Assembly (NCBI RefSeq): GCF_947331435.1
Contig: NZ_CAMZOF010000013.1
Span: forward strand, 62,001 to 126,000
Length of the DNA stretch: 64,000 bases
Reading direction: 5' to 3'
Source: Pelagibius sp. Alg239-R121
GTDB lineage: Bacteria > Pseudomonadota > Alphaproteobacteria > Kiloniellales > Kiloniellaceae
Each line of letters opens with the position of its first letter. Within the stretch, counting starts at the first letter, position 1. Below are positions 1 through 64,000 of this stretch, in pieces. The notes below the pieces were generated by a model. That model was not told the DNA's origin. It made no database searches and worked only from the letters and a program-made list of their open reading frames with translations. The position numbers and the translations under genes are program-made.

Positions 1-2
1 TG

Positions 3-818
3 GCTGCCGAACGGGCAGAGGCACAGCGGCGCCCGTTGGGTTCGCAGGATCAGCCTGCAAAGACCGAAACGAAACCTCAATACCCCAATATTCGCCGCTC
101 GAGCACGAGTGAAAGTGCGCCCAATGGCGCTGCGGAAAAACCTCAGGCGCGTCAGGCCGAAGCGCCAAAGGCCCCGCAAGCCCAGACCTCCCAAACTCAG
201 GCCCCGACGCGGCAAAACCCGCCGGTTGATGCCAGTGATATCCACAGTATCGATCCGCTGCGGAACGGGCAGGCGCCTGCGCGAGAGGCGCCGGGCGGCC
301 GCCGGCGGAGTTTGGTTCAGGGCGGAATGACTGCGCTGGAGCGCCGCCGGGCAGCTCTGGAGCAGCATCGAAAACTGACCGAAGCTCAAAGTCAGCAGGC
401 GAACAACCAGCCACGCGACATTGCGACCTATTGGGATGAATTACGGCGCGGTCGTCAGGTGCCCTCCTTGATCGAGATCGATCCGAAGGCAGTCGCGCAG
501 CATTGGCCGAATTCGCTCCTCATCAGCTGTGACGACCTGAACGGCGCTGCCACTTTGGAGCGTTCCTTCGCAGAGGTGATGCGTGGTGCCCGCGAGAAGG
601 CCTCGTCGCAAGGTGAAGTCGTTGTCGAATACACCCCAATGGTGACCGAATGGATCATGACCGTCGGCCGGGAAGTGGCCCGCGCCGGCAGACCGATCCA
701 GGATATCGAGGTTTTCCCGACATCGCTGGGCAACGTCAGCTACCGTGTCATCGCTCTGCCTCTCAGTGGAGAACGATTGGGCACGGTACACGCGCTCTGC
801 TACATCTCTCACGCTTAA
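3..818 (+). CDS. PAS_5 domain protein, 5' end outside window
   Basis: The reading frame is open back to the first base of the window, so the N-terminus probably lies outside; a TTG at 36 is the only in-window start I see and lacks a clear ribosome site. The first ~110 visible residues are low-complexity, rich in Ala, Gln, Pro and Arg, and probably disordered. From about 130 residues in (ATYWDELRRGRQVPSL onward) the protein matches the alphaproteobacterial PAS_5 family, which typically starts with a YW-x-x-LR-x-GR motif and is otherwise of unknown function. No output domain or membrane segment follows. A sensory or PilZ-like adaptor role is inference from the fold only. Confidence 0.7.
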   Translation, partial: AAERAEAQRRPLGSQDQPAKTETKPQYPNIRRSSTSESAPNGAAEKPQARQAEAPKAPQAQTSQTQAPTRQNPPVDASDIHSIDPLRNGQAPAREAPGGRRRSLVQGGMTALERRRAALEQHRKLTEAQSQQANNQPRDIATYWDELRRGRQVPSLIEIDPKAVAQHWPNSLLISCDDLNGAATLERSFAEVMRGAREKASSQGEVVVEYTPMVTEWIMTVGREVARAGRPIQDIEVFPTSLGNVSYRVIALPLSGERLGTVHALCYISHA

Positions 819-1019
819 ACGCACCTTCACCTCGTTACTGACTGGGGGGCTGCCAACTCGGGGCTGTTGCGGCTGCGTTAAGAGCGGCCGCAGCGATCTC
901 TTCGCAGTCCTGCCTAACTGTCAAATTAACCTTTGCAGACCGGCCATTGTCGCGCTCGCTTTTTGGTGCGACCCTGCCGGCGTGGTGGGCGATTCCCCAC
1001 TTGGTCACGAGAGGAATGC

Positions 1020-1802
1020 ATGACGGTGGAAGCGCCTTTGTCAGGTCGTGTCGCACTGGTTTACGGCGGCACCGGGGGAATAGGGCTCGCATGTGCCAGA
1101 GGGTTCCTGGAAGCGGGCGCCGAGGCTTTGGTCTTGATTGGCCGTACGGAGACACGCGGAGAGCAGGCCGCTGAGTCTTTGCGGTCTCTGGGCCACGATT
1201 GCGATGTCCGCTATGTTCAAGGTGATGCCGCAAGTGTCACGGGCGCGGAAGCTGGCGTGCGCCGAACCGTCGAGGCATTCGGCCGGGTTGATATCATGCT
1301 GAGCTCCGCCGGCGGGTCGCCGGTCCCCTCGATCCTCCATCGCATTCCCCTGGACCAGGTGCAGCCGACCATTGACGGGCTTTTAATGGGAGCTGTTTTG
1401 CCGTCGCGCGCAGTGCTGCCGGTCATGATGGAACAGCAGGGCGGGGTCATCCTGACGGTCGCATCGGATGCCGCCAAGATTGCGACGCCGGGCGAATCGA
1501 TCATCGGTGCGGCAATGGCAGGCATTGTGATGTTTACGCGCGGGCTGGCGATCGAGGCTAAGCGGTCGGGGGTCAGGGCAAACTGTTTAACGCCGTCGAT
1601 TGTGCGCGGGACACCTCAGTACGATGTCCTGATGGCAGATCCCTTTTCTGCAAAGCTGTTTAAAAAGGCGGAATCCATGGCGTCGCTTGGTGTCGTCGAG
1701 CCGCAGGATCTCGCCGCGCTGGCCGTGTTTCTGGCAAGTCCGGCAGCCACTAAGATTACCGGTCAGGCGATCAGCGCCAATGGCGGCATTTCAGCCGCGT
1801 AA
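1020..1802 (+). CDS. SDR-fold protein lacking the catalytic Tyr and Lys
   Basis: Short-chain dehydrogenase/reductase fold, 260 aa. The start is the ATG at 1020, preceded by AGAGGA; an upstream in-frame extension from 933 is not SDR-like. The Rossmann glycine motif (YGGTGGIG) is near residue 20, so a dinucleotide may still bind. The catalytic Ser aligns with S149. Thirteen residues on, where SDRs have Tyr, there is I162, and the Lys of YxxxK is M166. The C-terminal part keeps a usual SDR ending (ITGQAISANGG). Dehydrogenase chemistry by the classical mechanism is therefore unlikely. A binding or regulatory role, or a divergent enzyme, is possible. It stands alone, between a PAS_5 gene and a convergent protease-like gene. 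Confidence 0.85.
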   Translation: MTVEAPLSGRVALVYGGTGGIGLACARGFLEAGAEALVLIGRTETRGEQAAESLRSLGHDCDVRYVQGDAASVTGAEAGVRRTVEAFGRVDIMLSSAGGSPVPSILHRIPLDQVQPTIDGLLMGAVLPSRAVLPVMMEQQGGVILTVASDAAKIATPGESIIGAAMAGIVMFTRGLAIEAKRSGVRANCLTPSIVRGTPQYDVLMADPFSAKLFKKAESMASLGVVEPQDLAALAVFLASPAATKITGQAISANGGISAA

Positions 1803-1838
1803 CTGAAGTCAAAGAGTTTGAACGGGAGGCCGCGGCAC

Positions 1839-2867
1839 TTAGTGCGAGGCGTCGATGATCTCACCGAGGAGAGAGACAGAGGGTTCGCCTGTTACCGGCA
1901 GACCCATGTTGCTCTCAAAGGAGCGGATCGCAGCTTTGGACTCGACGGCCTTGTTTCTGCTGGCGCGTTCGCCGGAATAGCCCAGCGATTCTAGCAGGCT
2001 CGAGATAGTGGTCATTGGGACCGGTGACGCTGCACCGGCTTTGGGCGCCTGGCTTTCACCCCGGTTCATCTTTGCCCGAAAGCTTGCCTTGGACAAAGAG
2101 CCGGAGCGCGGCGGATGCTGCGCAATCGAAGTCAAAACCCGGTTGGCCACAACGTTGAATTTGCCGTCCATGTAGACCAGGAAGGGTAAGTCGGCGCGGC
2201 CAGGCTTTAACTGGCAGCGATTTCCGATTCGATTTTGGGCGGAGAAAAATCCGTCTGGTCCGCAGTCGAAACCCACAGTGATGGCATGCTGTGCATTGCG
2301 GCGGTATCCCGCCTGGATCAACGCACCCTGACCATTCTGCAGACGGCGAACCAGTTTGCGGTTGAGGTTTTTCAAACCGAGCCAACCGGCCTGACGGCCC
2401 AGCGGTTTGTCAAGTTTGACCAGTGCCCAGTTGTTCATGATGCTGGCCAGGCTGACTCCGCCATGTGCGCGGTACCCGGGGGCAACTTCGTAGCTCTTGA
2501 CCTTGGAGTTGGTGACGTTGGTGTCGCGCTGATAGCCGGCAACGAAATGCAGTTCGCCCGGCTGCCACCACCGGCCTTCGGTGGCGTAGAAGAGGCAGTG
2601 CGCATCGGTCAGAACGTGATACTCGTCGACAAGAATGCCGGTACAGTAGCCGCGGCCACCTGTGTTCAGGCGCCCGACCGCACTCCAGGGATACTCGGCG
2701 GCGTCCACGATCATCGCGTCGGGCACGGCGTCTTTGTTTGCGTCTGGATTGACGTTGCTGAAAGTCATGCTTGTCTGTGTCGGTTGAGCCGTCACGGTGA
2801 CGGAACCGAAGCCGAATCCCAAGCAGGCAATGCCTATCCCAATGTATTTAAGACCGCGCCGCGCCAC
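1839..2867 (-). CDS. Secreted trypsin-fold (S1) protein with C-terminal peptidoglycan-binding-like domain; catalytic residues lost
   Basis: 342 aa with an N-terminal signal peptide (hydrophobic residues ~8-26, then VTAQ). Residues ~50-250 form a trypsin-like domain: the His motif TDAHC gives H90. The Asp position reads NNWALVKL (N146), where relatives have a DWAL motif. The GDSG serine motif is replaced by GRADLP, putting A225 at the nucleophile. Two of three triad residues are thus missing. Residues ~285-342 resemble a PG_binding_1 repeat (LLESLGY ... AIRSFESNMGLPVTG). It would be exported and might bind cell wall or substrate without cutting. It is transcribed away from the OmpA-like gene, across a ~480-bp region. 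Confidence 0.8.
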   Translation of the reverse strand: MARRGLKYIGIGIACLGFGFGSVTVTAQPTQTSMTFSNVNPDANKDAVPDAMIVDAAEYPWSAVGRLNTGGRGYCTGILVDEYHVLTDAHCLFYATEGRWWQPGELHFVAGYQRDTNVTNSKVKSYEVAPGYRAHGGVSLASIMNNWALVKLDKPLGRQAGWLGLKNLNRKLVRRLQNGQGALIQAGYRRNAQHAITVGFDCGPDGFFSAQNRIGNRCQLKPGRADLPFLVYMDGKFNVVANRVLTSIAQHPPRSGSLSKASFRAKMNRGESQAPKAGAASPVPMTTISSLLESLGYSGERASRNKAVESKAAIRSFESNMGLPVTGEPSVSLLGEIIDASH

Positions 2868-3351
2868 AATAAATCCGCCTTTTCCAACTAACCAAAATAA
2901 TACTTGTACTTACGATCTCTAAAGAGCGCGTGGCGTCATGCATAGAAGAAACATAAATACCGTACGCAGCAGTAGAGTACACAGCATTTATGAAGCATTT
3001 GAGGCTTGTCCCATGTTAAATTTGGGGCATGAATCTTAAAAAGTATTAACCTTTTAAACAATTACGCGCGAGGCGCGCGCGAACAGCGGAATCGCACAAT
3101 CTTTTGGCACTAGAACCGAATACAGGCGACGGATGTGAAAGACAGTGCCCGCCTTCACCTAATCTTTCATATTTTCTAGGATCTTACGCGGCGGCATGGG
3201 AAACTGCAGCTTGCCCGGTTTGTAAAAAATCGCTATACCGCTGGAGGAATACCGCGTGTTTGGTGTGTTCGATTCTAATCGAGGAATAGGCTTGTCCGAC
3301 TGTGACGATGCGCTTCGCAGCGGGGAGGGGATACAAAAAGTGGGGATGGGA
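2868..3351. other. Divergent intergenic region
   Basis: About 480 bp between the protease-fold gene (minus strand) and the OmpA-like gene (plus strand). It is clearly more AT-rich than the flanks, especially 2880-3060, and must hold both promoters. A 61-codon open frame at 3104-3289 has no family resemblance or good start signal and is not called. No hairpin or operator stood out. Confidence 0.5.
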
Positions 3352-4278
3352 ATGAAAACGAAGTCTTTGATATTGGGCACCTGCGCTGCCTTGCTGGTGG
3401 CTTCTCCGGTATCCGCCGGTCCTCTCGACGGAATCTTCAGCGGATGGTTTGACACCGATAGTGCTGAAGACCTGAGCATAAACGGGACCGCCTTCGGGAA
3501 TGCCCTGTATCAGGGTTACAGCGACCTAGCCGAAGAACGCGATGGCGCTTTTGATCTGACCGACAGCGAACATTTCAATCACAAAGCCCGTACCGCCGCT
3601 CGGCGCTCGTCGGTTCAGCCTGACGCGGTCATGGACCGCGATCTGACCGATGCCCAGAAGCCGATGTTCCAGGACGCGCTGGACCGCATGCGTATTGCAT
3701 TCGAGCGTGGTGGTGTAACCAAGGCACCGCAGGCTGCCGCGACGGCGCAGGTCAGTTACGATTGCTGGATCGAAGCGACGGAAGCCAATCGGACCGTCCG
3801 CCGGGCCGACAATCCGAACGAAGATTCCTGTAAGGGCGAGTTCGAAACCGCCATGGCACAGGTCGAGGATGCAGCAACGCACGTCCTGACCCAGGTTAAT
3901 TACACGCAGGAGGCGGCAGTCCCCAAGCCGGCACCGGCACCTGAGGCTGCTTCCTTTATTGTTTACTTCGAATTCGATAGTGCGAACCCCACACCTGTGG
4001 GCCAGGATTCCCTGAACGGTGTCGTTGCGGCTGTCAAAGCGGACGAGCGGCTTTCCGTGCGCCTCACCGCACATGCCGACAGCACCGGATCCAGCGCTTA
4101 CAATCTCGCGCTGTCGCGCCGGCGTCTTGATGCCGTCACCGACGCTTTTATTGCCTCCGGCATTTCCCTTGACCGGATCAGCGAGGAAGATGCACTTGGT
4201 GAGTCGGCGCCTCTCGTACCCACCGGTGACGGAGTGCGTGAAGCGGGCAACCGTGCGGTCGAAATCAGCCTTTTCTGA
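3352..4278 (+). CDS. OmpA-family cell-envelope protein
   Basis: 308 aa if started at the ATG at 3352 (in-frame ATG at 3346 also possible), chosen because a normal signal peptide begins there (MKTKSLILGTCAALLVASPVSAG). The middle of the protein is not recognised. From residue ~200 the C-terminal domain is OmpA/MotB-like: a FEFDSA strand, then LTAHADSTGS and LALSRRRLDAV, and NRAVEISLF at the end. This domain binds diaminopimelate of peptidoglycan in the periplasm, so the protein probably links envelope components. No beta-barrel was evident in the N-terminal half. It is followed by a small lipoprotein gene 92 bp later on the same strand. Confidence 0.85.
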   Translation: MKTKSLILGTCAALLVASPVSAGPLDGIFSGWFDTDSAEDLSINGTAFGNALYQGYSDLAEERDGAFDLTDSEHFNHKARTAARRSSVQPDAVMDRDLTDAQKPMFQDALDRMRIAFERGGVTKAPQAAATAQVSYDCWIEATEANRTVRRADNPNEDSCKGEFETAMAQVEDAATHVLTQVNYTQEAAVPKPAPAPEAASFIVYFEFDSANPTPVGQDSLNGVVAAVKADERLSVRLTAHADSTGSSAYNLALSRRRLDAVTDAFIASGISLDRISEEDALGESAPLVPTGDGVREAGNRAVEISLF

Positions 4279-4370
4279 TTTAGATTTCCCCGACAGGCAT
4301 TTGGTTCGAAAAGCTTCCGGCGCGCCTGCGATGTTTCAGACTCTTATTCAAAGCGTGAGAGGGCGGTAGA

Positions 4371-4727
4371 GTGGCGGCTGGCCTATCTTGTTGGCGCAGC
4401 AGTCTTGTGCTGGTCGGGCTTTTGGTCCTTGGCGCCTGCACACCCGAGCCGATCAAGACGGCACCGCCTTTAGAGATTGAAGACCAGATTGCGCCAAGCC
4501 TCGAGGGCGGGCGAAAGCCTGTGGTCTTGTCCTACTGTTACAGCAGTCAGCTGAATTGGTCGAAGCAGGTGTTGGCCACCGCACGCGAAGCCTGTTCGGG
4601 CGGGAAACTCCATTTCCAGGATGAAGACGTTCTCTGGACCAAGTGTCCTTTGTTTCAGCCGGTTCGCGTCACGTTTCTCTGCTATCCGCCGAACTCAGAG
4701 AGCTCTAAACAGTCGCTCCTTAGATAG
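4371..4727 (+). CDS. Small putative lipoprotein
   Basis: 118 aa starting at GTG 4371. A hydrophobic N-terminus ends in the lipobox LVLGAC, with the lipidated Cys at residue 23, so it is predicted to be membrane-anchored. Four more cysteines in the C-terminal half (in SYCYSSQ, REACSG, WTKCPLF and TFLCYPP) could form two disulfides in the periplasm. I do not recognise the family. It follows the OmpA-family gene and may be co-transcribed with it. Confidence 0.65.
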   Translation: MAAGLSCWRSSLVLVGLLVLGACTPEPIKTAPPLEIEDQIAPSLEGGRKPVVLSYCYSSQLNWSKQVLATAREACSGGKLHFQDEDVLWTKCPLFQPVRVTFLCYPPNSESSKQSLLR

Positions 4728-4821
4728 CTTCGGTGCGGATCGACGCAGCGGACCAACGGCAGACCGGCTGATCATCCATTGAAAGTCAGCCTTCGGATCT
4801 CGATAGGTGAGAGAGCGCTTC

Positions 4822-4860
4822 ACGTTCTTGGTTATTTCCATCAAGAACGATCGCACTCTA
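4822..4860. repeat. Dispersed palindromic repeat, diverged copy
   Basis: The 27-bp hairpin at 4823-4849 has arms CGTTCTTGGTT and CATCAAGAACG around a 5-base loop. Position by position it resembles the hairpins at 10653-10679 and 10766-10792, including the following ATCGC-CTCT and the preceding GAGxGCG. It ends 10 bp before the VOC gene start. Confidence 0.7.
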
Positions 4861-4870
4861 TGCTAGCGGT

Positions 4871-5263
4871 ATGAAACAGTGCATTTCTGCAGTGGCGCTC
4901 GTCATCGAAGACTATGACGCTGCGATCGCATTTTATTGTGACAAGCTCGGTTTTGATCTGATCGAAGACAACGAACTCGCGCCTGGCAAACGCTGGGTGC
5001 TGGTTGCACCGCCCGGATCGGAAGAGACCCGCATCCTCTTGGCCAAGGCCGACAACGATGAACAGCTACGCCGGATCGGCGATCAGACCGGCGGCCGCGT
5101 GCTCCTCTTTCTCCGCACCGATGACTTTCACCGGGACTACGAAAGGATGTGCGCGAAGGGCGTCACCTTCCTGGAGTCGCCACGTGAGGAAGACTATGGG
5201 ACGGTTGCTGTCTTCACCGATCTCTACGGCAACAAATGGGATCTGATTTCACCCAAAGTCTGA
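4871..5263 (+). CDS. VOC-superfamily (glyoxalase/dioxygenase-fold) protein
   Basis: 130 aa, a single VOC module pair. It opens with a typical strand (QCISAVALVIEDYDAAIAFYCDKLGF) continuing the beta-alpha-beta pattern, and closes with the family ending GTVAVFTDLYGNKWDLI. VOC proteins bind a divalent metal and act as lyases, dioxygenases or resistance proteins; the substrate cannot be told here. The palindromic repeat at 4822-4860 lies immediately upstream, and no clear Shine-Dalgarno is seen. It is convergent with the M23 peptidase gene. Confidence 0.85.
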   Translation: MKQCISAVALVIEDYDAAIAFYCDKLGFDLIEDNELAPGKRWVLVAPPGSEETRILLAKADNDEQLRRIGDQTGGRVLLFLRTDDFHRDYERMCAKGVTFLESPREEDYGTVAVFTDLYGNKWDLISPKV

Positions 5264-5308
5264 CTGTTTATTTGGGTAGAAGGCGGTGTCCATCGCACGC
5301 CTGTCCGA

Positions 5309-6334
5309 TTAGCGAAGATCCACCGGAAGATCAGACTTGATGACCGCTTTCCCGTTGCGAATGACAGTGAAGACGGCGTGATAGTTACCCGCCGGCCAAC
5401 CACGGGCAGGGCGCTTTTTCCCCGCGAACAACATGTACTGGGCTTTGTTTCTATCGAGCGTCGCCGTATTACGGGCCAACTCGCCCCTGGGACTGACAAG
5501 CGTGGTGATGATTTGATCGTTCTTTCTGAGATTGATCGCCCAACCCCAGGCCACCAGCGCGCGTGAAGACATAGCGGGCATGAAACCCTGCACTGTTCCG
5601 CGCTCGACATCTCCGATTTTTACCGGACCTTCGGAGAAGCCGATGTGGAGCAATTGCGAGGCCTGATACTCCAACTTCGCGAGTGTCTGTGTGGACCAGA
5701 GTGGCGCCGACCCCGCGCCGCAGGCCGGACCGCCTTCAGCCCCTCGGAAGGGATCGATGGTCTTGCCGTCCTTCCGGACCGACAGGTGAACATGAGGGAA
5801 GGATGCGTTTCCCGAGTAACCGACCAGGCCAAGCCGATCACCACGCGCCACGACGTCGCCTTCCTTCACGGTGAGCGAACCTTTGCGAAGATGGCAGTAT
5901 TGGGTCTGCCAGCCATCTTCGTGCGTGATCACAACACCGTTGCCGCACTCCTTGTTTTGAACAGCCGCCCGGTCGGCTTTGGTTTTGACGAGGCGATCCT
6001 GCGTCCCATCACGCAGACCTGTAATTTGCCCGGCTGCCGATGCAACAACTGGAATGCCGCGCGCGACGTCAGCCAGAGTCCTGACCCGAAAGTCGGTGCC
6101 CTTGTGCCCGTCATAGGTCGCAGAACCGCAGGCATAGTCCTGTTTCGTGGGGCCTGGATCGACATCAACGTACTGCTGGATAAAACAATTGCTGCCGATT
6201 TCACATTCAAGAGGCAAGGAGAGTCCCATTTCGCTTGCTGGATCGGAGTCACGAAAAAAATACCATATTGCGCCGACGACAACAGCAATGGCGCACAACG
6301 CGAGTCCGGCCCTGTACCAGCGATTTTCCATCAT
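5309..6334 (-). CDS. Membrane-anchored M23 (LytM) family metallopeptidase
   Basis: 341 aa. One N-terminal membrane segment (~residues 9-27) leaves the rest periplasmic. The M23 zinc-site residues are present: GHKGTDF (H77, D81) and FPHVHLSV (H181-x-H183), plus a catalytic-site His in QYCHL (H148). The core spans ~70-195, and the C-terminal ~140 residues are an unassigned beta-rich domain. The family cuts peptide cross-bridges in peptidoglycan. With metal ligands intact it is predicted to be active. It stands alone next to the queuosine genes with no evident link to them. Confidence 0.88.
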   Translation of the reverse strand: MMENRWYRAGLALCAIAVVVGAIWYFFRDSDPASEMGLSLPLECEIGSNCFIQQYVDVDPGPTKQDYACGSATYDGHKGTDFRVRTLADVARGIPVVASAAGQITGLRDGTQDRLVKTKADRAAVQNKECGNGVVITHEDGWQTQYCHLRKGSLTVKEGDVVARGDRLGLVGYSGNASFPHVHLSVRKDGKTIDPFRGAEGGPACGAGSAPLWSTQTLAKLEYQASQLLHIGFSEGPVKIGDVERGTVQGFMPAMSSRALVAWGWAINLRKNDQIITTLVSPRGELARNTATLDRNKAQYMLFAGKKRPARGWPAGNYHAVFTVIRNGKAVIKSDLPVDLR

Positions 6335-6414
6335 GTTTTCGGTTCACCTAAAACTAACCGTGAGCTTTTTGAATAAGATTGGCGAGTATAGATGGTTGCC
6401 TCAGGACCGCTTGT

Positions 6415-7545
6415 CTAGCTCTCGCTATTCCATTCCGCCAACACTTCGGGATCACTTTCCCGAGCTCTGTGCTGTTCACACAACGTTGCGGCGTCCCCGT
6501 CCGGAGCAAGCTGTCTGAGTGCCCAGACCGCCATGGCCCGCACCAGAGGAGAAGCGTCATCCAGAAGGATCTTCACCACATCGAGGTGATCCTCTGCAGA
6601 ACCGCTGTTACCGATCGCGATCAGGACGTTGCGTACGAAGCGGTCCCGGCCGACGCGTTTGATCGGCGAGCCGGAAAAGACCTGCCGGAACCCGGGGTCG
6701 TCCAACATGGCCAGATCTCGCAGGCGCGGTGCGGTCAGTTCGACCCGCGGCAGGAAGGCCTCTTCGCCGGTGGGTTCGGCGAACTTGTTCCAGGGACAGA
6801 CGGCGAGGCAGTCGTCGCAGCCATAGATCCTGTTGCCCATCGGCTTGCGGAATTCCCGCTCAATATGACCTTTGTGCTCGATGGTCAGGTAGGAAATACA
6901 GCGCCGCGCATCAATCCGGTAAGGCGCCGGGAAGGCCTCGGTCGGGCAGACGTCAAGACAGCGCCTGCAGGAGCCACAGTGATCGATCTCCGCAGAGTCC
7001 GGAGTGAGGTCCAGGCTCGTGAAAACCTCGCCGAGAAAAAACCAAGAGCCGGCCTCTCGCGAGACCAGGTTGCTGTGCTTGCCCTGCCAGCCGATACCGG
7101 CGCGCGCCGCCAGCGGCTTTTCCATCACCGGCGCGGTATCGACGAAAACCTTCACGCCGGCCTGGTGTTCCTGGTGCAGCCAGCGCGCGAGCGCCTTGAC
7201 CCGCTTTTTCAGGATGTCGTGATAATCCTTGTTGCGCGCATAGACCGAGATATTGCCGCGCTCGGGACGTGCGAGCAGCTCCAGCGGATTGTGCGATGGA
7301 CCGTAGTTGAGGCCGACCACAATCACGCTTCTGGCGTCGGGCCATAGGACTTGCGGATTGGCACGGCGCGCTTGCGTCTCCGCCATCCAGCCCATGTCGC
7401 CGTGAAAGCCTTGATCAAGGTAGCTGCGCAGGTGTTCCTTGGCGTGCGCGCCCAGGGCTGCCGGCGCAAAGCCCACGGCATCGAAGCCAAGCGCCAGCGC
7501 CTGATCTCGAATAACTTCTTTGGGCTCAAGCGGCGCGTTGGTCAT
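6415..7545 (-). CDS. queG: Epoxyqueuosine reductase
   Basis: 376 aa, normal length for QueG. It performs the last step of queuosine synthesis, reducing epoxyqueuosine in tRNA to queuosine with a cobalamin cofactor and two [4Fe-4S] clusters. Two ferredoxin-type motifs are visible (CGSCRRCLDVCP and CDDCLAVCPW), and a C-terminal HEAT-like segment typical of the longer form. It is 12 bp downstream of tgt on the same strand, so queA-tgt-queG looks like one operon. Confidence 0.96.
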   Translation of the reverse strand: MTNAPLEPKEVIRDQALALGFDAVGFAPAALGAHAKEHLRSYLDQGFHGDMGWMAETQARRANPQVLWPDARSVIVVGLNYGPSHNPLELLARPERGNISVYARNKDYHDILKKRVKALARWLHQEHQAGVKVFVDTAPVMEKPLAARAGIGWQGKHSNLVSREAGSWFFLGEVFTSLDLTPDSAEIDHCGSCRRCLDVCPTEAFPAPYRIDARRCISYLTIEHKGHIEREFRKPMGNRIYGCDDCLAVCPWNKFAEPTGEEAFLPRVELTAPRLRDLAMLDDPGFRQVFSGSPIKRVGRDRFVRNVLIAIGNSGSAEDHLDVVKILLDDASPLVRAMAVWALRQLAPDGDAATLCEQHRARESDPEVLAEWNSES

Positions 7546-7557
7546 ATCGTCATTTTT

Positions 7558-9784
<2,227 letters not shown>

Positions 9785-9811
9785 CAGGGCATCGCGGGTT
9801 TGCGTATTGGG

Positions 9812-9850
9812 TATCTGGGCGCCAGGCATCTGGGCGCCAGGCATCTGGTC
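9812..9850. repeat. 15-bp tandem repeat in the queA leader
   Basis: About two and a half copies of a 15-bp unit (ATCTGGGCGCCAGGC on the plus strand). They lie just upstream of, and in frame with, the queA start. Read on the minus strand they encode MPGAQ repeats. Confidence 0.75.
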
Positions 9851-10124
9851 GGCCAAATTCGGGGGTTATCTAACACCTCGACCCGGCCAGGCAAAGGATT
9901 TGCGCTATTCACGTCCACCGTGCTTGGATCGGTCGTATCTAGGTGGGGACGGTGCGTTGATTGCTATTGAAATCTTGGCTGATCGGTCTTGAAGACCTGA
10001 AAGGGCTACAGCGAAGTAACGATGTTGCCTTGAACGGGCGAGTGCATGGTCTAGAGATCAATCCCCTGAGGCAGGAATAGCGTCGCCAATCCCGGTGTAC
10101 AAGTCCTGCTCGACGGCTTTGCGT

Positions 10125-10226
10125 TCAACCCGTGGCAATCCCGACGGCAACCAGAACGGCGAGTGCGGCGAGAAGCCAAAGCCAGGAAAGGCCGTTTCCG
10201 GATTTCACTTTCCGATCTTCGGACAT
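10125..10226 (-). CDS. Very small single-pass membrane protein
   Basis: 33 codons: a polar N-terminus (MSEDRKVKSGNG) followed by one hydrophobic helix rich in Leu, Ala and Val, ending at G33. A GGGAG lies ~10 bases before the ATG at 10226, which is why I start here and not at the upstream in-frame GTG/ATG candidates. Proteins of this shape are often stress- or complex-associated membrane peptides; function unknown. It stands alone in a gene-poor stretch. Confidence 0.4.
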   Translation of the reverse strand: MSEDRKVKSGNGLSWLWLLAALAVLVAVGIATG

Positions 10227-10242
10227 CGAATGCTTCTCCCAT

Positions 10243-10783
10243 CGTCGCGCCGCAGGTTCTCGTCGCTCGCCGGTACCTTCAGACCTTTGGTGTGTCCACT
10301 GGCCTGTTCTTCGACCACGTCTTGGCCAGGTCTTTGACCAAGGACTCGGTCCGATCACGATCCGGGTCGCTTATCATCTGAACTGCATCGCCAACAGGGA
10401 TGACCGGCAAATGAAGGTTGGAGTCAAAAATATTTACAGAATCGCAATTAAGTCAATAACATTATGTTTTATAAGGAAAAAATAGAAAATATTTTACTCT
10501 TTTACGCCCTATGATCTGTAAAATATGTAAAATTTTGGGTGTCATACTCTGGTTTGACCGGGAGGCGTTCAGCAGGCTGTGACTGGTCGATGGAATGACG
10601 AAAACAATCAAGAACGATCAGGCTCTCATCCATTGGGTTGGAGGGCGATTTACGTTCTTGATTAAAACAATCAAGAACGATCGCTCTCGAGAGCCTGATC
10701 GTTTTTCACTGATGCAGTGAAAAGCGTGAATCAGTCTCTCATCCATTGGGTTTGAGGGCGATTTACGTTCTTGATTAAAACAA
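10243..10783. other. Gene-poor intergenic stretch with repeats
   Basis: No credible gene. It contains an AT-rich segment (10440-10540) with two direct TGTAAAAT motifs at 10517-10536, a half copy of the palindromic repeat (10601-10619) and two full copies (listed separately). Small open frames here are made by the repeats themselves. Confidence 0.6.
10623..10687. repeat. 65-bp direct repeat, copy 1, with internal hairpin
   Basis: Identical to copy 2 at 10736-10800 except for one base. It contains a perfect inverted repeat at 10653-10679 with arms CGTTCTTGATT and AATCAAGAACG and loop AAAAC. Between the copies is a second hairpin (10703-10723, arms TTTTCACTG/CAGTGAAAA, loop ATG). Confidence 0.9.
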
Positions 10784-10800
10784 TCAAGAACGATCGCTCT
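10736..10800. repeat. 65-bp direct repeat, copy 2, overlapping the end of the regulator gene
   Basis: Second copy, 64/65 identical, with the same hairpin at 10766-10792. The stop codon (10784-10786) and last few codons of the ScfR-type gene lie inside it, so the repeat has supplied the gene's current 3' end. Confidence 0.9.
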
Positions 10801-12322
10801 CCAGGATCGCCGGGAAGGCACGCTGGCGGCAGTTCTTGCGTGCACAGAGACGGCAGCTCACGCCGACCGGAACGACGATGCTGCGGTTGGCGAGGTTGAT
10901 GTCGTCGGCGTAGACGATTCCGGGAGCGAATTTGATGTCACAGCCGATCCCAACGGCAAAGTGGCTCTTGGGGCTGTGATGCCCGCCTTCTGCCTTCACG
11001 ATGCTGCGGGCCAAACAGAAAAAGGTGCTGCCGTCGGGCATCTGCGAGACCTGCAGATTGGTCTGCCCGGGGGTCAGGAAGGCGGAATGGAGATTCAGCC
11101 GGGGACAGGCGCCGCCGTAGCGGGCAATGCGCAGACCCGATGCGCTGAAGCGTTTGGAGATATTACCGGCGATATCGACACGGACGAAATGGAGGGGGAT
11201 GCCGGGATTGTCGGGCCGCTGCAGGCTGGAGAGACGCTGACAGGCCTGTTCGAAACTCACGCCGAAGCGCCAGGTCAGCTGATCCAGGTCGTAACGCAGG
11301 TCCTGTGCCGTCACGAGAAAATGCTCATAGGGCATCATCACAGCGGCAGCGACATAGTTCGCCATGACCTCACGGGCAAGATCGCGCGCGGCGTTCGATG
11401 AGAGATGCGAGCCGGCAATCAGGCTTTCCAGTTCTGCGCTGTAGTGCCGGACCGCCAGACTTTGCGCCAGCCGAAAGCAGCGGCTGCTCAGGACGGGGCT
11501 GCGGGCTTTGGCAAGTCCGCTCTCCGGTGGGGCGCCGGTCTCCAATCGGCGCCACAGCGCGGACAGGGTGCCGAAGCGCCGCTCCGGATCGGTCTCCTCC
11601 GACCCCAGTCCGGCATCGCTGCGCAGGCGCTTGGCAGCTTCCTCCAAGGCAGGGAAGTGATTGCTGTGCTCATGAATGAAATCGTCGAGTTCTTCGAGCG
11701 GTGGCGGGGCCTGTTCGCTGCGCGGCAGGCTGTCGAGAGTCGTCTGCTCGATCATCCGGGTCATGATGGTTGCGAGCTTACGGCTTTCTTCGGCTACGAC
11801 GCCGATAAAGCGTTGGCGCTGTTCCGGTTCCAGGTTTTCGTGATCCTCGAGAATTTCCGAGAAAGACAGGATCGATGTCAGCAGCGTGCGTAACTCGTGG
11901 GTCGAGGTGGAGAAAAAAGAGTCGTCGGACAGGCGTTCACCCAGCGCCTGAACTTCACTGCGCGAATTTCGATAGGCGTGATAAAGCATCAGGATCGCCT
12001 GGCAGATGGCCGGTGCCGCGCGAACGGCCTCGTTCAACTCGTCGCGCTTGATCGCGGTGTCCCGGAAAAAGGGATCGCCGAAGAGTTCGTTCAGATCTGC
12101 GAGCAGTCGGCTCTCATCGTCTTGTGAAAAGGACTGAAGATCGACTCCGTAGAGGTCGGAAAGCTTGAACAGAAGCGGTAAAGTCAGTGGCCGCTGATTG
12201 TGTTCGATCAAATTTAGATAGCTGGCAGAAATTCCCACGCCCTTTGCCATCTCGAGCTGGGTCAGGCTCCGCTCCCGGCGCAGCCGGCGTACCTTACTGC
12301 CTAACAACGCTTTTTTGGCCAT
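10784..12322 (-). CDS. ScfR/RamB-type XRE regulator with an inserted HisKA-like phosphoacceptor segment
   Basis: 512 aa. Residues ~8-62 are an XRE helix-turn-helix (LTQLEMAKGVGISASYLNLIE). The C-terminal half matches the short-chain fatty acyl regulator architecture: an IrrE-like segment near 310-370 and a Cys-containing terminal domain (CRLCARKNCRQRAFP, DUF2083-like). Between them, residues ~135-195 look like a histidine kinase DHp domain: an H-box THELRTLLTSI with H142, then EEQRQRF-like and EESRKLATIM helices. No ATPase domain follows. RamB/ScfR members sense acyl-CoA status and control acetate/propionate genes. It is divergent from a sodium:solute symporter, its likely target. The final codons lie in a repeat. 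Confidence 0.85.
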   Translation of the reverse strand: MAKKALLGSKVRRLRRERSLTQLEMAKGVGISASYLNLIEHNQRPLTLPLLFKLSDLYGVDLQSFSQDDESRLLADLNELFGDPFFRDTAIKRDELNEAVRAAPAICQAILMLYHAYRNSRSEVQALGERLSDDSFFSTSTHELRTLLTSILSFSEILEDHENLEPEQRQRFIGVVAEESRKLATIMTRMIEQTTLDSLPRSEQAPPPLEELDDFIHEHSNHFPALEEAAKRLRSDAGLGSEETDPERRFGTLSALWRRLETGAPPESGLAKARSPVLSSRCFRLAQSLAVRHYSAELESLIAGSHLSSNAARDLAREVMANYVAAAVMMPYEHFLVTAQDLRYDLDQLTWRFGVSFEQACQRLSSLQRPDNPGIPLHFVRVDIAGNISKRFSASGLRIARYGGACPRLNLHSAFLTPGQTNLQVSQMPDGSTFFCLARSIVKAEGGHHSPKSHFAVGIGCDIKFAPGIVYADDINLANRSIVVPVGVSCRLCARKNCRQRAFPAILESDRS

Positions 12323-12357
12323 CGAACATTCCTCGACCGCCGCATCGATTTACAAAC

Positions 12358-12372
12358 TTTACAAAATGTAAA
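12358..12372. promoter_or_regulatory. Candidate operator for the ScfR-type regulator
   Basis: Perfect palindrome TTTACAAAATGTAAA in the region between regulator and symporter. A related half lies immediately upstream (12349-12357), and a second palindrome TTTACAGTAAA is at 12389-12399. The RamB/ScfR family binds AT-rich TTTGCAAA-like sites, so autoregulation and symporter control are inferred. Confidence 0.55.
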
Positions 12373-12588
12373 AAGACTAGGTTATGTATTTACAGTAAAA
12401 CAATTGCAAAATCAAGAGGTTATAGTAAATTTCCCTCGTCTGTGGATTGTTTACAAAAGCGAATCCATTTGGCGAAATCATGGATACGCTCCTCTCCACG
12501 GCGAAGTCGGGGTCACCCAGTCACTTCTGTAATGGGCGCCACGCGACCCCGTTCTTGACTTGGATCAGGAAAGAGGGAGGAGCCTGAT

Positions 12589-14544
12589 ATGGCACCAAAA
12601 GTAATTTGGCTCTTCGCCTTCGTGGGACTCTATTGGGCCTACTGTGTCTTCTGGGGCATCAAGGGAGCCATGACGGCGAAAACCGCGAGTGACTATTTTA
12701 TCGCGGGACGCAGACTGTCACTTTGGGTATTCATCCTTGCGGCGACCGCCACGTCCTTCTCGGGCTGGACCTTCATGGGACATCCCGGCTTGGTCTATCG
12801 CGACGGTTTCCAATATGCCTACGCATCCTTCTATACCATCACCATCCCCTTTACCGGCGTCATGTTCCTGAAGCGCCAGTGGATGCTGGGTAAGCGCTTC
12901 GGCTATGTCACACCGGGCGAGATGCTGTCGGATTATTTCCGGGGGGATGCTATTCGCATCCTGGTGGTTCTGGTGGCGCTGCTGTTCTCGATTCCCTATC
13001 TGGGTGTTCAACTCGGGGCATCGGGCTTCCTGTTCAACGTCCTGACCGACGATCTGATTTCCAAAACGACCGGTACCTGGCTGCTGTCGCTCGTGGTGTT
13101 GATCTACGTGGCTTCAGGCGGCCTGCGGGCGGTGGCCTATGTGGACACCGTGCAATGTGTTCTGCTCGCGGTCGGTATCATGATCACGGGCCTGATCGCA
13201 CTGGACCTGGCCGGTGGCTGGGCCGCTTTAAACCAGGGCTTTGCCAATCTGGCAGCCTCTGACGTGGGTAAGTGGGGCACGACCCCGGGCGATGCCTATA
13301 ATGCCTACTTTGCCATCCCGGGCGTGATCCAGTTCACCGCGGGCCTCGGCAAGGAAACACCGGTCGGCGGGCTTTGGACGGGCATTATGGTGTTGACCTA
13401 CATGTTTGCCCTGATGGGCATTCAGTCGGCCCCTGCCTTTACCATGTGGGCCTTTGGCAATGCCGATCCGAAACCCTTCGCGCCGCAACAGGTCTGGGCC
13501 TCCTCCTTCTGCATCGGTGGCATTCTATTCTTCTTCACGGCCTTTCAGGGTATGGGCGCACATCTTCTGGGGGCCAACCCAGCCGTGAGCGAAGCGGGCC
13601 TTGCGCTCTCCAACGTACTGGACGGAGAGGCGATATCCGCCAAACCGGATTCGCTGGTGCCGTACTACTTTAATCAGATTGCGGATGCGGCACCCTGGCT
13701 GGTCGGACTCCTGGCCGTCTGTGCCTTGGCCGCGATGCAGTCTACGGGCGCGGCCTATATGTCGACGGCCGGCGGCATGCTGACCCGGGATCTCTACAAG
13801 CGCTATCTCAATCCGACCGCCGACCATGCGACGCAGAAGCTGTTCGGGCGGATGGGCGTCGCCTTCATCGTGATCTCTGCGTTATTGGTGGCGACCTTCT
13901 CCAGCGATGCCCTGGTGCTCTTGGGTGGACTGGCGGTGGCCTTCGGTTTCCAGATGTGGCCGTCACTGGCAGCCGTCACCTGGTTCCCCTGGATCACCCG
14001 TCAGGGGGCGACCTGGGGACTCGCCGCCGGTCTGCTCGGCGTGATCTTTACGGAAACCATCGGTCAGCAGATCACCGGCGGGGCTCTGCCCTGGGGCCGT
14101 TGGCCTATGACCATCCACTCCGCCGGCTGGGGTATGCTCTGTAATCTGGCGGTTCTGATCCCGGTCTCCATGGCGACCCAGAACGCCGACGACACTGCGC
14201 ATCGCATGATCTATCACAACTTCCTGCGCGAGCATTCCAGTCTGCCAGTGGATAAGAAGAAACTGGTGCCGATCGCGTGGATCGTCACTCTGGGCTGGAT
14301 GTTTTTCGGTATCGGCCCGGGTGCGGTTATCGGCAACGATATTTTCGGTGCGCCGAACGATGCCGCGTCCTGGACCTTTGGGATTCCGTCCATCTGGGCC
14401 TGGCAGATTCTCTTCTGGCTCCTGGGCTGCGGGATGATGTGGTTCCTGGCTTACAAGATGGAAATGTCCACGGTGCCGGAGAAGGAGATCGAAGTGCTTG
14501 CCGAGGATATCGGCGATCTCGCGCCGGGCCAATCTCGTGGATAA
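12589..14544 (+). CDS. Sodium:solute symporter (SSS family)
   Basis: 651 aa with about 13 or more hydrophobic segments, in the SSS range. The N-terminus has the family pattern (TASDYFIAGRRLSLWVFILA and FSGWTFMGHPG), and MQSTGAAYMSTAGGMLTRDLYKRY matches the SSS signature region. A GGGAGGAG lies before the ATG. These carriers import organic solutes with Na+. Pairing with a divergent ScfR-type regulator suggests a short-chain carboxylate such as acetate or pyruvate, by inference only. A terminator follows. Confidence 0.9.
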   Translation: MAPKVIWLFAFVGLYWAYCVFWGIKGAMTAKTASDYFIAGRRLSLWVFILAATATSFSGWTFMGHPGLVYRDGFQYAYASFYTITIPFTGVMFLKRQWMLGKRFGYVTPGEMLSDYFRGDAIRILVVLVALLFSIPYLGVQLGASGFLFNVLTDDLISKTTGTWLLSLVVLIYVASGGLRAVAYVDTVQCVLLAVGIMITGLIALDLAGGWAALNQGFANLAASDVGKWGTTPGDAYNAYFAIPGVIQFTAGLGKETPVGGLWTGIMVLTYMFALMGIQSAPAFTMWAFGNADPKPFAPQQVWASSFCIGGILFFFTAFQGMGAHLLGANPAVSEAGLALSNVLDGEAISAKPDSLVPYYFNQIADAAPWLVGLLAVCALAAMQSTGAAYMSTAGGMLTRDLYKRYLNPTADHATQKLFGRMGVAFIVISALLVATFSSDALVLLGGLAVAFGFQMWPSLAAVTWFPWITRQGATWGLAAGLLGVIFTETIGQQITGGALPWGRWPMTIHSAGWGMLCNLAVLIPVSMATQNADDTAHRMIYHNFLREHSSLPVDKKKLVPIAWIVTLGWMFFGIGPGAVIGNDIFGAPNDAASWTFGIPSIWAWQILFWLLGCGMMWFLAYKMEMSTVPEKEIEVLAEDIGDLAPGQSRG

Positions 14545-14597
14545 AATCTGCAGTTAAGCGGCAAATTTGAGGCGCCATCGCGCGTTTGGTTACTTCG

Positions 14598-14625
14598 GGG
14601 AGGCATTGCGCCTCCCTCTTTTTTT
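14598..14625 (+). terminator. Rho-independent terminator after the symporter
   Basis: Stem GGGAGGC/GCCTCCC with a 5-base loop, followed by a T-rich run. It is placed just before the convergent methyltransferase gene end. Confidence 0.85.
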
Positions 14626-15460
14626 ACCGGTCCGGTTTTCGGCAAAAGACTTCGATGGGGAGGATGGCGGAATCTGCATAGCCGCGCGAGGTGTTCGCTG
14701 CTGCAGCTTTGGCAAGCTCACCATGGATGAGCTTCACGGCGCGTTGCGGCGGTTTCCCGCCCCGCTCGACCATGGCCTTTGCGCGGGCGTTGAACGCGAG
14801 AGTTTCTTCCTTCGTGTCGCGCAGATGAATGTCCGTAAATCCTGCTGCGGACAGACCATCCCGGGTTTCCTGCGGTGTGGCGAGAAAACTCGCGTCTGCC
14901 GTCCGGGCCCAGGGAGTCGGATAGTCCAGCGTGCCGCCGGGACCCTGCGCGATCTCCGAGAGAGCCAGCCAGGCGCCGGGCCGGAGCACACGGATTATCT
15001 CGGCGTAGAACCCCGCTTTGTCGGCGATGTTCATGGAGACATTCATGGAATAGGCGCCGTCGAAGGAGTTGGCGCCAAAGGGCAGGTCCAGGGCATTGCC
15101 TTGGTCAAAGGTGACGCGGTTTTCGAGCCCGAGAGAGTTGGTCAGGTGATTGGCGACCGCACAGAACTCCTCGGTCAAATCGATTCCACTCACCCGGCAG
15201 CCGAAGCGATCGGCGATGTAGCGGGCCGGTCCGCCGATCCCGCTGCCGATATCCAGAATGTGGTCTTTGTCCGAAACACTCAGCGCGTCGGCGAGTTCTT
15301 TCGTTGCTTCAAGGCCCCGGCCGTGGAACTGGTCGTAAGGCGCCAGTGTTTCGACTGACGCCTGTTCGAGCTCAAGACCGTCGTCCCTTAAGGTAGACAG
15401 CAGCCGTTCCAGAAGGTTGCCCTTGGTATAATGCTTGGCAATCGATGACTCACTGCTCAT
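14624..15460 (-). CDS. SAM-dependent methyltransferase, dimethylglycine/sarcosine methyltransferase-like
   Basis: 278 aa from the ATG at 15460. Class I methyltransferase: SAM motif I is ILDIGSGIGGPARYIA near residue 70, followed by GIDLTEEFCAVA, and motif LPFGANSFDGAYSMNVSMNI. The closest pattern I recall is sarcosine/dimethylglycine N-methyltransferases (glycine betaine synthesis) and related small-molecule methyltransferases. It is 90 bp downstream of hutU on the same strand and could be co-transcribed from the HutC-controlled promoter. A role in histidine catabolism is not known for this family; substrate unassigned. Confidence 0.8.
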   Translation of the reverse strand: MSSESSIAKHYTKGNLLERLLSTLRDDGLELEQASVETLAPYDQFHGRGLEATKELADALSVSDKDHILDIGSGIGGPARYIADRFGCRVSGIDLTEEFCAVANHLTNSLGLENRVTFDQGNALDLPFGANSFDGAYSMNVSMNIADKAGFYAEIIRVLRPGAWLALSEIAQGPGGTLDYPTPWARTADASFLATPQETRDGLSAAGFTDIHLRDTKEETLAFNARAKAMVERGGKPPQRAVKLIHGELAKAAAANTSRGYADSAILPIEVFCRKPDR

Positions 15461-15550
15461 GTCACGGCACCTGCAGATTGATCCGAAGTCGGTCGGCAAG
15501 CTGATTACTTTGGGTCGCGCGGCCGAAGTGACAAGTGCGCGCAGACCTCC

Positions 15551-17236
15551 TCACTTCAGCATCGGCAGGTTCAGGCCATGCTCCCGCGCGCAGTCGATGG
15601 CGATGTCGTAGCCGGCGTCGGCGTGTCGCATGACGCCGGTCGCCGGGTCGTTGGTCAGGACTCGTTCCAGACGGCGCGCGGCTTCGTCGGTGCCGTCGGC
15701 CACGATCACCATGCCCGAATGCTGAGAGAAGCCCATGCCAACCCCGCCGCCGTGGTGCAGGGAAACCCAGGTCGCTCCGCTGGCACAGTTGAGCAGGGCG
15801 TTCAGCAGCGGCCAGTCGGAGACCGCGTCGGAGCCGTCCATCATGCCTTCGGTCTCGCGGTTGGGACTGGCCACCGAACCGGAGTCCAGATGATCACGGC
15901 CGATCACGACCGGGGCCGAAAGCTCGCCCTTTGCCACCATCTCGTTGAAGGCCAGACCCAAGCGGGCCCGTTCGCCAAGACCAACCCAGCAGATCCGCGA
16001 CGGCAGGCCCTGGAACTGGATACGTTCGCGGGCCATATCGAGCCAGTTGTGAAGATGCGGATTGTCGGGGATCAGCTCCTTGACCTTGGCGTCGGTCCGA
16101 TAAATGTCCTCGGGATCGCCTGAAAGAGCGGCCCAGCGGAAAGGGCCGATGCCACGGCAGAAGAGGGGGCGGATGTAGGCAGGCACAAAGCCGGGGAAAT
16201 CGAAGGCGTGTTCGCTGCCCATTTCCAATGCCATCTGGCGGATGTTGTTGCCGTAATCGAGGGTGGGGATTCCCTGTTTGTGGAAGTCGAGCATGGCTTC
16301 GACCTGCACCTTCATGGATTCCTTGGCGGCCTGGGTGACCTCAGCGGGATTGCTTTCTTTGGTGCGTTCCCAACGATCCAGGCTCCAGCCTGCAGGCAGG
16401 TAGCCATTGAGCGGATCGTGCGCGCTGGTCTGATCGGTCACGGCATCCGGCCGCACGCCGCGTTTAACCAGCTCCGGAAAAATCTCCGCTGCATTGCCCA
16501 GCAGGCCGACCGAAATGGCACGGCCTTCCGCGCAGGCCGTCGTGATCATCTCCAGCGCGGCGTCCAGATTGTCGGCCTTGTGGTCCAGATAGCCGGTTTC
16601 CAGGCGCATCTCGATCCGGCTTGGCTGGCATTCGACCGCCAGCATGCAGGCACCGGCCATGGTGGCCGCGAGGGGCTGTGCCCCACCCATGCCGCCCAGG
16701 CCACCGGTCAGAATCCATTTCCCCTTCAGATCGCCGCCATAGTGCTGACGCCCGACCTCTACGAAGGTTTCGTAGGTGCCTTGCACGATGCCCTGGCTGC
16801 CGATGTAGATCCAGGAGCCGGCGGTCATCTGGCCGTACATCATCAGGCCGGCTTTATCGAGCTTATGGAAGTGATCCCAGTTGGCCCAGTGGGGCACCAG
16901 ATTGGAGTTGGCGATCAGAACACGCGGGGCGTCGGCGTGGGTCTTGAAGACGCCGACCGGCTTGCCAGACTGGACCAGCAGGGTCTCGTCTTCATTGAGC
17001 TCCTTCAGACAGCGCGAGATGGTGTCAAAACTGTTCCAGTCACGTGCGGCGCGGCCGATCCCGCCGTAGACCACAAGCTCACTCGGACGTTCCGCGACTT
17101 CGGCATCCAGATTGTTCATCAGCATGCGTAAAGGAGCTTCCGTCAGCCAACTCTTGGCGGTCAGTTCATTGCCGTGCGGCGCACGGATCTGGCGCTGATT
17201 GTCCTGGCGGTTGTGGGGGCCGGATGTCGTGGTCAT
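15551..17236 (-). CDS. hutU: Urocanate hydratase
   Basis: 561 aa, the normal length. It uses tightly bound NAD+ to convert urocanate to imidazolonepropionate, the second step of histidine degradation. Visible family stretches include [51 protein letters not shown], and [17 protein letters not shown] near the C-terminus. A HutC-type palindrome ends 27 bp (17263) upstream of the start. No hutH or hutI is in the window. Confidence 0.98.
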
Positions 17237-17644
17237 TGGGTCTCTCCAGTCTGTCTGATGTGAAGTTGTATATACAACTTTGAACAGGCTGTCGAGATGG
17301 AGTCTCGGGACTGGGGATACACAGGCCGCGATGGACGTGATTACGTTTGATCGGGTTCCGGGCAGGAGAGGATTTGAAAGCGGATCTCAGGTTTTTGTAT
17401 GGGCACACGACACCCTAAAACCCGGCACTTTGCAGGAGTAGGCCAGGGCGACCGTTCGTCCCTGACGCTCTCAGCTCGGTATATTTTTCCAACCTCACTG
17501 CTCGAATGGCATGGGTCCTCTGCGGTGGCGTTCGACGGCGCCGATCAGAACCGTGTCGGTCGGGTAGTGGCTCATATCGGCGTCTGCGGCCTGGAGGAAT
17601 CACTGTCCCGATTATCGTAGCTGTCAGAACGACGCGGCAGGACG
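17237..17644. other. Intergenic region between livF and hutU
   Basis: 408 bp that carries the hutU promoter and the HutC-type operator at 17263-17280. A 73-codon frame at 17399 has no family features and is not called. No clear terminator for the liv operon is visible. Confidence 0.5.
17263..17280. promoter_or_regulatory. HutC-type operator upstream of hutU
   Basis: Perfect 18-bp palindrome AAGTTGTATATACAACTT. It shares the core TTGTATATACAA with the site before livK and fits the TGTATATACA pattern bound by HutC repressors. hutC itself is encoded at 32250-32975. Confidence 0.85.
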
Positions 17645-18352
17645 TTAACCGGCGAGACCCAGATAAGCTTCGATCAATTTTGGGTCTTCACGGGCGTCGG
17701 CGGCAGACCCCATCCAGACGCTGCGGCCGGATTCCAGGACGCAGACCTGGTCGGCGACGGCGAGGGCGCGCTGGGTGTTCTGTTCGACCAGCAGGATTGT
17801 GATCCCACGCTTTTTAAGCTGTTGGATGGCGTCGTAGCAGACATCGACGATCTTGGGCATCAGGCCCAGGGAAACCTCGTCGATCATCAACAATTTCGGA
17901 TCGGCCATGAGCGCCCGGCCGATGGCCAGCATCTGCTGTTCACCGCCGGAGAGCGAGCCGGAGCGCTGATGGATGCGTTCTTTCAGGCGCGGAAAGGTTG
18001 CCAGCACCATCTCGCGCATTTCGGCCTCGGCGGCACGCGGGCGGCTGTATCCGCCCATCGTCAGGTTTTCCTCGACCGACATATCCGCAAAGAGACGGCG
18101 GCCTTCCGGCGCCAGGGCGATACCTGCCGTAACCCTTTCGCGCGCCGGCAGGTTGGAGATATCGCGGCCGTCAAAGGAAATGCTTCCACCCTGCAGCTCG
18201 ACCTGGCCGGCGATGGTCATAATGGTCGAGGTCTTGCCGGCACCGTTGGCACCGACCAATGCGAAGATCTCACCCTGGGGGATCTCCAGGCTGAGACCAT
18301 GTACGGCAGTAAAGGCGCCGTAACCGCACTTAAGGTTCTCCAACTTAAGCAT
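17645..18352 (-). CDS. livF: LIV-type ABC transporter ATP-binding protein
   Basis: 235 aa from the ATG at 18352 (MLKLENLKCGYG). It has Walker A (GANGAGKTS), signature LSGGEQQML and Walker B (LLMIDEVSLGL). LivF-type ATPase paired with LivG energises import of branched-chain-type or other amino-acid-like substrates. It overlaps livG by 8 bp. Last gene of livKHMGF; operator placement suggests histidine or urocanate as substrate (inference). Confidence 0.93.
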   Translation of the reverse strand: MLKLENLKCGYGAFTAVHGLSLEIPQGEIFALVGANGAGKTSTIMTIAGQVELQGGSISFDGRDISNLPARERVTAGIALAPEGRRLFADMSVEENLTMGGYSRPRAAEAEMREMVLATFPRLKERIHQRSGSLSGGEQQMLAIGRALMADPKLLMIDEVSLGLMPKIVDVCYDAIQQLKKRGITILLVEQNTQRALAVADQVCVLESGRSVWMGSAADAREDPKLIEAYLGLAG

Positions 18353-19121
18353 CGGCCCGCTCCTCGTCCGGCTTGGCGCCACTTCCCAAATAGGCGGCCT
18401 GTACCGCCGGGTCGTCCATCACCGCGCGCGGCTCGCCGGCTGCCAGATTGCGGCCGTTGTCGAGCACGACAAGGCGCTGGCAGATGCGCAGAACTTCGCT
18501 CAGGTTATGTTCGATCAGGATGATGGAGAGGCCGCTCTCGTTCAGGGCCACGATGGTGTCGGCCAGGCGTCCGGCTTCCAGGTGATTGAGTCCGGCCAGG
18601 GGCTCGTCAAGCAGCAGCAGTTTCGGATCCAGTGCCAATGCACGGGCGACTTCCAGGCGCTTCAGCATACCAAGGGGCAGCGACGAAGGCTCGGACTCCG
18701 CGACTTCCGAAATCCCGACCTGCAGCAGCAGTTCAAGCGCGCGCTCACGCTCTGCGCTCCGCAGGCGGCGACCGAGCGCCGTGAGCGGGGACGCGGTCTT
18801 GGCGTGCCCGGCGGCGAGGGTGACGTTGTCGACGACGCTCATGCTGCGGAAAGGGCGTACGATCTGCTGCGACAAGCCGAGACCGCGGCGAACGCGCTGG
18901 TGAGTCGGCAGCCTGGTGATCGGATGACCTTCCAGTGTGACTTCGCCGGCCTGTGGCGTGACCACGCCGGTGATGCTCCGCATCATAGTGGTCTTGCCCG
19001 CGCCGTTGGGGCCGAGCAACCCCAGCAGTTCGCCGGGCTGCAGGTCAAAACCGGCGTCTTCGAGGGCGGTGACACCGCCGAAGCGCACCGTGACGCCTTT
19101 AACGCTGAGCAGCGCGGTCAT
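18345..19121 (-). CDS. livG: LIV-type ABC transporter ATP-binding protein
   Basis: 258 aa. Walker A GPNGAGKTT, the LivG-type tail with HNLSEVLRICQRLVVLDNG, and Walker B LLLLDEPLAGLNH are visible. The signature region reads LPLGMLKRLEVARAL, a degenerate version of the usual LSGGQ motif, common in LivG relatives. Its start overlaps livM by 4 bp. Partner ATPase to LivF. Confidence 0.93.
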   Translation of the reverse strand: MTALLSVKGVTVRFGGVTALEDAGFDLQPGELLGLLGPNGAGKTTMMRSITGVVTPQAGEVTLEGHPITRLPTHQRVRRGLGLSQQIVRPFRSMSVVDNVTLAAGHAKTASPLTALGRRLRSAERERALELLLQVGISEVAESEPSSLPLGMLKRLEVARALALDPKLLLLDEPLAGLNHLEAGRLADTIVALNESGLSIILIEHNLSEVLRICQRLVVLDNGRNLAAGEPRAVMDDPAVQAAYLGSGAKPDEERADA

Positions 19122-19966
19122 GGTCTGCCTCCCGCGCGTTTTGCCAGTGCCGTCACCATGCCTGCCAGGCCATTGGAACTGAACCGCATTACACAGAACA
19201 ACAAAGCACCGTAGAGCAACAGTTTGTAGTCGGAGATGAACTGTAGCCAGAGCGGCAGAACCGAGAGCACAGCCGCGGCAAGGACGACACCCCAGACCGA
19301 CCCGATACCTCCGACCACCACCATGGCCAAGACCGTGATGGATTCGACAAAGCCGAAGCTGTCCGGGTCGATGAAACGGATGTTGTGGGCATAGAGTCCG
19401 CCCGCCAGCCCGGCCAGGGCCGTGCCCATGGCAAAGGCTGAAAGCTTATAGCGGGAGACGTCGATACCCAGCATGCGGGCGGTGTCTTCATCGTCGGCGA
19501 TGGAATCGAAAACGTAACCCATCCAGGACCGCTTGAGGTAAAGACTGAAGGCGGCGGCCGCGGCAGCAATCACCAGCACCAGCAGCATGAAACCCGCTTT
19601 GGAAAGGCCGCTGCCCGGAATACCGGAGAGACCCATTTCGCCGCCCAGAAAATCCTGCTGACGAACGATGCCGAGAAAAAGAAAACCGACCCCCATGGTG
19701 GTGATGGCCAGAAAGTCGTGCCGGACCCGGAGCGAGGCGATACCCACGACCGTGCCGATGACGCCGGCCAGCAGGGTTCCGGCGGCAAGTGCGAGCGGAA
19801 AGGGCAGGCCGCTTTTGGTGATCATCGCCGCGCAATAGGCGCCGATGCCGTAGAAGGCGGCGTGGCCCAGGCTGATCTGTCCGCAAAAGCCGGTTATCAG
19901 ATTTAGACTGAGGGCGAAGATTACCGAAATGCCCATCGCGGTCAGGAGCGTGATTTCGTAGGCCAT
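19118..19966 (-). CDS. livM: LIV-type ABC transporter permease
   Basis: 282 aa, 8 or more hydrophobic segments. Family pattern ALSLNLITGFCGQISLGHAAFYGIGAY near the N-terminus and GGIGSVWGVVLAAAVL near the C-terminus. It forms the inner-membrane channel with LivH. Gap to livH is 4 bp, so they are co-transcribed. Confidence 0.93.
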   Translation of the reverse strand: MAYEITLLTAMGISVIFALSLNLITGFCGQISLGHAAFYGIGAYCAAMITKSGLPFPLALAAGTLLAGVIGTVVGIASLRVRHDFLAITTMGVGFLFLGIVRQQDFLGGEMGLSGIPGSGLSKAGFMLLVLVIAAAAAAFSLYLKRSWMGYVFDSIADDEDTARMLGIDVSRYKLSAFAMGTALAGLAGGLYAHNIRFIDPDSFGFVESITVLAMVVVGGIGSVWGVVLAAAVLSVLPLWLQFISDYKLLLYGALLFCVMRFSSNGLAGMVTALAKRAGGRP

Positions 19967-19970
19967 GCCG

Positions 19971-20831
19971 TCAGGCTTTCCCGAAGAGGCCCTGAGGCCG
20001 GATCATCAGCACGGCGATCAGGAATGCGAAGGCGATGGCGTCGCGGTCCAGGAAACTGCCCAGATAGATGGTGCCGAAGGATTCGATCACGCCGAGTGCC
20101 AGGGCGGCGATCAGCGTGCCGCGCAGGTCGCCCAGGCCACCAAGGACGATGATCGCCAGAGCCTTGTAGCTGGGCACGCTGCCCATGGTCGGCTCCACCA
20201 GATTGTTCAGCAGCGCCACGATCACTCCGGCCGAGGCCGCGAGGGCCGAGCCGACGAAAAAATTGATGTCGCGGATGCGGGCGATATTGACCCCAAAGGC
20301 TTCGGCCATCTTGGGGTCGGTGACGGTGGCCCGCGAGGCGGTGCCGATGCGCGTGCGGCCGGCGAGAAAAGCGAGACCCCCGATCAACACCACGGCACCG
20401 ACCATGGCGGCCAGCTCGGCCTGTTTCAGATTAACGCCGAGGATACCGACCGGATCCTGCAGGGGCGGTGCGACATAGGAAAGACCATAAGGGCCGAAGA
20501 TCAGGCGGAAGAGTTCTTCCATCATGATGAACAGGCCAATCGAGGCGATGAGCGCAACGTAAGGCGGCCGCCCGAGCAGGGGCTGATAGCAGGTGCGGTA
20601 GATCGCGATTCCGAACAGGCCCATGGCGGGCATGGCGATCAGCAGGGCCAGCGCCAGGCTGCCGGTTGCGTTCGTCACCAGAACGCCGATGTAGCCGCCC
20701 AGGGTAAAGAGCCCCGCGTGGGCCACATGCAGGATCCGCAGCAGGCCGTAGACCAGGGTCAGGCCGACGGCAATCAGCGCATAGATGCTGCCCTGCACAA
20801 GGCCTTGCAGCAGGAGTTCGAAAGCGAGCAT
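19971..20831 (-). CDS. livH: LIV-type ABC transporter permease
   Basis: 286 aa, multi-spanning. The typical start (LLQGLVQGSIYALIAVGLTLVYG) and the LGGLGDLRGTLIAALALG motif near the C-terminus identify LivH. It follows livK after a terminator-like hairpin, which would lower its expression relative to the binding protein. Confidence 0.94.
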   Translation of the reverse strand: MLAFELLLQGLVQGSIYALIAVGLTLVYGLLRILHVAHAGLFTLGGYIGVLVTNATGSLALALLIAMPAMGLFGIAIYRTCYQPLLGRPPYVALIASIGLFIMMEELFRLIFGPYGLSYVAPPLQDPVGILGVNLKQAELAAMVGAVVLIGGLAFLAGRTRIGTASRATVTDPKMAEAFGVNIARIRDINFFVGSALAASAGVIVALLNNLVEPTMGSVPSYKALAIIVLGGLGDLRGTLIAALALGVIESFGTIYLGSFLDRDAIAFAFLIAVLMIRPQGLFGKA

Positions 20832-20858
20832 CGGGTTGTGCCTCGGTGAGAAAACGGC

Positions 20859-20921
20859 AAAAAAAGAGGCCGTCCCGCCTTGCTGCCATCAATGCGGCAG
20901 GAAGGCGGAAAACGGCCCCTC
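20859..20921 (-). terminator. Long hairpin with T run between livK and livH
   Basis: On the minus strand a GC-rich imperfect stem of ~25 bp (GAGGGGCCGT...ACGGCCTC) is followed by seven T. It sits after the binding-protein gene and before the permease gene, the classic place for partial termination. Confidence 0.85.
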
Positions 20922-20930
20922 GGGTTCAGC

Positions 20931-22094
20931 TTACTTTTCCGGCGGTGCCAGCAGCTCGGGATCGCTGATGATGGAATGGCGATGCCAGTTGCCGTCCTTG
21001 ACCACCTGAACCTGAACGTCCTTACGCACTTCGCCCAGGCCGTTGAAGGAGATGGTGCCGGTGGAGGCTTCGACCGACAGCCCTGCGATGGCGTCGCGGA
21101 TCGCCTTGGGGTCGTCGCCGCCTGCTTTCCTCAGGGCGGCAACCGCAACCTTCATGGCCGTGTGGCCCGAGGCTGCGACCATGTCGGCCTTGTAGCCGGC
21201 CTTTTCTTCAAAAGCCGCGATAAAGGACTTTGCTTCCGGCGAGTCAGAATCCCGGTCCAGTGAGGTCGTGATGATCACGCCTTCCGAGGCTGGGCCCGCA
21301 ATCTCGATAAATTTCTGCGAATCATAACCTTCCTGACCGATAACCGGTACCTCGATGCCCCCGGCGCGCAGCTGAGAGACGAGCGGACCGGCCGTGAAGA
21401 AGTAGCCCGAGGCATAGATCGCTTCGGGCGCATCCGACTTTACTTTGGCGACAATCGGGCCGAATTGGCGGTCCTTGATGGAGTATTCGTACTCGCTGAC
21501 CACTTCGATGCCGAATTTCTCCGCCGCGTCCTTGAAGCCATTCGCCAGGGACTTGCCGAAGTCGTTCTTCAGGGTGATCAGAGTGACCTTTGTCTTACCC
21601 AGGCTCTCCCCGATCAGCTTGGCGCCGGCCCGGCCCTGAACTTCCCCGACGAAGGAGGTGCGGAAGACATAATCGCCGGAACGGGTGATTTCGGGGTGAA
21701 CCGCGAAGGCCGAAATGTAAGGGATGCCGGCCCCCTGGAAGACGCCTGCGGCAGCACGGGTGGCCCCGGAATAGCTGCCGGAGATGGCAATTTTAACTTC
21801 GTCCTGCTCAATCAGTTTGGTCGCGATCGGAACGGCGGATTTCGGCGAAGCCTGATCGTCGTAGATCACCAGTTCGATCGTCTTGCCGTTGATCCCGCCA
21901 TTGGCATTGGCCTGTTCGGCGGCCAGTTGCGCCCCGATCAGGGCCGACTTGCCGTCCGCAGCCGCGAAGCCGGTTTGCGGCACGTTGATGCCGATCTTGA
22001 TGCTGTCGGCCAGCGCGGCGCCGGTGAGACCAAACGTCGCTGAGGCGCCGAGCGCGGCCGCGAAAGCCGCGAACCTGATGAAGTCTTTTTGCAT
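20931..22094 (-). CDS. livK: LIV-type periplasmic substrate-binding protein
   Basis: 387 aa with a signal peptide (ending ALADS). It has the Peripla_BP_6 fold pattern: KIGINVPQTGFAAADGKSALIGAQLAAEQAN near the mature N-terminus and GAISFNG-type C-terminal motif (STGTISFNGLGEVRKDVQVQVV). It captures an amino-acid-like ligand for LivHMGF. A HutC-type operator is ~226 bp upstream, so the likely ligand is histidine, urocanate or a relative (inference). Confidence 0.93.
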   Translation of the reverse strand: MQKDFIRFAAFAAALGASATFGLTGAALADSIKIGINVPQTGFAAADGKSALIGAQLAAEQANANGGINGKTIELVIYDDQASPKSAVPIATKLIEQDEVKIAISGSYSGATRAAAGVFQGAGIPYISAFAVHPEITRSGDYVFRTSFVGEVQGRAGAKLIGESLGKTKVTLITLKNDFGKSLANGFKDAAEKFGIEVVSEYEYSIKDRQFGPIVAKVKSDAPEAIYASGYFFTAGPLVSQLRAGGIEVPVIGQEGYDSQKFIEIAGPASEGVIITTSLDRDSDSPEAKSFIAAFEEKAGYKADMVAASGHTAMKVAVAALRKAGGDDPKAIRDAIAGLSVEASTGTISFNGLGEVRKDVQVQVVKDGNWHRHSIISDPELLAPPEK

Positions 22095-23138
22095 GTCGAA
22101 TCCTGTTCCCCTGATGGACCGGCGCAGCGTTTATTCACCGCGCTTTGCCGTTACGCCGAAACTCGCTTTCGACGCTTGTTTTTCGGACAGCTGTTGTCCC
22201 AGGCCGAGGTCTGCGGCTGTGTCACTTTGGGTCCTTTTTGTCCGCGTTGTCCCGAAAAAGAACCCCTTTGCCCCTCGAGCCTGTCTTTTTTGCGCGCCAC
22301 TGGCTGCGGCGTTTTATCTCACTTGTATATACAAGTATAGGCAAGGGCTTTTTCGAGAGTCAAATCTTGCGCTCTGACCAGGTGAGAACAGGATGCGGCC
22401 GGTCAGGCCGTGGAAGAGTGGCTGTCGACGGGGCCCGATCGCGGGTTTCCAGTGAGCGGTGGTTGTGATCACTTTTTTCCCTCAACCCATACGACACTAT
22501 CGGAGCCCGCTGCGCGTCAGAGTGTGGCGCAACAGCCGCCAAATAATCGTCTGAAGAGAGTTTTCTCGCGACAGCTTTGGTGACCTGCCGCACGTGCAGT
22601 TATGCAATTTCGTCTTTTTTCAAAGAGCTATGGAGGTTTTCCCATGAACTGGAAACAGCTCTGCGGTTGTCGTTTATCTGGAGTGTTTCTTTGAAGCGAA
22701 CAATGCATGTAATACTTGAGATTGTGCAGAGACTTTATGTGTTTTGCAATCGCAGGGTAATTGGATTCTAAAGTTGTATTTGGTGAATATAGTAAAAGTG
22801 AAAAATAACGTCAGATAAATAATGATTTTAGTAAAAATTTAACTCGCAAATGGTTTGTTTGCGAGAATTGATGATTTGAAATGAGGGCTTTACGTGAATT
22901 TCCGGAGTCCTTCGCGTATCGGCTAGAGCGGCTTCGCAATTCCGGAGCGCGAGATGATAAGCGGCAGCCTGACAAGGTTCTGAAGGTACGGCTCCCGCCT
23001 ACGGCTGCATTCAAACCATCACCGCTGACTCTCCGGTCCGACTATGGCGGCTATAAGCCTTCTCGTCGGTTCGGTTTCGGGTTTTGGCAGAGGCACAGGT
23101 GACAGCCTGGGAAAAGCGAGAGAAGAGAGGGAATGACA
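22095..23138. other. Divergent intergenic region between livK and a chemoreceptor
   Basis: About 1 kb without a credible gene. It holds the HutC-type site at 22321-22336 on the livK side. 22700-22860 is strongly AT-rich. Short frames here show no family features. Confidence 0.5.
22321..22336. promoter_or_regulatory. HutC-type operator upstream of livK
   Basis: Perfect 16-bp palindrome ACTTGTATATACAAGT, sharing the 12-base core with the hutU site. This puts the transporter operon under the same inferred repressor. Confidence 0.85.
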
Positions 23139-24896
23139 ATGTTAACTGGGTTCAAGAACATTAACGTCAGCACCAAGGTGCTGGCTGTCGTCGGCATATG
23201 TCTGGCGGCGCTGGTCGGGGTCGCGGCTCTGGCGATTGTTCAGATGAATAAGATTGGTGGCGAGATCGAAGCCATCGCCGAGCAGGACGTTCCGCTGACA
23301 GGGATGGTGACCAACATCACCGTTCATCAGCTCGAGCAGGCGATCAGCCTGGAGCGTGCGATGCGTTACGGCGAGTCGATGGCGCACGACAGTCATGCCG
23401 CGGAAGGCTTTGAGAAGGCCGTCGAGACCTTTGAAAAGCTCGCCAAGAAGGTGGATGCGGAGATCAAGGAAGGCGAGGAGCTTGCCCACGAGGCGGTGGG
23501 CCATGCGCACTCTGCCGAGGAGGCCAAGGAGTTTCAGCACGTGCTGGACGTCCTGACCAAGGTCGAATCCGAACATGCGGCGTTCGACGAACAGGCGTTT
23601 GAGATTTTCTCGCTGCTTTCCAGCGGGAACATTGACGAGGCTGTTACGAAAGAGCCGGCGATCGAACAGGCGGAAGAGGCTTTGAATCATGAACTGGAAG
23701 CCTTGCTGGAAGAACTGGTGAATTTCACTGCGGCGGCAACTCTGACCGCCGAGGCGCATGAGAAATCCGCCCTGCAGCTTTTGGTCATATCGACGATCAT
23801 TGTATTTGTGACGGCACTTGCTCTTGCGCTGCTGCTGGTACGCACGTCTGTCACGCGGCCGCTGAAGTCTCTAGTGACAGCGGTCGATGGCCTTGCCGCC
23901 GGTAACACCGACGTCGAGGTGTCCGTGGATGCCGACGACGAGATCGGCAAAGTCGCAAAGTCGCTCCATATTTTCCGCGGGAAACTGATCGAAAATCAAG
24001 AACTTGAAGTCAAGGCCGCTCAGGAAAAGGAGCGCGCGGAGCAATCGCGTCGGGATACTCTGCTGACCATGGCTGACAAGCTGGAAAACTCGGTTGGCGG
24101 TATCGTCCAGGTCGTTGCGTCCGCGTCGACGGAGTTGCAGGCGTCCGCTCAGGTCATGAGCTCGACGGCCGATGAAACCAACTCTCAGGCGTCGGCGGTC
24201 GCGGCTGCTTCCGACCAGGCGACCAGCAACGTGCACACGGTCGCCAGTGCAACCGAAGAGCTTTCGAGCTCGATCAGCGAGATCAGCCGACAGGTGGGGC
24301 AGTCCTCCTCAATCACCAAGAAAGCGGTCGATGAGGCCAGTAGAACCACTGCGACCGTGCAGAGCATGGCCGAGATGGCGGAAAAAATCGGCAAGGTCGT
24401 GAACCTGATCAACGATATTGCCGAGCAAACCAATCTCTTGGCGTTGAATGCGACAATCGAGGCGGCGCGGGCCGGCGAGGCCGGAAAAGGCTTTGCCGTG
24501 GTTGCGTCCGAAGTCAAAAACCTGGCCACGCAGACCGGCAAGGCGACGGAGGAGATCTCAAGCCAGATTTCCGGTATGCAGGAGGTCACGGGAGAAACCA
24601 CCAAGGCGATCGAAAGCATCAGCGCGACTGTCAACGAGGTCAACGACATCGCAACGAACATTGCCGCTGCTGTGGAAGAGCAGGGGGCCGCGACAAGAGA
24701 GATTGCGCAGAGCGTGCAACAGGCCGCACAGGGCACCCAGGAGGTGACGTCGAACATTTCCAAGGTCACTCAAGCATCCGGTGAGGCTGGGGAGGCGGCA
24801 GGCCAGGTCCTTGAAGCTTCAGGCGAGCTGTCCACCCAGTCTGAGACTTTGCGGCAGGAAATCGACGGTTTTCTTGTGGAACTCCGCTCGGCGTAA
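23139..24896 (+). CDS. Transmembrane methyl-accepting chemotaxis protein
   Basis: 585 aa from the ATG at 23139. The ATG at 23133 is too close to the GAGAGG site, whereas 23139 has ~8-9-base spacing. Layout: TM1 (~14-34), a periplasmic helical domain rich in Glu/His (~35-205), TM2 (~208-232), HAMP (~232-285), and a signalling domain with the hairpin tip [23 protein letters not shown]. No C-terminal CheR-docking pentapeptide. The ligand is unknown; the His- and Glu-rich sensor region might bind metal or pH-responsive ligands (inference). Terminator follows. Confidence 0.94.
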
Positions 24897-25997
24897 CAGC
24901 GGCTGACACCGCCTTATCGATAAGAGCCTCGTCCGCTTGCCGGCGAGGCTCTTTTTTTGCCGAAGGTCTGAAATGGGCGAGGTGAGCGCCGTGGCCGCTG
25001 CAGCAACGCGGCCGCCCAGAACGGGGACCAAGACATGGCTGAGGCAAATGCGGCGTACAGCCAGCAGATCGCCCAGTCGTGCAGGACGTCTCTTTCGACA
25101 TGTCTCGAGACCGATTACCGGGATTATCCGAAATCGGTGAATGTGTGTTGCATACAACAGGATTTCGTTAAGAAAACGAACGCAGGCTGTTTTGATAGAA
25201 TGCTCTTTTTGTATCAGTGGCATTTTTTTTTATGCCTTGAAATCTCGCCAGCGCGGGGCTTCCTGCAGACCCGGAAGCAAATTAAACGGCTATTGGTTTT
25301 TCCCCAAAAGGTAGGCTGAAGTATTGGTCAGAAACCCTACCTGAAAAACCCAGTTAACTAACTATAGATAGATTTATTCGGCGCCTTGTTGTGATGGCGA
25401 TGATACTTGTTTCGACCTGAATCACTCGCGAAGTTATTAAATTCAAAAGGTTTTGAAGAGATTGCCGTGAAAAGCAAAGATACCGCTTAGGTGGAACCCG
25501 TTCATGGTAGCAGTTTTGTCTAGATGTATCCAATTCACATCATATCTGCCTGGCGAGATTAAGTTAAGATACAATTAAACGAAAACAATATCGGTCGAAC
25601 GACTTGATTTACTGAGTAAAAAAACTCCTGAGTTTATTTCGAGGCTGCCGAAAATTTAGAAAAAATTAATTCGCATACTGCTTTTATTTGAGCGTTCGAG
25701 GAGATAGGTGCCAGGCGTTAAGCCGGAATCAGATTGATCTCTTTGATGGGAAATTTGCGAGCTCGGCAGGGTGTTCGAGCAGACTGTCAACGTTGTGGTG
25801 GTCGTATTGTGAATAAGGGATTTTGAAAGAAGTTATCGGTGAATTTCGCCTTCAGGCTCGTAGAAGAATACAGCCTGTTTTGGGTGGATACCGGCGATAA
25901 AGTTCTTCCCGGCCACAAACTGCGGCGCTCCACGGTACCAGGCATTCATGAAGCGGTTTTACCTCCGCGATGTGAGGCGGGTGAAAGGAGATAATAG
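24897..25997. other. Long intergenic region between two chemoreceptor genes
   Basis: About 1.1 kb. Apart from the terminator at 24923-24958, nothing is recognised. Much of 25140-25860 is AT-rich relative to the window. A 94-codon frame at 25035 lacks family features. Confidence 0.5.
24923..24958 (+). terminator. Rho-independent terminator after the chemoreceptor
   Basis: Stem AGAGCCTCG/CGAGGCTCT with a 12-base loop, followed by a run of seven T. Confidence 0.92.
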
Positions 25998-27527
25998 GTG
26001 TTTAAATTCGGCTCGAGTGGCGCCAGTGGCGCTGCACAGAACAAGCTCGGTGCGGGCGAGATGGAAATGATGCTCGCGGCCCTGGATAAATCGCAGGCTG
26101 TCATTCATTTCAAACCCGATGGAACGATCCTCTTTGCGAACGAGAATTTCCTGGGTGCGTTGGGGTACGCACTCGATGAAATTCAGGGTCAGCATCACAG
26201 CATGTTCGTCGAGCCTGGTTATGCGAAAACCGCTGAGTATCAGCAGTTTTGGGAAAGCCTCGCCCAGGGGAATTACCAGGCCGCGGAATATAAGCGTATC
26301 ACCAAGGACGGTTCGGAGATCTGGATCCAGGCCTCCTACAATCCGATTCTCGATAAGTCCGGTAAGACGGTTAAGGTTGTGAAATACGCGACCGATATCA
26401 CCGCGCAGACGCTGCAAAACGCCGACTATCGCGGTCAGATCGCTGCGGTGAATAAATCGCAGGCCGTCATTGCCTTCGAACTGGACGGTACGATTATCGA
26501 AGCCAACGAGAATTTCCTTGGTGCGTTGGGGTACGCGCTCGACGAAATCAAAGGTAAACATCACAGGATGTTCGTCGAACCCGCTTTCGCTCAGTCCGCT
26601 GAATATAAAGCTTTCTGGGAGGCATTGGGGCGCGGCGAATATCAGGCTGACGAATACAAGCGTGTTACCAAGAGCGGCGAGGAGATCTGGATCCAGGCCT
26701 CTTACAATCCGATTTACGATCCAAACGGCAAACCCTTTAAGGTCGTGAAGTTTGCGACCGATATTACGGCGGCGGTCCTGGCGCGCCAGGAAGCTGACCG
26801 CGTCGGTAAGCTGGTTGACGAAAATCTCGATAAAATCTTGAACTCGGTGGGGTCTGCCAATGAGCAGTCTGCAACGGCTGCCAGCGCTTCTTCCCAGACG
26901 CTGCAGACGGTTCAGTCGGTTGCCGCAGCGACAGAGGAATTTCAGTCCACCGCCAATGAGATCGGGCGCAGCATGGAAACCTCCAGAACGGAAGTTAGCA
27001 AGGCGCTTGAAGAGGTCGTGACGGCGGACGAGTCGACCCAGAAACTCACCAACCAGGCGCAGGCGATGAACAGCGTCGTTGACGTCATTCAGGAAATCGC
27101 CGGGCAGATCAATCTGCTTGCACTGAACGCGACCATCGAATCCGCAAGAGCCGGAGAGGCCGGTAAGGGATTTGCCGTTGTGGCTTCCGAGGTCAAATCC
27201 CTGGCAAACCAGGTCGCGAACGCGACGGGGCAGATTTCTTCGGAAATCGGCGGCATGCAGTCGGTGTGCGGGGATGTGGTTGAGCGTCTGCAAAGCATCA
27301 GAGGCGCGGTCCAGGCCGTTGAAACCAGTGTCGCAACCGTTGCCGGGGCCGTCGAAGAGCAGACGGCAACCACGCGAGAGATCGCAGAGAATATGCAGGC
27401 AGCGGCGACCGCGGTCGGCGATATCAACACGAACCTCGATACAATCTCTGGCGCTGTTGGCGACGCAAACAGCTTTGCGAAGGAAGGTACCGAACTCTTC
27501 CGGAGCCTTAAGACCAACGCAGCGTAA
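25998..27527 (+). CDS. Cytoplasmic chemoreceptor with two PAS domains
   Basis: 509 aa from GTG 25998, preceded by AAAGGAG. No membrane segment. PAS1 (~22-137) and PAS2 (~147-260) are close duplicates, both with [15 protein letters not shown] and WIQASYNPI. The MCP signalling domain has the tip [26 protein letters not shown] is absent. This is the Aer/BdlA-like soluble layout, often binding heme or FAD for redox or oxygen sensing; cofactor not determinable here. It lies 1.1 kb after the membrane chemoreceptor, same strand. Confidence 0.94.
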
Positions 27528-27725
27528 TATCTACTAATTGTGGCTAATGAGTTGATGTGCCGGCCTCGGCACCTCATCTCAAAGCCCGGTTAAACCACAG
27601 ATACCGGTTAGGGGCCTTCGGAGTGTGTCGAAAAGCCTGGTCGCGATGCGCCGCATCAGATGACGCTGCATCGCCCGCGGTCTTTCTCCTTACCCGAAGA
27701 TCCCTGTAGACACTCTCTATGGGTC

Positions 27726-27752
27726 ATTACCAACGCTTCTTGGTGTTAATTC
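27726..27752. repeat. Short palindrome, relative of 38149-38172
   Basis: Contains ACCAACGCTTCTTGGT, a 5-bp-arm hairpin (ACCAA/TTGGT) nearly identical to ACCAACGCTCCTTGGT at 38152-38167. It lies in the gap downstream of the DUF3137 gene. Confidence 0.4.
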
Positions 27753-27764
27753 CGAGTTCGGGGA

Positions 27765-28748
27765 TCAGATGGGAGAAGGTGCTTTGCTTTTGCCAGCCAA
27801 CTGCAGCACGTCGAGAGTTTCGAAAATCGCCTGAAACCGGATCAAGGCCGCCTGCAGGCGTCGTTCGTCGGTTGCAGTAAAACCGGGATCGGTGATGTCG
27901 ATGGCGTTCTCGGTCAGATCGACACTCATCAACATGGATGAACCCGTGAATGCCAGCTGGATGTCAAAGCCCAAGAGCTCTTCCAGCGCCAGCAATTGCC
28001 CCCTCAAAACCGGAGTCATGATACTCCGGGCTTCTGCGTCATCCGTTGCATAGACTTCAAAGCTTTGCTCGAAAGTCCAGTCTTTGAGATCGACCCGTTC
28101 CGGGGGGTGCTGAAAACGATCCGCAACGTTTTGCAGGCAACGGTCGTTTTTCAGGACGAGGGTTTGTCCTACGTAGTTCTTCTTCAGTTCGAACACAGAA
28201 AGCAGTCCGTTGAAGACGATACTGCCGGCATCGCTGCCGTGCTTGCTGAGCTGGGCATCGGTTTGCAGAAAGACGATGCCTTTGTAAGCCCCTGCCAGCT
28301 GGTTTTCGAAACGCGATGCGCTAAAGCTGTCGATCAGTCCGAAGCCGGCGAAACTCTCCGCGTTCGATTGCATCGGGGCGAGGCTGTAGGAAATGCCCGC
28401 CGCATCGCAGAGCGGTTTGAAAATCTCCTGACGCATTGCCAGCCCGATATCGCGTTGCGGGCGTTTGCTCAAGGCCCATTGGGCGCCTGCACCGACCAGC
28501 AGAGCGAGCAGGACGGCATTCGTTACGTCCATGGCTATCAGCGAAAGACTGCCGACCACGACAGCAAGCGCCAGAGCAGCGATCCAGGTCAGTTCCGAGT
28601 TGCGTTTCCAGGCACGCTGCTTTCGTACCAGTTCGATCAGCCTCGGCGCGATCCCGTCATTGTAGATGGAGACCGCCATCTCGGTGGAGAGGCGAATACT
28701 CGTGCGCGTTGAAGCGGATCGTTCGGGGCTGGCCGTGGTGGCGTTCAA
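27765..28748 (-). CDS. DUF3137 membrane protein B
   Basis: 327 aa, with two adjacent hydrophobic segments (~52-90), then a soluble domain of DUF3137 type (VYATDDAEARSIMTPVLRGQLLALEELLG and a terminal segment with a SSMLMSVDLTENAIDI strand). It overlaps the upstream DUF3137 gene by 4 bp. DUF3137 and LemA genes commonly occur together; function unknown. It is a paralogue of the neighbouring gene, with the same domain order. Confidence 0.85.
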   Translation of the reverse strand: MNATTASPERSASTRTSIRLSTEMAVSIYNDGIAPRLIELVRKQRAWKRNSELTWIAALALAVVVGSLSLIAMDVTNAVLLALLVGAGAQWALSKRPQRDIGLAMRQEIFKPLCDAAGISYSLAPMQSNAESFAGFGLIDSFSASRFENQLAGAYKGIVFLQTDAQLSKHGSDAGSIVFNGLLSVFELKKNYVGQTLVLKNDRCLQNVADRFQHPPERVDLKDWTFEQSFEVYATDDAEARSIMTPVLRGQLLALEELLGFDIQLAFTGSSMLMSVDLTENAIDITDPGFTATDERRLQAALIRFQAIFETLDVLQLAGKSKAPSPI

Positions 28749-29689
28749 AGTTTCGTCTCGGCGTTGAGGCGGAGCGTATCGACCACTTCGAAGATCATGG
28801 ACAGGTCGGCGACAATCGCCCGCAGCCTGTTCCTGTCGGCCAGCGGGGCGTCCAGGTTCCCGATGTTGAAGGCATCACGATTGAGTTCGACCGACATCAG
28901 GAGAGAATTGCGGTCGAAGGCCAGGCGGACCTTGGAACCCAGGCGCTGCTCCAATGCGATCAGGCGATCCATGAAGGCGGGCGTCAAAAGATAGCGCGCC
29001 TCGATCTGGTCACTGGCGTAGACCTCATAAGCGCGTTCGAAGCGCGGGTCTTCCAGATTGACGCGGTCAAGGTTTTTACCGATACCGCCTAGAAAATTCC
29101 CGATCAATCCGCCGTCGCGCAACACCACTGTGCGGCCCTGAAAGCCCTTGTTCACTTCGAAGGCCGCGAGCAAACCATGAAAGACGGTGCGCGTATTCTT
29201 GTCGTCCTTGTCCTTGAGATGCGCATCGACGAGCGAAAAGGCGAGGCCCTGGTAGCGTCCTGAAACTTCGTCTTCGAACTGGCTGCGGTTGAAGCTGCCC
29301 ACCAATCCGAGTTCGCTGAAATACTGGGCGTTCGAGCCGTCGGGAAAGAGATGATAGGTGAAGCCCAGCGCGTCGCAGAGTGGAATAAAGATTTCCCGTT
29401 TTACGCTTTCGGTCAGCTGCTTCAACGGCCGGGCAATCAAAAACCAGTAAGTGGCGGCGCCCGCAGGTAAAGCAAAGAAGACGGAATCCACATCCCGTGA
29501 GACAAAAAAGAACGCAATGGCCACCGCTGCGCCGGCAGCGAAAACGAGCAGCCAGTTGCGCACCATCTTTCTCTTGAATGCGAGCCGCTCGTGATCCCGT
29601 GCCTGCAGACGCGGTGCGATGTTTTCTTCGAACTCCGCTTCGAAGGTTTCCATGAGAGACCGGGGTTGGGGTGCTTGGGGCATCTGCAT
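28745..29689 (-). CDS. DUF3137 membrane protein A
   Basis: 314 aa. Two hydrophobic segments (~46-82) precede a DUF3137 domain with VYASDQIEARYLLTPAFMDRLIALEQRLG and SLLMSVELNRDAFNIG. It is 13 bp downstream of lemA and overlaps the second DUF3137 gene by 4 bp, so the three are one operon. Confidence 0.87.
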   Translation of the reverse strand: MQMPQAPQPRSLMETFEAEFEENIAPRLQARDHERLAFKRKMVRNWLLVFAAGAAVAIAFFFVSRDVDSVFFALPAGAATYWFLIARPLKQLTESVKREIFIPLCDALGFTYHLFPDGSNAQYFSELGLVGSFNRSQFEDEVSGRYQGLAFSLVDAHLKDKDDKNTRTVFHGLLAAFEVNKGFQGRTVVLRDGGLIGNFLGGIGKNLDRVNLEDPRFERAYEVYASDQIEARYLLTPAFMDRLIALEQRLGSKVRLAFDRNSLLMSVELNRDAFNIGNLDAPLADRNRLRAIVADLSMIFEVVDTLRLNAETKL

Positions 29690-29702
29690 TTTCCAATCCC
29701 CT

Positions 29703-30284
29703 CTATTTCAAGTAATCGTCGACGTTGACCGCCGCGCGATGACTGGTGTCTTCCATCTCCCAGAACGGCATGGACTTCACGCGTGCCCAGCCCGCAATGA
29801 GGGTTCCTGGAAAGATTTCGACTGCATTGTTCAGGTCCGATACCGCAGAATTGTAGAATCGCCGGGCGGCCGAGATGTGAGCTTCGGCCTCCGTGAAGGT
29901 GTCCTGCGCCTTGGCGATGGTATCGGCAGAGCGGAGTTCCGGATAGTTCTCTGCCACCGCAAAAAACCGCGCCATCCCCGTTTGCAGCTCCTGCCCGGCG
30001 GTCAGATGAGCCTGCACGGCTTCCGGGTCATTGGGGTCATAGCCCGAGTCGACGCGGGCACGCAGGGCCGTCATGCCTTCCAGCAGATCCTTTTCGTGTT
30101 CCATAAAGCGACCGGCGAGTTTCAGGATATTTGGCAGAAGGTCGTGCCGCTTTTTGAGCTGAACATCTACGGAAGACAGCGCTTCGCGTGCCGTGTTGCG
30201 GCGGCTGATCAACTTCGCATACCAGAAGTAGCCGAGAACAACCGGTACCGCGATAACGATCATTAGTATCGTTCCGAATTCCAT
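29703..30284 (-). CDS. lemA: LemA family protein
   Basis: 193 aa: one N-terminal membrane helix followed by the coiled helical LemA domain, including RRNTAREALSSVDVQLKKRHDLLPNILKLA and RFYNSAVSDLNNAVEIFPG. LemA proteins are inner-membrane helical bundles of unsettled function, repeatedly found with DUF3137 or TPM proteins. First gene of the three-gene operon. Confidence 0.93.
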   Translation of the reverse strand: MEFGTILMIVIAVPVVLGYFWYAKLISRRNTAREALSSVDVQLKKRHDLLPNILKLAGRFMEHEKDLLEGMTALRARVDSGYDPNDPEAVQAHLTAGQELQTGMARFFAVAENYPELRSADTIAKAQDTFTEAEAHISAARRFYNSAVSDLNNAVEIFPGTLIAGWARVKSMPFWEMEDTSHRAAVNVDDYLK

Positions 30285-30513
30285 CCTGTCACTCCCCCCG
30301 AAAGTTTAGGATTCGTCGAAGACTGAAACAAACAGCGATCATTCTTAGTGTAGCCGACGTAAATTTTCGAGGTCTATTTCAAAAAGCAAAATAACCCCCG
30401 AACAGTAACCAAAGGTTAACCGTAATGACCCACGGCGCAGAAAAATCCAGGTGGGAGGTCACTCAAGAGAAAAATACCTGGTCTGGGACTGTAAGCGCCA
30501 GAGATCCTGCGCT

Positions 30514-32031
30514 CTATTCGTCGTTGTTTTGCGGGTCGTCGCGCCGCTGTGTTTGCAGGCTGTTCAGCAAGCGTTGACGCCGAAAGGACCAGCTCCGCCA
30601 GTTATCCGTTGCCTCAAGAAGATCGCGTTCGAGGACCTTGACGAGGTGCTCTGCCAGGCGGCGGTTTGGGTTGCGGAACGACGTTTCCCGCAGATAGAGC
30701 TGCAGCGCCGGCAGTGCCTCCGGCCCGATCTGTTCGATGTAACCCAAGTCCACCCGCTGGCCGGCCCCGCCCAGCTCCTCGCTGTTTCTCACGTTGAAGT
30801 CCGCGACGATCCCGCCGAAGTTCAGGAAACTGCATATGCCGAGCACTGCAAGCAGGCAGACTGCATTGGCATTGGCCAGCCAGGTTTCCGACCTTGCACG
30901 CGCAATTCTATAGATAATCAAGGCGAGGCCCGAGGCGACCAGTCCCATCCAGATCAACGCCGCGACCCGCAAATAGGTCAGACCGTAGACCTCGACGTAG
31001 TTCAAAGTGCGCCATATCGAATTGACGGTCAGGAAGATGTTCTGTCCTATCCAGAGATAGACGAGGTAACGGATTGCTTTTGACTTTTGAGCCGCGCCGC
31101 CATCGCGGAATGCAATCACGGTGAAGGCGCCCGCCAGCAGGGCGGTCGCGATCAGCGGATAGGCGCCGCGATGGGCGTAGCCGGCGTAACTCAATCCTTC
31201 GGGCAAAGCAGAACCGGACCAGAGATAAGTGATGTCCGTGAAAGTCTGGGCGAGGAAGATCAGGTTGAACAGGACCAGGGATCTGAAGACCGCTTCTGCG
31301 GAAAAGAAATGCTCGATCCCGTACGACAATGCTGCGCGCTTTGGAGCGATTGGCGGCTGAACGGCCGCCTGGATCTTGGACAGGCGCGGCCGAAGAAAGG
31401 CCCAGAAAAGGATCAGGCTGACGAGCCAGAAAACATGACGCAGGGGATGAAGGAGAGAAATGAACCACCACCAGTCCATTTCCGGAAACCAGGAGTCGAT
31501 GACGGGGTTGGCCTGGACCAGAAACAGCGAGAAGACCGCACCTAGTACGATTGGCAGGACCCAGCCGCGAACCTGGGTTTTGAAAAAGCAGGGCCTGGGG
31601 CGATGACGTTTGACACGGCGAAGGCGGTAAGCGTCCTCCACGATGCGATAGGGGAGCTGGATGACGGATGCGTACAGCCGCTTGACCCAGGCGGCTGCCG
31701 ACTCGGGCCAGGCATGGTTCGGCGGCAAGGCCAGCGCAACCGCACCTGCGATCACCAGGCTGCCCGCGAGAAGACCGGGAGCCTCGACGAACGCCAATGT
31801 CATCAACAGCGATGCCGTGATGATCACCTTGCCCTGAAAGCCGCGAAGCCAGGTGCCGTTGTGGAGCACAAGCAGCGGCAGGAACAGCCAGGTGAAGACT
31901 GCCAGGTTCCAGCCGATGGTCCGGTCATAAAGCAAGAAGTCTGAAGCGAAGGCCAGTGCCAGGGCCGTACCGATTTTCGCCGTGACGGATTGCCGGGCCT
32001 TGGCCGCCAGGTTTACGAGATGAAATGACAT
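30514..32031 (-). CDS. Polytopic membrane protein, DUF4173/DUF4153-like
   Basis: 505 aa with about 11 or more hydrophobic segments. The stretch GLSYAGYAHRGAYPLIATALLAGAFTVI and ITYLW upstream are characteristic of the DUF4173 group. The C-terminal ~100 residues are soluble and probably cytoplasmic. No function is known for the family. It lies 229 bp upstream of lemA on the same strand, so operon membership is uncertain. Confidence 0.75.
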   Translation of the reverse strand: MSFHLVNLAAKARQSVTAKIGTALALAFASDFLLYDRTIGWNLAVFTWLFLPLLVLHNGTWLRGFQGKVIITASLLMTLAFVEAPGLLAGSLVIAGAVALALPPNHAWPESAAAWVKRLYASVIQLPYRIVEDAYRLRRVKRHRPRPCFFKTQVRGWVLPIVLGAVFSLFLVQANPVIDSWFPEMDWWWFISLLHPLRHVFWLVSLILFWAFLRPRLSKIQAAVQPPIAPKRAALSYGIEHFFSAEAVFRSLVLFNLIFLAQTFTDITYLWSGSALPEGLSYAGYAHRGAYPLIATALLAGAFTVIAFRDGGAAQKSKAIRYLVYLWIGQNIFLTVNSIWRTLNYVEVYGLTYLRVAALIWMGLVASGLALIIYRIARARSETWLANANAVCLLAVLGICSFLNFGGIVADFNVRNSEELGGAGQRVDLGYIEQIGPEALPALQLYLRETSFRNPNRRLAEHLVKVLERDLLEATDNWRSWSFRRQRLLNSLQTQRRDDPQNNDE

Positions 32032-32249
32032 TTGAGCTGTGTCCCCTGCTTACTCACGTCTGCCGCTGCGGCGACCGCACCGAAGGGCGGGGATGGGGCG
32101 CGAAGAATCGGCTGCGCCTAGGCTGCATCGGGCGAGGGCCAGTGGGAGGGAATTAAGCGGCAATTCCGGGGTCGGATTACGTCATTACCGCGGACAATTC
32201 AGGCAAGGATGGGATGGCGCGGGGGCGAAATGAGCGGTGGCGCGTCGTT

Positions 32250-32975
32250 TTAGCTGCTGCTGAAGCGGCCCCAGAGCTGATAGCGGTCGCCAGGATGGAT
32301 CAGGCGGGCGAAGGTGACGCTTTTGTCGCCGGACCAGGTGCGCCGTTTGAGCAGCAGGCATGGAGACTGCGGTGTGATCGACAGCAGGCGGGCAGTCTCG
32401 GCATCGGGTTGGATCGCCTGGATCACGTGTTCGGCTTCGCTCAAGGGCGCGGCCTTGACCAGATATTCGTAGGGCGTGATGCTGCGAAAATCCTGATTCA
32501 GATAGTCCGGAGCGGCCGCTGGATTGACATAGCGGTCTTCGAGCTGGACCGGGCGGCCATCCTCATAGTGCACGATCAAGGAGTGAAAAATCTCGCTGCC
32601 TTCTTCCAGTCCCAAAAAGCCTGCCTCGGTGCTGCCGCTGGTTTCGGCGCGCAGCATATAAATCTCCGACCGATGTTCGTGTCCCCGCTCGCGGATCTCG
32701 TCGGCGATGTTGCGGATGTCCAAAACGGCGGACTGTGGCCGGCTCTCGGCGACGAAGGTTCCGGCGCCCTGGGTGCGGGTCAGCCAGCCCTCGGATGTCA
32801 GTTCCCGCAGGGCGCGGTTGACGGTCATGCGCGAGAAGCCGAGCGTGCGGGTCAGCTCGTTTTCCGACGGCACGCGCTCGCCTTCGGGCCAGTCCCCCTT
32901 GAGAACGCGCTTTAGGATGTAGTCTTTAACCTGTTGATAAGCAGGCAGGTTATTATCGTCCTGAGAAAGAGTCAT
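32250..32975 (-). CDS. hutC: Histidine utilization repressor
   Basis: 241 aa from the ATG at 32975; the longer frame to 33149 would run through the operator at 33073. N-terminal GntR winged helix (PAYQQVKDYILKRVLKGDWPEGERVPSENELTRTLGFSRMTVNRALREL) and C-terminal UTRA/HutC effector domain ending HPGDRYQLWGRFSS, as in HutC. HutC represses hut genes and is released by urocanate. It is divergent from hutG; the palindrome between them suggests autoregulation. Confidence 0.95.
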   Translation of the reverse strand: MTLSQDDNNLPAYQQVKDYILKRVLKGDWPEGERVPSENELTRTLGFSRMTVNRALRELTSEGWLTRTQGAGTFVAESRPQSAVLDIRNIADEIRERGHEHRSEIYMLRAETSGSTEAGFLGLEEGSEIFHSLIVHYEDGRPVQLEDRYVNPAAAPDYLNQDFRSITPYEYLVKAAPLSEAEHVIQAIQPDAETARLLSITPQSPCLLLKRRTWSGDKSVTFARLIHPGDRYQLWGRFSSS

Positions 32976-33072
32976 GCGGCCCGTTCCGATCGTCTCCAGG
33001 CCCGTCAAATCATGCCGCCGTGCAATGACTTCGTGCCGAAGTCGTCGCGACGGCGTAATCGCAGACCGCCTG

Positions 33073-33086
33073 CTTGTATAGACAAG
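33073..33086. promoter_or_regulatory. HutC-type operator between hutC and hutG
   Basis: Imperfect palindrome CTTGTATAGACAAG, one base off the core shared by the hutU and livK sites. Position fits control of both divergent genes. Confidence 0.75.
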
Positions 33087-33170
33087 TGAGGCCAGTCTGA
33101 CCAGCATGCCTTGCCAGATCGGCGAGGAAGAGGCATTTCTGTAGGGCAAGTATCATTTTACGAGAATCCG

Positions 33171-33965
33171 ATGGAGCCCTTTGTCTTTACGCCGGGAAAC
33201 GTGCCGGTTCTGCTGTCGATGCCGCACAGTGGCGTGTTCATACCGCCCAAGCTGCAGACGCGCATGACGCCGGCGGCATTGGAGGTGCCGGATACCGATT
33301 GGCATCTGCCCCAGCTTTACGATTTTTTAGACGACCTGGGCATCGCAGCCATTCGCGCAACGCATTCGCGCTACGTCATCGATTTGAACCGCGATCCCAG
33401 CGGACAACCGCTCTATCCGGGCGCGAACAACACGGAGCTGTGCCCCACCACAAGTTTTTCAGAGGCGCCTTTGTACCGGCCCGGCGAACAGCCTGACGAA
33501 GCGGAAATCGATGCCCGCCGGGCAGCGGTCTGGCAGCCTTATCACGACCGTATCGCCACTGAGCTTGCGGCCATCCGGGAACGGCATGGTGTTGCGGTGC
33601 TCTGGGACGCGCACTCGATCCGCAGCGAGGTGCCGCGTTTCTTCGAAGGCCGCCTGACCGATCTGAACCTGGGAAGCGGCGGCGGCGTGACCGCGGCTCC
33701 CGAGCTGCTGCGGCGGCTCGGCGATATTGCGCAGGTGACAGCCGACTACAGCTTCGTCATCGACGGACGCTTCAAGGGCGGCTACATCACCAGACACTAC
33801 GGCGACCCGGCGAACAACGTCCATGCCATCCAGCTGGAACAGTCCTGGGCAACCTATATGAACGAAGACCCGCCGTTTGGCTTCCGCGAGGACCTGGCAA
33901 CCGGCGTTCGCCCGGTACTGCGGCGGTTTCTCGAGAGTGTCGCGGCCTGGGCGCGAGACGCCTGA
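33171..33965 (+). CDS. hutG: N-formylglutamate deformylase
   Basis: 264 aa from the ATG at 33171. FGase family: SMPHSGVFIP near the N-terminus, WDAHSIRSEVPRFFEGRLTDLNLG in the middle, and VIDGRFKGGYITRHYG. It hydrolyses N-formylglutamate to glutamate and formate, the final step of the five-step histidine route. That route needs HutF, HutI and HutH, not in the window. Convergent with the SHMT-like gene, 7 bp apart. Confidence 0.95.
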   Translation: MEPFVFTPGNVPVLLSMPHSGVFIPPKLQTRMTPAALEVPDTDWHLPQLYDFLDDLGIAAIRATHSRYVIDLNRDPSGQPLYPGANNTELCPTTSFSEAPLYRPGEQPDEAEIDARRAAVWQPYHDRIATELAAIRERHGVAVLWDAHSIRSEVPRFFEGRLTDLNLGSGGGVTAAPELLRRLGDIAQVTADYSFVIDGRFKGGYITRHYGDPANNVHAIQLEQSWATYMNEDPPFGFREDLATGVRPVLRRFLESVAAWARDA

Positions 33966-33972
33966 GTTCCAG

Positions 33973-35295
33973 CTAATCCCGGATGAAATGTAGCTTGCTG
34001 AAACCTCGGCGAAACGCCGTGACTTCGCTTGCCACATCCTCGGCCCGTTCCTCCGTCAAGGCCCGCGCGATAAAACCGGCGAGTTCCGGCATGTCCTTCG
34101 CGGTCATGCCCCAGCGCACGATCTCCGGCGTGCCGAACCGCAGGCCGTTCATATCGCCGGTAACCGCTTCGATCGGCAGTCCGATGCCGCAGGTCAGGAT
34201 GTTGGCCCGGCGCAGCCGCTTGGCCGCAGCCTGACCGCCGCCGAACCGGGCGGCTTCGATGGCGAACTGATGGGATGTGGTCATCCCCCGCGCTGTCGAG
34301 AACAGCGGTAAGCCTTTCTCGGCGAGCGCTTCGGCGAGAGCCGTGGCGGTCTCGACCATGGCGGCGGCGTAAGCCTGGCCGTGTTCCCGCCAGTCCAGCA
34401 GGCTGATGGCGAGGGCCGCCGATTTCGCGGCATCGAAGTTCGCGGTCAGGCCGGGGAAGGCAATGGCATCAAGCCGTTCCGCCAGGGCTGCATCGTTGGT
34501 GACGATCAAGCCACCTGCCGGTCCGCCCAGCGATTTATAGGTGCTCATGGTCATGATATGCGCGCCCTCGGCGAGAGGGTTCGCCCAGGCGCGGCCTGCA
34601 ATCATGCCGCAGAGATGGGCGGCGTCGAACAGCAGATGGGCGCCGACTTCGTCCGCGATCGCGCGCACCTCGGCGATCGGATGAGGCAGCAGGTTGAGGC
34701 TGCCGCCAAGGGTGATCAGCTTCGGTTTGACCCGCTGCGCCAGACTGCGCAGCGCCTCGACATCGACGCTGTAGCCTGCCGCATCGACCGGCGCGGTGTG
34801 GATCTCTACGCCATAAAGGCCGGCGGCGCCTGCACCGTGGTGGGTGACGTGCCCGCCGATCTCTGCGGGTGGCACGATGATCGCGTCGCCGGGTTGGCAG
34901 GTTGCCATGAAGCTATAGAGGTTGGAGAGCGCACCGGAGGCAACGCGGATTTCCGCGTAGCGTGCGTCGAAGATTTCCGCAGCCAGTTCGGCGGCGATGA
35001 CTTCGATCTTCTCGATGGCTTCCAGGCCCATCTCGTACTTGTCGCCCGGGTAGCCGAGGGACGGGCGTGATCCGAGGCCCTGTCCCAGCGCCGCTTCCGC
35101 CTTGGGGTTCATCACATTGGTCGCGGGATTGAGGTTGATGCAGTCGCGTTCGTGGATCGTCCGGTTTTCCAGCATCAGGCTGTCGACACGGGCTTCGATC
35201 GCCTCTGAATCCGTACCGGCGGTTTCCACGGCGATGGATTGGATGTAGCGCTCGGCGTCCGCAGGCACCCAGTTTCGGTGGTTCAGGTTCGGCAT
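33973..35295 (-). CDS. SHMT-family PLP enzyme, divergent paralogue
   Basis: 440 aa from the ATG at 35295. SHMT features: CINLNPATNVMNPKAEAALG, GYPGDKY, FDAAHLCGMIAG (D224, H227) and the PLP lysine K254 in MSTYKSLGGPAGG. Housekeeping GlyA reads TTHKTLRGPRGG at that place; here Tyr replaces His and the following residues differ, so a different amino-acid substrate (aldol or other hydroxyalkyl transfer) is plausible. It is divergent from a LysR regulator 130 bp away, which suggests inducible catabolic use, not one-carbon housekeeping. Confidence 0.85.
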   Translation of the reverse strand: MPNLNHRNWVPADAERYIQSIAVETAGTDSEAIEARVDSLMLENRTIHERDCINLNPATNVMNPKAEAALGQGLGSRPSLGYPGDKYEMGLEAIEKIEVIAAELAAEIFDARYAEIRVASGALSNLYSFMATCQPGDAIIVPPAEIGGHVTHHGAGAAGLYGVEIHTAPVDAAGYSVDVEALRSLAQRVKPKLITLGGSLNLLPHPIAEVRAIADEVGAHLLFDAAHLCGMIAGRAWANPLAEGAHIMTMSTYKSLGGPAGGLIVTNDAALAERLDAIAFPGLTANFDAAKSAALAISLLDWREHGQAYAAAMVETATALAEALAEKGLPLFSTARGMTTSHQFAIEAARFGGGQAAAKRLRRANILTCGIGLPIEAVTGDMNGLRFGTPEIVRWGMTAKDMPELAGFIARALTEERAEDVASEVTAFRRGFSKLHFIRD

Positions 35296-35425
35296 GTTCG
35301 TCTCTCTGTAGATGCTGTGCGGGCAGTGATGCCCGGGAATTCGATGAGAAGAAGGATGCAGCGCTGGTGGCGTCTGGGCAAACCAGTTATCGTCGAGACT
35401 AGGCATAGAAAAATTGAGTCTTATC

Positions 35426-36325
35426 ATGGCTGTCGATCCCCCCAGACCCAGAGCGATTCCCCTGAAGGCCCTGCGGGCTTTCGAGGCGGCGGCCCGCCAC
35501 GAGAGCTTCGTTCTGGCTGGCGAAGAGCTCGCCGTTACGCCGGGCGCCATTGCGCAACAGGTCAAGCTGTTGGAGGAATGGGCCGGTTGCCGGTTGTTCG
35601 AGCGCAAAGCGCAGGGTGTCAGTTTGAGCGAGCCGGGGCATGCGGCTTTGCCTGCTCTGAAGGCGGCCTTCGATGCGTTGGGTGCGGCAGCGCAGGATCT
35701 GCGTCGGGCGGGGATGCCGGGTTCGATCCGTATTGCGGCGCTGCCGTCCGTGGCGCAGCTGTGGCTATCCCCACGCCTGCCTGCTTTGCGGGCGGCCTTT
35801 CCGGAGCTGCTGGTGTCCGTGACCGCCCTGGAGCCGCCGCCGAACCTGCTGCGCGAATCCTTCGATCTGGCGCTGTTTTTTCTGAACCAGATGCCGCAAG
35901 ACGTCGAGTGCAGCGTGCTGTCCGAAGACCGCCTCTTTCCCGTCTGCACGCCGGAGCTTGCACAGAAGTTGAAGCGGGCGGGGACGCCATCCCACGACGT
36001 TCTGCTGCATGACGAGACCTGGCGCGACGACTGGCCGGAATGGCTGCGTGCCGCACGGGCACACAGCGGTAAACACCGCCATGCCAGTGACGGCCGCAGC
36101 GGTCCGGTTTTCTCGCTCTACAGTCTCGCGGTCCAGGCCGCGGTCGACGGAGCCGGCCTGCTGATCGGCCATCAGCCGCTGGTCGAATCCGCGCTGGCAC
36201 GCGGGCGTCTGGTCCAGGCTTTCAACTTTTCCCTCCCCAGCGATAAACCGCTCTGCGCGCTCTATCCCAAGGACAGTGCCGAGAGCGGTCTGTGCAAACA
36301 GGTGGTCGATTGGTTGAAGTCGTAA
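35426..36325 (+). CDS. LysR-family (GcvA-like) regulator
   Basis: 299 aa from the ATG at 35426 (an in-frame TTG at 35414 is less likely). N-terminal LysR helix-turn-helix (PLKALRAFEAAARHESFVLAGEELAVTPGAIAQQVKLLE), then a ligand-binding domain. The GcvA-like group controls amino-acid-related genes. It is divergent from the SHMT-like gene, its probable target. Confidence 0.92.
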   Translation: MAVDPPRPRAIPLKALRAFEAAARHESFVLAGEELAVTPGAIAQQVKLLEEWAGCRLFERKAQGVSLSEPGHAALPALKAAFDALGAAAQDLRRAGMPGSIRIAALPSVAQLWLSPRLPALRAAFPELLVSVTALEPPPNLLRESFDLALFFLNQMPQDVECSVLSEDRLFPVCTPELAQKLKRAGTPSHDVLLHDETWRDDWPEWLRAARAHSGKHRHASDGRSGPVFSLYSLAVQAAVDGAGLLIGHQPLVESALARGRLVQAFNFSLPSDKPLCALYPKDSAESGLCKQVVDWLKS

Positions 36326-36381
36326 GGGGAAGATCTTCCAGGAAGTCCGCCTGCTGCGGCGTGGCTGATCTGCAGAGGCGT

Positions 36382-36828
36382 TTAGGGCCTGCGAATTTCC
36401 ATACCCGTTTTGCGTTCTGCACTGAAGCCGAGCGACCCGTAGAAGGCGACCGTGTTATCCCGCTGCTTTCCCGTCATCAGCATGACCTTGTAGCAGCCGG
36501 CTTCCCAGGCTTGCTCGATGGCATAGTTCATCACGGCTTTGCCTGCACCGCGCCCGCGGCAGGCGGTATCGGTCACCACGTTCTCAATCACGGCGTAAGA
36601 GGCCAGATTGCGGGTAAGGTTTGGAACGATCACCAGGGTGCAGGTCGAAACCGCGTGCCCATCCTCCAAGGCGATGAGAATCCGCGTCATAGGATTCTCC
36701 AACATTTGCAACAACACTCCGTCCGCCGTTTCCCGGTCGGGTAGCGGATCCGCTGGATTGAGCTGCTGATACAATCTCAGTAACTCGCTCAGGTCCGATT
36801 GTTGCGCCGGGCGAATGCTTATTGCCAT
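36382..36828 (-). CDS. GNAT acetyltransferase
   Basis: 148 aa, single GNAT domain: motif A (VTDTACRGRGAGKAVMNYAIEQAWE) for acetyl-CoA binding, followed by CYKVMLMTGKQRDNTVAFYGSLGFS. Substrate unknown. Stands alone. Confidence 0.9.
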   Translation of the reverse strand: MAISIRPAQQSDLSELLRLYQQLNPADPLPDRETADGVLLQMLENPMTRILIALEDGHAVSTCTLVIVPNLTRNLASYAVIENVVTDTACRGRGAGKAVMNYAIEQAWEAGCYKVMLMTGKQRDNTVAFYGSLGFSAERKTGMEIRRP

Positions 36829-36966
36829 CGATGTGTGTCCTCTTAACAGGCCGCGTCCTTAGACAGATAACTTGTCATATCAGGGTGCATTGCCGTGAAG
36901 ATCCGGCCAATGTCGACAGGCGCATTAAACAAATGAAATCTTGCGAACGACGTGTTTCACAAGGTT

Positions 36967-37983
36967 TCAGCAGCTCACTTTCATGGGTCTCGCAATCTTG
37001 AGAGATAGCAAAAAAATGAGCACGTATGGCCAGAAATAGAGCGACAACATACCCAGAACCGTGGAGGATTTCTGCTTTTCCTCTGTAATATTCGAGCTGA
37101 TCGCGCTTTTCCCCTCGTCAAACGCTTTCTTTGTTTTGTGGACCGCTGATTCCAGTTTCGCGCGCTCTTCATTGGTGCTTGCGGCATCTTGAAAGTCGGT
37201 CAGGGCCCGAACTATTTCGCTCAACTCGAAGCTGTTCGAACCAATGACTATTGTGCCACTGCCATAGTTCCTGAAAGCATCGGCATTTTTCATGATGTGT
37301 TCGAGATTTATTTGTTGAGATATCTGCAAGTTTCTCTCGACTCCCAAAGCTTGAGTGGCTTTATCGCAGGCTTGTGAGTCAAGCTCTCGCTGTATCTGTT
37401 GCTGAAATATTTCTTGCCGGGTTTGGGTGTCGTCGAGCTGGACCTGAAAGACCATTGCTCTTCCACAAGCTGCGGCATCTTCAGGGCTCAAACGGGTTGT
37501 TGCATTAACTTCGACTCGTCGTGCTTCTCTCAAGAATGCATTCGTGTTTTCTGACACAATGCTGAGTAATTTCTGCATTTGGGAAACAGTCAATTCGAAA
37601 TTTTCCAGTTGGTCCAATGCTTCTATATGAGATTTGCCAATCGACTTTAGGGCGGTAGTTTGTTCGAGCTCAAATCTCTCGATGCTTTGATGTGCGAAAA
37701 AGACCAGCACACCAATTATGCCAGCGCTATAGTAAAGCGCGTCCACTGCTTCTTTGTGGAAAAATTTGGATTTCAGCGAAAAACGAAAAGCAATTATGAC
37801 GCTTACAAGCGCGGCGCCGGAAATGTAATAGGGACTCGACTCAAACGCGGTATGGCCGATGACAGCAGTGATTGCGATGCAAAGAAAGTATCCACCGCAA
37901 TACAACAGTCCTTGGCAGAAGGTAGTGTTTTCTCCAGGAACTTCGGCGGTTTGAGACTCGGATTGTTTGATGCCAGAGAACAT
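36967..37983 (-). CDS. Unrecognised membrane protein with coiled-coil middle
   Basis: 338 aa, not recognised. About three hydrophobic segments in residues 25-100, a long helical, Glu/Gln-rich segment (~105-300) likely to form a coiled coil, and a last membrane segment (~308-330). The middle would lie on one side of the membrane, like a sensor or scaffold without a catalytic domain. Codon use is visibly more AT-rich than its neighbours, hinting at transfer. No operon partner. Confidence 0.6.
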   Translation of the reverse strand: MFSGIKQSESQTAEVPGENTTFCQGLLYCGGYFLCIAITAVIGHTAFESSPYYISGAALVSVIIAFRFSLKSKFFHKEAVDALYYSAGIIGVLVFFAHQSIERFELEQTTALKSIGKSHIEALDQLENFELTVSQMQKLLSIVSENTNAFLREARRVEVNATTRLSPEDAAACGRAMVFQVQLDDTQTRQEIFQQQIQRELDSQACDKATQALGVERNLQISQQINLEHIMKNADAFRNYGSGTIVIGSNSFELSEIVRALTDFQDAASTNEERAKLESAVHKTKKAFDEGKSAISSNITEEKQKSSTVLGMLSLYFWPYVLIFLLSLKIARPMKVSC

Positions 37984-38483
37984 TGGTCATTACCTATTGA
38001 GGCGGCCCGTTAGAGCTTTTTCGCAAGAGTCTGATCGGTCAATGAAAGGGCGTTCGCGTTTTTGACTGTCTCCATTAGAAGCGGTCGTGCGCTATGAACG
38101 CTCGTCTCGGCAATGCTGCTCATTGCGAACGGTGGCGATGCTGTTTAATACCAACGCTCCTTGGTACAACAGCTCCGTCAAGTCGTGCGTCCTGATAGGA
38201 CCGGGCGTACATGAAAGTACGCAGGCTGATATCTTTCTAAGTCGTCGAGCCGCCATATTACACTGCATGATGTTATCGCGCGCCTTTTTATCGATCGTAT
38301 CTCTCCCCATATGGAAATAGGTATTGGGTTTTCTTGCGGCTTTTCTTGGGCCGCCGGAACCCAACACTGCGGGTAGGTTGCGAAGCGGTCATGTGTACGG
38401 TCCAGGCTGCTTTGAACGGAGCTTATCAGACGTGATCTCGAGTGCTGGTTCGAAATGAAAAGAAACTCAGGAGCAGACTCGCC
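37984..38483. other. Intergenic stretch with a short palindrome
   Basis: 500 bp without a credible gene. A palindrome ACCAACGCTCCTTGGT lies at 38152-38167, related to the one near 27.7 kb. A 91-codon minus-strand frame (38092-38367) shows no family features. Confidence 0.45.
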
Positions 38484-38672
38484 ATGCGTTCACTACTGAT
38501 CATCACTTGCCTTGCCATTCCCCTTACCGCCTGTGAAACCACGGCGCAGAAAGTCTGCCGCGGCGAGCGGGGCCTGGAGCCCGGTAGCCAGGCCTATGCC
38601 GATTGCGAGAAGGCGGAGTACGACAAGATCGCCTGGCGCATACGCCGGACACAGAACATCGGAAACAAATAG
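38484..38672 (+). CDS. Small putative lipoprotein
   Basis: 62 aa from the ATG at 38484, with CAGGAGC upstream. The signal sequence ends in lipobox PLTAC. The mature part is short, charged, with two Cys (QKVCRG, YADCEK). Similar entericidin-size lipoproteins are common; function unknown. Confidence 0.6.
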   Translation: MRSLLIITCLAIPLTACETTAQKVCRGERGLEPGSQAYADCEKAEYDKIAWRIRRTQNIGNK

Positions 38673-38684
38673 AGTAAAACCCCG

Positions 38685-39569
38685 CTAACGGGTTCGCTCG
38701 TCTTGCTCACGCCGTGATGAAGCGGTGGCGGTCTGCGTCGTGGCGATTGCCGCCGCTTTTGTGGCAGCCGCGGCCGTCATGCTTTCGGCCGCGCTGATCA
38801 TGGCCTGCTGCTCCATGCGCTGCTCGAACGCCTCCATGATCTTCTCCTTTTCCTCTGACGGCAGATTTGCGAACTGCTCCGGGGTCAGGCCCTTTTCTTT
38901 CAGAAACGCTTCGAAGTAGCGTTCTTCCGGGCTCTTGCTCATGTAGTCGAGAAAGTCCTGCACTGCGTCGCTGGCGGTCGATTTTTCTGCAGTCGATTCT
39001 TCTGGAGTCGGTTGTTCGCTCTGCGCCATCTGCTGAGCAAGAAACGCGGATCTGGCCTGTTTGGTCTTCTGCAGCTGTTCGTAGGCCGGATCCGCCTTCA
39101 TCGCAGCGTAGTCGATGTTCGACTGCGGCTTGGCCAGTCCCTCGTATTGCGATTGGGACAGGGCAGAGGCAGATCTTTCCACCTTCCCGCCCAGAAGCTC
39201 GGCAATCTTTTCCGCACGAGCTTCCGCCAGGACAGGTCCGGTCTTGCCGTTTACGTCTCCGGGCAACTCCCCATGCAACCGGCTGCCAAGGTCGTTGGAG
39301 GTTTTGACGAAGCCATTGTTATCGAGCCTGGCAACGACCTTGCCGTTCAAAGTGACGGTCGCGTAGCTGTTGTAACCCGGGTGTTGCGATGTGTCTGCGC
39401 CACTGCTGAAGCGCAGTTCCAGAAACTTCTGCTGAATTTCGACGAAGTGCTGGAAGGTTTCATTCGACGCTTCGGCAATGTTGATTTTCTTCAGCTTGCT
39501 GGTGTCGATTGCTCTGACATTGGCTGCGCTGAGGTCGAAGCCTGCCGTTTCATGAGTCATCGCCTGCAT
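38685..39569 (-). CDS. Hypothetical protein, helical C-terminus
   Basis: 294 aa (an in-frame ATG at 39560 is an alternative start). No signal peptide or membrane segment. The C-terminal third has SPEERYFEAFLKEKGLTPEQFANLPSEEKEKIMEAFEQRM, a helical motif seen in various alphaproteobacterial hypotheticals, then an Ala/Thr-rich tail. The N-terminal half has YNSYATVTLNGKVVARLDNNG, a beta-rich strand pattern. Not assigned to a family I know. Confidence 0.6.
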   Translation of the reverse strand: MQAMTHETAGFDLSAANVRAIDTSKLKKINIAEASNETFQHFVEIQQKFLELRFSSGADTSQHPGYNSYATVTLNGKVVARLDNNGFVKTSNDLGSRLHGELPGDVNGKTGPVLAEARAEKIAELLGGKVERSASALSQSQYEGLAKPQSNIDYAAMKADPAYEQLQKTKQARSAFLAQQMAQSEQPTPEESTAEKSTASDAVQDFLDYMSKSPEERYFEAFLKEKGLTPEQFANLPSEEKEKIMEAFEQRMEQQAMISAAESMTAAAATKAAAIATTQTATASSRREQDERTR

Positions 39570-39678
39570 CCCTATAGGTTTCGCATTCGCCTTTAGGTAG
39601 CAAAGAATGTGCCAGTACGAGTGGCGCCGGAATCACGATGACTGCACGACCGCATGATACCGAATCCGGTGTTCGCCC

Positions 39679-40272
39679 TCAGGCTGGTTTCGCTATCGCA
39701 TCCAGCTTTTTGGAGATTTCGGCACGGGCCTTCCGTGAAAGGAAATGGCCGGGGATGTGAAAGAGGAACGATGCCCAGGCTGTTCCCATGCGTTTTCGAT
39801 CTTTCGAAGCGATGAAAGACCTTAGCGCGTTTAAGCTATCGCGATCGAAAGCCCAGAGTGTTTTGCCCCGGTAGTCAACCTGGAAAAAGGCTTCTTCTGG
39901 CCAGGTTAGCCGATGTTTGCGCCGAATGTTACACGATGGGCAGCAAAGCGTGCCGAAGTCGGGATTGTGGCTCCTAAATCCACGACCTTCCGCCCAACCC
40001 TTGGGTAGGTAACCTTTTGGCAGGCTGTGCTCGGCCTCTCGGTGGGTGGTTCCACGAAGCCCATGATAATAAACCGCGCCATGCCATCGGTTGCCCCAGG
40101 AATTCTGGAACCAATGATACTCGAAGGCCCGGCTTCTCTTAAAGGCGGCCACATGCTTGCGCCGCTGAATGTGGCGAATATCTGCGAATTCAAACACGGC
40201 TGCAGAACCGCATCCCGGACACTTGACGGCCAACACGTCTGGAACGGAATACCAGTCGTAGATGTGGGTCAT
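39679..40272 (-). CDS. Hypothetical protein with two CxxC motifs
   Basis: 197 aa. CPGCG (~residue 19) and CCPSC (~112) suggest a zinc ribbon or treble-clef-like metal site, with many His/Trp/Tyr residues between. Not recognised. It lies 13 bp downstream of the rutR-like gene on the same strand and may be co-transcribed. Confidence 0.6.
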   Translation of the reverse strand: MTHIYDWYSVPDVLAVKCPGCGSAAVFEFADIRHIQRRKHVAAFKRSRAFEYHWFQNSWGNRWHGAVYYHGLRGTTHREAEHSLPKGYLPKGWAEGRGFRSHNPDFGTLCCPSCNIRRKHRLTWPEEAFFQVDYRGKTLWAFDRDSLNALRSFIASKDRKRMGTAWASFLFHIPGHFLSRKARAEISKKLDAIAKPA

Positions 40273-40285
40273 TGCTCTTGCCGCC

Positions 40286-40984
40286 TTAGTCTGCCTTCAC
40301 CCCGCAGCCCTTCAGGACGATGCGGGTGATGGTTTGGACCGCAGTCTCGAAGTCGTCTTCGGTCAGATCGCGGTGATGCAGGACCGCCTTGGCCTGAACC
40401 TGGAAGTCGGCGTAGTGCTGGGTCGAGGCCCAGATCAGGAACAGCAGGTGGGCGGGCTCGACCGGATCCATCAGACCCTTCTTGGCCCAGCCGCGCAACA
40501 CACAGGATTTCTCGGCAACCCATTCGCGCAGATCCGAACCCAGATAGTCTGCGAGGATCGGTGCGCCGCGGATGATCTCATTGGCGTAGATGCGCGAGGC
40601 GAGGGGCCTGTCGCGTGACAGCATGACTTTGGTGCGGATGTAAGTGGAGAGTGCCTCGGCGGGATCGTCGTTTTCGGTGATGCGTTGAAAGGGCTCCAGC
40701 CAGAGGTCGAGGATATTGTCGATCACCGCGCGGTAGATGGCTTCCTTGGTGCTGAAATAGTAGTGCACGTTGGCCTTCGGCAGCGCGGCCTTGAGCGCAA
40801 TCTCGGCGGTTGTTGCGCCTTCGTATCCCTTGGCGGCGAACACCTCTTCAGCGGCAGCGATGATCCTGGCTTTGTTGCGAGCCCGGATCTGGCCGGTTTT
40901 GCTGGAGTTCTTGGTGGCGGTGCCGCCGTTATCCCCGTTTTGCGTATCCCCGAGCGCTTCACTGCGCCTTACATCTTCGGTCAT
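40286..40984 (-). CDS. rutR: TetR-family regulator, RutR-like
   Basis: 232 aa. TetR helix-turn-helix (KARIIAAAEEVFAAKGYEGATTAEIALKAALPKANVHYYFSTKEAIY) and a RutR-like C-terminal domain (LLFLIWASTQHYADFQVQ). RutR senses uracil/thymine and controls pyrimidine genes. It is divergent from preT, and a perfect RutR-type palindrome lies in the region between them. Confidence 0.88.
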   Translation of the reverse strand: MTEDVRRSEALGDTQNGDNGGTATKNSSKTGQIRARNKARIIAAAEEVFAAKGYEGATTAEIALKAALPKANVHYYFSTKEAIYRAVIDNILDLWLEPFQRITENDDPAEALSTYIRTKVMLSRDRPLASRIYANEIIRGAPILADYLGSDLREWVAEKSCVLRGWAKKGLMDPVEPAHLLFLIWASTQHYADFQVQAKAVLHHRDLTEDDFETAVQTITRIVLKGCGVKAD

Positions 40985-41438
40985 GAACTTTTGACTTTTC
41001 CTCTCATCGCGGCCCCGGACCGCAGGTCCTGCTTGCTGTTGCTCCTCTCATTTCACCTCTCAGAGTGCGATTGTTCTTGATGGCAAGGGTCAAGACGGTA
41101 AATCGCCTCCCAACGATTTCGATAGAGGCTGATTCAGTGAATGCGATCAGGCTCCAGAGTCGTCAAAGCATAGCGTCAGTCGGGCTGCGGTGCAAAATTC
41201 CTTCTCTGCGGTAAAGCGGGGATCCTTGACGTAACGGCCTGTAGAGTGTGGGATTATAAGTAAAAATGAGACGCATTCGCAAGTTTTAATCTATTGATAT
41301 TAAATGTTCTTTGTCAGGAAATTAAAAAAGTTGACCAAATGGTCAGAATTTGACTAACCTCTATTCTAACAACAGGGCCGGACACTAGAATCGGCCTTAA
41401 GAAATACGTTTTGAACAGAGACATACTGGGACCGAACG
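40985..41438. other. Divergent region between rutR and preT
   Basis: 454 bp, AT-rich at 41250-41370, carrying the RutR-type operator at 41331-41346. No gene is seen. Confidence 0.6.
41331..41346. promoter_or_regulatory. RutR-type operator
   Basis: TTGACCAAATGGTCAG, matching the RutR box (TTGACCA-N2-TGGTCAA) except for the last base. It lies ~93 bp before the preT start. Confidence 0.9.
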
Positions 41439-42785
41439 ATGACGGCTTCTGCTGATATCCAGGCAGGACGGCTGCGTCCTGACGATTACGTCGAAAACTT
41501 CAACGATGTCCATCCGCCGCTCGACCGAAAACGGGCGCTGATTGAATCGGCGCGCTGCTACTACTGCTACGATGCGCCCTGTGTCGAGGCCTGTCCGACG
41601 GGCATCGATATCCCGAGTTTCATCCGCAAGATTTCGACCGATAACGTCAAGGGATCGGCGGTTGATATCCTGACCGAGAACATCATGGGCGGGGCCTGTG
41701 CGCGGGTCTGTCCGACCGAGATACTCTGCGAAGGTTCCTGTGTACGGAACACGCAGGAGGAAAAGCCGGTCAACATCGGAGAGCTGCAGCGCTACGCGAC
41801 AGACCATCTCTTCGATAGCGGCCAGCAGGTCTTTGAGCGCGCGGCGTCCAGCGGCAAGAAAGTTGCCGTTGTCGGTGCCGGGCCGGCCGGTCTCTCGGCG
41901 GCGCATCGTCTCTCGCTTCTGGGCCATGACGCGGTCGTCTTCGAGGCGCGGGATAAGGCGGCCGGTCTGAATGAGTACGGCATCGCGGCCTACAAGGTTC
42001 CTAACGATTTTGCCCAGCGGGAGGTCGAGTTCATTCTGTCGCTCGGCGGTATCGAACTGCGCTGCGGTCAGGCGATCGGCAAGGACTTTTCTCTGACCGA
42101 GCTGCGCCGTGACTATGATGCGGTCTTCCTCTCGATGGGGATGGCGGGTGTCAATGCACTGGGGCTCGAAAACGAGGATCTGGAAGGGGTGGTCGACGCG
42201 GTCGACTATATTGCCCAACTGCGTCAAAGCGGCGATCTTGCCCAGTTGCCGGTTGGCCGCAAGGTTGTGGTGATCGGCGGCGGCAACACCGCCATCGACA
42301 TTGCCGTCCAGACCAAACGCCTGGGCGCCGAAGACGTCACCTTGGTCTACCGGCGCGGCAAGGACAATATGAACGCCACCTGGCACGAGCAGGAATTCGC
42401 ACAGCTCAACGGTGTGAAGATCAAACATTGGGCTCAGCCGACCAAGCTGATGGGGCAGGACGGGCAGGTGAAGGAGATCGAGTTCGAATATACTCAGCTC
42501 GATGACAATGGCCGCCTGATGGGCACCGGCGATCACTTTTCCCTGCTTGTCGATCAGGTCTTCAAGGCAATCGGGCAGAGCTTCGTTCCTGCGCCGCTGA
42601 TGAATGGCGCGGCCGATGTGCTCGAACTTTCGAGTGGGCGGATCGCCGTCGACGAAGACCGCAAAACCTCTCTGTCGGATGTTTGGGCCGGGGGCGACTG
42701 CGTGACCGGCGACGATCTGACGGTTGCCGCGGTCCAGGACGGCAAGGTGGCCGCGGGGGCAATCGACCGTCATCTGCGCGGCTGA
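41439..42785 (+). CDS. preT: NAD-dependent dihydropyrimidine dehydrogenase subunit PreT
   Basis: 448 aa. The N-terminal Cys-rich part for [4Fe-4S] (YYCYDAPCVEACPTGIDI, ACARVCPTEILCEGSC) precedes an FAD-binding motif (VGAGPAGLSAAHRL) and an NAD-binding motif (GGGNTAIDIAVQ). It passes electrons from NAD(P)H to PreA, which reduces uracil or thymine. First gene of the operon, under the RutR-type site. Confidence 0.95.
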   Translation: MTASADIQAGRLRPDDYVENFNDVHPPLDRKRALIESARCYYCYDAPCVEACPTGIDIPSFIRKISTDNVKGSAVDILTENIMGGACARVCPTEILCEGSCVRNTQEEKPVNIGELQRYATDHLFDSGQQVFERAASSGKKVAVVGAGPAGLSAAHRLSLLGHDAVVFEARDKAAGLNEYGIAAYKVPNDFAQREVEFILSLGGIELRCGQAIGKDFSLTELRRDYDAVFLSMGMAGVNALGLENEDLEGVVDAVDYIAQLRQSGDLAQLPVGRKVVVIGGGNTAIDIAVQTKRLGAEDVTLVYRRGKDNMNATWHEQEFAQLNGVKIKHWAQPTKLMGQDGQVKEIEFEYTQLDDNGRLMGTGDHFSLLVDQVFKAIGQSFVPAPLMNGAADVLELSSGRIAVDEDRKTSLSDVWAGGDCVTGDDLTVAAVQDGKVAAGAIDRHLRG

Positions 42786-42871
42786 CTAAAGCGTCGCCAT
42801 AGCGTGCGGCGAAATGAGAAAAAAGATTAACAGGCAGCTTTAATAAGCTGAAAATTATAGGAGAGGTCGAG

Positions 42872-44149
42872 GTGGCTGATCTTCGTTGCAACATAGCTGG
42901 CGTGCAATCTCCCAATCCCTACTGGCTGGCTTCCGCGCCGCCCACCGATAAGGAATACAATGTTGTCCGAGCCTTTAAGGCGGGCTGGGGCGGTGTGGTC
43001 TGGAAGACCTTGGGCGAGGACCCGCCGATCGTGAACGTGTCCTCGCGTTACGGCGCGGTGAACTATAACGGCACCCGCATGGCCGGCTTCAATAACATCG
43101 AGCTGATCACCGACCGGCCGCTCGACGTGAACCTGCGCGAGATCAAACAGGTCAAACGCGACTGGCCGGACCGGGCCATGGTGGTCTCGCTGATGGTGCC
43201 CTGCGAAGAGGAGAGCTGGAAACGCATCCTGCCGCTGGTGGAAGACACGGGTGCCGACGCGGTCGAGCTCAACTTCGGCTGCCCGCACGGTATGTCCGAG
43301 CGCGGCATGGGCTCGGCGGTCGGGCAGGTGCCCGAGTACATCGAGATGGTGACGCGCTGGTGCAAGAAGTACACGCGCATGCCGGTCTTCGTGAAGCTGA
43401 CGCCGAATATCACCAATATCCTGCACCCCGCACGGGCCGCGAACACCGGTGGTGCGGATGCCGTCTCGCTGATCAACACCATTAACTCCATCGTTACCGT
43501 CGATCTGGACGCCATGGCGCCGACACCGATCGTCGGCGGCAAGGGGGCGCACGGTGGCTACTGCGGCCCGGCGGTCAAACCCATCGCGCTGAATATGGTG
43601 GCCGAGATCGCGCGCGATCCGGAGTGCCAGGGCCTGCCGATCTCGGGTATCGGCGGTGTGAGCACCTGGCGCGACGCGGCCGAGTTCATCTCACTCGGGT
43701 CCGGTTCGGTGCAGGTCTGCACGGCGGCCATGCACTATGGCTTCAAGATCATCGACGATCTGACCGACGGTCTGTCGAACTGGATGGATTCCAAGGGACA
43801 TCAGAGCCTGGAAGACTTCCGCGGTGCGGCGGTGCCGAACGTGGTCAACTGGAATCAGCTCGACATGAACTACGAGTGCATTGCCGAGATCAATCAGGAC
43901 CTCTGCATCAAGTGCGGTCTTTGTCATGTCGCCTGTGAGGACACCTCGCACCAGGCGATCTTCGCGAAACGGGTCGATGGCGAGCGCCGTTACGAGGTCA
44001 ACGATCCGGAATGCGTCGGCTGCAATCTCTGCATGCTTGCCTGCCCGGTCGAAGATTGTATCACCATGCGCGAAGTCGATAACGGCAAGCCTTACATGAA
44101 CTGGTTGCAGGATCCGCGCAATCCGGCGAACATCAAGGCTGCTGAATAA
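42872..44149 (+). CDS. preA: Dihydropyrimidine dehydrogenase catalytic subunit PreA
   Basis: 425 aa from GTG 42872, with GGAGAGG upstream. Residues 1-310 form the FMN barrel (LNFGCPHGMSERGMGSAVGQ, GIGGVSTWRDAAEFI). The C-terminal part has two [4Fe-4S] motifs (CIKCGLCHVAC and CVGCNLCMLACP). With PreT it reduces uracil and thymine. Confidence 0.96.
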   Translation: MADLRCNIAGVQSPNPYWLASAPPTDKEYNVVRAFKAGWGGVVWKTLGEDPPIVNVSSRYGAVNYNGTRMAGFNNIELITDRPLDVNLREIKQVKRDWPDRAMVVSLMVPCEEESWKRILPLVEDTGADAVELNFGCPHGMSERGMGSAVGQVPEYIEMVTRWCKKYTRMPVFVKLTPNITNILHPARAANTGGADAVSLINTINSIVTVDLDAMAPTPIVGGKGAHGGYCGPAVKPIALNMVAEIARDPECQGLPISGIGGVSTWRDAAEFISLGSGSVQVCTAAMHYGFKIIDDLTDGLSNWMDSKGHQSLEDFRGAAVPNVVNWNQLDMNYECIAEINQDLCIKCGLCHVACEDTSHQAIFAKRVDGERRYEVNDPECVGCNLCMLACPVEDCITMREVDNGKPYMNWLQDPRNPANIKAAE

Positions 44150-44210
44150 ACCGGTCTTTAGGACCGACAGGGGAGACCAAGGTCTCTCTGCACGATAACG
44201 GGGAGTATCT

Positions 44211-45443
44211 ATGCAGAACTTGCGGGTTAACGGCGATCGCCTTTGGGAAAGCCTGATGGAGATGGCCAAGATCGGCGCAACCGAAAAGGGCGGCAACTGC
44301 CGGCTGGCTCTGACCGACCTGGACAGGGAAGGCCGCGACCTTTTCGTGGGATGGTGCAAGGACGCCGGCTGTACGATCAAGGTCGACCAGATGGGCAACA
44401 TCTTTGCCCGCCGAGCGGGTAAGGACGACAGCCTGCCCCCGGTTATGACCGGCAGTCACCTCGACACGCAACCGACCGGCGGCAAGTTCGACGGTGTCTA
44501 CGGCGTGCTGGCAGGCTTGGAAGTGATCCGTACCCTGAACGACCTGGGCATTGAGACCGATGCGCCGATCGAGGCTTCGGTCTGGACCAACGAGGAGGGC
44601 TCGCGCTTCGCACCGGCAATGGTGGCATCCGGTGTCTTTGCCGGTGTCTTCGATCTTGAGTACGGCCACAGCCGGGCCGATCTGGATGGCAAGACCATGG
44701 GCGAGGAGCTTGACCGCATCGGCTACAAAGGCAGCGAACCCGTCGGCGGCCGCGAGATCCGTGCTTTCTTCGAAGCGCACATCGAGCAAGGCCCGATTCT
44801 GGAAGCCGAGGAGAAAACCATTGGCGTGGTCACCGGCGCCCAGGGCCAGCGCTGGTTCGAAGTTACGATGACCGGCGCCGAATCCCACGCCGGCACCACG
44901 CCCATGAACCGGCGGAAAGATGCGCTGCTGGGGGCATCCAAAGTGGTTGCGGCGGTTAACGACATCGCCATGAAGCATGCCCCGAACGCCGTGACCACGG
45001 TCGGCCTGATGCAGGTCAGCCCCAATTCGCGCAACACCATTCCCGGTGAGGTATTCTTCGCCGTCGATCTGCGCAATCCGGAAGACGAAGCGCTGTCGGC
45101 CATGGCGGCGGAGTTGACGGAAATCTGCGAGAAGGTCTGCAGCGAAGACGGCTTGGAGCTGGATCTGAAGGAGATCTGGTATTCGCCGCCGATTGCGTTT
45201 GATGCCGATTGTGTGGCCGCTGTGCGCAATGGTGCCAGCAGCGAAAACTTTGCGCACCGGGACATCATTTCCGGTGCCGGACACGATGCCTGCTATATCA
45301 GCCGCGTGGCCCCGACCGGTATGATCTTCGTGCCCTGTGAAGACGGCATCAGCCATAACGAGGTCGAGAACGCCACGCCGGAAGATCTCGCCGCCGGCTG
45401 TAATGTGCTGCTGCAGGCAATGGTTGCCAGGGCGACTGTTTAG
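44211..45443 (+). CDS. M20-type Zn-dependent hydrolase, N-carbamoyl amino-acid amidohydrolase (beta-ureidopropionase-like)
   Basis: 410 aa. Metal-site motifs: GSHLDTQPTGGKFDG, WTNEEGSRF, EAHIEQGP and ISHNEVE. The family cleaves N-carbamoyl-beta-alanine or N-carbamoyl amino acids, the third step of reductive pyrimidine breakdown. It is next to preTA, so beta-ureidopropionase is the best call. The dihydropyrimidinase for the step between is not encoded here. After its stop come degenerate GC-rich repeats (45427-45530). Confidence 0.9.
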   Translation: MQNLRVNGDRLWESLMEMAKIGATEKGGNCRLALTDLDREGRDLFVGWCKDAGCTIKVDQMGNIFARRAGKDDSLPPVMTGSHLDTQPTGGKFDGVYGVLAGLEVIRTLNDLGIETDAPIEASVWTNEEGSRFAPAMVASGVFAGVFDLEYGHSRADLDGKTMGEELDRIGYKGSEPVGGREIRAFFEAHIEQGPILEAEEKTIGVVTGAQGQRWFEVTMTGAESHAGTTPMNRRKDALLGASKVVAAVNDIAMKHAPNAVTTVGLMQVSPNSRNTIPGEVFFAVDLRNPEDEALSAMAAELTEICEKVCSEDGLELDLKEIWYSPPIAFDADCVAAVRNGASSENFAHRDIISGAGHDACYISRVAPTGMIFVPCEDGISHNEVENATPEDLAAGCNVLLQAMVARATV

Positions 45444-45530
45444 CGGGCGCGACTGTTTAATGGGCGCCGCCGATTGACAGGGGTCGCCGATTGACGGGGA
45501 CTTTTGATTGACGGGCGCCATCGTTAACGG
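45427..45530. repeat. Degenerate short tandem repeats after the amidohydrolase gene
   Basis: Two variants of GGGCG(CG)ACTGTTTA in tandem at the stop codon, then three variants of GATTGAC(A/G)GGG spaced 15-20 bp. The 184-bp gap otherwise holds nothing recognised. Confidence 0.65.
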
Positions 45531-45627
45531 ACGTAAAAAAAGAACAAACGAGCGGCGGAGGCCGCAAGAGGCGTGATCTGGGGGATAGGGGCCGGCCGAC
45601 GGGCCGGACCAGCGAATTGAGGTTGGA

Positions 45628-46461
45628 ATGCAGAATGTGGCCGTAAAAGCCGTACCAACGGCGGCCGTGGAGCGGGGCAGCAAAAGCTCCGTCGTCGAAA
45701 CCGACAAGCTGTCTTTGACTTTTCAGACGGCGGACGGACCTGTTTACGCCCTGTCGAACGTCAACCTGACGATCGAGCAGGGCGATTTCGTATCTTTTAT
45801 CGGACCTTCCGGCTGCGGCAAGACCACGCTGATGCGTGTCATCGCGGATCTGGAACAGCCGACCGAAGGCAGCATCACGGTCAACAAGGTTTCGCCCCGT
45901 GAAGCCCGTCTGGACCGGGCCTATGGCTATGTCTTTCAGGCACCCGCGCTCTATCCCTGGCGTCAGGTCGACCGCAACGTGACCCTGCCTCTGGAGATCA
46001 TGGGGCTGTCCAAGGCCGAGCAGCAGGAACGCGCGGCCCGTTATCTCGAGATGGTCAACCTGACCGGTTTCGAAAAGAAATATCCCTGGCAGCTTTCCGG
46101 CGGCATGCAGCAGCGTGTTTCGATCGCGCGCGCGCTCTCTTTCGAGCCCGACCTGCTGCTGATGGACGAGCCTTTCGGCGCGCTGGACGAGATCACCCGC
46201 GACCATCTGAATGAACAGCTACTGCGTCTCTGGGAGAAAACCCAGAAGACGGTCGTCTTTGTGACTCACTCGATTCCCGAAGCCGTCTTCCTGTCCTCCA
46301 AGATCGTGGTGATGTCGCCGCGTCCGGGCCGAATCATCGATGTGATCGACTGCAATCTTCCGCCGGACCGCACGCTGGATGCACGTGAGACGCCCGAGTT
46401 CCTGGAGATCGCCCATCGGGTGCGTGAGGGCTTGCGGGCAGGGCACAGCTATGACGACTGA
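45628..46461 (+). CDS. NitT/TauT-type ABC transporter ATP-binding protein
   Basis: 277 aa. Walker A GPSGCGKTT, signature LSGGMQQRVSIARAL, Walker B LLLMDEPFGALDEITR, typical of the NitT/TauT/SsuB group. It has an N-terminal extension of ~25 residues. First of a four-gene transporter block in the pyrimidine cluster. Confidence 0.93.
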   Translation: MQNVAVKAVPTAAVERGSKSSVVETDKLSLTFQTADGPVYALSNVNLTIEQGDFVSFIGPSGCGKTTLMRVIADLEQPTEGSITVNKVSPREARLDRAYGYVFQAPALYPWRQVDRNVTLPLEIMGLSKAEQQERAARYLEMVNLTGFEKKYPWQLSGGMQQRVSIARALSFEPDLLLMDEPFGALDEITRDHLNEQLLRLWEKTQKTVVFVTHSIPEAVFLSSKIVVMSPRPGRIIDVIDCNLPPDRTLDARETPEFLEIAHRVREGLRAGHSYDD

Positions 46462-47401
46462 GGTTGCCGATGCCGCGGACGTGCCAGCGGTTCAGCGGCC
46501 GGGAGTGGTATCGCGCCTGATGAGCGGCAAGGCTGGCCCGGTCGGGCTGATGCTGCTGCTGATCCTGGTGATCTGGTACGCCGGTGCGGTCTATCTCAAC
46601 GCGCCGCGCCTGATCGATGGTTACGAGCGCAGCGATACCGAGTGGACCTTTTCGCAGCTCACCGACGATGCCTGGGCCATGGAGCGGCCCATTCTGCCCG
46701 CGCCGCATCAGGTGCTGGTCGAGTTGAACAAAACCATCTTCGGCAAGAAGATCACCTCCAAGCGCAGTCTGATCTATCACTCCTGGGTGACCATCTCCTC
46801 GACGCTCCTGGGCTTCGTTCTGGGAACCTCGCTTGGCATGCTGCTGGCGGTTGGCATCGTGCATGTGAAGGCGCTGGACAAAAGCCTGATGCCCTGGGTG
46901 ATTGCGTCCCAGACCATCCCGATCCTCGCCATCGCCCCCATGATCATCGTCGTATTGGGGGCCATCGGCTTAACGGGATTGGTGCCCAAGTCGATTATCT
47001 CCATGTACCTCTGCTTTTTTCCGGTCACCATCGGCATGGTGAAAGGCCTGCGCTCGCCCGACCCACTGCAACTTGATCTGATGCGGACCTACAGCTCCTC
47101 CACATCCCAGGTCTTCTGGAAGCTGCGCTGGCCTTCGTCTGTGCCCTTCCTCTTCGCCAGCCTGAAAGTTGCCATCGCGATCAGCCTGGTCGGTGCCATT
47201 GTCGGCGAGCTGCCGACCGGCGCACAGGCCGGTATCGGCGCCCGGCTGCTGGTCGGATCCTACTATGGCCAGACCATCCAGATCTGGTCGGCCCTTGTCA
47301 TGGCTTCGATTCTGGCCGGGCTGCTGGTCGCGTTGGTGGGCGTCGCGGAGAAGTTCGTGCTGCGCCGTATGGGCGTGGCCCAGACGGGAGGGGCGGGATG
47401 A
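46451..47401 (+). CDS. ABC transporter permease (BPD_transp_1)
   Basis: 316 aa from the ATG at 46451. Family motif MRTYSSSTSQVFWKLRWPSSVPFLFASLKVAIAISLVGAIVGE contains the EAA-type loop. One additional N-terminal hydrophobic segment (~32-50). Overlaps the ATPase gene by 11 bp and the next permease by 4 bp, so translation is coupled. Confidence 0.9.
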   Translation: MTTEVADAADVPAVQRPGVVSRLMSGKAGPVGLMLLLILVIWYAGAVYLNAPRLIDGYERSDTEWTFSQLTDDAWAMERPILPAPHQVLVELNKTIFGKKITSKRSLIYHSWVTISSTLLGFVLGTSLGMLLAVGIVHVKALDKSLMPWVIASQTIPILAIAPMIIVVLGAIGLTGLVPKSIISMYLCFFPVTIGMVKGLRSPDPLQLDLMRTYSSSTSQVFWKLRWPSSVPFLFASLKVAIAISLVGAIVGELPTGAQAGIGARLLVGSYYGQTIQIWSALVMASILAGLLVALVGVAEKFVLRRMGVAQTGGAG

Positions 47402-48528
47402 GGCTGAGTGTCAACTCCCTGGTGGTATTCATTCTGATTGCCGCGCTCGGTATTCTTGTCGATACGGCCGCAGGCGGAAGCGCCTGGTTCAGCAGCCTGT
47501 CGGCGATCGTGGCTTTGAGCATTACCTTTCTGTCCGCCTTCTGGTGTTTCTGGAACCGGCAGGGCGGAGCATTAGCGGCCGGTGTTGCGGTCGCCGGCCT
47601 GCTTGCCGGTGCGTATGTTCCCCTGGCAGCCATTGATGGCGCCGCCGAAGGGCAAAGTGGATTGGCCCTGGGCTTCGGTCTCTGGATTTATCTCTTCGGG
47701 CTCGCATTCTTCGCCTGGCGGGCGATGGCTCTGTTGTCTGAGTTACGGAGCAGTTCTTCTCAGACCAACACGGTTTACGCACTTCTTGTTCCGGCCGTGT
47801 TCGGGTTCTGGCTGCTGTATCTTTGGCAGGTTCTGGTCGAGGGTTTCGGGGTGCCGCGCGTGCTGTTGCCGTCGCCCTCTGCCATCGGCGAGGTGATGGG
47901 CGGCAGCACCGGGACCATGTGGGCCGATTTCTACCAGACCTTCATCAAGTCGGTGATTCCCGGTTATCTGATGGGCTGCGGCTCCGGCCTGCTGGTGGCG
48001 ATCCTGGTTGACAAGGTACCGTTTTTGCAGCGGGGGCTTTTGCCGCTCGGTAACTTCGTCAGCGCCATCCCCATTGTCGGAATTGCACCTGTTATGGTGA
48101 TGTGGTTCGGCTTCGACTGGCAGTCCAAGGCAGCCGTGGTGGTCATCATGACCTTCTTCCCCATGCTGGTGAATACCATCGCCGGGCTGGCCGCCTCGGG
48201 CCGGATGGAGCGGGATCTGATGCGCTCCTACGCCGCCGGTTACGTCAAAACCTTGTTGTTGCTGCGTCTGCCGTCGGCCTTGCCGTTTATTTTCAACGCC
48301 CTGAAGATCAATTCGACCCTTGCACTGATCGGCGCGATCGTGGCCGAATTCTTCGGTACGCCGATCGTCGGCATGGGCTTTCGGATCTCGACCGAGGTTG
48401 GACGCATGAACGTGGATCTGGTCTGGGCGACCATTGCGATCGCGGCGTTGTCGGGATCCCTGTTTTATGGCCTTCTGGCGATGCTGGAACGCAGCCTGAC
48501 CTTCTGGCATCCTTCGTACCGGAGATAG
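47398..48528 (+). CDS. ABC transporter permease with extra N-terminal membrane segments
   Basis: 376 aa. The C-terminal ~250 residues are a BPD_transp_1 permease (LMRSYAAGYVKTLLLLRLPSALPFIFNALKINSTLALIGAIVAEFFG). The N-terminal ~115 residues add about four hydrophobic segments not usual in the family. It presumably pairs with the previous permease as a heterodimer. Confidence 0.88.
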   Translation: MRLSVNSLVVFILIAALGILVDTAAGGSAWFSSLSAIVALSITFLSAFWCFWNRQGGALAAGVAVAGLLAGAYVPLAAIDGAAEGQSGLALGFGLWIYLFGLAFFAWRAMALLSELRSSSSQTNTVYALLVPAVFGFWLLYLWQVLVEGFGVPRVLLPSPSAIGEVMGGSTGTMWADFYQTFIKSVIPGYLMGCGSGLLVAILVDKVPFLQRGLLPLGNFVSAIPIVGIAPVMVMWFGFDWQSKAAVVVIMTFFPMLVNTIAGLAASGRMERDLMRSYAAGYVKTLLLLRLPSALPFIFNALKINSTLALIGAIVAEFFGTPIVGMGFRISTEVGRMNVDLVWATIAIAALSGSLFYGLLAMLERSLTFWHPSYRR

Positions 48529-48684
48529 AAGAATCGATCTATCGAAGACGGAAGAACGATAAAGAGAGACTTTGGCGCAGAAAACCGGTCGGCGCTCAAA
48601 AGAAGAAACAAGGAAGCGACCGGAGAGAACGACGAGCCCGCCGTACCGGGGTCGTTATGCAGGGACAATAACAGGAGAGGTTGA

Positions 48685-49686
48685 ATGAAAAAAATTACAT
48701 TGCTCGCCGCCGCCGCTGCGGTTGGTTTGTCAGCCTTCGCGGCCGAGGCCGCCGAACAGGTGACGCTTCAGCTCAAGTGGGTGACGCAGGGGCAGTTCGC
48801 CGGTTACTACGTGGCGAAAGACAAGGGCTTTTATGAGGACGCCGGTCTCGACGTCACTATCAAGCCCGGCGGACCCGACGTTGCACCGCCGCAGGTGATC
48901 GCCGGCGGTGGCGCCGATGTTGTCATCGACTGGATGCCTTCGGCCCTGGCGTCGCGCGAGAAGGGCGTGCCGCTGGTCAACATCGCACAGATCTTCAAGA
49001 CTTCGGGCATGATGCTGACCTGCCGCAAGGATTCGGGCATTACCTCGCCAGCCGACTTCAAGGGCCGGACCCTGGGCGTCTGGTTCTTCGGCAACGAATA
49101 CCCGTTCCTGAGCTGGATGAGCAAACTGGGCCTGCCGACCGAAGGCGGCGCGGATGGCGTCACGGTCCTGAAGCAGGGCTTCAATGTCGACCCGATCCTG
49201 CAGAAGCAGGCGGACTGCGTATCGACCATGACCTACAACGAATATTGGCAGATCATCGACGCCGGTTTGACGCCCGAAGATCTGCTCGTTTTCAAGTATG
49301 AAGATCAGGGCGTGGCCACGCTGGAAGACGGTCTTTACGTTATGGAAGATAACCTGAAGGACGCTGCTTTCGTCTCGAAGATGGCCAAGTTCGTCGCTGC
49401 CTCCGTGAAGGGCTGGGAGTATGCAGCCGCCAATCCGGATGAAGCCGCTGAGATCGTGCTTGAGAACGATGCCACCGGTGCGCAGACCGAGAAGCATCAG
49501 AAGCGCATGGTCGGCGAGATCAACAAGCTGGTCGCGGGTTCGGCCAAAGGTATCGGGTATCTCGATCCGGCTGACTATCAGCGGACGGTCGATGTTCTGC
49601 TCGGCAACGCTTCGACTCCGGTTATCACCAAAGCACCCGAAGGGGCCTGGACTCACGCAGTTTGGGAAATGTCTAAGGGCAAGTAA
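48685..49686 (+). CDS. NMT1/THI5-type periplasmic substrate-binding protein
   Basis: 333 aa with a signal peptide (ending AEAAEQ). NMT1/THI5 fold: TLQLKWVTQGQFAGYYVAKDKGFYEDAGLDVTIKPGG and VIDWMPSALASREKGVPLVNIAQIF. Members bind pyrimidines such as hydroxymethylpyrimidine or others. The pyrimidine operon context suggests uracil, thymine, or related pyrimidines. A terminator follows. Confidence 0.92.
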   Translation: MKKITLLAAAAAVGLSAFAAEAAEQVTLQLKWVTQGQFAGYYVAKDKGFYEDAGLDVTIKPGGPDVAPPQVIAGGGADVVIDWMPSALASREKGVPLVNIAQIFKTSGMMLTCRKDSGITSPADFKGRTLGVWFFGNEYPFLSWMSKLGLPTEGGADGVTVLKQGFNVDPILQKQADCVSTMTYNEYWQIIDAGLTPEDLLVFKYEDQGVATLEDGLYVMEDNLKDAAFVSKMAKFVAASVKGWEYAAANPDEAAEIVLENDATGAQTEKHQKRMVGEINKLVAGSAKGIGYLDPADYQRTVDVLLGNASTPVITKAPEGAWTHAVWEMSKGK

Positions 49687-49732
49687 AGTTACGGCATATG
49701 GTCAGACCGAAGCCGGTTGGACTTTGAATAAG

Positions 49733-49761
49733 AAGGGGAAGCTTTCAGGCTTCCCCTTTTT
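49733..49761 (+). terminator. Rho-independent terminator of the pyrimidine operon
   Basis: Stem AAGGGGAAGC/GCTTCCCCTT with a 6-base loop, followed by a short T run. Confidence 0.85.
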
Positions 49762-49963
49762 CGTTGTCCGGCTTTGCGATCGCTTCGCCTGCAGCCTCGA
49801 CCGCATGGCATTAGGGCACAGCTCTCAATTTATGTTAAGATGTCTACATATGAATTTTTTTGTCGACGTTTTTTGATTGATTCGAAGTGTTCCGCGCCAG
49901 GCTCCGTGTTTCTATGTTGAGGAGGACTGGCAGTGGCCAACCGATATTCGCTGCGAGGCGGAA

Positions 49964-51967
49964 ATGAAAGACTTGCCGGATTTCGTGAAGCAGATGATGC
50001 AGCAGGCGCTTGAGGAAAAAGCCCTGGAGGCCTTTGGCGAGTCCAGTCCTCTCGACGCGGCGAAGCTCAATTTCCAGACGGTTCAGCAGTGTCTTCAATC
50101 AGGTGACTATGAAGGCGGTATGCGGGCAGCGGACAAGATTGTCCGATTGCTCGAAGGCCAATCCGGGTCAGAGGCGGACGAGTTGGCAGCCGGTGCGTTG
50201 AACGCGCGGGCCGAGGCACTTAAGTTTCTGGGTTATCCTGACGAGGCCATTGAAAACTATGAGAAAGCCCTGGCCAGGATTACACCCGATCAATCGCCAT
50301 TGCTCTATGCCGCGGCGCTAAGTAACCGGGGGCTGGTGTTGCTCGGGCGCGGGCGCACGAGTGAAGCCGTGACGTCGCAGCGTCTGGCGCTGGAACTGGA
50401 CCGTAAACAGGGTGATCCGGAGGGTTTGGGATATTCGCTACACAATTTGGCTTTTGCCTTGTTGGAGAACGCCGAAATTACCGAAGCGCTTGGGCTTGGC
50501 CTGGAGGCCGTGACGGTCAGGCGCGGATTGAACAATGCGGATGAACTCGTCAACAGCCTGACCATGCTGGCCAGAATTTATCTCGCGGCGGAGTGTTACG
50601 AGGAGGCCGATGAGGCCATACGGGAGGCCTTGGCTCTAGGTCCCAGATGCCGCGACCACTCCAGCTACCGCAATGCGCTCATCGGTGCTGCAGACCTTGC
50701 AGAGGCCGCGGGAGATGAGCAGGGGTTCGAGGCCTATTTGGGTGAGATACTTGGAAACGTGGAGAAGCTGCGCGCCGCCGTTGGCAACCGTGCCGCCCTT
50801 GATGCCTTCGACTCCCGTTACAACCGGCATTACGAGCGGGCCATCCGCTTCTGCCTGTCGCGTGAGCGCTACCGGGACGCCTATGAACTTATCGCCCGGA
50901 CGCGCGCACGGACCCTGCGAGAACTGTTTAGAGCGCGGCACGCCGGGACGATTGGCGTTGACGATCGTTCGAACGACGGCGCTCCAGCTTGGACAGAAGC
51001 CTTGACCGCGCAGGAAATCCTGCTCGAGTTTTGGGTCTATCCGCGCGAAACCACCAGTTACATCTTCAGAAAAGGCGAGGACATTCAATGCCACCGCCGT
51101 AAGGAAGAGGAGGCCTGGGACTGGGTCGCCGGACTCCGAGCGATCCTCGACGCCGGTGGCGACGGCTCATCGGATGCCGAGCGTTTGCTGGCCCATGTCT
51201 GGGAGCCGCTGGAAGGCCGGCTTCAGCCGGGCGACCGGCTATATATTGTGCCACACGGTGTGCAGCAGCTCTTTCCTTTCGCCTGCTACCGCTCGCCGAT
51301 TACAGGGCGCTATCTCGTCGAAGACCATGAGATCGTCGTCCTGCCGTCACCGGCCCTGCTTCCCGATTTCAAGGTTTTGCCATCAGTCCAGACCCGCGAA
51401 TGCCTGGTGATCGGTGATCCCGACGGATCCTTGCCGCAAGCCCGGATCGAAGCAAAGGAAGTTGCCGCGCAGCTGGGCTGCAATGCGATTATCGGTGAGG
51501 ATGCGACTGCGGAAGAGATCAAGGGACGCCTGCGCGGCGGCCGTTTCGACGTTGTGCACTTCGCCTGTCATTTCGATCTGCATGCCGGAGACGGGCAACC
51601 GCCGGGCCTGATTCTGGCCGGTGGAGAGCGTCTGACCCTTGCCGATCTTGCCCACCTGAAATTCGAGGCGAATCTGGTATCGCTGGCATCCTGCTGGTCG
51701 GGTTTCCCGAAGTTCTCCGAATGGAACAGCTATGATTCGCTTGCGCGGGCCATGCTGCTCAGCGGTGCGCGCGCCATTATCGCGGCTCTGGCACCGGTGG
51801 ACGATGCGGCCTCGCGTCGGCTTTTCGACAATTTCTATGATTTGTTCCGCGACGGTGTTTCGGCACCGGAGGCTTTACGACAGGGCCAGCGCGCATTGAT
51901 CTCTTCACAGCAATTCGCCGACAGGAAATACTGGGCGCCCTTCGTGGCGATAGGAAAGGGTGACTGA
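49964..51967 (+). CDS. TPR-CHAT caspase-like protease
   Basis: 667 aa from the ATG at 49964 (GAGG at 49955-49958). An upstream frame reaching 49877 adds an unrelated stretch. Residues ~20-310 contain TPR-like repeats (AGALNARAEALKFLGYPDEAIENYEKAL, SLHNLAFALLENAEITEALGLGLEAV, SLTMLARIYLAAECYEEADEAIREAL). The C-terminal CHAT domain has the catalytic His motif VVHFACHF (H532, H536) and Cys motif SLASCWSG (C577), about 45 residues apart, as in active CHAT proteases. The family uses TPRs to sense partners and cleaves specific effectors. A small membrane protein starts 1 bp after its stop. Confidence 0.92.
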   Translation: MKDLPDFVKQMMQQALEEKALEAFGESSPLDAAKLNFQTVQQCLQSGDYEGGMRAADKIVRLLEGQSGSEADELAAGALNARAEALKFLGYPDEAIENYEKALARITPDQSPLLYAAALSNRGLVLLGRGRTSEAVTSQRLALELDRKQGDPEGLGYSLHNLAFALLENAEITEALGLGLEAVTVRRGLNNADELVNSLTMLARIYLAAECYEEADEAIREALALGPRCRDHSSYRNALIGAADLAEAAGDEQGFEAYLGEILGNVEKLRAAVGNRAALDAFDSRYNRHYERAIRFCLSRERYRDAYELIARTRARTLRELFRARHAGTIGVDDRSNDGAPAWTEALTAQEILLEFWVYPRETTSYIFRKGEDIQCHRRKEEEAWDWVAGLRAILDAGGDGSSDAERLLAHVWEPLEGRLQPGDRLYIVPHGVQQLFPFACYRSPITGRYLVEDHEIVVLPSPALLPDFKVLPSVQTRECLVIGDPDGSLPQARIEAKEVAAQLGCNAIIGEDATAEEIKGRLRGGRFDVVHFACHFDLHAGDGQPPGLILAGGERLTLADLAHLKFEANLVSLASCWSGFPKFSEWNSYDSLARAMLLSGARAIIAALAPVDDAASRRLFDNFYDLFRDGVSAPEALRQGQRALISSQQFADRKYWAPFVAIGKGD

Positions 51968-51968
51968 T

Positions 51969-52463
51969 ATGACGCAAGAAGCGGCGTCGCCGGTAAGCGA
52001 TCTTGAACTCGAGTTGATGAGCAGCAGGCTGGACGACCTGCTTGAACGGGGCGCCGGACTAAAGACGCTGGGCGGCGAAGTTCGCGCAACGGCGAACTCC
52101 CAGAACGATGCTTCGCTGCCCGACGACTTGCGAAGCAATTTGAGCCAGAGTCTGGTGATCGAAGGAGCGGGAGACCCTTCCGGCACCCGTGATCCATCTG
52201 TGCAGGACCAAGCGTTGGGGGAGAGATTCTGGAGCCTCTACCGGAAAAAGCTGCGCGCTTCGCTTTGCGATCCGGAAGGGCAGCTCTACGCGCTGTTGGT
52301 CGAACAGGGCAAAAGCGACAAAAAGGCTTTGATTGCCGGAATTGCGGGGGCACTGGGGGTTGGCATGGCCTTCGCCGGTCTGATCTGCGCGTTGGCGGCG
52401 ATCCTGCTCGAGGTCGGATTGCAGACCTTCTGTGAGCTTACTCAGGATCAAGAGCCCGTCTGA
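51969..52463 (+). CDS. Small membrane protein paired with the CHAT protease
   Basis: 164 aa from the ATG at 51969 (AGGAAAGGG upstream; an in-frame GTG at 51960 has no spacing). Not recognised. A polar N-terminal ~115 residues, with a Pro/Gly/Ser-rich stretch (~45-85) that could be a flexible linker, lead to a hydrophobic C-terminal segment (~120-152: IAGALGVGMAFAGLICALAA). It starts 1 bp after the CHAT stop, so co-translated. It could be a substrate, effector or regulator of the protease. Confidence 0.75.
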   Translation: MTQEAASPVSDLELELMSSRLDDLLERGAGLKTLGGEVRATANSQNDASLPDDLRSNLSQSLVIEGAGDPSGTRDPSVQDQALGERFWSLYRKKLRASLCDPEGQLYALLVEQGKSDKKALIAGIAGALGVGMAFAGLICALAAILLEVGLQTFCELTQDQEPV

Positions 52464-52486
52464 GCCAGAAATGCGCTGTCCAGGTT

Positions 52487-53464
52487 CTAAACTCTGACTC
52501 GGCCGCGCTCTTCCTTCAACGCGATCAGGGCGAAAGCCGTAACGCTGCCGAGCACGACGGAACCACCAAGCAAGGTGAGCGAGGAGGGGACTTCGCCGAC
52601 CAGACCCCAGACCAGGAGCGGTCCCATAATTGCTTCGATCAGGATCAGTAGTGTGACTTCAGCCGGCGGGATCAGTTTGGTGGCGAGCGTTGCGAAGGCG
52701 AATCCCGCGCCGACCTGAAACACACCGGAAAATAGCGAGAGGCCTAAATCGACCGGCGGGATGACGAGGCTTGTCATGCTCAAAAGTGCACCTTCTGAAT
52801 CTGGGACCGCGGTGCCGGCTGTCAATGCCATGGCAGCGGCAAGGACAGCTGCCAACATCCCACCGAGGCCTGAAGCCGCAAAGGTGTCGATGTCGCGGGA
52901 CTTGCGAAGCAGCAGGACATAGGCCGTGTAACAGACCATGGCGGCGAGGGCATAGAGGTTGCCCAGGAACTTTCCGTCGGCCAGACCATTGGAGACCATC
53001 AGGAACACACCGGCCATGGCGGTGGCAAGGGCGATCATCGCTTTGGCACTCAGGCGGTCGCCGAACAGCAGCCAAGCGGCGAACGCGGTAAAGAGCGGCG
53101 CGGATCCAAGTACGAAGGTTGCATTGGCCACGGTGGTGTTGAGAAGGGCGAGAACATAGGTGATCTGGCCGAAACCGACAGCGAGGGCGATCGGCGGTGC
53201 CATCCAGCCGATTTTTCGAACCTGATGCAGAAGGCCAGCAATCGAACCCGACTTCCAAGCCGCGAGCGTAAACATCAAAATCATGAAGGCGAAGCTGCGC
53301 CAGGTCAGGATCTGCCAAGCGCCTGTTTCTTCGCTCATCAGACGGACGATCGGCCCACCGAGGCTAAGTGACAGGCCTCCCATAGCGCCGTAGAAAACGC
53401 CGAGGGCATGCTGGCTGCGCCCCTGTTGCCGTGATGGGGCGCCTTGCTGCTTCACAGTTGTCAT
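52487..53464 (-). CDS. EamA-family (DMT) transporter
   Basis: 325 aa from the ATG at 53464 (a frame to 53488 is possible). Ten hydrophobic segments in two EamA repeats, e.g. VANATFVLGSAPLFTAFAAWLLFGDRLSAKA and LTLLGGSVVLGSVTAFALIAL. Drug/metabolite exporter-type carrier of unknown substrate. A second EamA gene lies on the opposite side, divergent. Confidence 0.9.
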   Translation of the reverse strand: MTTVKQQGAPSRQQGRSQHALGVFYGAMGGLSLSLGGPIVRLMSEETGAWQILTWRSFAFMILMFTLAAWKSGSIAGLLHQVRKIGWMAPPIALAVGFGQITYVLALLNTTVANATFVLGSAPLFTAFAAWLLFGDRLSAKAMIALATAMAGVFLMVSNGLADGKFLGNLYALAAMVCYTAYVLLLRKSRDIDTFAASGLGGMLAAVLAAAMALTAGTAVPDSEGALLSMTSLVIPPVDLGLSLFSGVFQVGAGFAFATLATKLIPPAEVTLLILIEAIMGPLLVWGLVGEVPSSLTLLGGSVVLGSVTAFALIALKEERGRVRV

Positions 53465-53777
53465 GAGGTGGCGTGGTTCCCCGAACAATCCAACTATCCT
53501 TGGGTTAGCTGTCGCACGTTTTATGCCGAACTACCAGGGTTCTGCCGCAATTGCCGAAGGTTGCTTTAAGGCGAAAAATGCTTTCCGATTGCTATCTTGG
53601 GTCGAGGCTTACATAGTGGATAACCTGCTTTCGTTGAAGCAGCCCAATGAAACCCGCTATAAGAAGGATGGCAGTGTGTCAGGGCGTTAGCCGTCTTGAT
53701 ACTGAGCCGCCCTTCCCCTCTCGATTTCACAGTTCGGCGTTCCGACCCCTAGATTCGAGCGGACATCAGGAGACCAC
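53465..53777. other. Intergenic region between two divergent EamA genes
   Basis: 313 bp; nothing recognised apart from presumed promoters. Confidence 0.45.
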
Positions 53778-54731
53778 GTGCCCTCGGATCTATCAAAGAC
53801 TGCCAGTCCTGCGGATCAAGCCGCAATCCCTCCGGTTCCCAGAAACAATGTGCTGCAGGGCATCGGTTGGATGCTTGTCACCGGGTTTCTGTTTGTCGCC
53901 GTCACCGGCATTGTCCGTCATCTCGGCTCGGATATGCCCGCGATCGAAGCGGCCTTCATTCGCTATGCGCTGGGATTGCTGCTGATCCTGCCATTCTTGT
54001 TCAAGCTGACCCGGCAGCGGATCGAGCCTGATGTGATGAAGCTCTATGCTGCGCGCGGTTTGGTGCATGGGATTGCGGTCATGCTCTGGTTTTTTGCCAT
54101 GGCGCGCATTCCCATCGCGGAGGTCACCGCCATCGGGTATACGGCACCAATCTACGTGACGATCGGTGCCGCGTTTTTTCTGGGCGAGAAACTTCAGGTG
54201 CGCCGCGTCGTCGCCATTATGGTCGGCCTGACCGGGTCCCTGGTCATCCTGCGGCCAGGTTTTCAGGAAATCAACGCGGGCCAGTTGGCGCAGGTCGTGG
54301 CGGCGCCGTTGTTTGCGGCTTCCTTCATACTCGCCAAGAAGCTCACGGACCGGGCCGACCCGGCAATCATCGTCGGCATGCTATCGGTCTTCTGTACAAT
54401 CGTGCTTCTGCCCGGTGCGATCCTGCAGTGGCGCGATCCCACTCTGGAAGAGGTTCTCTGGCTGGCATTGACGGCTGTCTTTGCCACCACCGGACACTAT
54501 ACCCTGACAAAGGCCTTTCGCGCGGCGCCCATAACGGTCACCCAGCCGATCGCCTTTCTTCAGTTGCTCTGGGCCGCGTTGCTGGGGATGGCGGTGTTTG
54601 ACGAAGCTCTCGATCCCTTCGTCTTCCTGGGGGGTGCCATTGTGATTGGGGCGGCCACCTACATTTCCCATCGTGAAACCCTTGCGGCCCGCCGCCGCAA
54701 GCAGTTGGAAGCTGAAACACCTTCAGCTTAG
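53778..54731 (+). CDS. EamA-family (DMT) transporter
   Basis: 317 aa from GTG 53778, with CAGGAG upstream. Ten hydrophobic segments in two EamA repeats (PIAEVTAIGYTAPIYVTIGAAFFLGEKL and PITVTQPIAFLQLLWAALLGMAVFDEAL). The substrate is unknown. It is a distant paralogue of the divergent neighbour. Confidence 0.92.
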   Translation: MPSDLSKTASPADQAAIPPVPRNNVLQGIGWMLVTGFLFVAVTGIVRHLGSDMPAIEAAFIRYALGLLLILPFLFKLTRQRIEPDVMKLYAARGLVHGIAVMLWFFAMARIPIAEVTAIGYTAPIYVTIGAAFFLGEKLQVRRVVAIMVGLTGSLVILRPGFQEINAGQLAQVVAAPLFAASFILAKKLTDRADPAIIVGMLSVFCTIVLLPGAILQWRDPTLEEVLWLALTAVFATTGHYTLTKAFRAAPITVTQPIAFLQLLWAALLGMAVFDEALDPFVFLGGAIVIGAATYISHRETLAARRRKQLEAETPSA

Positions 54732-54774
54732 TCATCGAACGATTTAAGGGCGCAGCCGTTTTTTGAGAACAATC

Positions 54775-55059
54775 TCACTCTAGAGCAGCAACGATGCTCG
54801 CAAGCTCTTCTCGCAGGGATGTTGCAGGAACGTCTCGGCCGGCCCGCCGATACCAATAGGCGGCATTTGACTGATCGCCTTCAACCCGATGCAGGTGGCC
54901 GTGAACCCAGGCTCCGGCTTTGCTGTCGTCGGCCTGCGCCCGTTCATGGGCGGTGTCCCAGTCGCCGTTGGCCTGATGCCACAAGGCCTGGAGCGCGAGA
55001 CTACAGCCTTCGGGTGGCGATGACATTTCAAGAGAGGCTTTGAAAGTCTCCAAGTCCAA
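54775..55059 (-). CDS. Small hypothetical protein
   Basis: 94 aa from a TTG at 55059, preceded by GGGAG with 6-8-base spacing; longer frames add residues that look non-coding. Acidic, Trp- and Ala-rich, probably helical, with SLALQALWHQANGDWDTAHERAQ and YWYRRAGRDVP. This pattern occurs in small alphaproteobacterial hypotheticals. No signal or membrane segment. Confidence 0.5.
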   Translation of the reverse strand: MDLETFKASLEMSSPPEGCSLALQALWHQANGDWDTAHERAQADDSKAGAWVHGHLHRVEGDQSNAAYWYRRAGRDVPATSLREELASIVAALE

Positions 55060-55308
55060 GACTGTCTCCCATCTTTGACGACCGGTTCCGGCGGTCTGTG
55101 CCGCTGGTTCTGTACGAATTCCCGATGCGGGTATTTGGGACGTATGCGTATAGTATCTAGGTTGGCGGGGTGGTCGCGCAAGCATCTGATTGCAATTCTT
55201 ACGAGCCGGAGTAGCAATGTCCGAGAAAATCATGATAGAGAGTTGGACTTGAAGGGAAATCAAGGACTGGTGTTGGGTTTGAGCCAGGCGAAGCGGGGGG
55301 CAACTGTG

Positions 55309-56112
55309 ATGCATGACATACTCGATCTTGAGCAGTATCCGCTCGATGCTTTATCGACGCCGCGGGGTCAGTCGCTGTTGGAGGGTTGCCGCCGGGGACT
55401 GACTGAGCAAGGGATGTTCAATCTGGAAGGCTTTCTTCGCCCGGAAGCGCTCGAACGATGCCTGGCTGAGGTGAAACCGCCACTCGAGGCTTCGGCCTTT
55501 ACTCACAGCCGCAGTCATAACATCTATTTTAAGAAGGAGGTGGCCGACGTGCCGCCTGAGCATCCGGCACTGAAGCAATTCGAGACCGTCAATCATACGA
55601 TCTGTGCCGATCAGATTCCGGGCAGCATCGTCTGCAGGATTTACGAATGGCCACCTCTGGCGGCATTTCTGGCGGCGGTTACCGGCAAGCCTAATCTTTA
55701 TCAGATGGCTGACCCTCTGGCGCGGGCCAACGTCATGGCGTACCGCGAAGGCGAAGCGCTCAATTGGCATTTTGACCGCTCGGAGTTCACAACGACGCTG
55801 CTGCTTCAACGGCCGGACGGCGGGGGTGCTTTTCAGAATCGGAGCGGTCTTCGCACCGAAGCAAACCCCAACTACGACGGTGTTGCGCGCTTGCTCGCCG
55901 GTGAAGACGACCAAGTGGAGACGCTGTCACTGACGCCGGGGACATTGAACGTTTTCAAAGGCAAGTACACGGCCCACCGCGTTACACCGGTAGAAGGGAA
56001 CGAGCCACGCATCGTCGCGGTATATTCCTACTACGAAACGCCCGGCGTGATGTTCAGTGAAGCGGAACGCGTTGGCTTCTATGGCCGGGCCAAAGCAATG
56101 ACAGCAAATTAA
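55309..56112 (+). CDS. BesD-like Fe(II)/2-oxoglutarate-dependent oxygenase
   Basis: 267 aa from the ATG at 55309. The iron triad reads HFD (H154, D156) and H223 in TAHRVTPV, and R234 (EPRIVAVYSY) would hold 2-oxoglutarate. The overall pattern resembles the BesD/HalB family of free-amino-acid halogenases. In halogenases the Asp is replaced by Gly or Ala; here Asp is present, so hydroxylase chemistry is expected. 9 bp before a HAD phosphatase on the same strand; the two likely form an operon. Confidence 0.8.
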   Translation: MHDILDLEQYPLDALSTPRGQSLLEGCRRGLTEQGMFNLEGFLRPEALERCLAEVKPPLEASAFTHSRSHNIYFKKEVADVPPEHPALKQFETVNHTICADQIPGSIVCRIYEWPPLAAFLAAVTGKPNLYQMADPLARANVMAYREGEALNWHFDRSEFTTTLLLQRPDGGGAFQNRSGLRTEANPNYDGVARLLAGEDDQVETLSLTPGTLNVFKGKYTAHRVTPVEGNEPRIVAVYSYYETPGVMFSEAERVGFYGRAKAMTAN

Positions 56113-56121
56113 GGACCAGGC

Positions 56122-56799
56122 ATGACGGATGCGGCGATCATCTTCGACTGCGATGGCGTTCTCGTGGATTCGGAACGCATCGCGATCGCCGTGGAGCGCG
56201 ATCATTTGGCGCGGATTGGCCTGGTGTACGAATCTGCGGACTACCTCAGCCGTTTCGTCGGGCTGACAAATCAGGATTTCTATCTTGCTTTGGAGAACGA
56301 CCATCGGGCGATCCACAATCGTCCGTTGCCAACCGACTTTTTCGAAAAGCTGAAAACGGCCTGCTGGGCACGCTATGAAAGTGAACTCACGTCTTTCGAG
56401 GGATTGCTGCCGCTGCTCGATACTCTCCGCGGCCCGGTGGCGGTGGCATCCTCCAGCTCGAAGCCTCTGCTGCACAGGAAGCTGGAAATAACGGAGCTGC
56501 ACGGGCGCTTCGATCCGCACATTTATTCCGGCGACGAAGTTGCACGCGGTAAGCCGTCACCGGATCTTTTTTTGTTGGCGGCCGAACGCATTGAGCGGGA
56601 TCCGGCGCAATGCCTCGTGATTGAGGACAGCATCAACGGTGTTCGTGCTGCCGTCGCCGCGGGTATGGAGGTCTGGGGGTTCACCGGTGGCGGCCACGCA
56701 GACGCCGGCCTGTCTGGCCGGTTGAAAGAGGCAGGCGCCCGGAAAGTCTTTTCGAACTATCCGGACATGCTTCCCGCCGCAAAGGCCTTCGCGCGCTAA
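56122..56799 (+). CDS. HAD-superfamily phosphatase/phosphomutase-like hydrolase
   Basis: 225 aa. HAD motifs: nucleophile FDCDGVLVDSE (D9, D11), motif II VASSSSK, motif III and IV GKPSPDLFLLA and VIEDSINGVRAA. Beta-phosphoglucomutase-like subgroup; substrate unknown. Follows the oxygenase gene at 9 bp. Confidence 0.9.
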   Translation: MTDAAIIFDCDGVLVDSERIAIAVERDHLARIGLVYESADYLSRFVGLTNQDFYLALENDHRAIHNRPLPTDFFEKLKTACWARYESELTSFEGLLPLLDTLRGPVAVASSSSKPLLHRKLEITELHGRFDPHIYSGDEVARGKPSPDLFLLAAERIERDPAQCLVIEDSINGVRAAVAAGMEVWGFTGGGHADAGLSGRLKEAGARKVFSNYPDMLPAAKAFAR

Positions 56800-57693
56800 T
56801 CATGACCTGGTGGAAGCTTTGCGATTTCGTCCCGCCAGCAGCCAGTCTCTGACTGCGGCAGTCGCCTCACTGCTGAGCGCGTTCTCCTGGTAGATCAGGT
56901 AGTAAGCGTCTTCGGGATCCAAGCTGGTCTCGAAGGGACGCAGCAGCCGGCCCGCCGCCAGTTCATCGCCGACAAACTGCAATATACCTAGGGCAATGCC
57001 TCGGCCGGCCAGTGCGGCCTGAAGCAGAACGTTCGCGTCCTCAAATATAGTGCCCGGTAGGTTGACGGGAGGCATCACGCCGGCCTTTTCGAACCACTGG
57101 CGCCAGCCTTTGTCGTCACGATGATGGAGCAGCGGCAGCGAGAGCAGGTCTTCGGTACAGAGGAGGGAATCCGGAGTCTTCAACAGGGAAGGCGCGAAGA
57201 CCGGACTGACCTCGATGCGTAGGAGCGGCTCGCAACGAACGGCTGGCCAATCGCCTTTACCCCAAGCGACCGCAAGATCGAACTGGGCCATCTGCTGCCA
57301 CACGGGCAGGGGGGAATGATGCAGCCGTAGATCGATGCTCGGGTGTGCCGACCAGAAATCCGCCAGCCTGGGAACCAGCCAGCGCGCCGAAAAGATCGGT
57401 CCTGCCCCAAGCGTCACGTTGCGTCTACCCGGGTTGGCGGACAGCTTTGCGAATGCCGCGGCGATGTTCGCGATCGCCGGGCCGATGCTTTCGGCGAAAC
57501 CCAACCCGTTCGGGGTCAGTTCCACACGGCGGGTGTGCCTGATGAAAAGCGGCTGGCCGCATAAGGCTTCGAGTTGTTTTATCTGGTGACTGATGGCGGT
57601 CGGAGTCAGGCCCAGTTCAATTGCCGCGTCCTTGAAGCTCAAATGACGGGCCGCCGCATCAAACGCGCGAATTGCCGCGAAGGGAGGAAGCAT
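56800..57693 (-). CDS. LysR-family (GcvA-like) regulator
   Basis: 297 aa. Helix-turn-helix AIRAFDAAARHLSFKDAAIELGLTPTAISHQIKQLE, and a ligand domain. Divergent from the mttB-like gene, 145 bp apart, where two palindromic boxes are seen; likely the activator of the methyltransferase cluster. Confidence 0.92.
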   Translation of the reverse strand: MLPPFAAIRAFDAAARHLSFKDAAIELGLTPTAISHQIKQLEALCGQPLFIRHTRRVELTPNGLGFAESIGPAIANIAAAFAKLSANPGRRNVTLGAGPIFSARWLVPRLADFWSAHPSIDLRLHHSPLPVWQQMAQFDLAVAWGKGDWPAVRCEPLLRIEVSPVFAPSLLKTPDSLLCTEDLLSLPLLHHRDDKGWRQWFEKAGVMPPVNLPGTIFEDANVLLQAALAGRGIALGILQFVGDELAAGRLLRPFETSLDPEDAYYLIYQENALSSEATAAVRDWLLAGRNRKASTRS

Positions 57694-57710
57694 GAACGTC
57701 CAGCTCTACA

Positions 57711-57801
57711 GATGAATTTTTATCATCTATAGAGCGAACCGAACTGGTTTGTCAAAGAAGGTTAGCCGAATTAGTGTCAAGCAAGATGAATTTTTCTTCA
57801 T
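57711..57801. promoter_or_regulatory. Candidate LysR boxes between the regulator and mttB-like gene
   Basis: Two related palindromes, GATGAATTTTTATCATC at 57711-57727 and ATGAATTTTTCTTCAT at 57786-57801, share ATGAATTTTT and flank the middle of the intergenic region. Consistent with LysR-type binding sites. Confidence 0.6.
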
Positions 57802-57838
57802 TGTCTGACTGAACGATGACCATCAAAGAGGCGGGCGT

Positions 57839-59374
57839 ATGAGGCGGGGCCGCAGAACCCGGATTGACGAGGATGCGGAGGCGGCTGCGTTGACCAGGCC
57901 CGTCATCGGACCTGTTGCAGAAGGGGGCCGCTTTAGACCGCTTTCGGATCCGGAAGAAGCCTCCGTACATGAGGCAGTACTGGACCTTCTCGAAAACCTC
58001 GGATTGAGCCAGGCGATCCCCTCGATGATCGAGAAGGTGACGGCAGAGGGTGGCCGGCTCACCCATGACGACAGGCTGCTGTTTCCTCGCGAACTGGTCT
58101 TGAAGACCGTAGAGAACGCGCGCCGGGACCTTGTGCTCTACGGTCAGCAGCCCGGTCTGGAACTCGATCTGTCCGGTGGGCGCGTCCATATGAGTTCAGG
58201 CGGCGCTTCGCCCAACATCGTCGATCTCGAAACCGGCCGTTACCGGGAGTCGACCGCCAGGGATCTCTACGATGCCGCCAGGCTCGTCGACGCTTTGGAG
58301 CATGTGCAGCATTTCAGCCGCGCGCTGGTGGCGCGCGATGCGACTGATCCCTTGAGCCTCGACGTCAACACGGCCTATGCCTGCCTCTGCGGTACCGCCA
58401 AGCATGTCAGTATCAGTGCGTCCGACCCCGCAAACGTCAAAACGATTGCTGATATCTGCTACAGCATTGCCGGTGGCGAGGCGGCCTTCCGGGCGCGGCC
58501 ATTCCTGACCATCATGGTTTGCCACGTCGTGCCGCCCATGCGCTTTGCGGAGGAGGCCTGTCAGACGCTGGAGGCAGCAATCCTGGCCGGTTTCCCGGTG
58601 CAGATCATTTCCGCCGGACAGGCCGGTGCCACCAGTCCGGCAAGCATTGCCGGTTCGCTCGTACAGGCAGTGGCGGAGACCCTTGCGGGACTGGTATTCG
58701 CGCGGCTGGTTGATCCCGCCGCCGCCGCCATTTTCGCACCGAAGCCGCTGGTCGCGGATCTTCGCACCGGCGCCATGTGCGGTGGCGGTGGAGAGCAGGC
58801 CATCCTGATGGCGGCGGCGGCGCAGATGGGCCGGTATTACAATCTGCCGACCAGCTCGATCGCGGGCATAACCGATGCCAAGATCGCCGACGTGCAGCAC
58901 GGCTACGAAAAGAACCTGGCGGTCAGCCTCGCGGCCCAGGCGGGATCCAATCTGATTACCCAGTCCTGCGGCATGCAGGCCAGTCTGCTGGGCGTGTCCC
59001 TGGAAGCCTATGTTGTCGACAACGATATGCTGGGCGGCATTCTGCGCTCGGTGCGTGGTGTCGAGGTTTCGGGTAAGACCTTGGCCGCTGACGTCATCGC
59101 CGAGGTCTGCCGGGGAGAAGGGCATTATCTCGGTCATCCCGAAACCCTGGCACGCATGAAGGCAGACTACGTCTATCCGGTCGTTGCCGACCGCCGATCA
59201 CCGACGGATTGGGAGGAAGACGGCGGCTTGGATATGCGCACACGCGCGCGAGCCCGTGCGAGGGACATCCTCGCTCGCCACTATCCAGGTCACCTGGCGG
59301 AGGAGACGGACCGTCTTCTGCGCGACCGCTACCATCTTCTGTTGTCGCGCGCCGATATCGGGAGGCCGGCGTGA
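57839..59374 (+). CDS. MttB-family (COG5598) methyltransferase, non-pyrrolysine
   Basis: 511 aa, read through without any internal stop, so no pyrrolysine. The family pattern includes LDLLENLG, GGASPNIVDLETG, PLVADLRTGAMCGGGGEQ and TDAKIADVQHGYEKNLAVSLAAQAG. Non-Pyl members demethylate quaternary amines (glycine betaine, proline betaine, carnitine, butyrobetaine) to a corrinoid protein. No corrinoid protein gene is visible nearby. Start GTG of the next gene overlaps its stop codon. Confidence 0.88.
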   Translation: MRRGRRTRIDEDAEAAALTRPVIGPVAEGGRFRPLSDPEEASVHEAVLDLLENLGLSQAIPSMIEKVTAEGGRLTHDDRLLFPRELVLKTVENARRDLVLYGQQPGLELDLSGGRVHMSSGGASPNIVDLETGRYRESTARDLYDAARLVDALEHVQHFSRALVARDATDPLSLDVNTAYACLCGTAKHVSISASDPANVKTIADICYSIAGGEAAFRARPFLTIMVCHVVPPMRFAEEACQTLEAAILAGFPVQIISAGQAGATSPASIAGSLVQAVAETLAGLVFARLVDPAAAAIFAPKPLVADLRTGAMCGGGGEQAILMAAAAQMGRYYNLPTSSIAGITDAKIADVQHGYEKNLAVSLAAQAGSNLITQSCGMQASLLGVSLEAYVVDNDMLGGILRSVRGVEVSGKTLAADVIAEVCRGEGHYLGHPETLARMKADYVYPVVADRRSPTDWEEDGGLDMRTRARARARDILARHYPGHLAEETDRLLRDRYHLLLSRADIGRPA

Positions 59375-61320
59375 CAAGTCGGTTTCCAAACCTCTTTTCC
59401 GAGATCACATTGGGGAACTGCAGGCTGGCAAACCGGATCGTCTCCACCGGCCATCATACTTATCTGTCGGACGATGTTCCCGACGACCGCCTGATCGCCT
59501 ATCACGAAGAGCGCGCGAAGGGCGGAGCCGGCCTCATCGTTTCGGAAATCGTGGCGGTGCACGAGACGGCGGGCTTTTCCCGCGATCTTCTGAAGGCCAC
59601 GAGTCCAAAGGCCGTTCGTGCCTACGCGAAGTTGGCGAAGGCGTGCAAGCGGCATGGTACGCGTATGTTCGCTCAGCTGTTTCATCCCGGCCGCGAGATC
59701 CTGTCGGCCTGGTCGGGGATGCTGCCCATCGCCTGGGCGCCGTCGGCTGTTCCCAACGAACGCTTTCATATCATGCCGAAGCCGATGCCGGTTTCGTTGA
59801 TCGAAGAGATTGTCGCGGGTTACGGCCGGACCGCGGCCGTGCTGGCCGAGGCAGGCTTCGACGGCTTTGAGATTGTCGCCAGTCATGGGTACCTGCCGGC
59901 GCAGTTCCTGAATCCGCGCGCCAATCGGCGTGAAGATGCCTACGGCGGCGATTTCGAGCGGCAGCTTCGGTTCCTTCGAGATGTGATTGCAAGTATCAGA
60001 ACGGCCGCTGGTGACCGAACACTCGGGCTGCGGATCTCCGGGGATGAGATGGGTGAGAGTGGCCTCAGCGATCTGGAGGTTCTGCGAATATGCAAGGCCG
60101 TCACCGGCGACGTCGACTACTTCAGTGTGGTCGCGGGCTCTTCGGCCAGCCTTGGGGGCTCGGTCCATATCGTGCCACCGATGGGGCTCGAGCACGCCTA
60201 TGTGGCGCCCTTCGGCGCGGCCATCAAGGCGTCGGTTTCCAAGCCGGTGATCGTGACCGGGCGCATCAATCAGCCGCAGCTCGCCGAGCAGGTGATCGAG
60301 AGGGGAGATGCAGATCTTTGCGGCATGACCCGCGCGATGGTCTGCGATTCCCGGATGGCGGTGAAGGCGCGCGCGGGCAGGCTGGACGATATCCGCGCCT
60401 GCATCGGCTGTAACCAGGCCTGTATAGGCCGCGCACACAAGGGGCTGGGTATCTCCTGCATACAGCATCCCGAAAGCGGCCGGGAACTGGACTATGCCTC
60501 TGTGCCTCCGGTGACGCGGCGGAAGCGCATCCTTGTTGCCGGCGGCGGCCCCGCAGGCATGAAGGCCGCCGCGATCGCTGCGACCCGCGGTCATCACGTC
60601 ACGCTTTACGAGCGCGACCGGCAGCTTGGCGGTCAGACCCGGCTGGCCCAGCGTTTGCCGGGACGCGAGGAGTTCGGCGGCATCATCGGGAACCTGGAAC
60701 GGGAGATGGCGCTGGCCGGTGTCTCAGTGGTCAAGGATATGGCGGTGGACGCCGGTCTTATCCGCGCTGAGCAACCGGATGTGGTGCTCATTGCCACTGG
60801 CGCCAAACCCTATCTTCCCACCGGCGTGGGACTGGCGAGCTCGAATGCCGTCACTGCATGGGATGTGCTCGAAGACCGGGTCAAGGTCGGGGCGAGGGTC
60901 GTGATTGCCGACTGGCGGTCAGACTGGATCGGCCTTGGACTTGCGGAGCGTCTGATGAAAGCGGGCAGTGACGTAACCCTTTGCACCAATGCGGCGCTGG
61001 CGGGTGAATCTCTGCAGATCTATACGCGCAACCACTATGTCGGGCGACTGCATCGGCTGGAGGTTGATATCAGGACTCATGCGCGGCTGTTTGGCATCGA
61101 TGGCGAGACGGTCTACTTCCAGGATACGCTGAGCAACGAGCCAGTGATACTGGAGGGCGTCGATACGCTGGTACTGGCGCTCGGCCATCAATCAGAAATC
61201 ACGCTGGAACAGGAACTCGCCGGCCAAGACGTCGAAATGCTCTCGGTCGGCGATTGTGTTACGCCGCGTACGGCGGAAGAAGCAGTGTTCGAAGGGCTTC
61301 AGGCAGGATGGAAAATATGA
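59371..61320 (+). CDS. TMADH/OYE-type flavoprotein with [4Fe-4S] and FAD/NAD domains
   Basis: 649 aa from GTG 59371, overlapping the mttB-like stop (GTGA). Residues ~1-340 form an OYE-type FMN barrel (LFSEITLGNCRLANRIVSTGHHTYLSDDVPDDRLIAYHEERAKGGAGL; FEIVASHGYLPAQFLNPRANRREDAYGG). Then CIGCNQACIG...CIQHP holds a [4Fe-4S]; then VAGGGPAGMKAAAIAATRGHHVTLYE binds FAD. This is the trimethylamine/dimethylamine dehydrogenase and 2,4-dienoyl-CoA reductase layout. A (de)methylamine dehydrogenase role is suggested by the partner. Confidence 0.88.
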   Translation: MTSRFPNLFSEITLGNCRLANRIVSTGHHTYLSDDVPDDRLIAYHEERAKGGAGLIVSEIVAVHETAGFSRDLLKATSPKAVRAYAKLAKACKRHGTRMFAQLFHPGREILSAWSGMLPIAWAPSAVPNERFHIMPKPMPVSLIEEIVAGYGRTAAVLAEAGFDGFEIVASHGYLPAQFLNPRANRREDAYGGDFERQLRFLRDVIASIRTAAGDRTLGLRISGDEMGESGLSDLEVLRICKAVTGDVDYFSVVAGSSASLGGSVHIVPPMGLEHAYVAPFGAAIKASVSKPVIVTGRINQPQLAEQVIERGDADLCGMTRAMVCDSRMAVKARAGRLDDIRACIGCNQACIGRAHKGLGISCIQHPESGRELDYASVPPVTRRKRILVAGGGPAGMKAAAIAATRGHHVTLYERDRQLGGQTRLAQRLPGREEFGGIIGNLEREMALAGVSVVKDMAVDAGLIRAEQPDVVLIATGAKPYLPTGVGLASSNAVTAWDVLEDRVKVGARVVIADWRSDWIGLGLAERLMKAGSDVTLCTNAALAGESLQIYTRNHYVGRLHRLEVDIRTHARLFGIDGETVYFQDTLSNEPVILEGVDTLVLALGHQSEITLEQELAGQDVEMLSVGDCVTPRTAEEAVFEGLQAGWKI

Positions 61321-63008
61321 CGGTCTCGGATAAGGTCACTGGCGGCGAAGCCGTTTACCGGGTGTTGCGTGACCAGGGTGTGAAGAGTGTTTTCGGCTTG
61401 CTCGGCGGTTCCATGCTCGAGCTCTTTGACGCCATGCACAACGGTGGTGAAATTACCTACGTCGGCGCCCGAGACGAGCGGGCGGCGGGCCATATGGCCG
61501 ACGCCTACGCCCGCGTGACCGGCGGGCCGGGGATCGTTCTCGGTGCCCAGGCCGGGCCGGGCGTGGCCAATCTCGCAACCTCTGTTGCCGAAGCGCACCT
61601 GGCTTATTCGCCACTGGTGGTGATTGCAGGCGCGATCAGCCGCAGCGACCTCGGCAAGGATACTTTTCAGGAAATTGACCAGGTGGCGCTCTTCGCCCCG
61701 ATCTCGAAGCGGTCCATCCTTGTGAGCGATCCCAACCGCCTGGCCGAGATGCTGCGTGACGCGATCCGGCTGTCCATGAGCGGCAGGCGCGGACCGGTGG
61801 TGCTGCATGTGCCACGTGACCTCTTTGCGGCTCAGGTGGAAGCATCTGTATCGGACCCGGTTTTGATCGCACGGGGCGGACCGCCTGCGGAAGCGGATAT
61901 CGCCACGATGCTGGAGTTCCTCGGTGAATCACAGGCGCCTGTGATTGTCGCCGGTGGCGGCTTCAAGTGGTCTGGCGGCACTGAGGCTCTCAGAGCGCTG
62001 GCGGAGACCCTTGAGGTTCCCGTCGTTGCCTCCACGGGCCACGCAGATGTCATGCCACATGGACACCCGCTCTTTGCCGGGCAGGGCGGACCGCGCGGCA
62101 ACAAGGTGGCGAGCCGCCTGACGCGCGAAGCGGACCTGTTGCTGGTGCTGGGCGCGCGCCTCGCCTTCAACTCAACCTTTTTCAGCCGTGATTACATCTC
62201 CGACAGTGCCAGGATCATCCAGGTCGATATCGAAGCCAGCGCGATCGGCCGCTATTTTCCGGTCGCTTTAGGCCTGCAGGCCGATGCGGGGCAGACCGCA
62301 AGCGCGCTGATGAAGGAAGCGAAGCGGCGCGGCATCGACGCAGAGGGTTGGACAGCCTGGCGCAATTCCTTTGAGAAAGACGCTTCGGCATTACTGGCGG
62401 AACGTTCCGAAGAAGCCGAAAACGATGCGGTGCCGATGCACCCGCGCCGGGCACTCGCCGAAATCCGCGCGAGCCTGCCGGAAGACGCCATTGTGACGCT
62501 GGACACCGGTAATGCCTGCCTGCAGGCGGCTGACCGGCTCGCCCACTACCGCACACCCGGATTGATCACTCCGCTCGACTTCGGATTGGTCGGCTTCGGT
62601 TACGCCGCCGCGATCGGCGCCAAGGCTGCCGCGCCCGAGCGCCCCGTTGTGTCGGTGATGGGGGACGGCGGGTTTGGATTTACCTTGTCGGAGATCACCT
62701 CTGCGGTCCGTCACAACCTGCCTGTTGTCGCTGTGGTGCTCGACAATGGCGCCTGGGGTGCAGAGAAAGCCTATCAGAACGAATTCTTCGGCGGCCGTCT
62801 ATTGGGGGCCGAGATCGAAAGCCCGCCTTACGATGAAGTGGCGAAGCTTTGCGGCGCGCTGGGGTTCGCTGTTGAACGGCCTGGGGAGTTGGAGTCAGCG
62901 CTTGGAGAAGCGCTCGCCAGCGGCCGTCCCGCCGTCATCCATGTCAGGATCGATCCCACGGCTCTCAATACCCTGCGCAAGGATCTCTTTGCCGCACCGG
63001 CGCCATAG
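61317..63008 (+). CDS. Thiamine diphosphate-dependent enzyme, acetolactate-synthase/Xsc-like
   Basis: 563 aa from the ATG at 61317 (ATGA overlap with the preceding stop; an in-frame ATG at 61308 is possible). Catalytic Glu in ARDERAAGHMADAYARVTG, and ThDP-binding GDGGFGFTLSEITSAVRHNLPVVAVVLDNGAWG. Parts such as FQEIDQVALFAPISKRSILV resemble sulfoacetaldehyde acetyltransferase and acetolactate synthase large subunits. No small regulatory subunit adjacent, so a catabolic role is more likely than branched-chain synthesis. Confidence 0.88.
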   Translation: MTVSDKVTGGEAVYRVLRDQGVKSVFGLLGGSMLELFDAMHNGGEITYVGARDERAAGHMADAYARVTGGPGIVLGAQAGPGVANLATSVAEAHLAYSPLVVIAGAISRSDLGKDTFQEIDQVALFAPISKRSILVSDPNRLAEMLRDAIRLSMSGRRGPVVLHVPRDLFAAQVEASVSDPVLIARGGPPAEADIATMLEFLGESQAPVIVAGGGFKWSGGTEALRALAETLEVPVVASTGHADVMPHGHPLFAGQGGPRGNKVASRLTREADLLLVLGARLAFNSTFFSRDYISDSARIIQVDIEASAIGRYFPVALGLQADAGQTASALMKEAKRRGIDAEGWTAWRNSFEKDASALLAERSEEAENDAVPMHPRRALAEIRASLPEDAIVTLDTGNACLQAADRLAHYRTPGLITPLDFGLVGFGYAAAIGAKAAAPERPVVSVMGDGGFGFTLSEITSAVRHNLPVVAVVLDNGAWGAEKAYQNEFFGGRLLGAEIESPPYDEVAKLCGALGFAVERPGELESALGEALASGRPAVIHVRIDPTALNTLRKDLFAAPAP

Positions 63009-63090
63009 CGCAATCGCCGCTGTTCTGACGGTATGGTGTTTCGTAGGATGCGTGCAATCATCTTGATGACGAAACAAAGGGTACTCCCCG

Positions 63091-63450
63091 ATGATCAAAA
63101 ATTTTCTCGACGCCGCCGCGCGGCGGCACATGAGCTCGCACGAAGGTGAAGGGCTGGTCGAACTCTACGAGCTTTGGGGTCGCGCCGATTTCAAAAGCAA
63201 TGTCGATTTCATGGACCGCGTGGTCGTACCGCCTAAATCGACCGTCGGGTACCACAGACACGGCAACAACGAAGAAATGTATATCGTACTCGAAGGGCAG
63301 GGCACCATGACCATCGGGACTGAACCGACGACGGTCAAAAAGGGTGACATGATCCTCAATCCACCTGGCGGCGCACATGGTTTGGTCAATGACACCGATG
63401 CGGATATCGATCTGCTGATCATCCAGCTCGGCCTGCAGGAAAAAACATAG
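63091..63450 (+). CDS. Single-domain cupin protein
   Basis: 119 aa. Cupin motif 1 (GYHRHGNNEEMYIVLEGQGTM) with two His and Glu as metal ligands, and motif 2 (PGGAHGLVN). Substrate unknown; last gene of the cluster, 82 bp after the ThDP enzyme. Confidence 0.85.
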   Translation: MIKNFLDAAARRHMSSHEGEGLVELYELWGRADFKSNVDFMDRVVVPPKSTVGYHRHGNNEEMYIVLEGQGTMTIGTEPTTVKKGDMILNPPGGAHGLVNDTDADIDLLIIQLGLQEKT

Positions 63451-63510
63451 CGATTGTGAGCGTCGGCAGCGCACAGAGTTATCCGCGCGCTGCCTGTGGC
63501 TCATTTGTGG

Positions 63511-64000
63511 TTATGCCGACTTACCCGGCATGAGGACTTTATAGGCGGCGCCGCCGATCAGGGCACCGACCACCCAACCGAAGCCGGAGAGGAACCCGAG
63601 CGCGGGCAACCAGACCGTCGCGATGGAAAAGACCGCACCGATCGCAAAGGCCTGAAGGGCCTTTTTGTTCCAGCCGTTGTCGTACCAATAGGCCCCGGAG
63701 GGATCGGCGGAAAACATCTGCTGGATGTCCAGTTTGCCACTTTTGATCAGATAGTAGTCAACGATCATGATTCCGTAGACCGGCGCCAACACGGCACCGA
63801 GTGTATTCACGAACTGACCGATCCCGATCTGGCTAATCCAGGCCACCCACAATGCTCCGACGAATAGCGACAGGACCGCGGTGATAAGCCCGCCCATCCT
63901 GAAGTCGATCTTGCTGGGCATGAGGTTGGCCAGGTCGTAGGCCGGGGGGATGAAGTTGGCGACCAGATTGATGCCGATGGTGGCCGCAAAAAAGGTCACG
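63511..64000 (-). CDS. NCS1-family permease, N-terminal part outside window
   Basis: C-terminal ~163 residues of a nucleobase:cation symporter-1 (cytosine/hydantoin permease type); the frame is open to the right edge. Hydrophobic segments include FVNTLGAVLAPVYGIMIVDYYLIKSGKLDI, characteristic of NCS1. Convergent with the cupin gene. Confidence 0.88.
   Translation of the reverse strand, partial: VTFFAATIGINLVANFIPPAYDLANLMPSKIDFRMGGLITAVLSLFVGALWVAWISQIGIGQFVNTLGAVLAPVYGIMIVDYYLIKSGKLDIQQMFSADPSGAYWYDNGWNKKALQAFAIGAVFSIATVWLPALGFLSGFGWVVGALIGGAAYKVLMPGKSA

Follow-up and report, generated by a model that had tools for sequence, protein, structure and literature searches.

The window analysed here, a 64-kb stretch of Pelagibius DNA, contains a gene for a regulator of the ScfR type whose DNA-binding and sensing parts are separated by what looks like the phosphoacceptor (DHp, or HisKA) domain of a histidine kinase. 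The locus raises two questions: where a one-component regulator obtained such a domain, and which signal reaches it. The reading that we prefer, at a probability of roughly 60%, is that the DHp was captured from a kinase and now would serve as a docking site for a phosphorylated receiver (REC) protein, itself the target of a symporter-fused kinase, so that docking changes DNA binding by the regulator.

The encoded protein (Table 1) consists of four domains recognised by Pfam in the order HTH_3, HisKA, Peptidase_M78 (IrrE-like) and ScfR C-terminal. This order bears out the first-pass annotation, which was made from the letters alone and had placed a DHp segment at residues ~135-195, with an H-box around H142, between the HTH and the ScfR sensing part. 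The HisKA, IrrE-like and ScfR profiles are all significant, and no HATPase_c match is found in the protein up to E 10, in keeping with the ATPase domain having been reported as absent. H142 is the histidine of the H-box THELRTLL. The motif C490-x2-C493-x4-C498 is a putative set of 4Fe4S ligands together with C406, and each of these cysteines occurs in 63/68 ScfRs with a DHp insert (DHp-ScfRs) and 27/27 canonical ScfRs. The 4Fe4S cysteines of the mycobacterial regulator PrpR are Cys363 and C447-x2-C-x4-C455 (PMC6765138). Against the RamB equivalog NF038139 the protein scores 375.1 bits, below the curated cut-off of 700, and a canonical ScfR paralogue from the same genome likewise falls under it with 462.2 bits. 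We class the protein as a variant of the ScfR kind, and neither as a kinase nor as a RamB equivalog. Short-chain acyl-CoA is the input to be expected of it, and a putative 4Fe4S cluster is probably a second.

Table 1. Positions of the ScfR gene, its domains and its surroundings in the window, and of exonuclease proteins at related loci
Feature	Position	Strand	Evidence or detail
ScfR-type transcription factor with inserted DHp domain, 512 aa	10784..12322	-	ORF and Pfam architecture
HTH_3 DNA-binding domain, residues 11-63	12134..12292	-	Pfam E 3.6e-11
HisKA/DHp insert, residues 135-197	11732..11920	-	Pfam E 1.2e-8, 35.3 bits, cut-off 26.9
H142 codon, candidate phosphoacceptor	11897..11899	-	read from ORF sequence
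IrrE N-terminal-like (Peptidase_M78) stretch, residues 306-365	11228..11407	-	Pfam E 8.4e-13
ScfR C-terminal domain, residues 367-506	10805..11224	-	Pfam PF09856 E 1.1e-55, 188.3 bits, cut-off 24
C490-x2-C493-x4-C498, putative 4Fe4S ligands together with C406	10829..10855	-	sequence
Candidate operator before the ScfR start: two TTTACAAA/TTTGTAAA boxes	12349..12365	.	starts 12349, 12358
Third TTTACAAA/TTTGTAAA box, same ScfR-symporter intergenic stretch	12450..12457	.	
Divergent sodium:solute symporter, 651 aa	12589..14544	+	SSF PF00474 E 3.8e-29
PAS/DHp-like/exonuclease proteins, ~700 aa	L061:2559-4670, L062:1594-3705, L053:9429-11576, L065:17177-19288, L112:708-2819		
PAS/DHp-like/exonuclease protein, own-genome copy	L195:5219-7703 (G000:C1)		REC 5219-5596, then exonuclease protein 5598-7703

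In the AlphaFold model of the protein (mean pLDDT 88.8) the DHp segment forms two helices, at residues 135-160 and 166-196. Residues 206-512 have the fold of PrpR (6cyj_A, Z 35.1, 2.4 Å, 300 residues), and residues 119-199 superpose on the kinase HK853 (4jau, Z 9.6, 3.3 Å, 79 residues), a value too weak, in the case of a helical hairpin, to stand as evidence on its own. The best 50 Foldseek matches listed for the model are to PrpR, IrrE-type and HTH proteins, with no kinase among them. An orthologue in another genome (G036) is 84% identical. Compared with this orthologue, the DHp (residues 132-200) has dN 0.084 with dS saturated, and its first helix has dN 0.07 and dS 1.9; the domain is under purifying selection. 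A chance match to HisKA was considered and is ruled out by the Pfam significance, by the match to a kinase of the same genome and by conservation in the family.

The family alignment comprises 95 sequences, 68 with the DHp insert and 27 canonical, with one ScfR kept per locus. The canonical sequences come from the same order and class and include the paralogues of the window's own genome. Of the 45 class genomes with a DHp-ScfR, 5 + 33 were covered (G347, G092, G317, G194, G322, G280 and G123 being left out), and loci having the kinase but no ScfR stand outside the 68. At the site of the insert all 27 canonical ScfRs have 6-18 residues, compared with ~70 in the DHp-ScfRs, so that the layout is, as had been suspected at first, not the standard one. 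The same is seen within the genome itself, where the paralogues on contigs C2 and C3 align with the window's ScfR over residues ~2-132 and 204-506 with few residues between, and an ScfR on contig C1 matches it over its whole length. On an ScfR tree built with the insert columns removed, presence of the insert requires one change (SH-aLRT 99), although the tree does not polarise the ancestral state. We read this change as a single gain because in PrpR the stretch joining the DNA-binding and sensing parts (DII, residues 81-152) is described, in the portion of the source available, as possibly disordered (PMC6765138).

Many copies of the domain fall short of the Pfam model. Of 62 ScfRs scanned, 52 have the insert, but HisKA is found at E 0.01 or better in only 26 of the 62; many relatives are therefore assigned the domain by the family alignment and not by Pfam. 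The second DHp-ScfR of the window's genome (L060:8071-9642, on C1) is an example, with a HisKA score of 20.0 bits, below the Pfam cut-off. A REC gene adjoins this second copy, and its 18-kb stretch contains no symporter-kinase. A scan of genome contigs returned one locus, and all ScfRs found in plasmid searches had less than 60% identity; two of the plasmid hits, the Paracoccus and Neorhizobium loci named below, were examined further.

The origin of the insert is indicated by its nearest relatives. Outside the ScfRs, the segment of this genome closest to it is the HisKA domain of a large protein on contig C10 (51%, E 6.9e-15), followed at some distance by a match of E 6e-5. The C10 protein carries SSF, HisKA and HATPase_c domains and is thus a symporter-fused kinase. 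It is the sole full-length match of its kind in the genome, where 38 other places match its kinase part. The likeness between insert and kinase extends before the H-box, with RLSDDSFFSTSTHELRTLLTSILSFSEIL in the window's protein and RLKDDFLTTVSHELRTPLTSIRSFSEIL in the kinase. On this sequence kinship, the insert is best read as derived by capture of the DHp of an SLC5-symporter kinase.

The residues retained after the capture suggest which partner the domain may have. Histidine occupies position 142 in 62/68 DHp-ScfRs, and the free variation that would have spoken against a phosphoacceptor is not seen. The six losses are to Tyr (L045, L134), Phe (L130, L131, L136) and Gln (L132). T or S stands at H+4 in 64/68, and helix 1 is also conserved in its lower part, with R(H+10) in 61/68, S(H+11) in 63/68, E(H+14) in 63/68 and I(H+15) in 68/68. 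By contrast, E(H+1) is kept in 10/68 and lost in 58/68, and P(H+5) occurs in 0/68, whereas 57 symporter-kinases all have H, E(H+1), T(H+4) and P(H+5). Residues of the E(H+1) and P(H+5) type are associated with autophosphorylation by the ATPase domain. In the aligned sequences, the ScfR DHps have kept the His, H+4 and lower helix 1 and have lost the residues linked to autophosphorylation. The copy in the window is less changed than most, retaining E143 and R145; its Pro is absent and Leu replaces Arg at H+10.

This pattern bears on the simplest alternative, in which the ATPase domain of the symporter-kinase would phosphorylate H142 directly, either in trans or within a mixed DHp bundle. Such an arrangement would be consistent with the insert being closest to the DHp of the C10 kinase and with the HELRT that the window's copy shares with that kinase. 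Nevertheless, because E(H+1) is lost in so many members and P(H+5) in all of them, direct phosphorylation is disfavoured as a general mode and was set behind the other readings. The linkage of the kinase gene to the DHp-ScfRs is also looser than that of REC (43 vs 51 of 68, see below), and overall we regard direct phosphorylation as improbable. The initial proposal that a partner kinase or phosphotransfer protein could act through this domain is therefore upheld in part: conserved REC and symporter-kinase neighbours fit it, but direct phosphorylation by a kinase ATPase domain does not fit well as the general mode. The structural observation itself is confirmed. From the residues kept and lost, REC is the more likely partner of the ScfR DHp than the kinase ATPase domain.

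The genes surrounding the DHp-ScfRs point in the same direction. In the fullest clusters the order is divergent symporter, ScfR-DHp, a REC of ~125 aa, a small protein and the symporter-kinase. A REC gene on the same strand follows at most 1.5 kb downstream of 51/68 DHp-ScfRs, compared with 0/27 canonical ScfRs (4/27 of which have less than 1 kb of room); L054, where the contig ends at the gene, was left out of the linkage table. A symporter-kinase lies within 1.6 kb on the same strand in 43/68. Most of the linked RECs are open frames of 121-152 aa, and the two that were scanned have a receiver domain alone above the cut-off. The DHp with its His, REC and the symporter-kinase stand in a row in Paracoccus ferrooxidans (CP038202.1) and in Neorhizobium sp. 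SOG26 (NZ_CP025513.1). No REC was found in the 64-kb window. The closest REC in the window's genome (54% to that of L043) sits before the symporter-kinase on C10; with REC and kinase on another contig, the pairing in this genome rests on similarity.

The small protein between REC and the symporter-kinase (L059:6042-6437, L043:7935-8186 and others) is conserved in position, and has no Pfam or NCBIfam match in the two examples scanned. A 149-aa ORF in G056 (L058:10348-10797), near REC and symporter-kinase genes, has a full H-box, GHELKTPLTSIRSLSEIL, and is a candidate stand-alone DHp or a piece of a split kinase.

All 51 REC-linked copies keep His142, compared with 10/16 of the unlinked ones (Fisher 8e-5, with rows that are not independent and one row cut off). 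The losses are confined to four genera and represent about three changes on the tree. In an independent-pairs sign test, in which 1-3 of 6 pairs differ in His, the direction is consistent but the association is not significant (median p 0.5). The association of REC linkage with His thus rests on about three losses.

These observations also bear on the possibility that the insert is a spacer or a means of dimerisation, with no role in phosphosignalling. DHp domains do dimerise, and the His has been lost in 6/68. However, neither the conservation of H, H+4 and H+9 to H+16 nor the tie to REC genes would be expected of a spacer, and we hold this explanation, too, to be improbable. A slightly better, if still unlikely, alternative is that the ScfR DHp acts as a sink or phosphatase, dephosphorylating or titrating phosphorylated REC, with the ScfR feeding back on the pathway of the kinase instead of being under its control. 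In HisKA kinases the residue at H+4 takes part in phosphatase activity, and retention of H and H+4 T/S with loss of most E(H+1) fits such a role. Insertion beside the DNA-binding part, however, suggests an output, and since the linked RECs look single-domain, the output must lie with another protein.

Co-divergence was considered as proof of contact with REC and set aside, being not specific. In 42 trios, taken from those of the 68 in which REC and kinase are both linked, distances between ScfR DHps correlate with those of REC (0.87), the kinase DHp (0.84), the symporter part of the kinase (0.88) and its ATPase domain (0.62), and with those of the ScfR's own C-terminal domain and HTH (0.72 each). 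Partial correlations are 0.245 for REC and 0.183 for the kinase ATPase domain, each with a permutation p of 0.002. The analysis is not decisive, because the symporter part correlates as well as REC does and the partial correlation of the ATPase domain is also positive. We take it to mean that the three genes move together, which is no proof of contact.

The co-occurrence extends to whole genomes. In the class sample, a DHp-ScfR is present in 45/385 genomes, and a symporter-kinase, searched with its symporter part at E 1e-60, is found in 44 of these 45 compared with 41 of the 340 others. The phylum sample has matches in 32 of its 398 genomes (the share of the 398 lying outside the class is unstated), all in the window's own class, which by the named relatives is Alphaproteobacteria. 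Genomes with a symporter-kinase open frame of at most 1,060 aa have a DHp-ScfR in 44/52 cases and those with longer frames only in 0/33, a split given no weight because the limit was set after the lengths had been seen and the length of an open frame is not that of its protein.

The intergenic region upstream of the ScfR offers a candidate for its targets. Four boxes of TTTGTAAA or its complement occur in the window, three of them between the ScfR and the divergent symporter. In the 250 nt before DHp-ScfRs the density of this 8-mer, chosen as the commonest in the same upstream stretches in which it was then counted, is 3.0 per kb, and 36/68 have a box. Before canonical ScfRs it is 1.04 per kb (5/27 have a box), and the background over 1,044 kb of loci is 0.065 per kb. 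Two boxes lie 32 bp apart in L048, L051, L120 and L138. RamB of Paracoccus has two boxes that are nearly identical and separated by 18 bp, an arrangement called common for ScfR sites in the accessible part of that report (PMC10370305). A relative of the symporter divergently adjoins the DHp-ScfR in 15/67 other loci and in 0/27 canonical loci. The symporter is possibly co-regulated with the ScfR, and the ScfR's own promoter and the divergent symporter gene are the likely targets.

At the other end of the gene, a 75-nt direct repeat (10617-10691 and 10730-10804) has copies 96% identical and 113 bp apart, the second of which overlaps the 3' end of the ScfR gene. At 10596 there is a third copy of a 24-nt portion of the repeat.

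In the preferred reading, the DHp came from an SLC5-symporter histidine kinase and was captured between the helical region on the HTH side and the sensing domains. The symporter-kinase would phosphorylate the single-domain REC, and phosphorylated REC would dock on the DHp of the ScfR, using the surface with which it meets the kinase. The docked REC would alter DNA binding, whether through its binding as such or through phosphoryl transfer to H142. Binding of phosphorylated REC through the DHp, in the manner of DivL, is what the linkage and the conservation may suggest. The specific form in which REC passes its phosphoryl group to H142, so that sensing of a nutrient at the membrane and of acyl-CoA in the cytosol meet as phosphohistidine control in one DNA-binding protein, and in which the pathway may feed other DHp-bearing outputs, is a tentative proposal, which we hold to be less likely than not.

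A possible second output of the same pathway occurs near the symporter-kinase in several relatives, where proteins of ~700 aa combine PAS, a DHp-like stretch lacking the His and a C-terminal RNase_T exonuclease (Table 1). These adjoin a REC in the window's genome and in L061, L062, L063 and L053, and hint at reuse of the docking domain. This reuse is taken only as a lead, because Pfam HisKA is below the cut-off or absent in the four that were scanned.

Single-domain response regulators lack an output domain, and their targets are often unknown. The anatomy described here suggests a candidate output for one of them, namely a transcription factor carrying the kinase's own docking domain. If so, domain capture would have connected a one-component regulator to a two-component pathway, and SLC5 'transceptor' kinases would be tied to the acyl-CoA regulation of carbon use. 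The partner set is concrete (kinase, REC and ScfR-DHp) and is present in many alphaproteobacterial genomes, as the class sample indicates.

The protein resembles the known members of the ScfR family (RamB, PrpR/MccR and PccR) in its HTH, IrrE-like and ScfR C-terminal domains, its 4Fe4S cysteines and the PrpR fold of residues 206-512, and differs from them in that none of the 27 canonical members carries a DHp. Judged by its description in the source passages available, Pden_1785 of Paracoccus denitrificans is probably a member of the DHp group, and through it the neighbourhood has already been glimpsed in the literature; those passages mention neither an inserted domain nor a mechanism. Among the matches listed from a mainly open-licence literature there is no mention of HisKA or DHp in an ScfR, and within the literature searched neither the insertion nor its origin nor the proposed mechanism seems to have been described. 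The SLC5/STAC histidine kinases CbrA, CrbS and RpuS, according to the excerpts consulted, are fusions of symporter and kinase that control the use or uptake of carbon sources (PMC5715377, PMC9100948), and CrbS signals via CrbR, a LuxR-family activator (PMC5715377). Unlike in the CrbS-CrbR pair, the adjacent REC here is without an evident output domain, and it is the linked transcription factor that bears a DHp. DHp-type phosphotransferases of the ChpT/Spo0B-like kind exchange phosphate with REC through the DHp His, and the DHp-ScfRs, by their sequences, mostly keep this His and the T/S at H+4. In DivL of Caulobacter, Tyr stands in place of the His. The kinase core of DivL has been turned to sensing, via the regulator-docking interface, whether the response regulator DivK is phosphorylated (PMC4211667), and the DivL-DivK pair is the nearest precedent found for a kinase part acting in this way. 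DivL is, however, kinase-derived and has a kinase region of its own, whereas the DHp-ScfR is a transcription factor without an ATPase domain in which the His is mostly kept.
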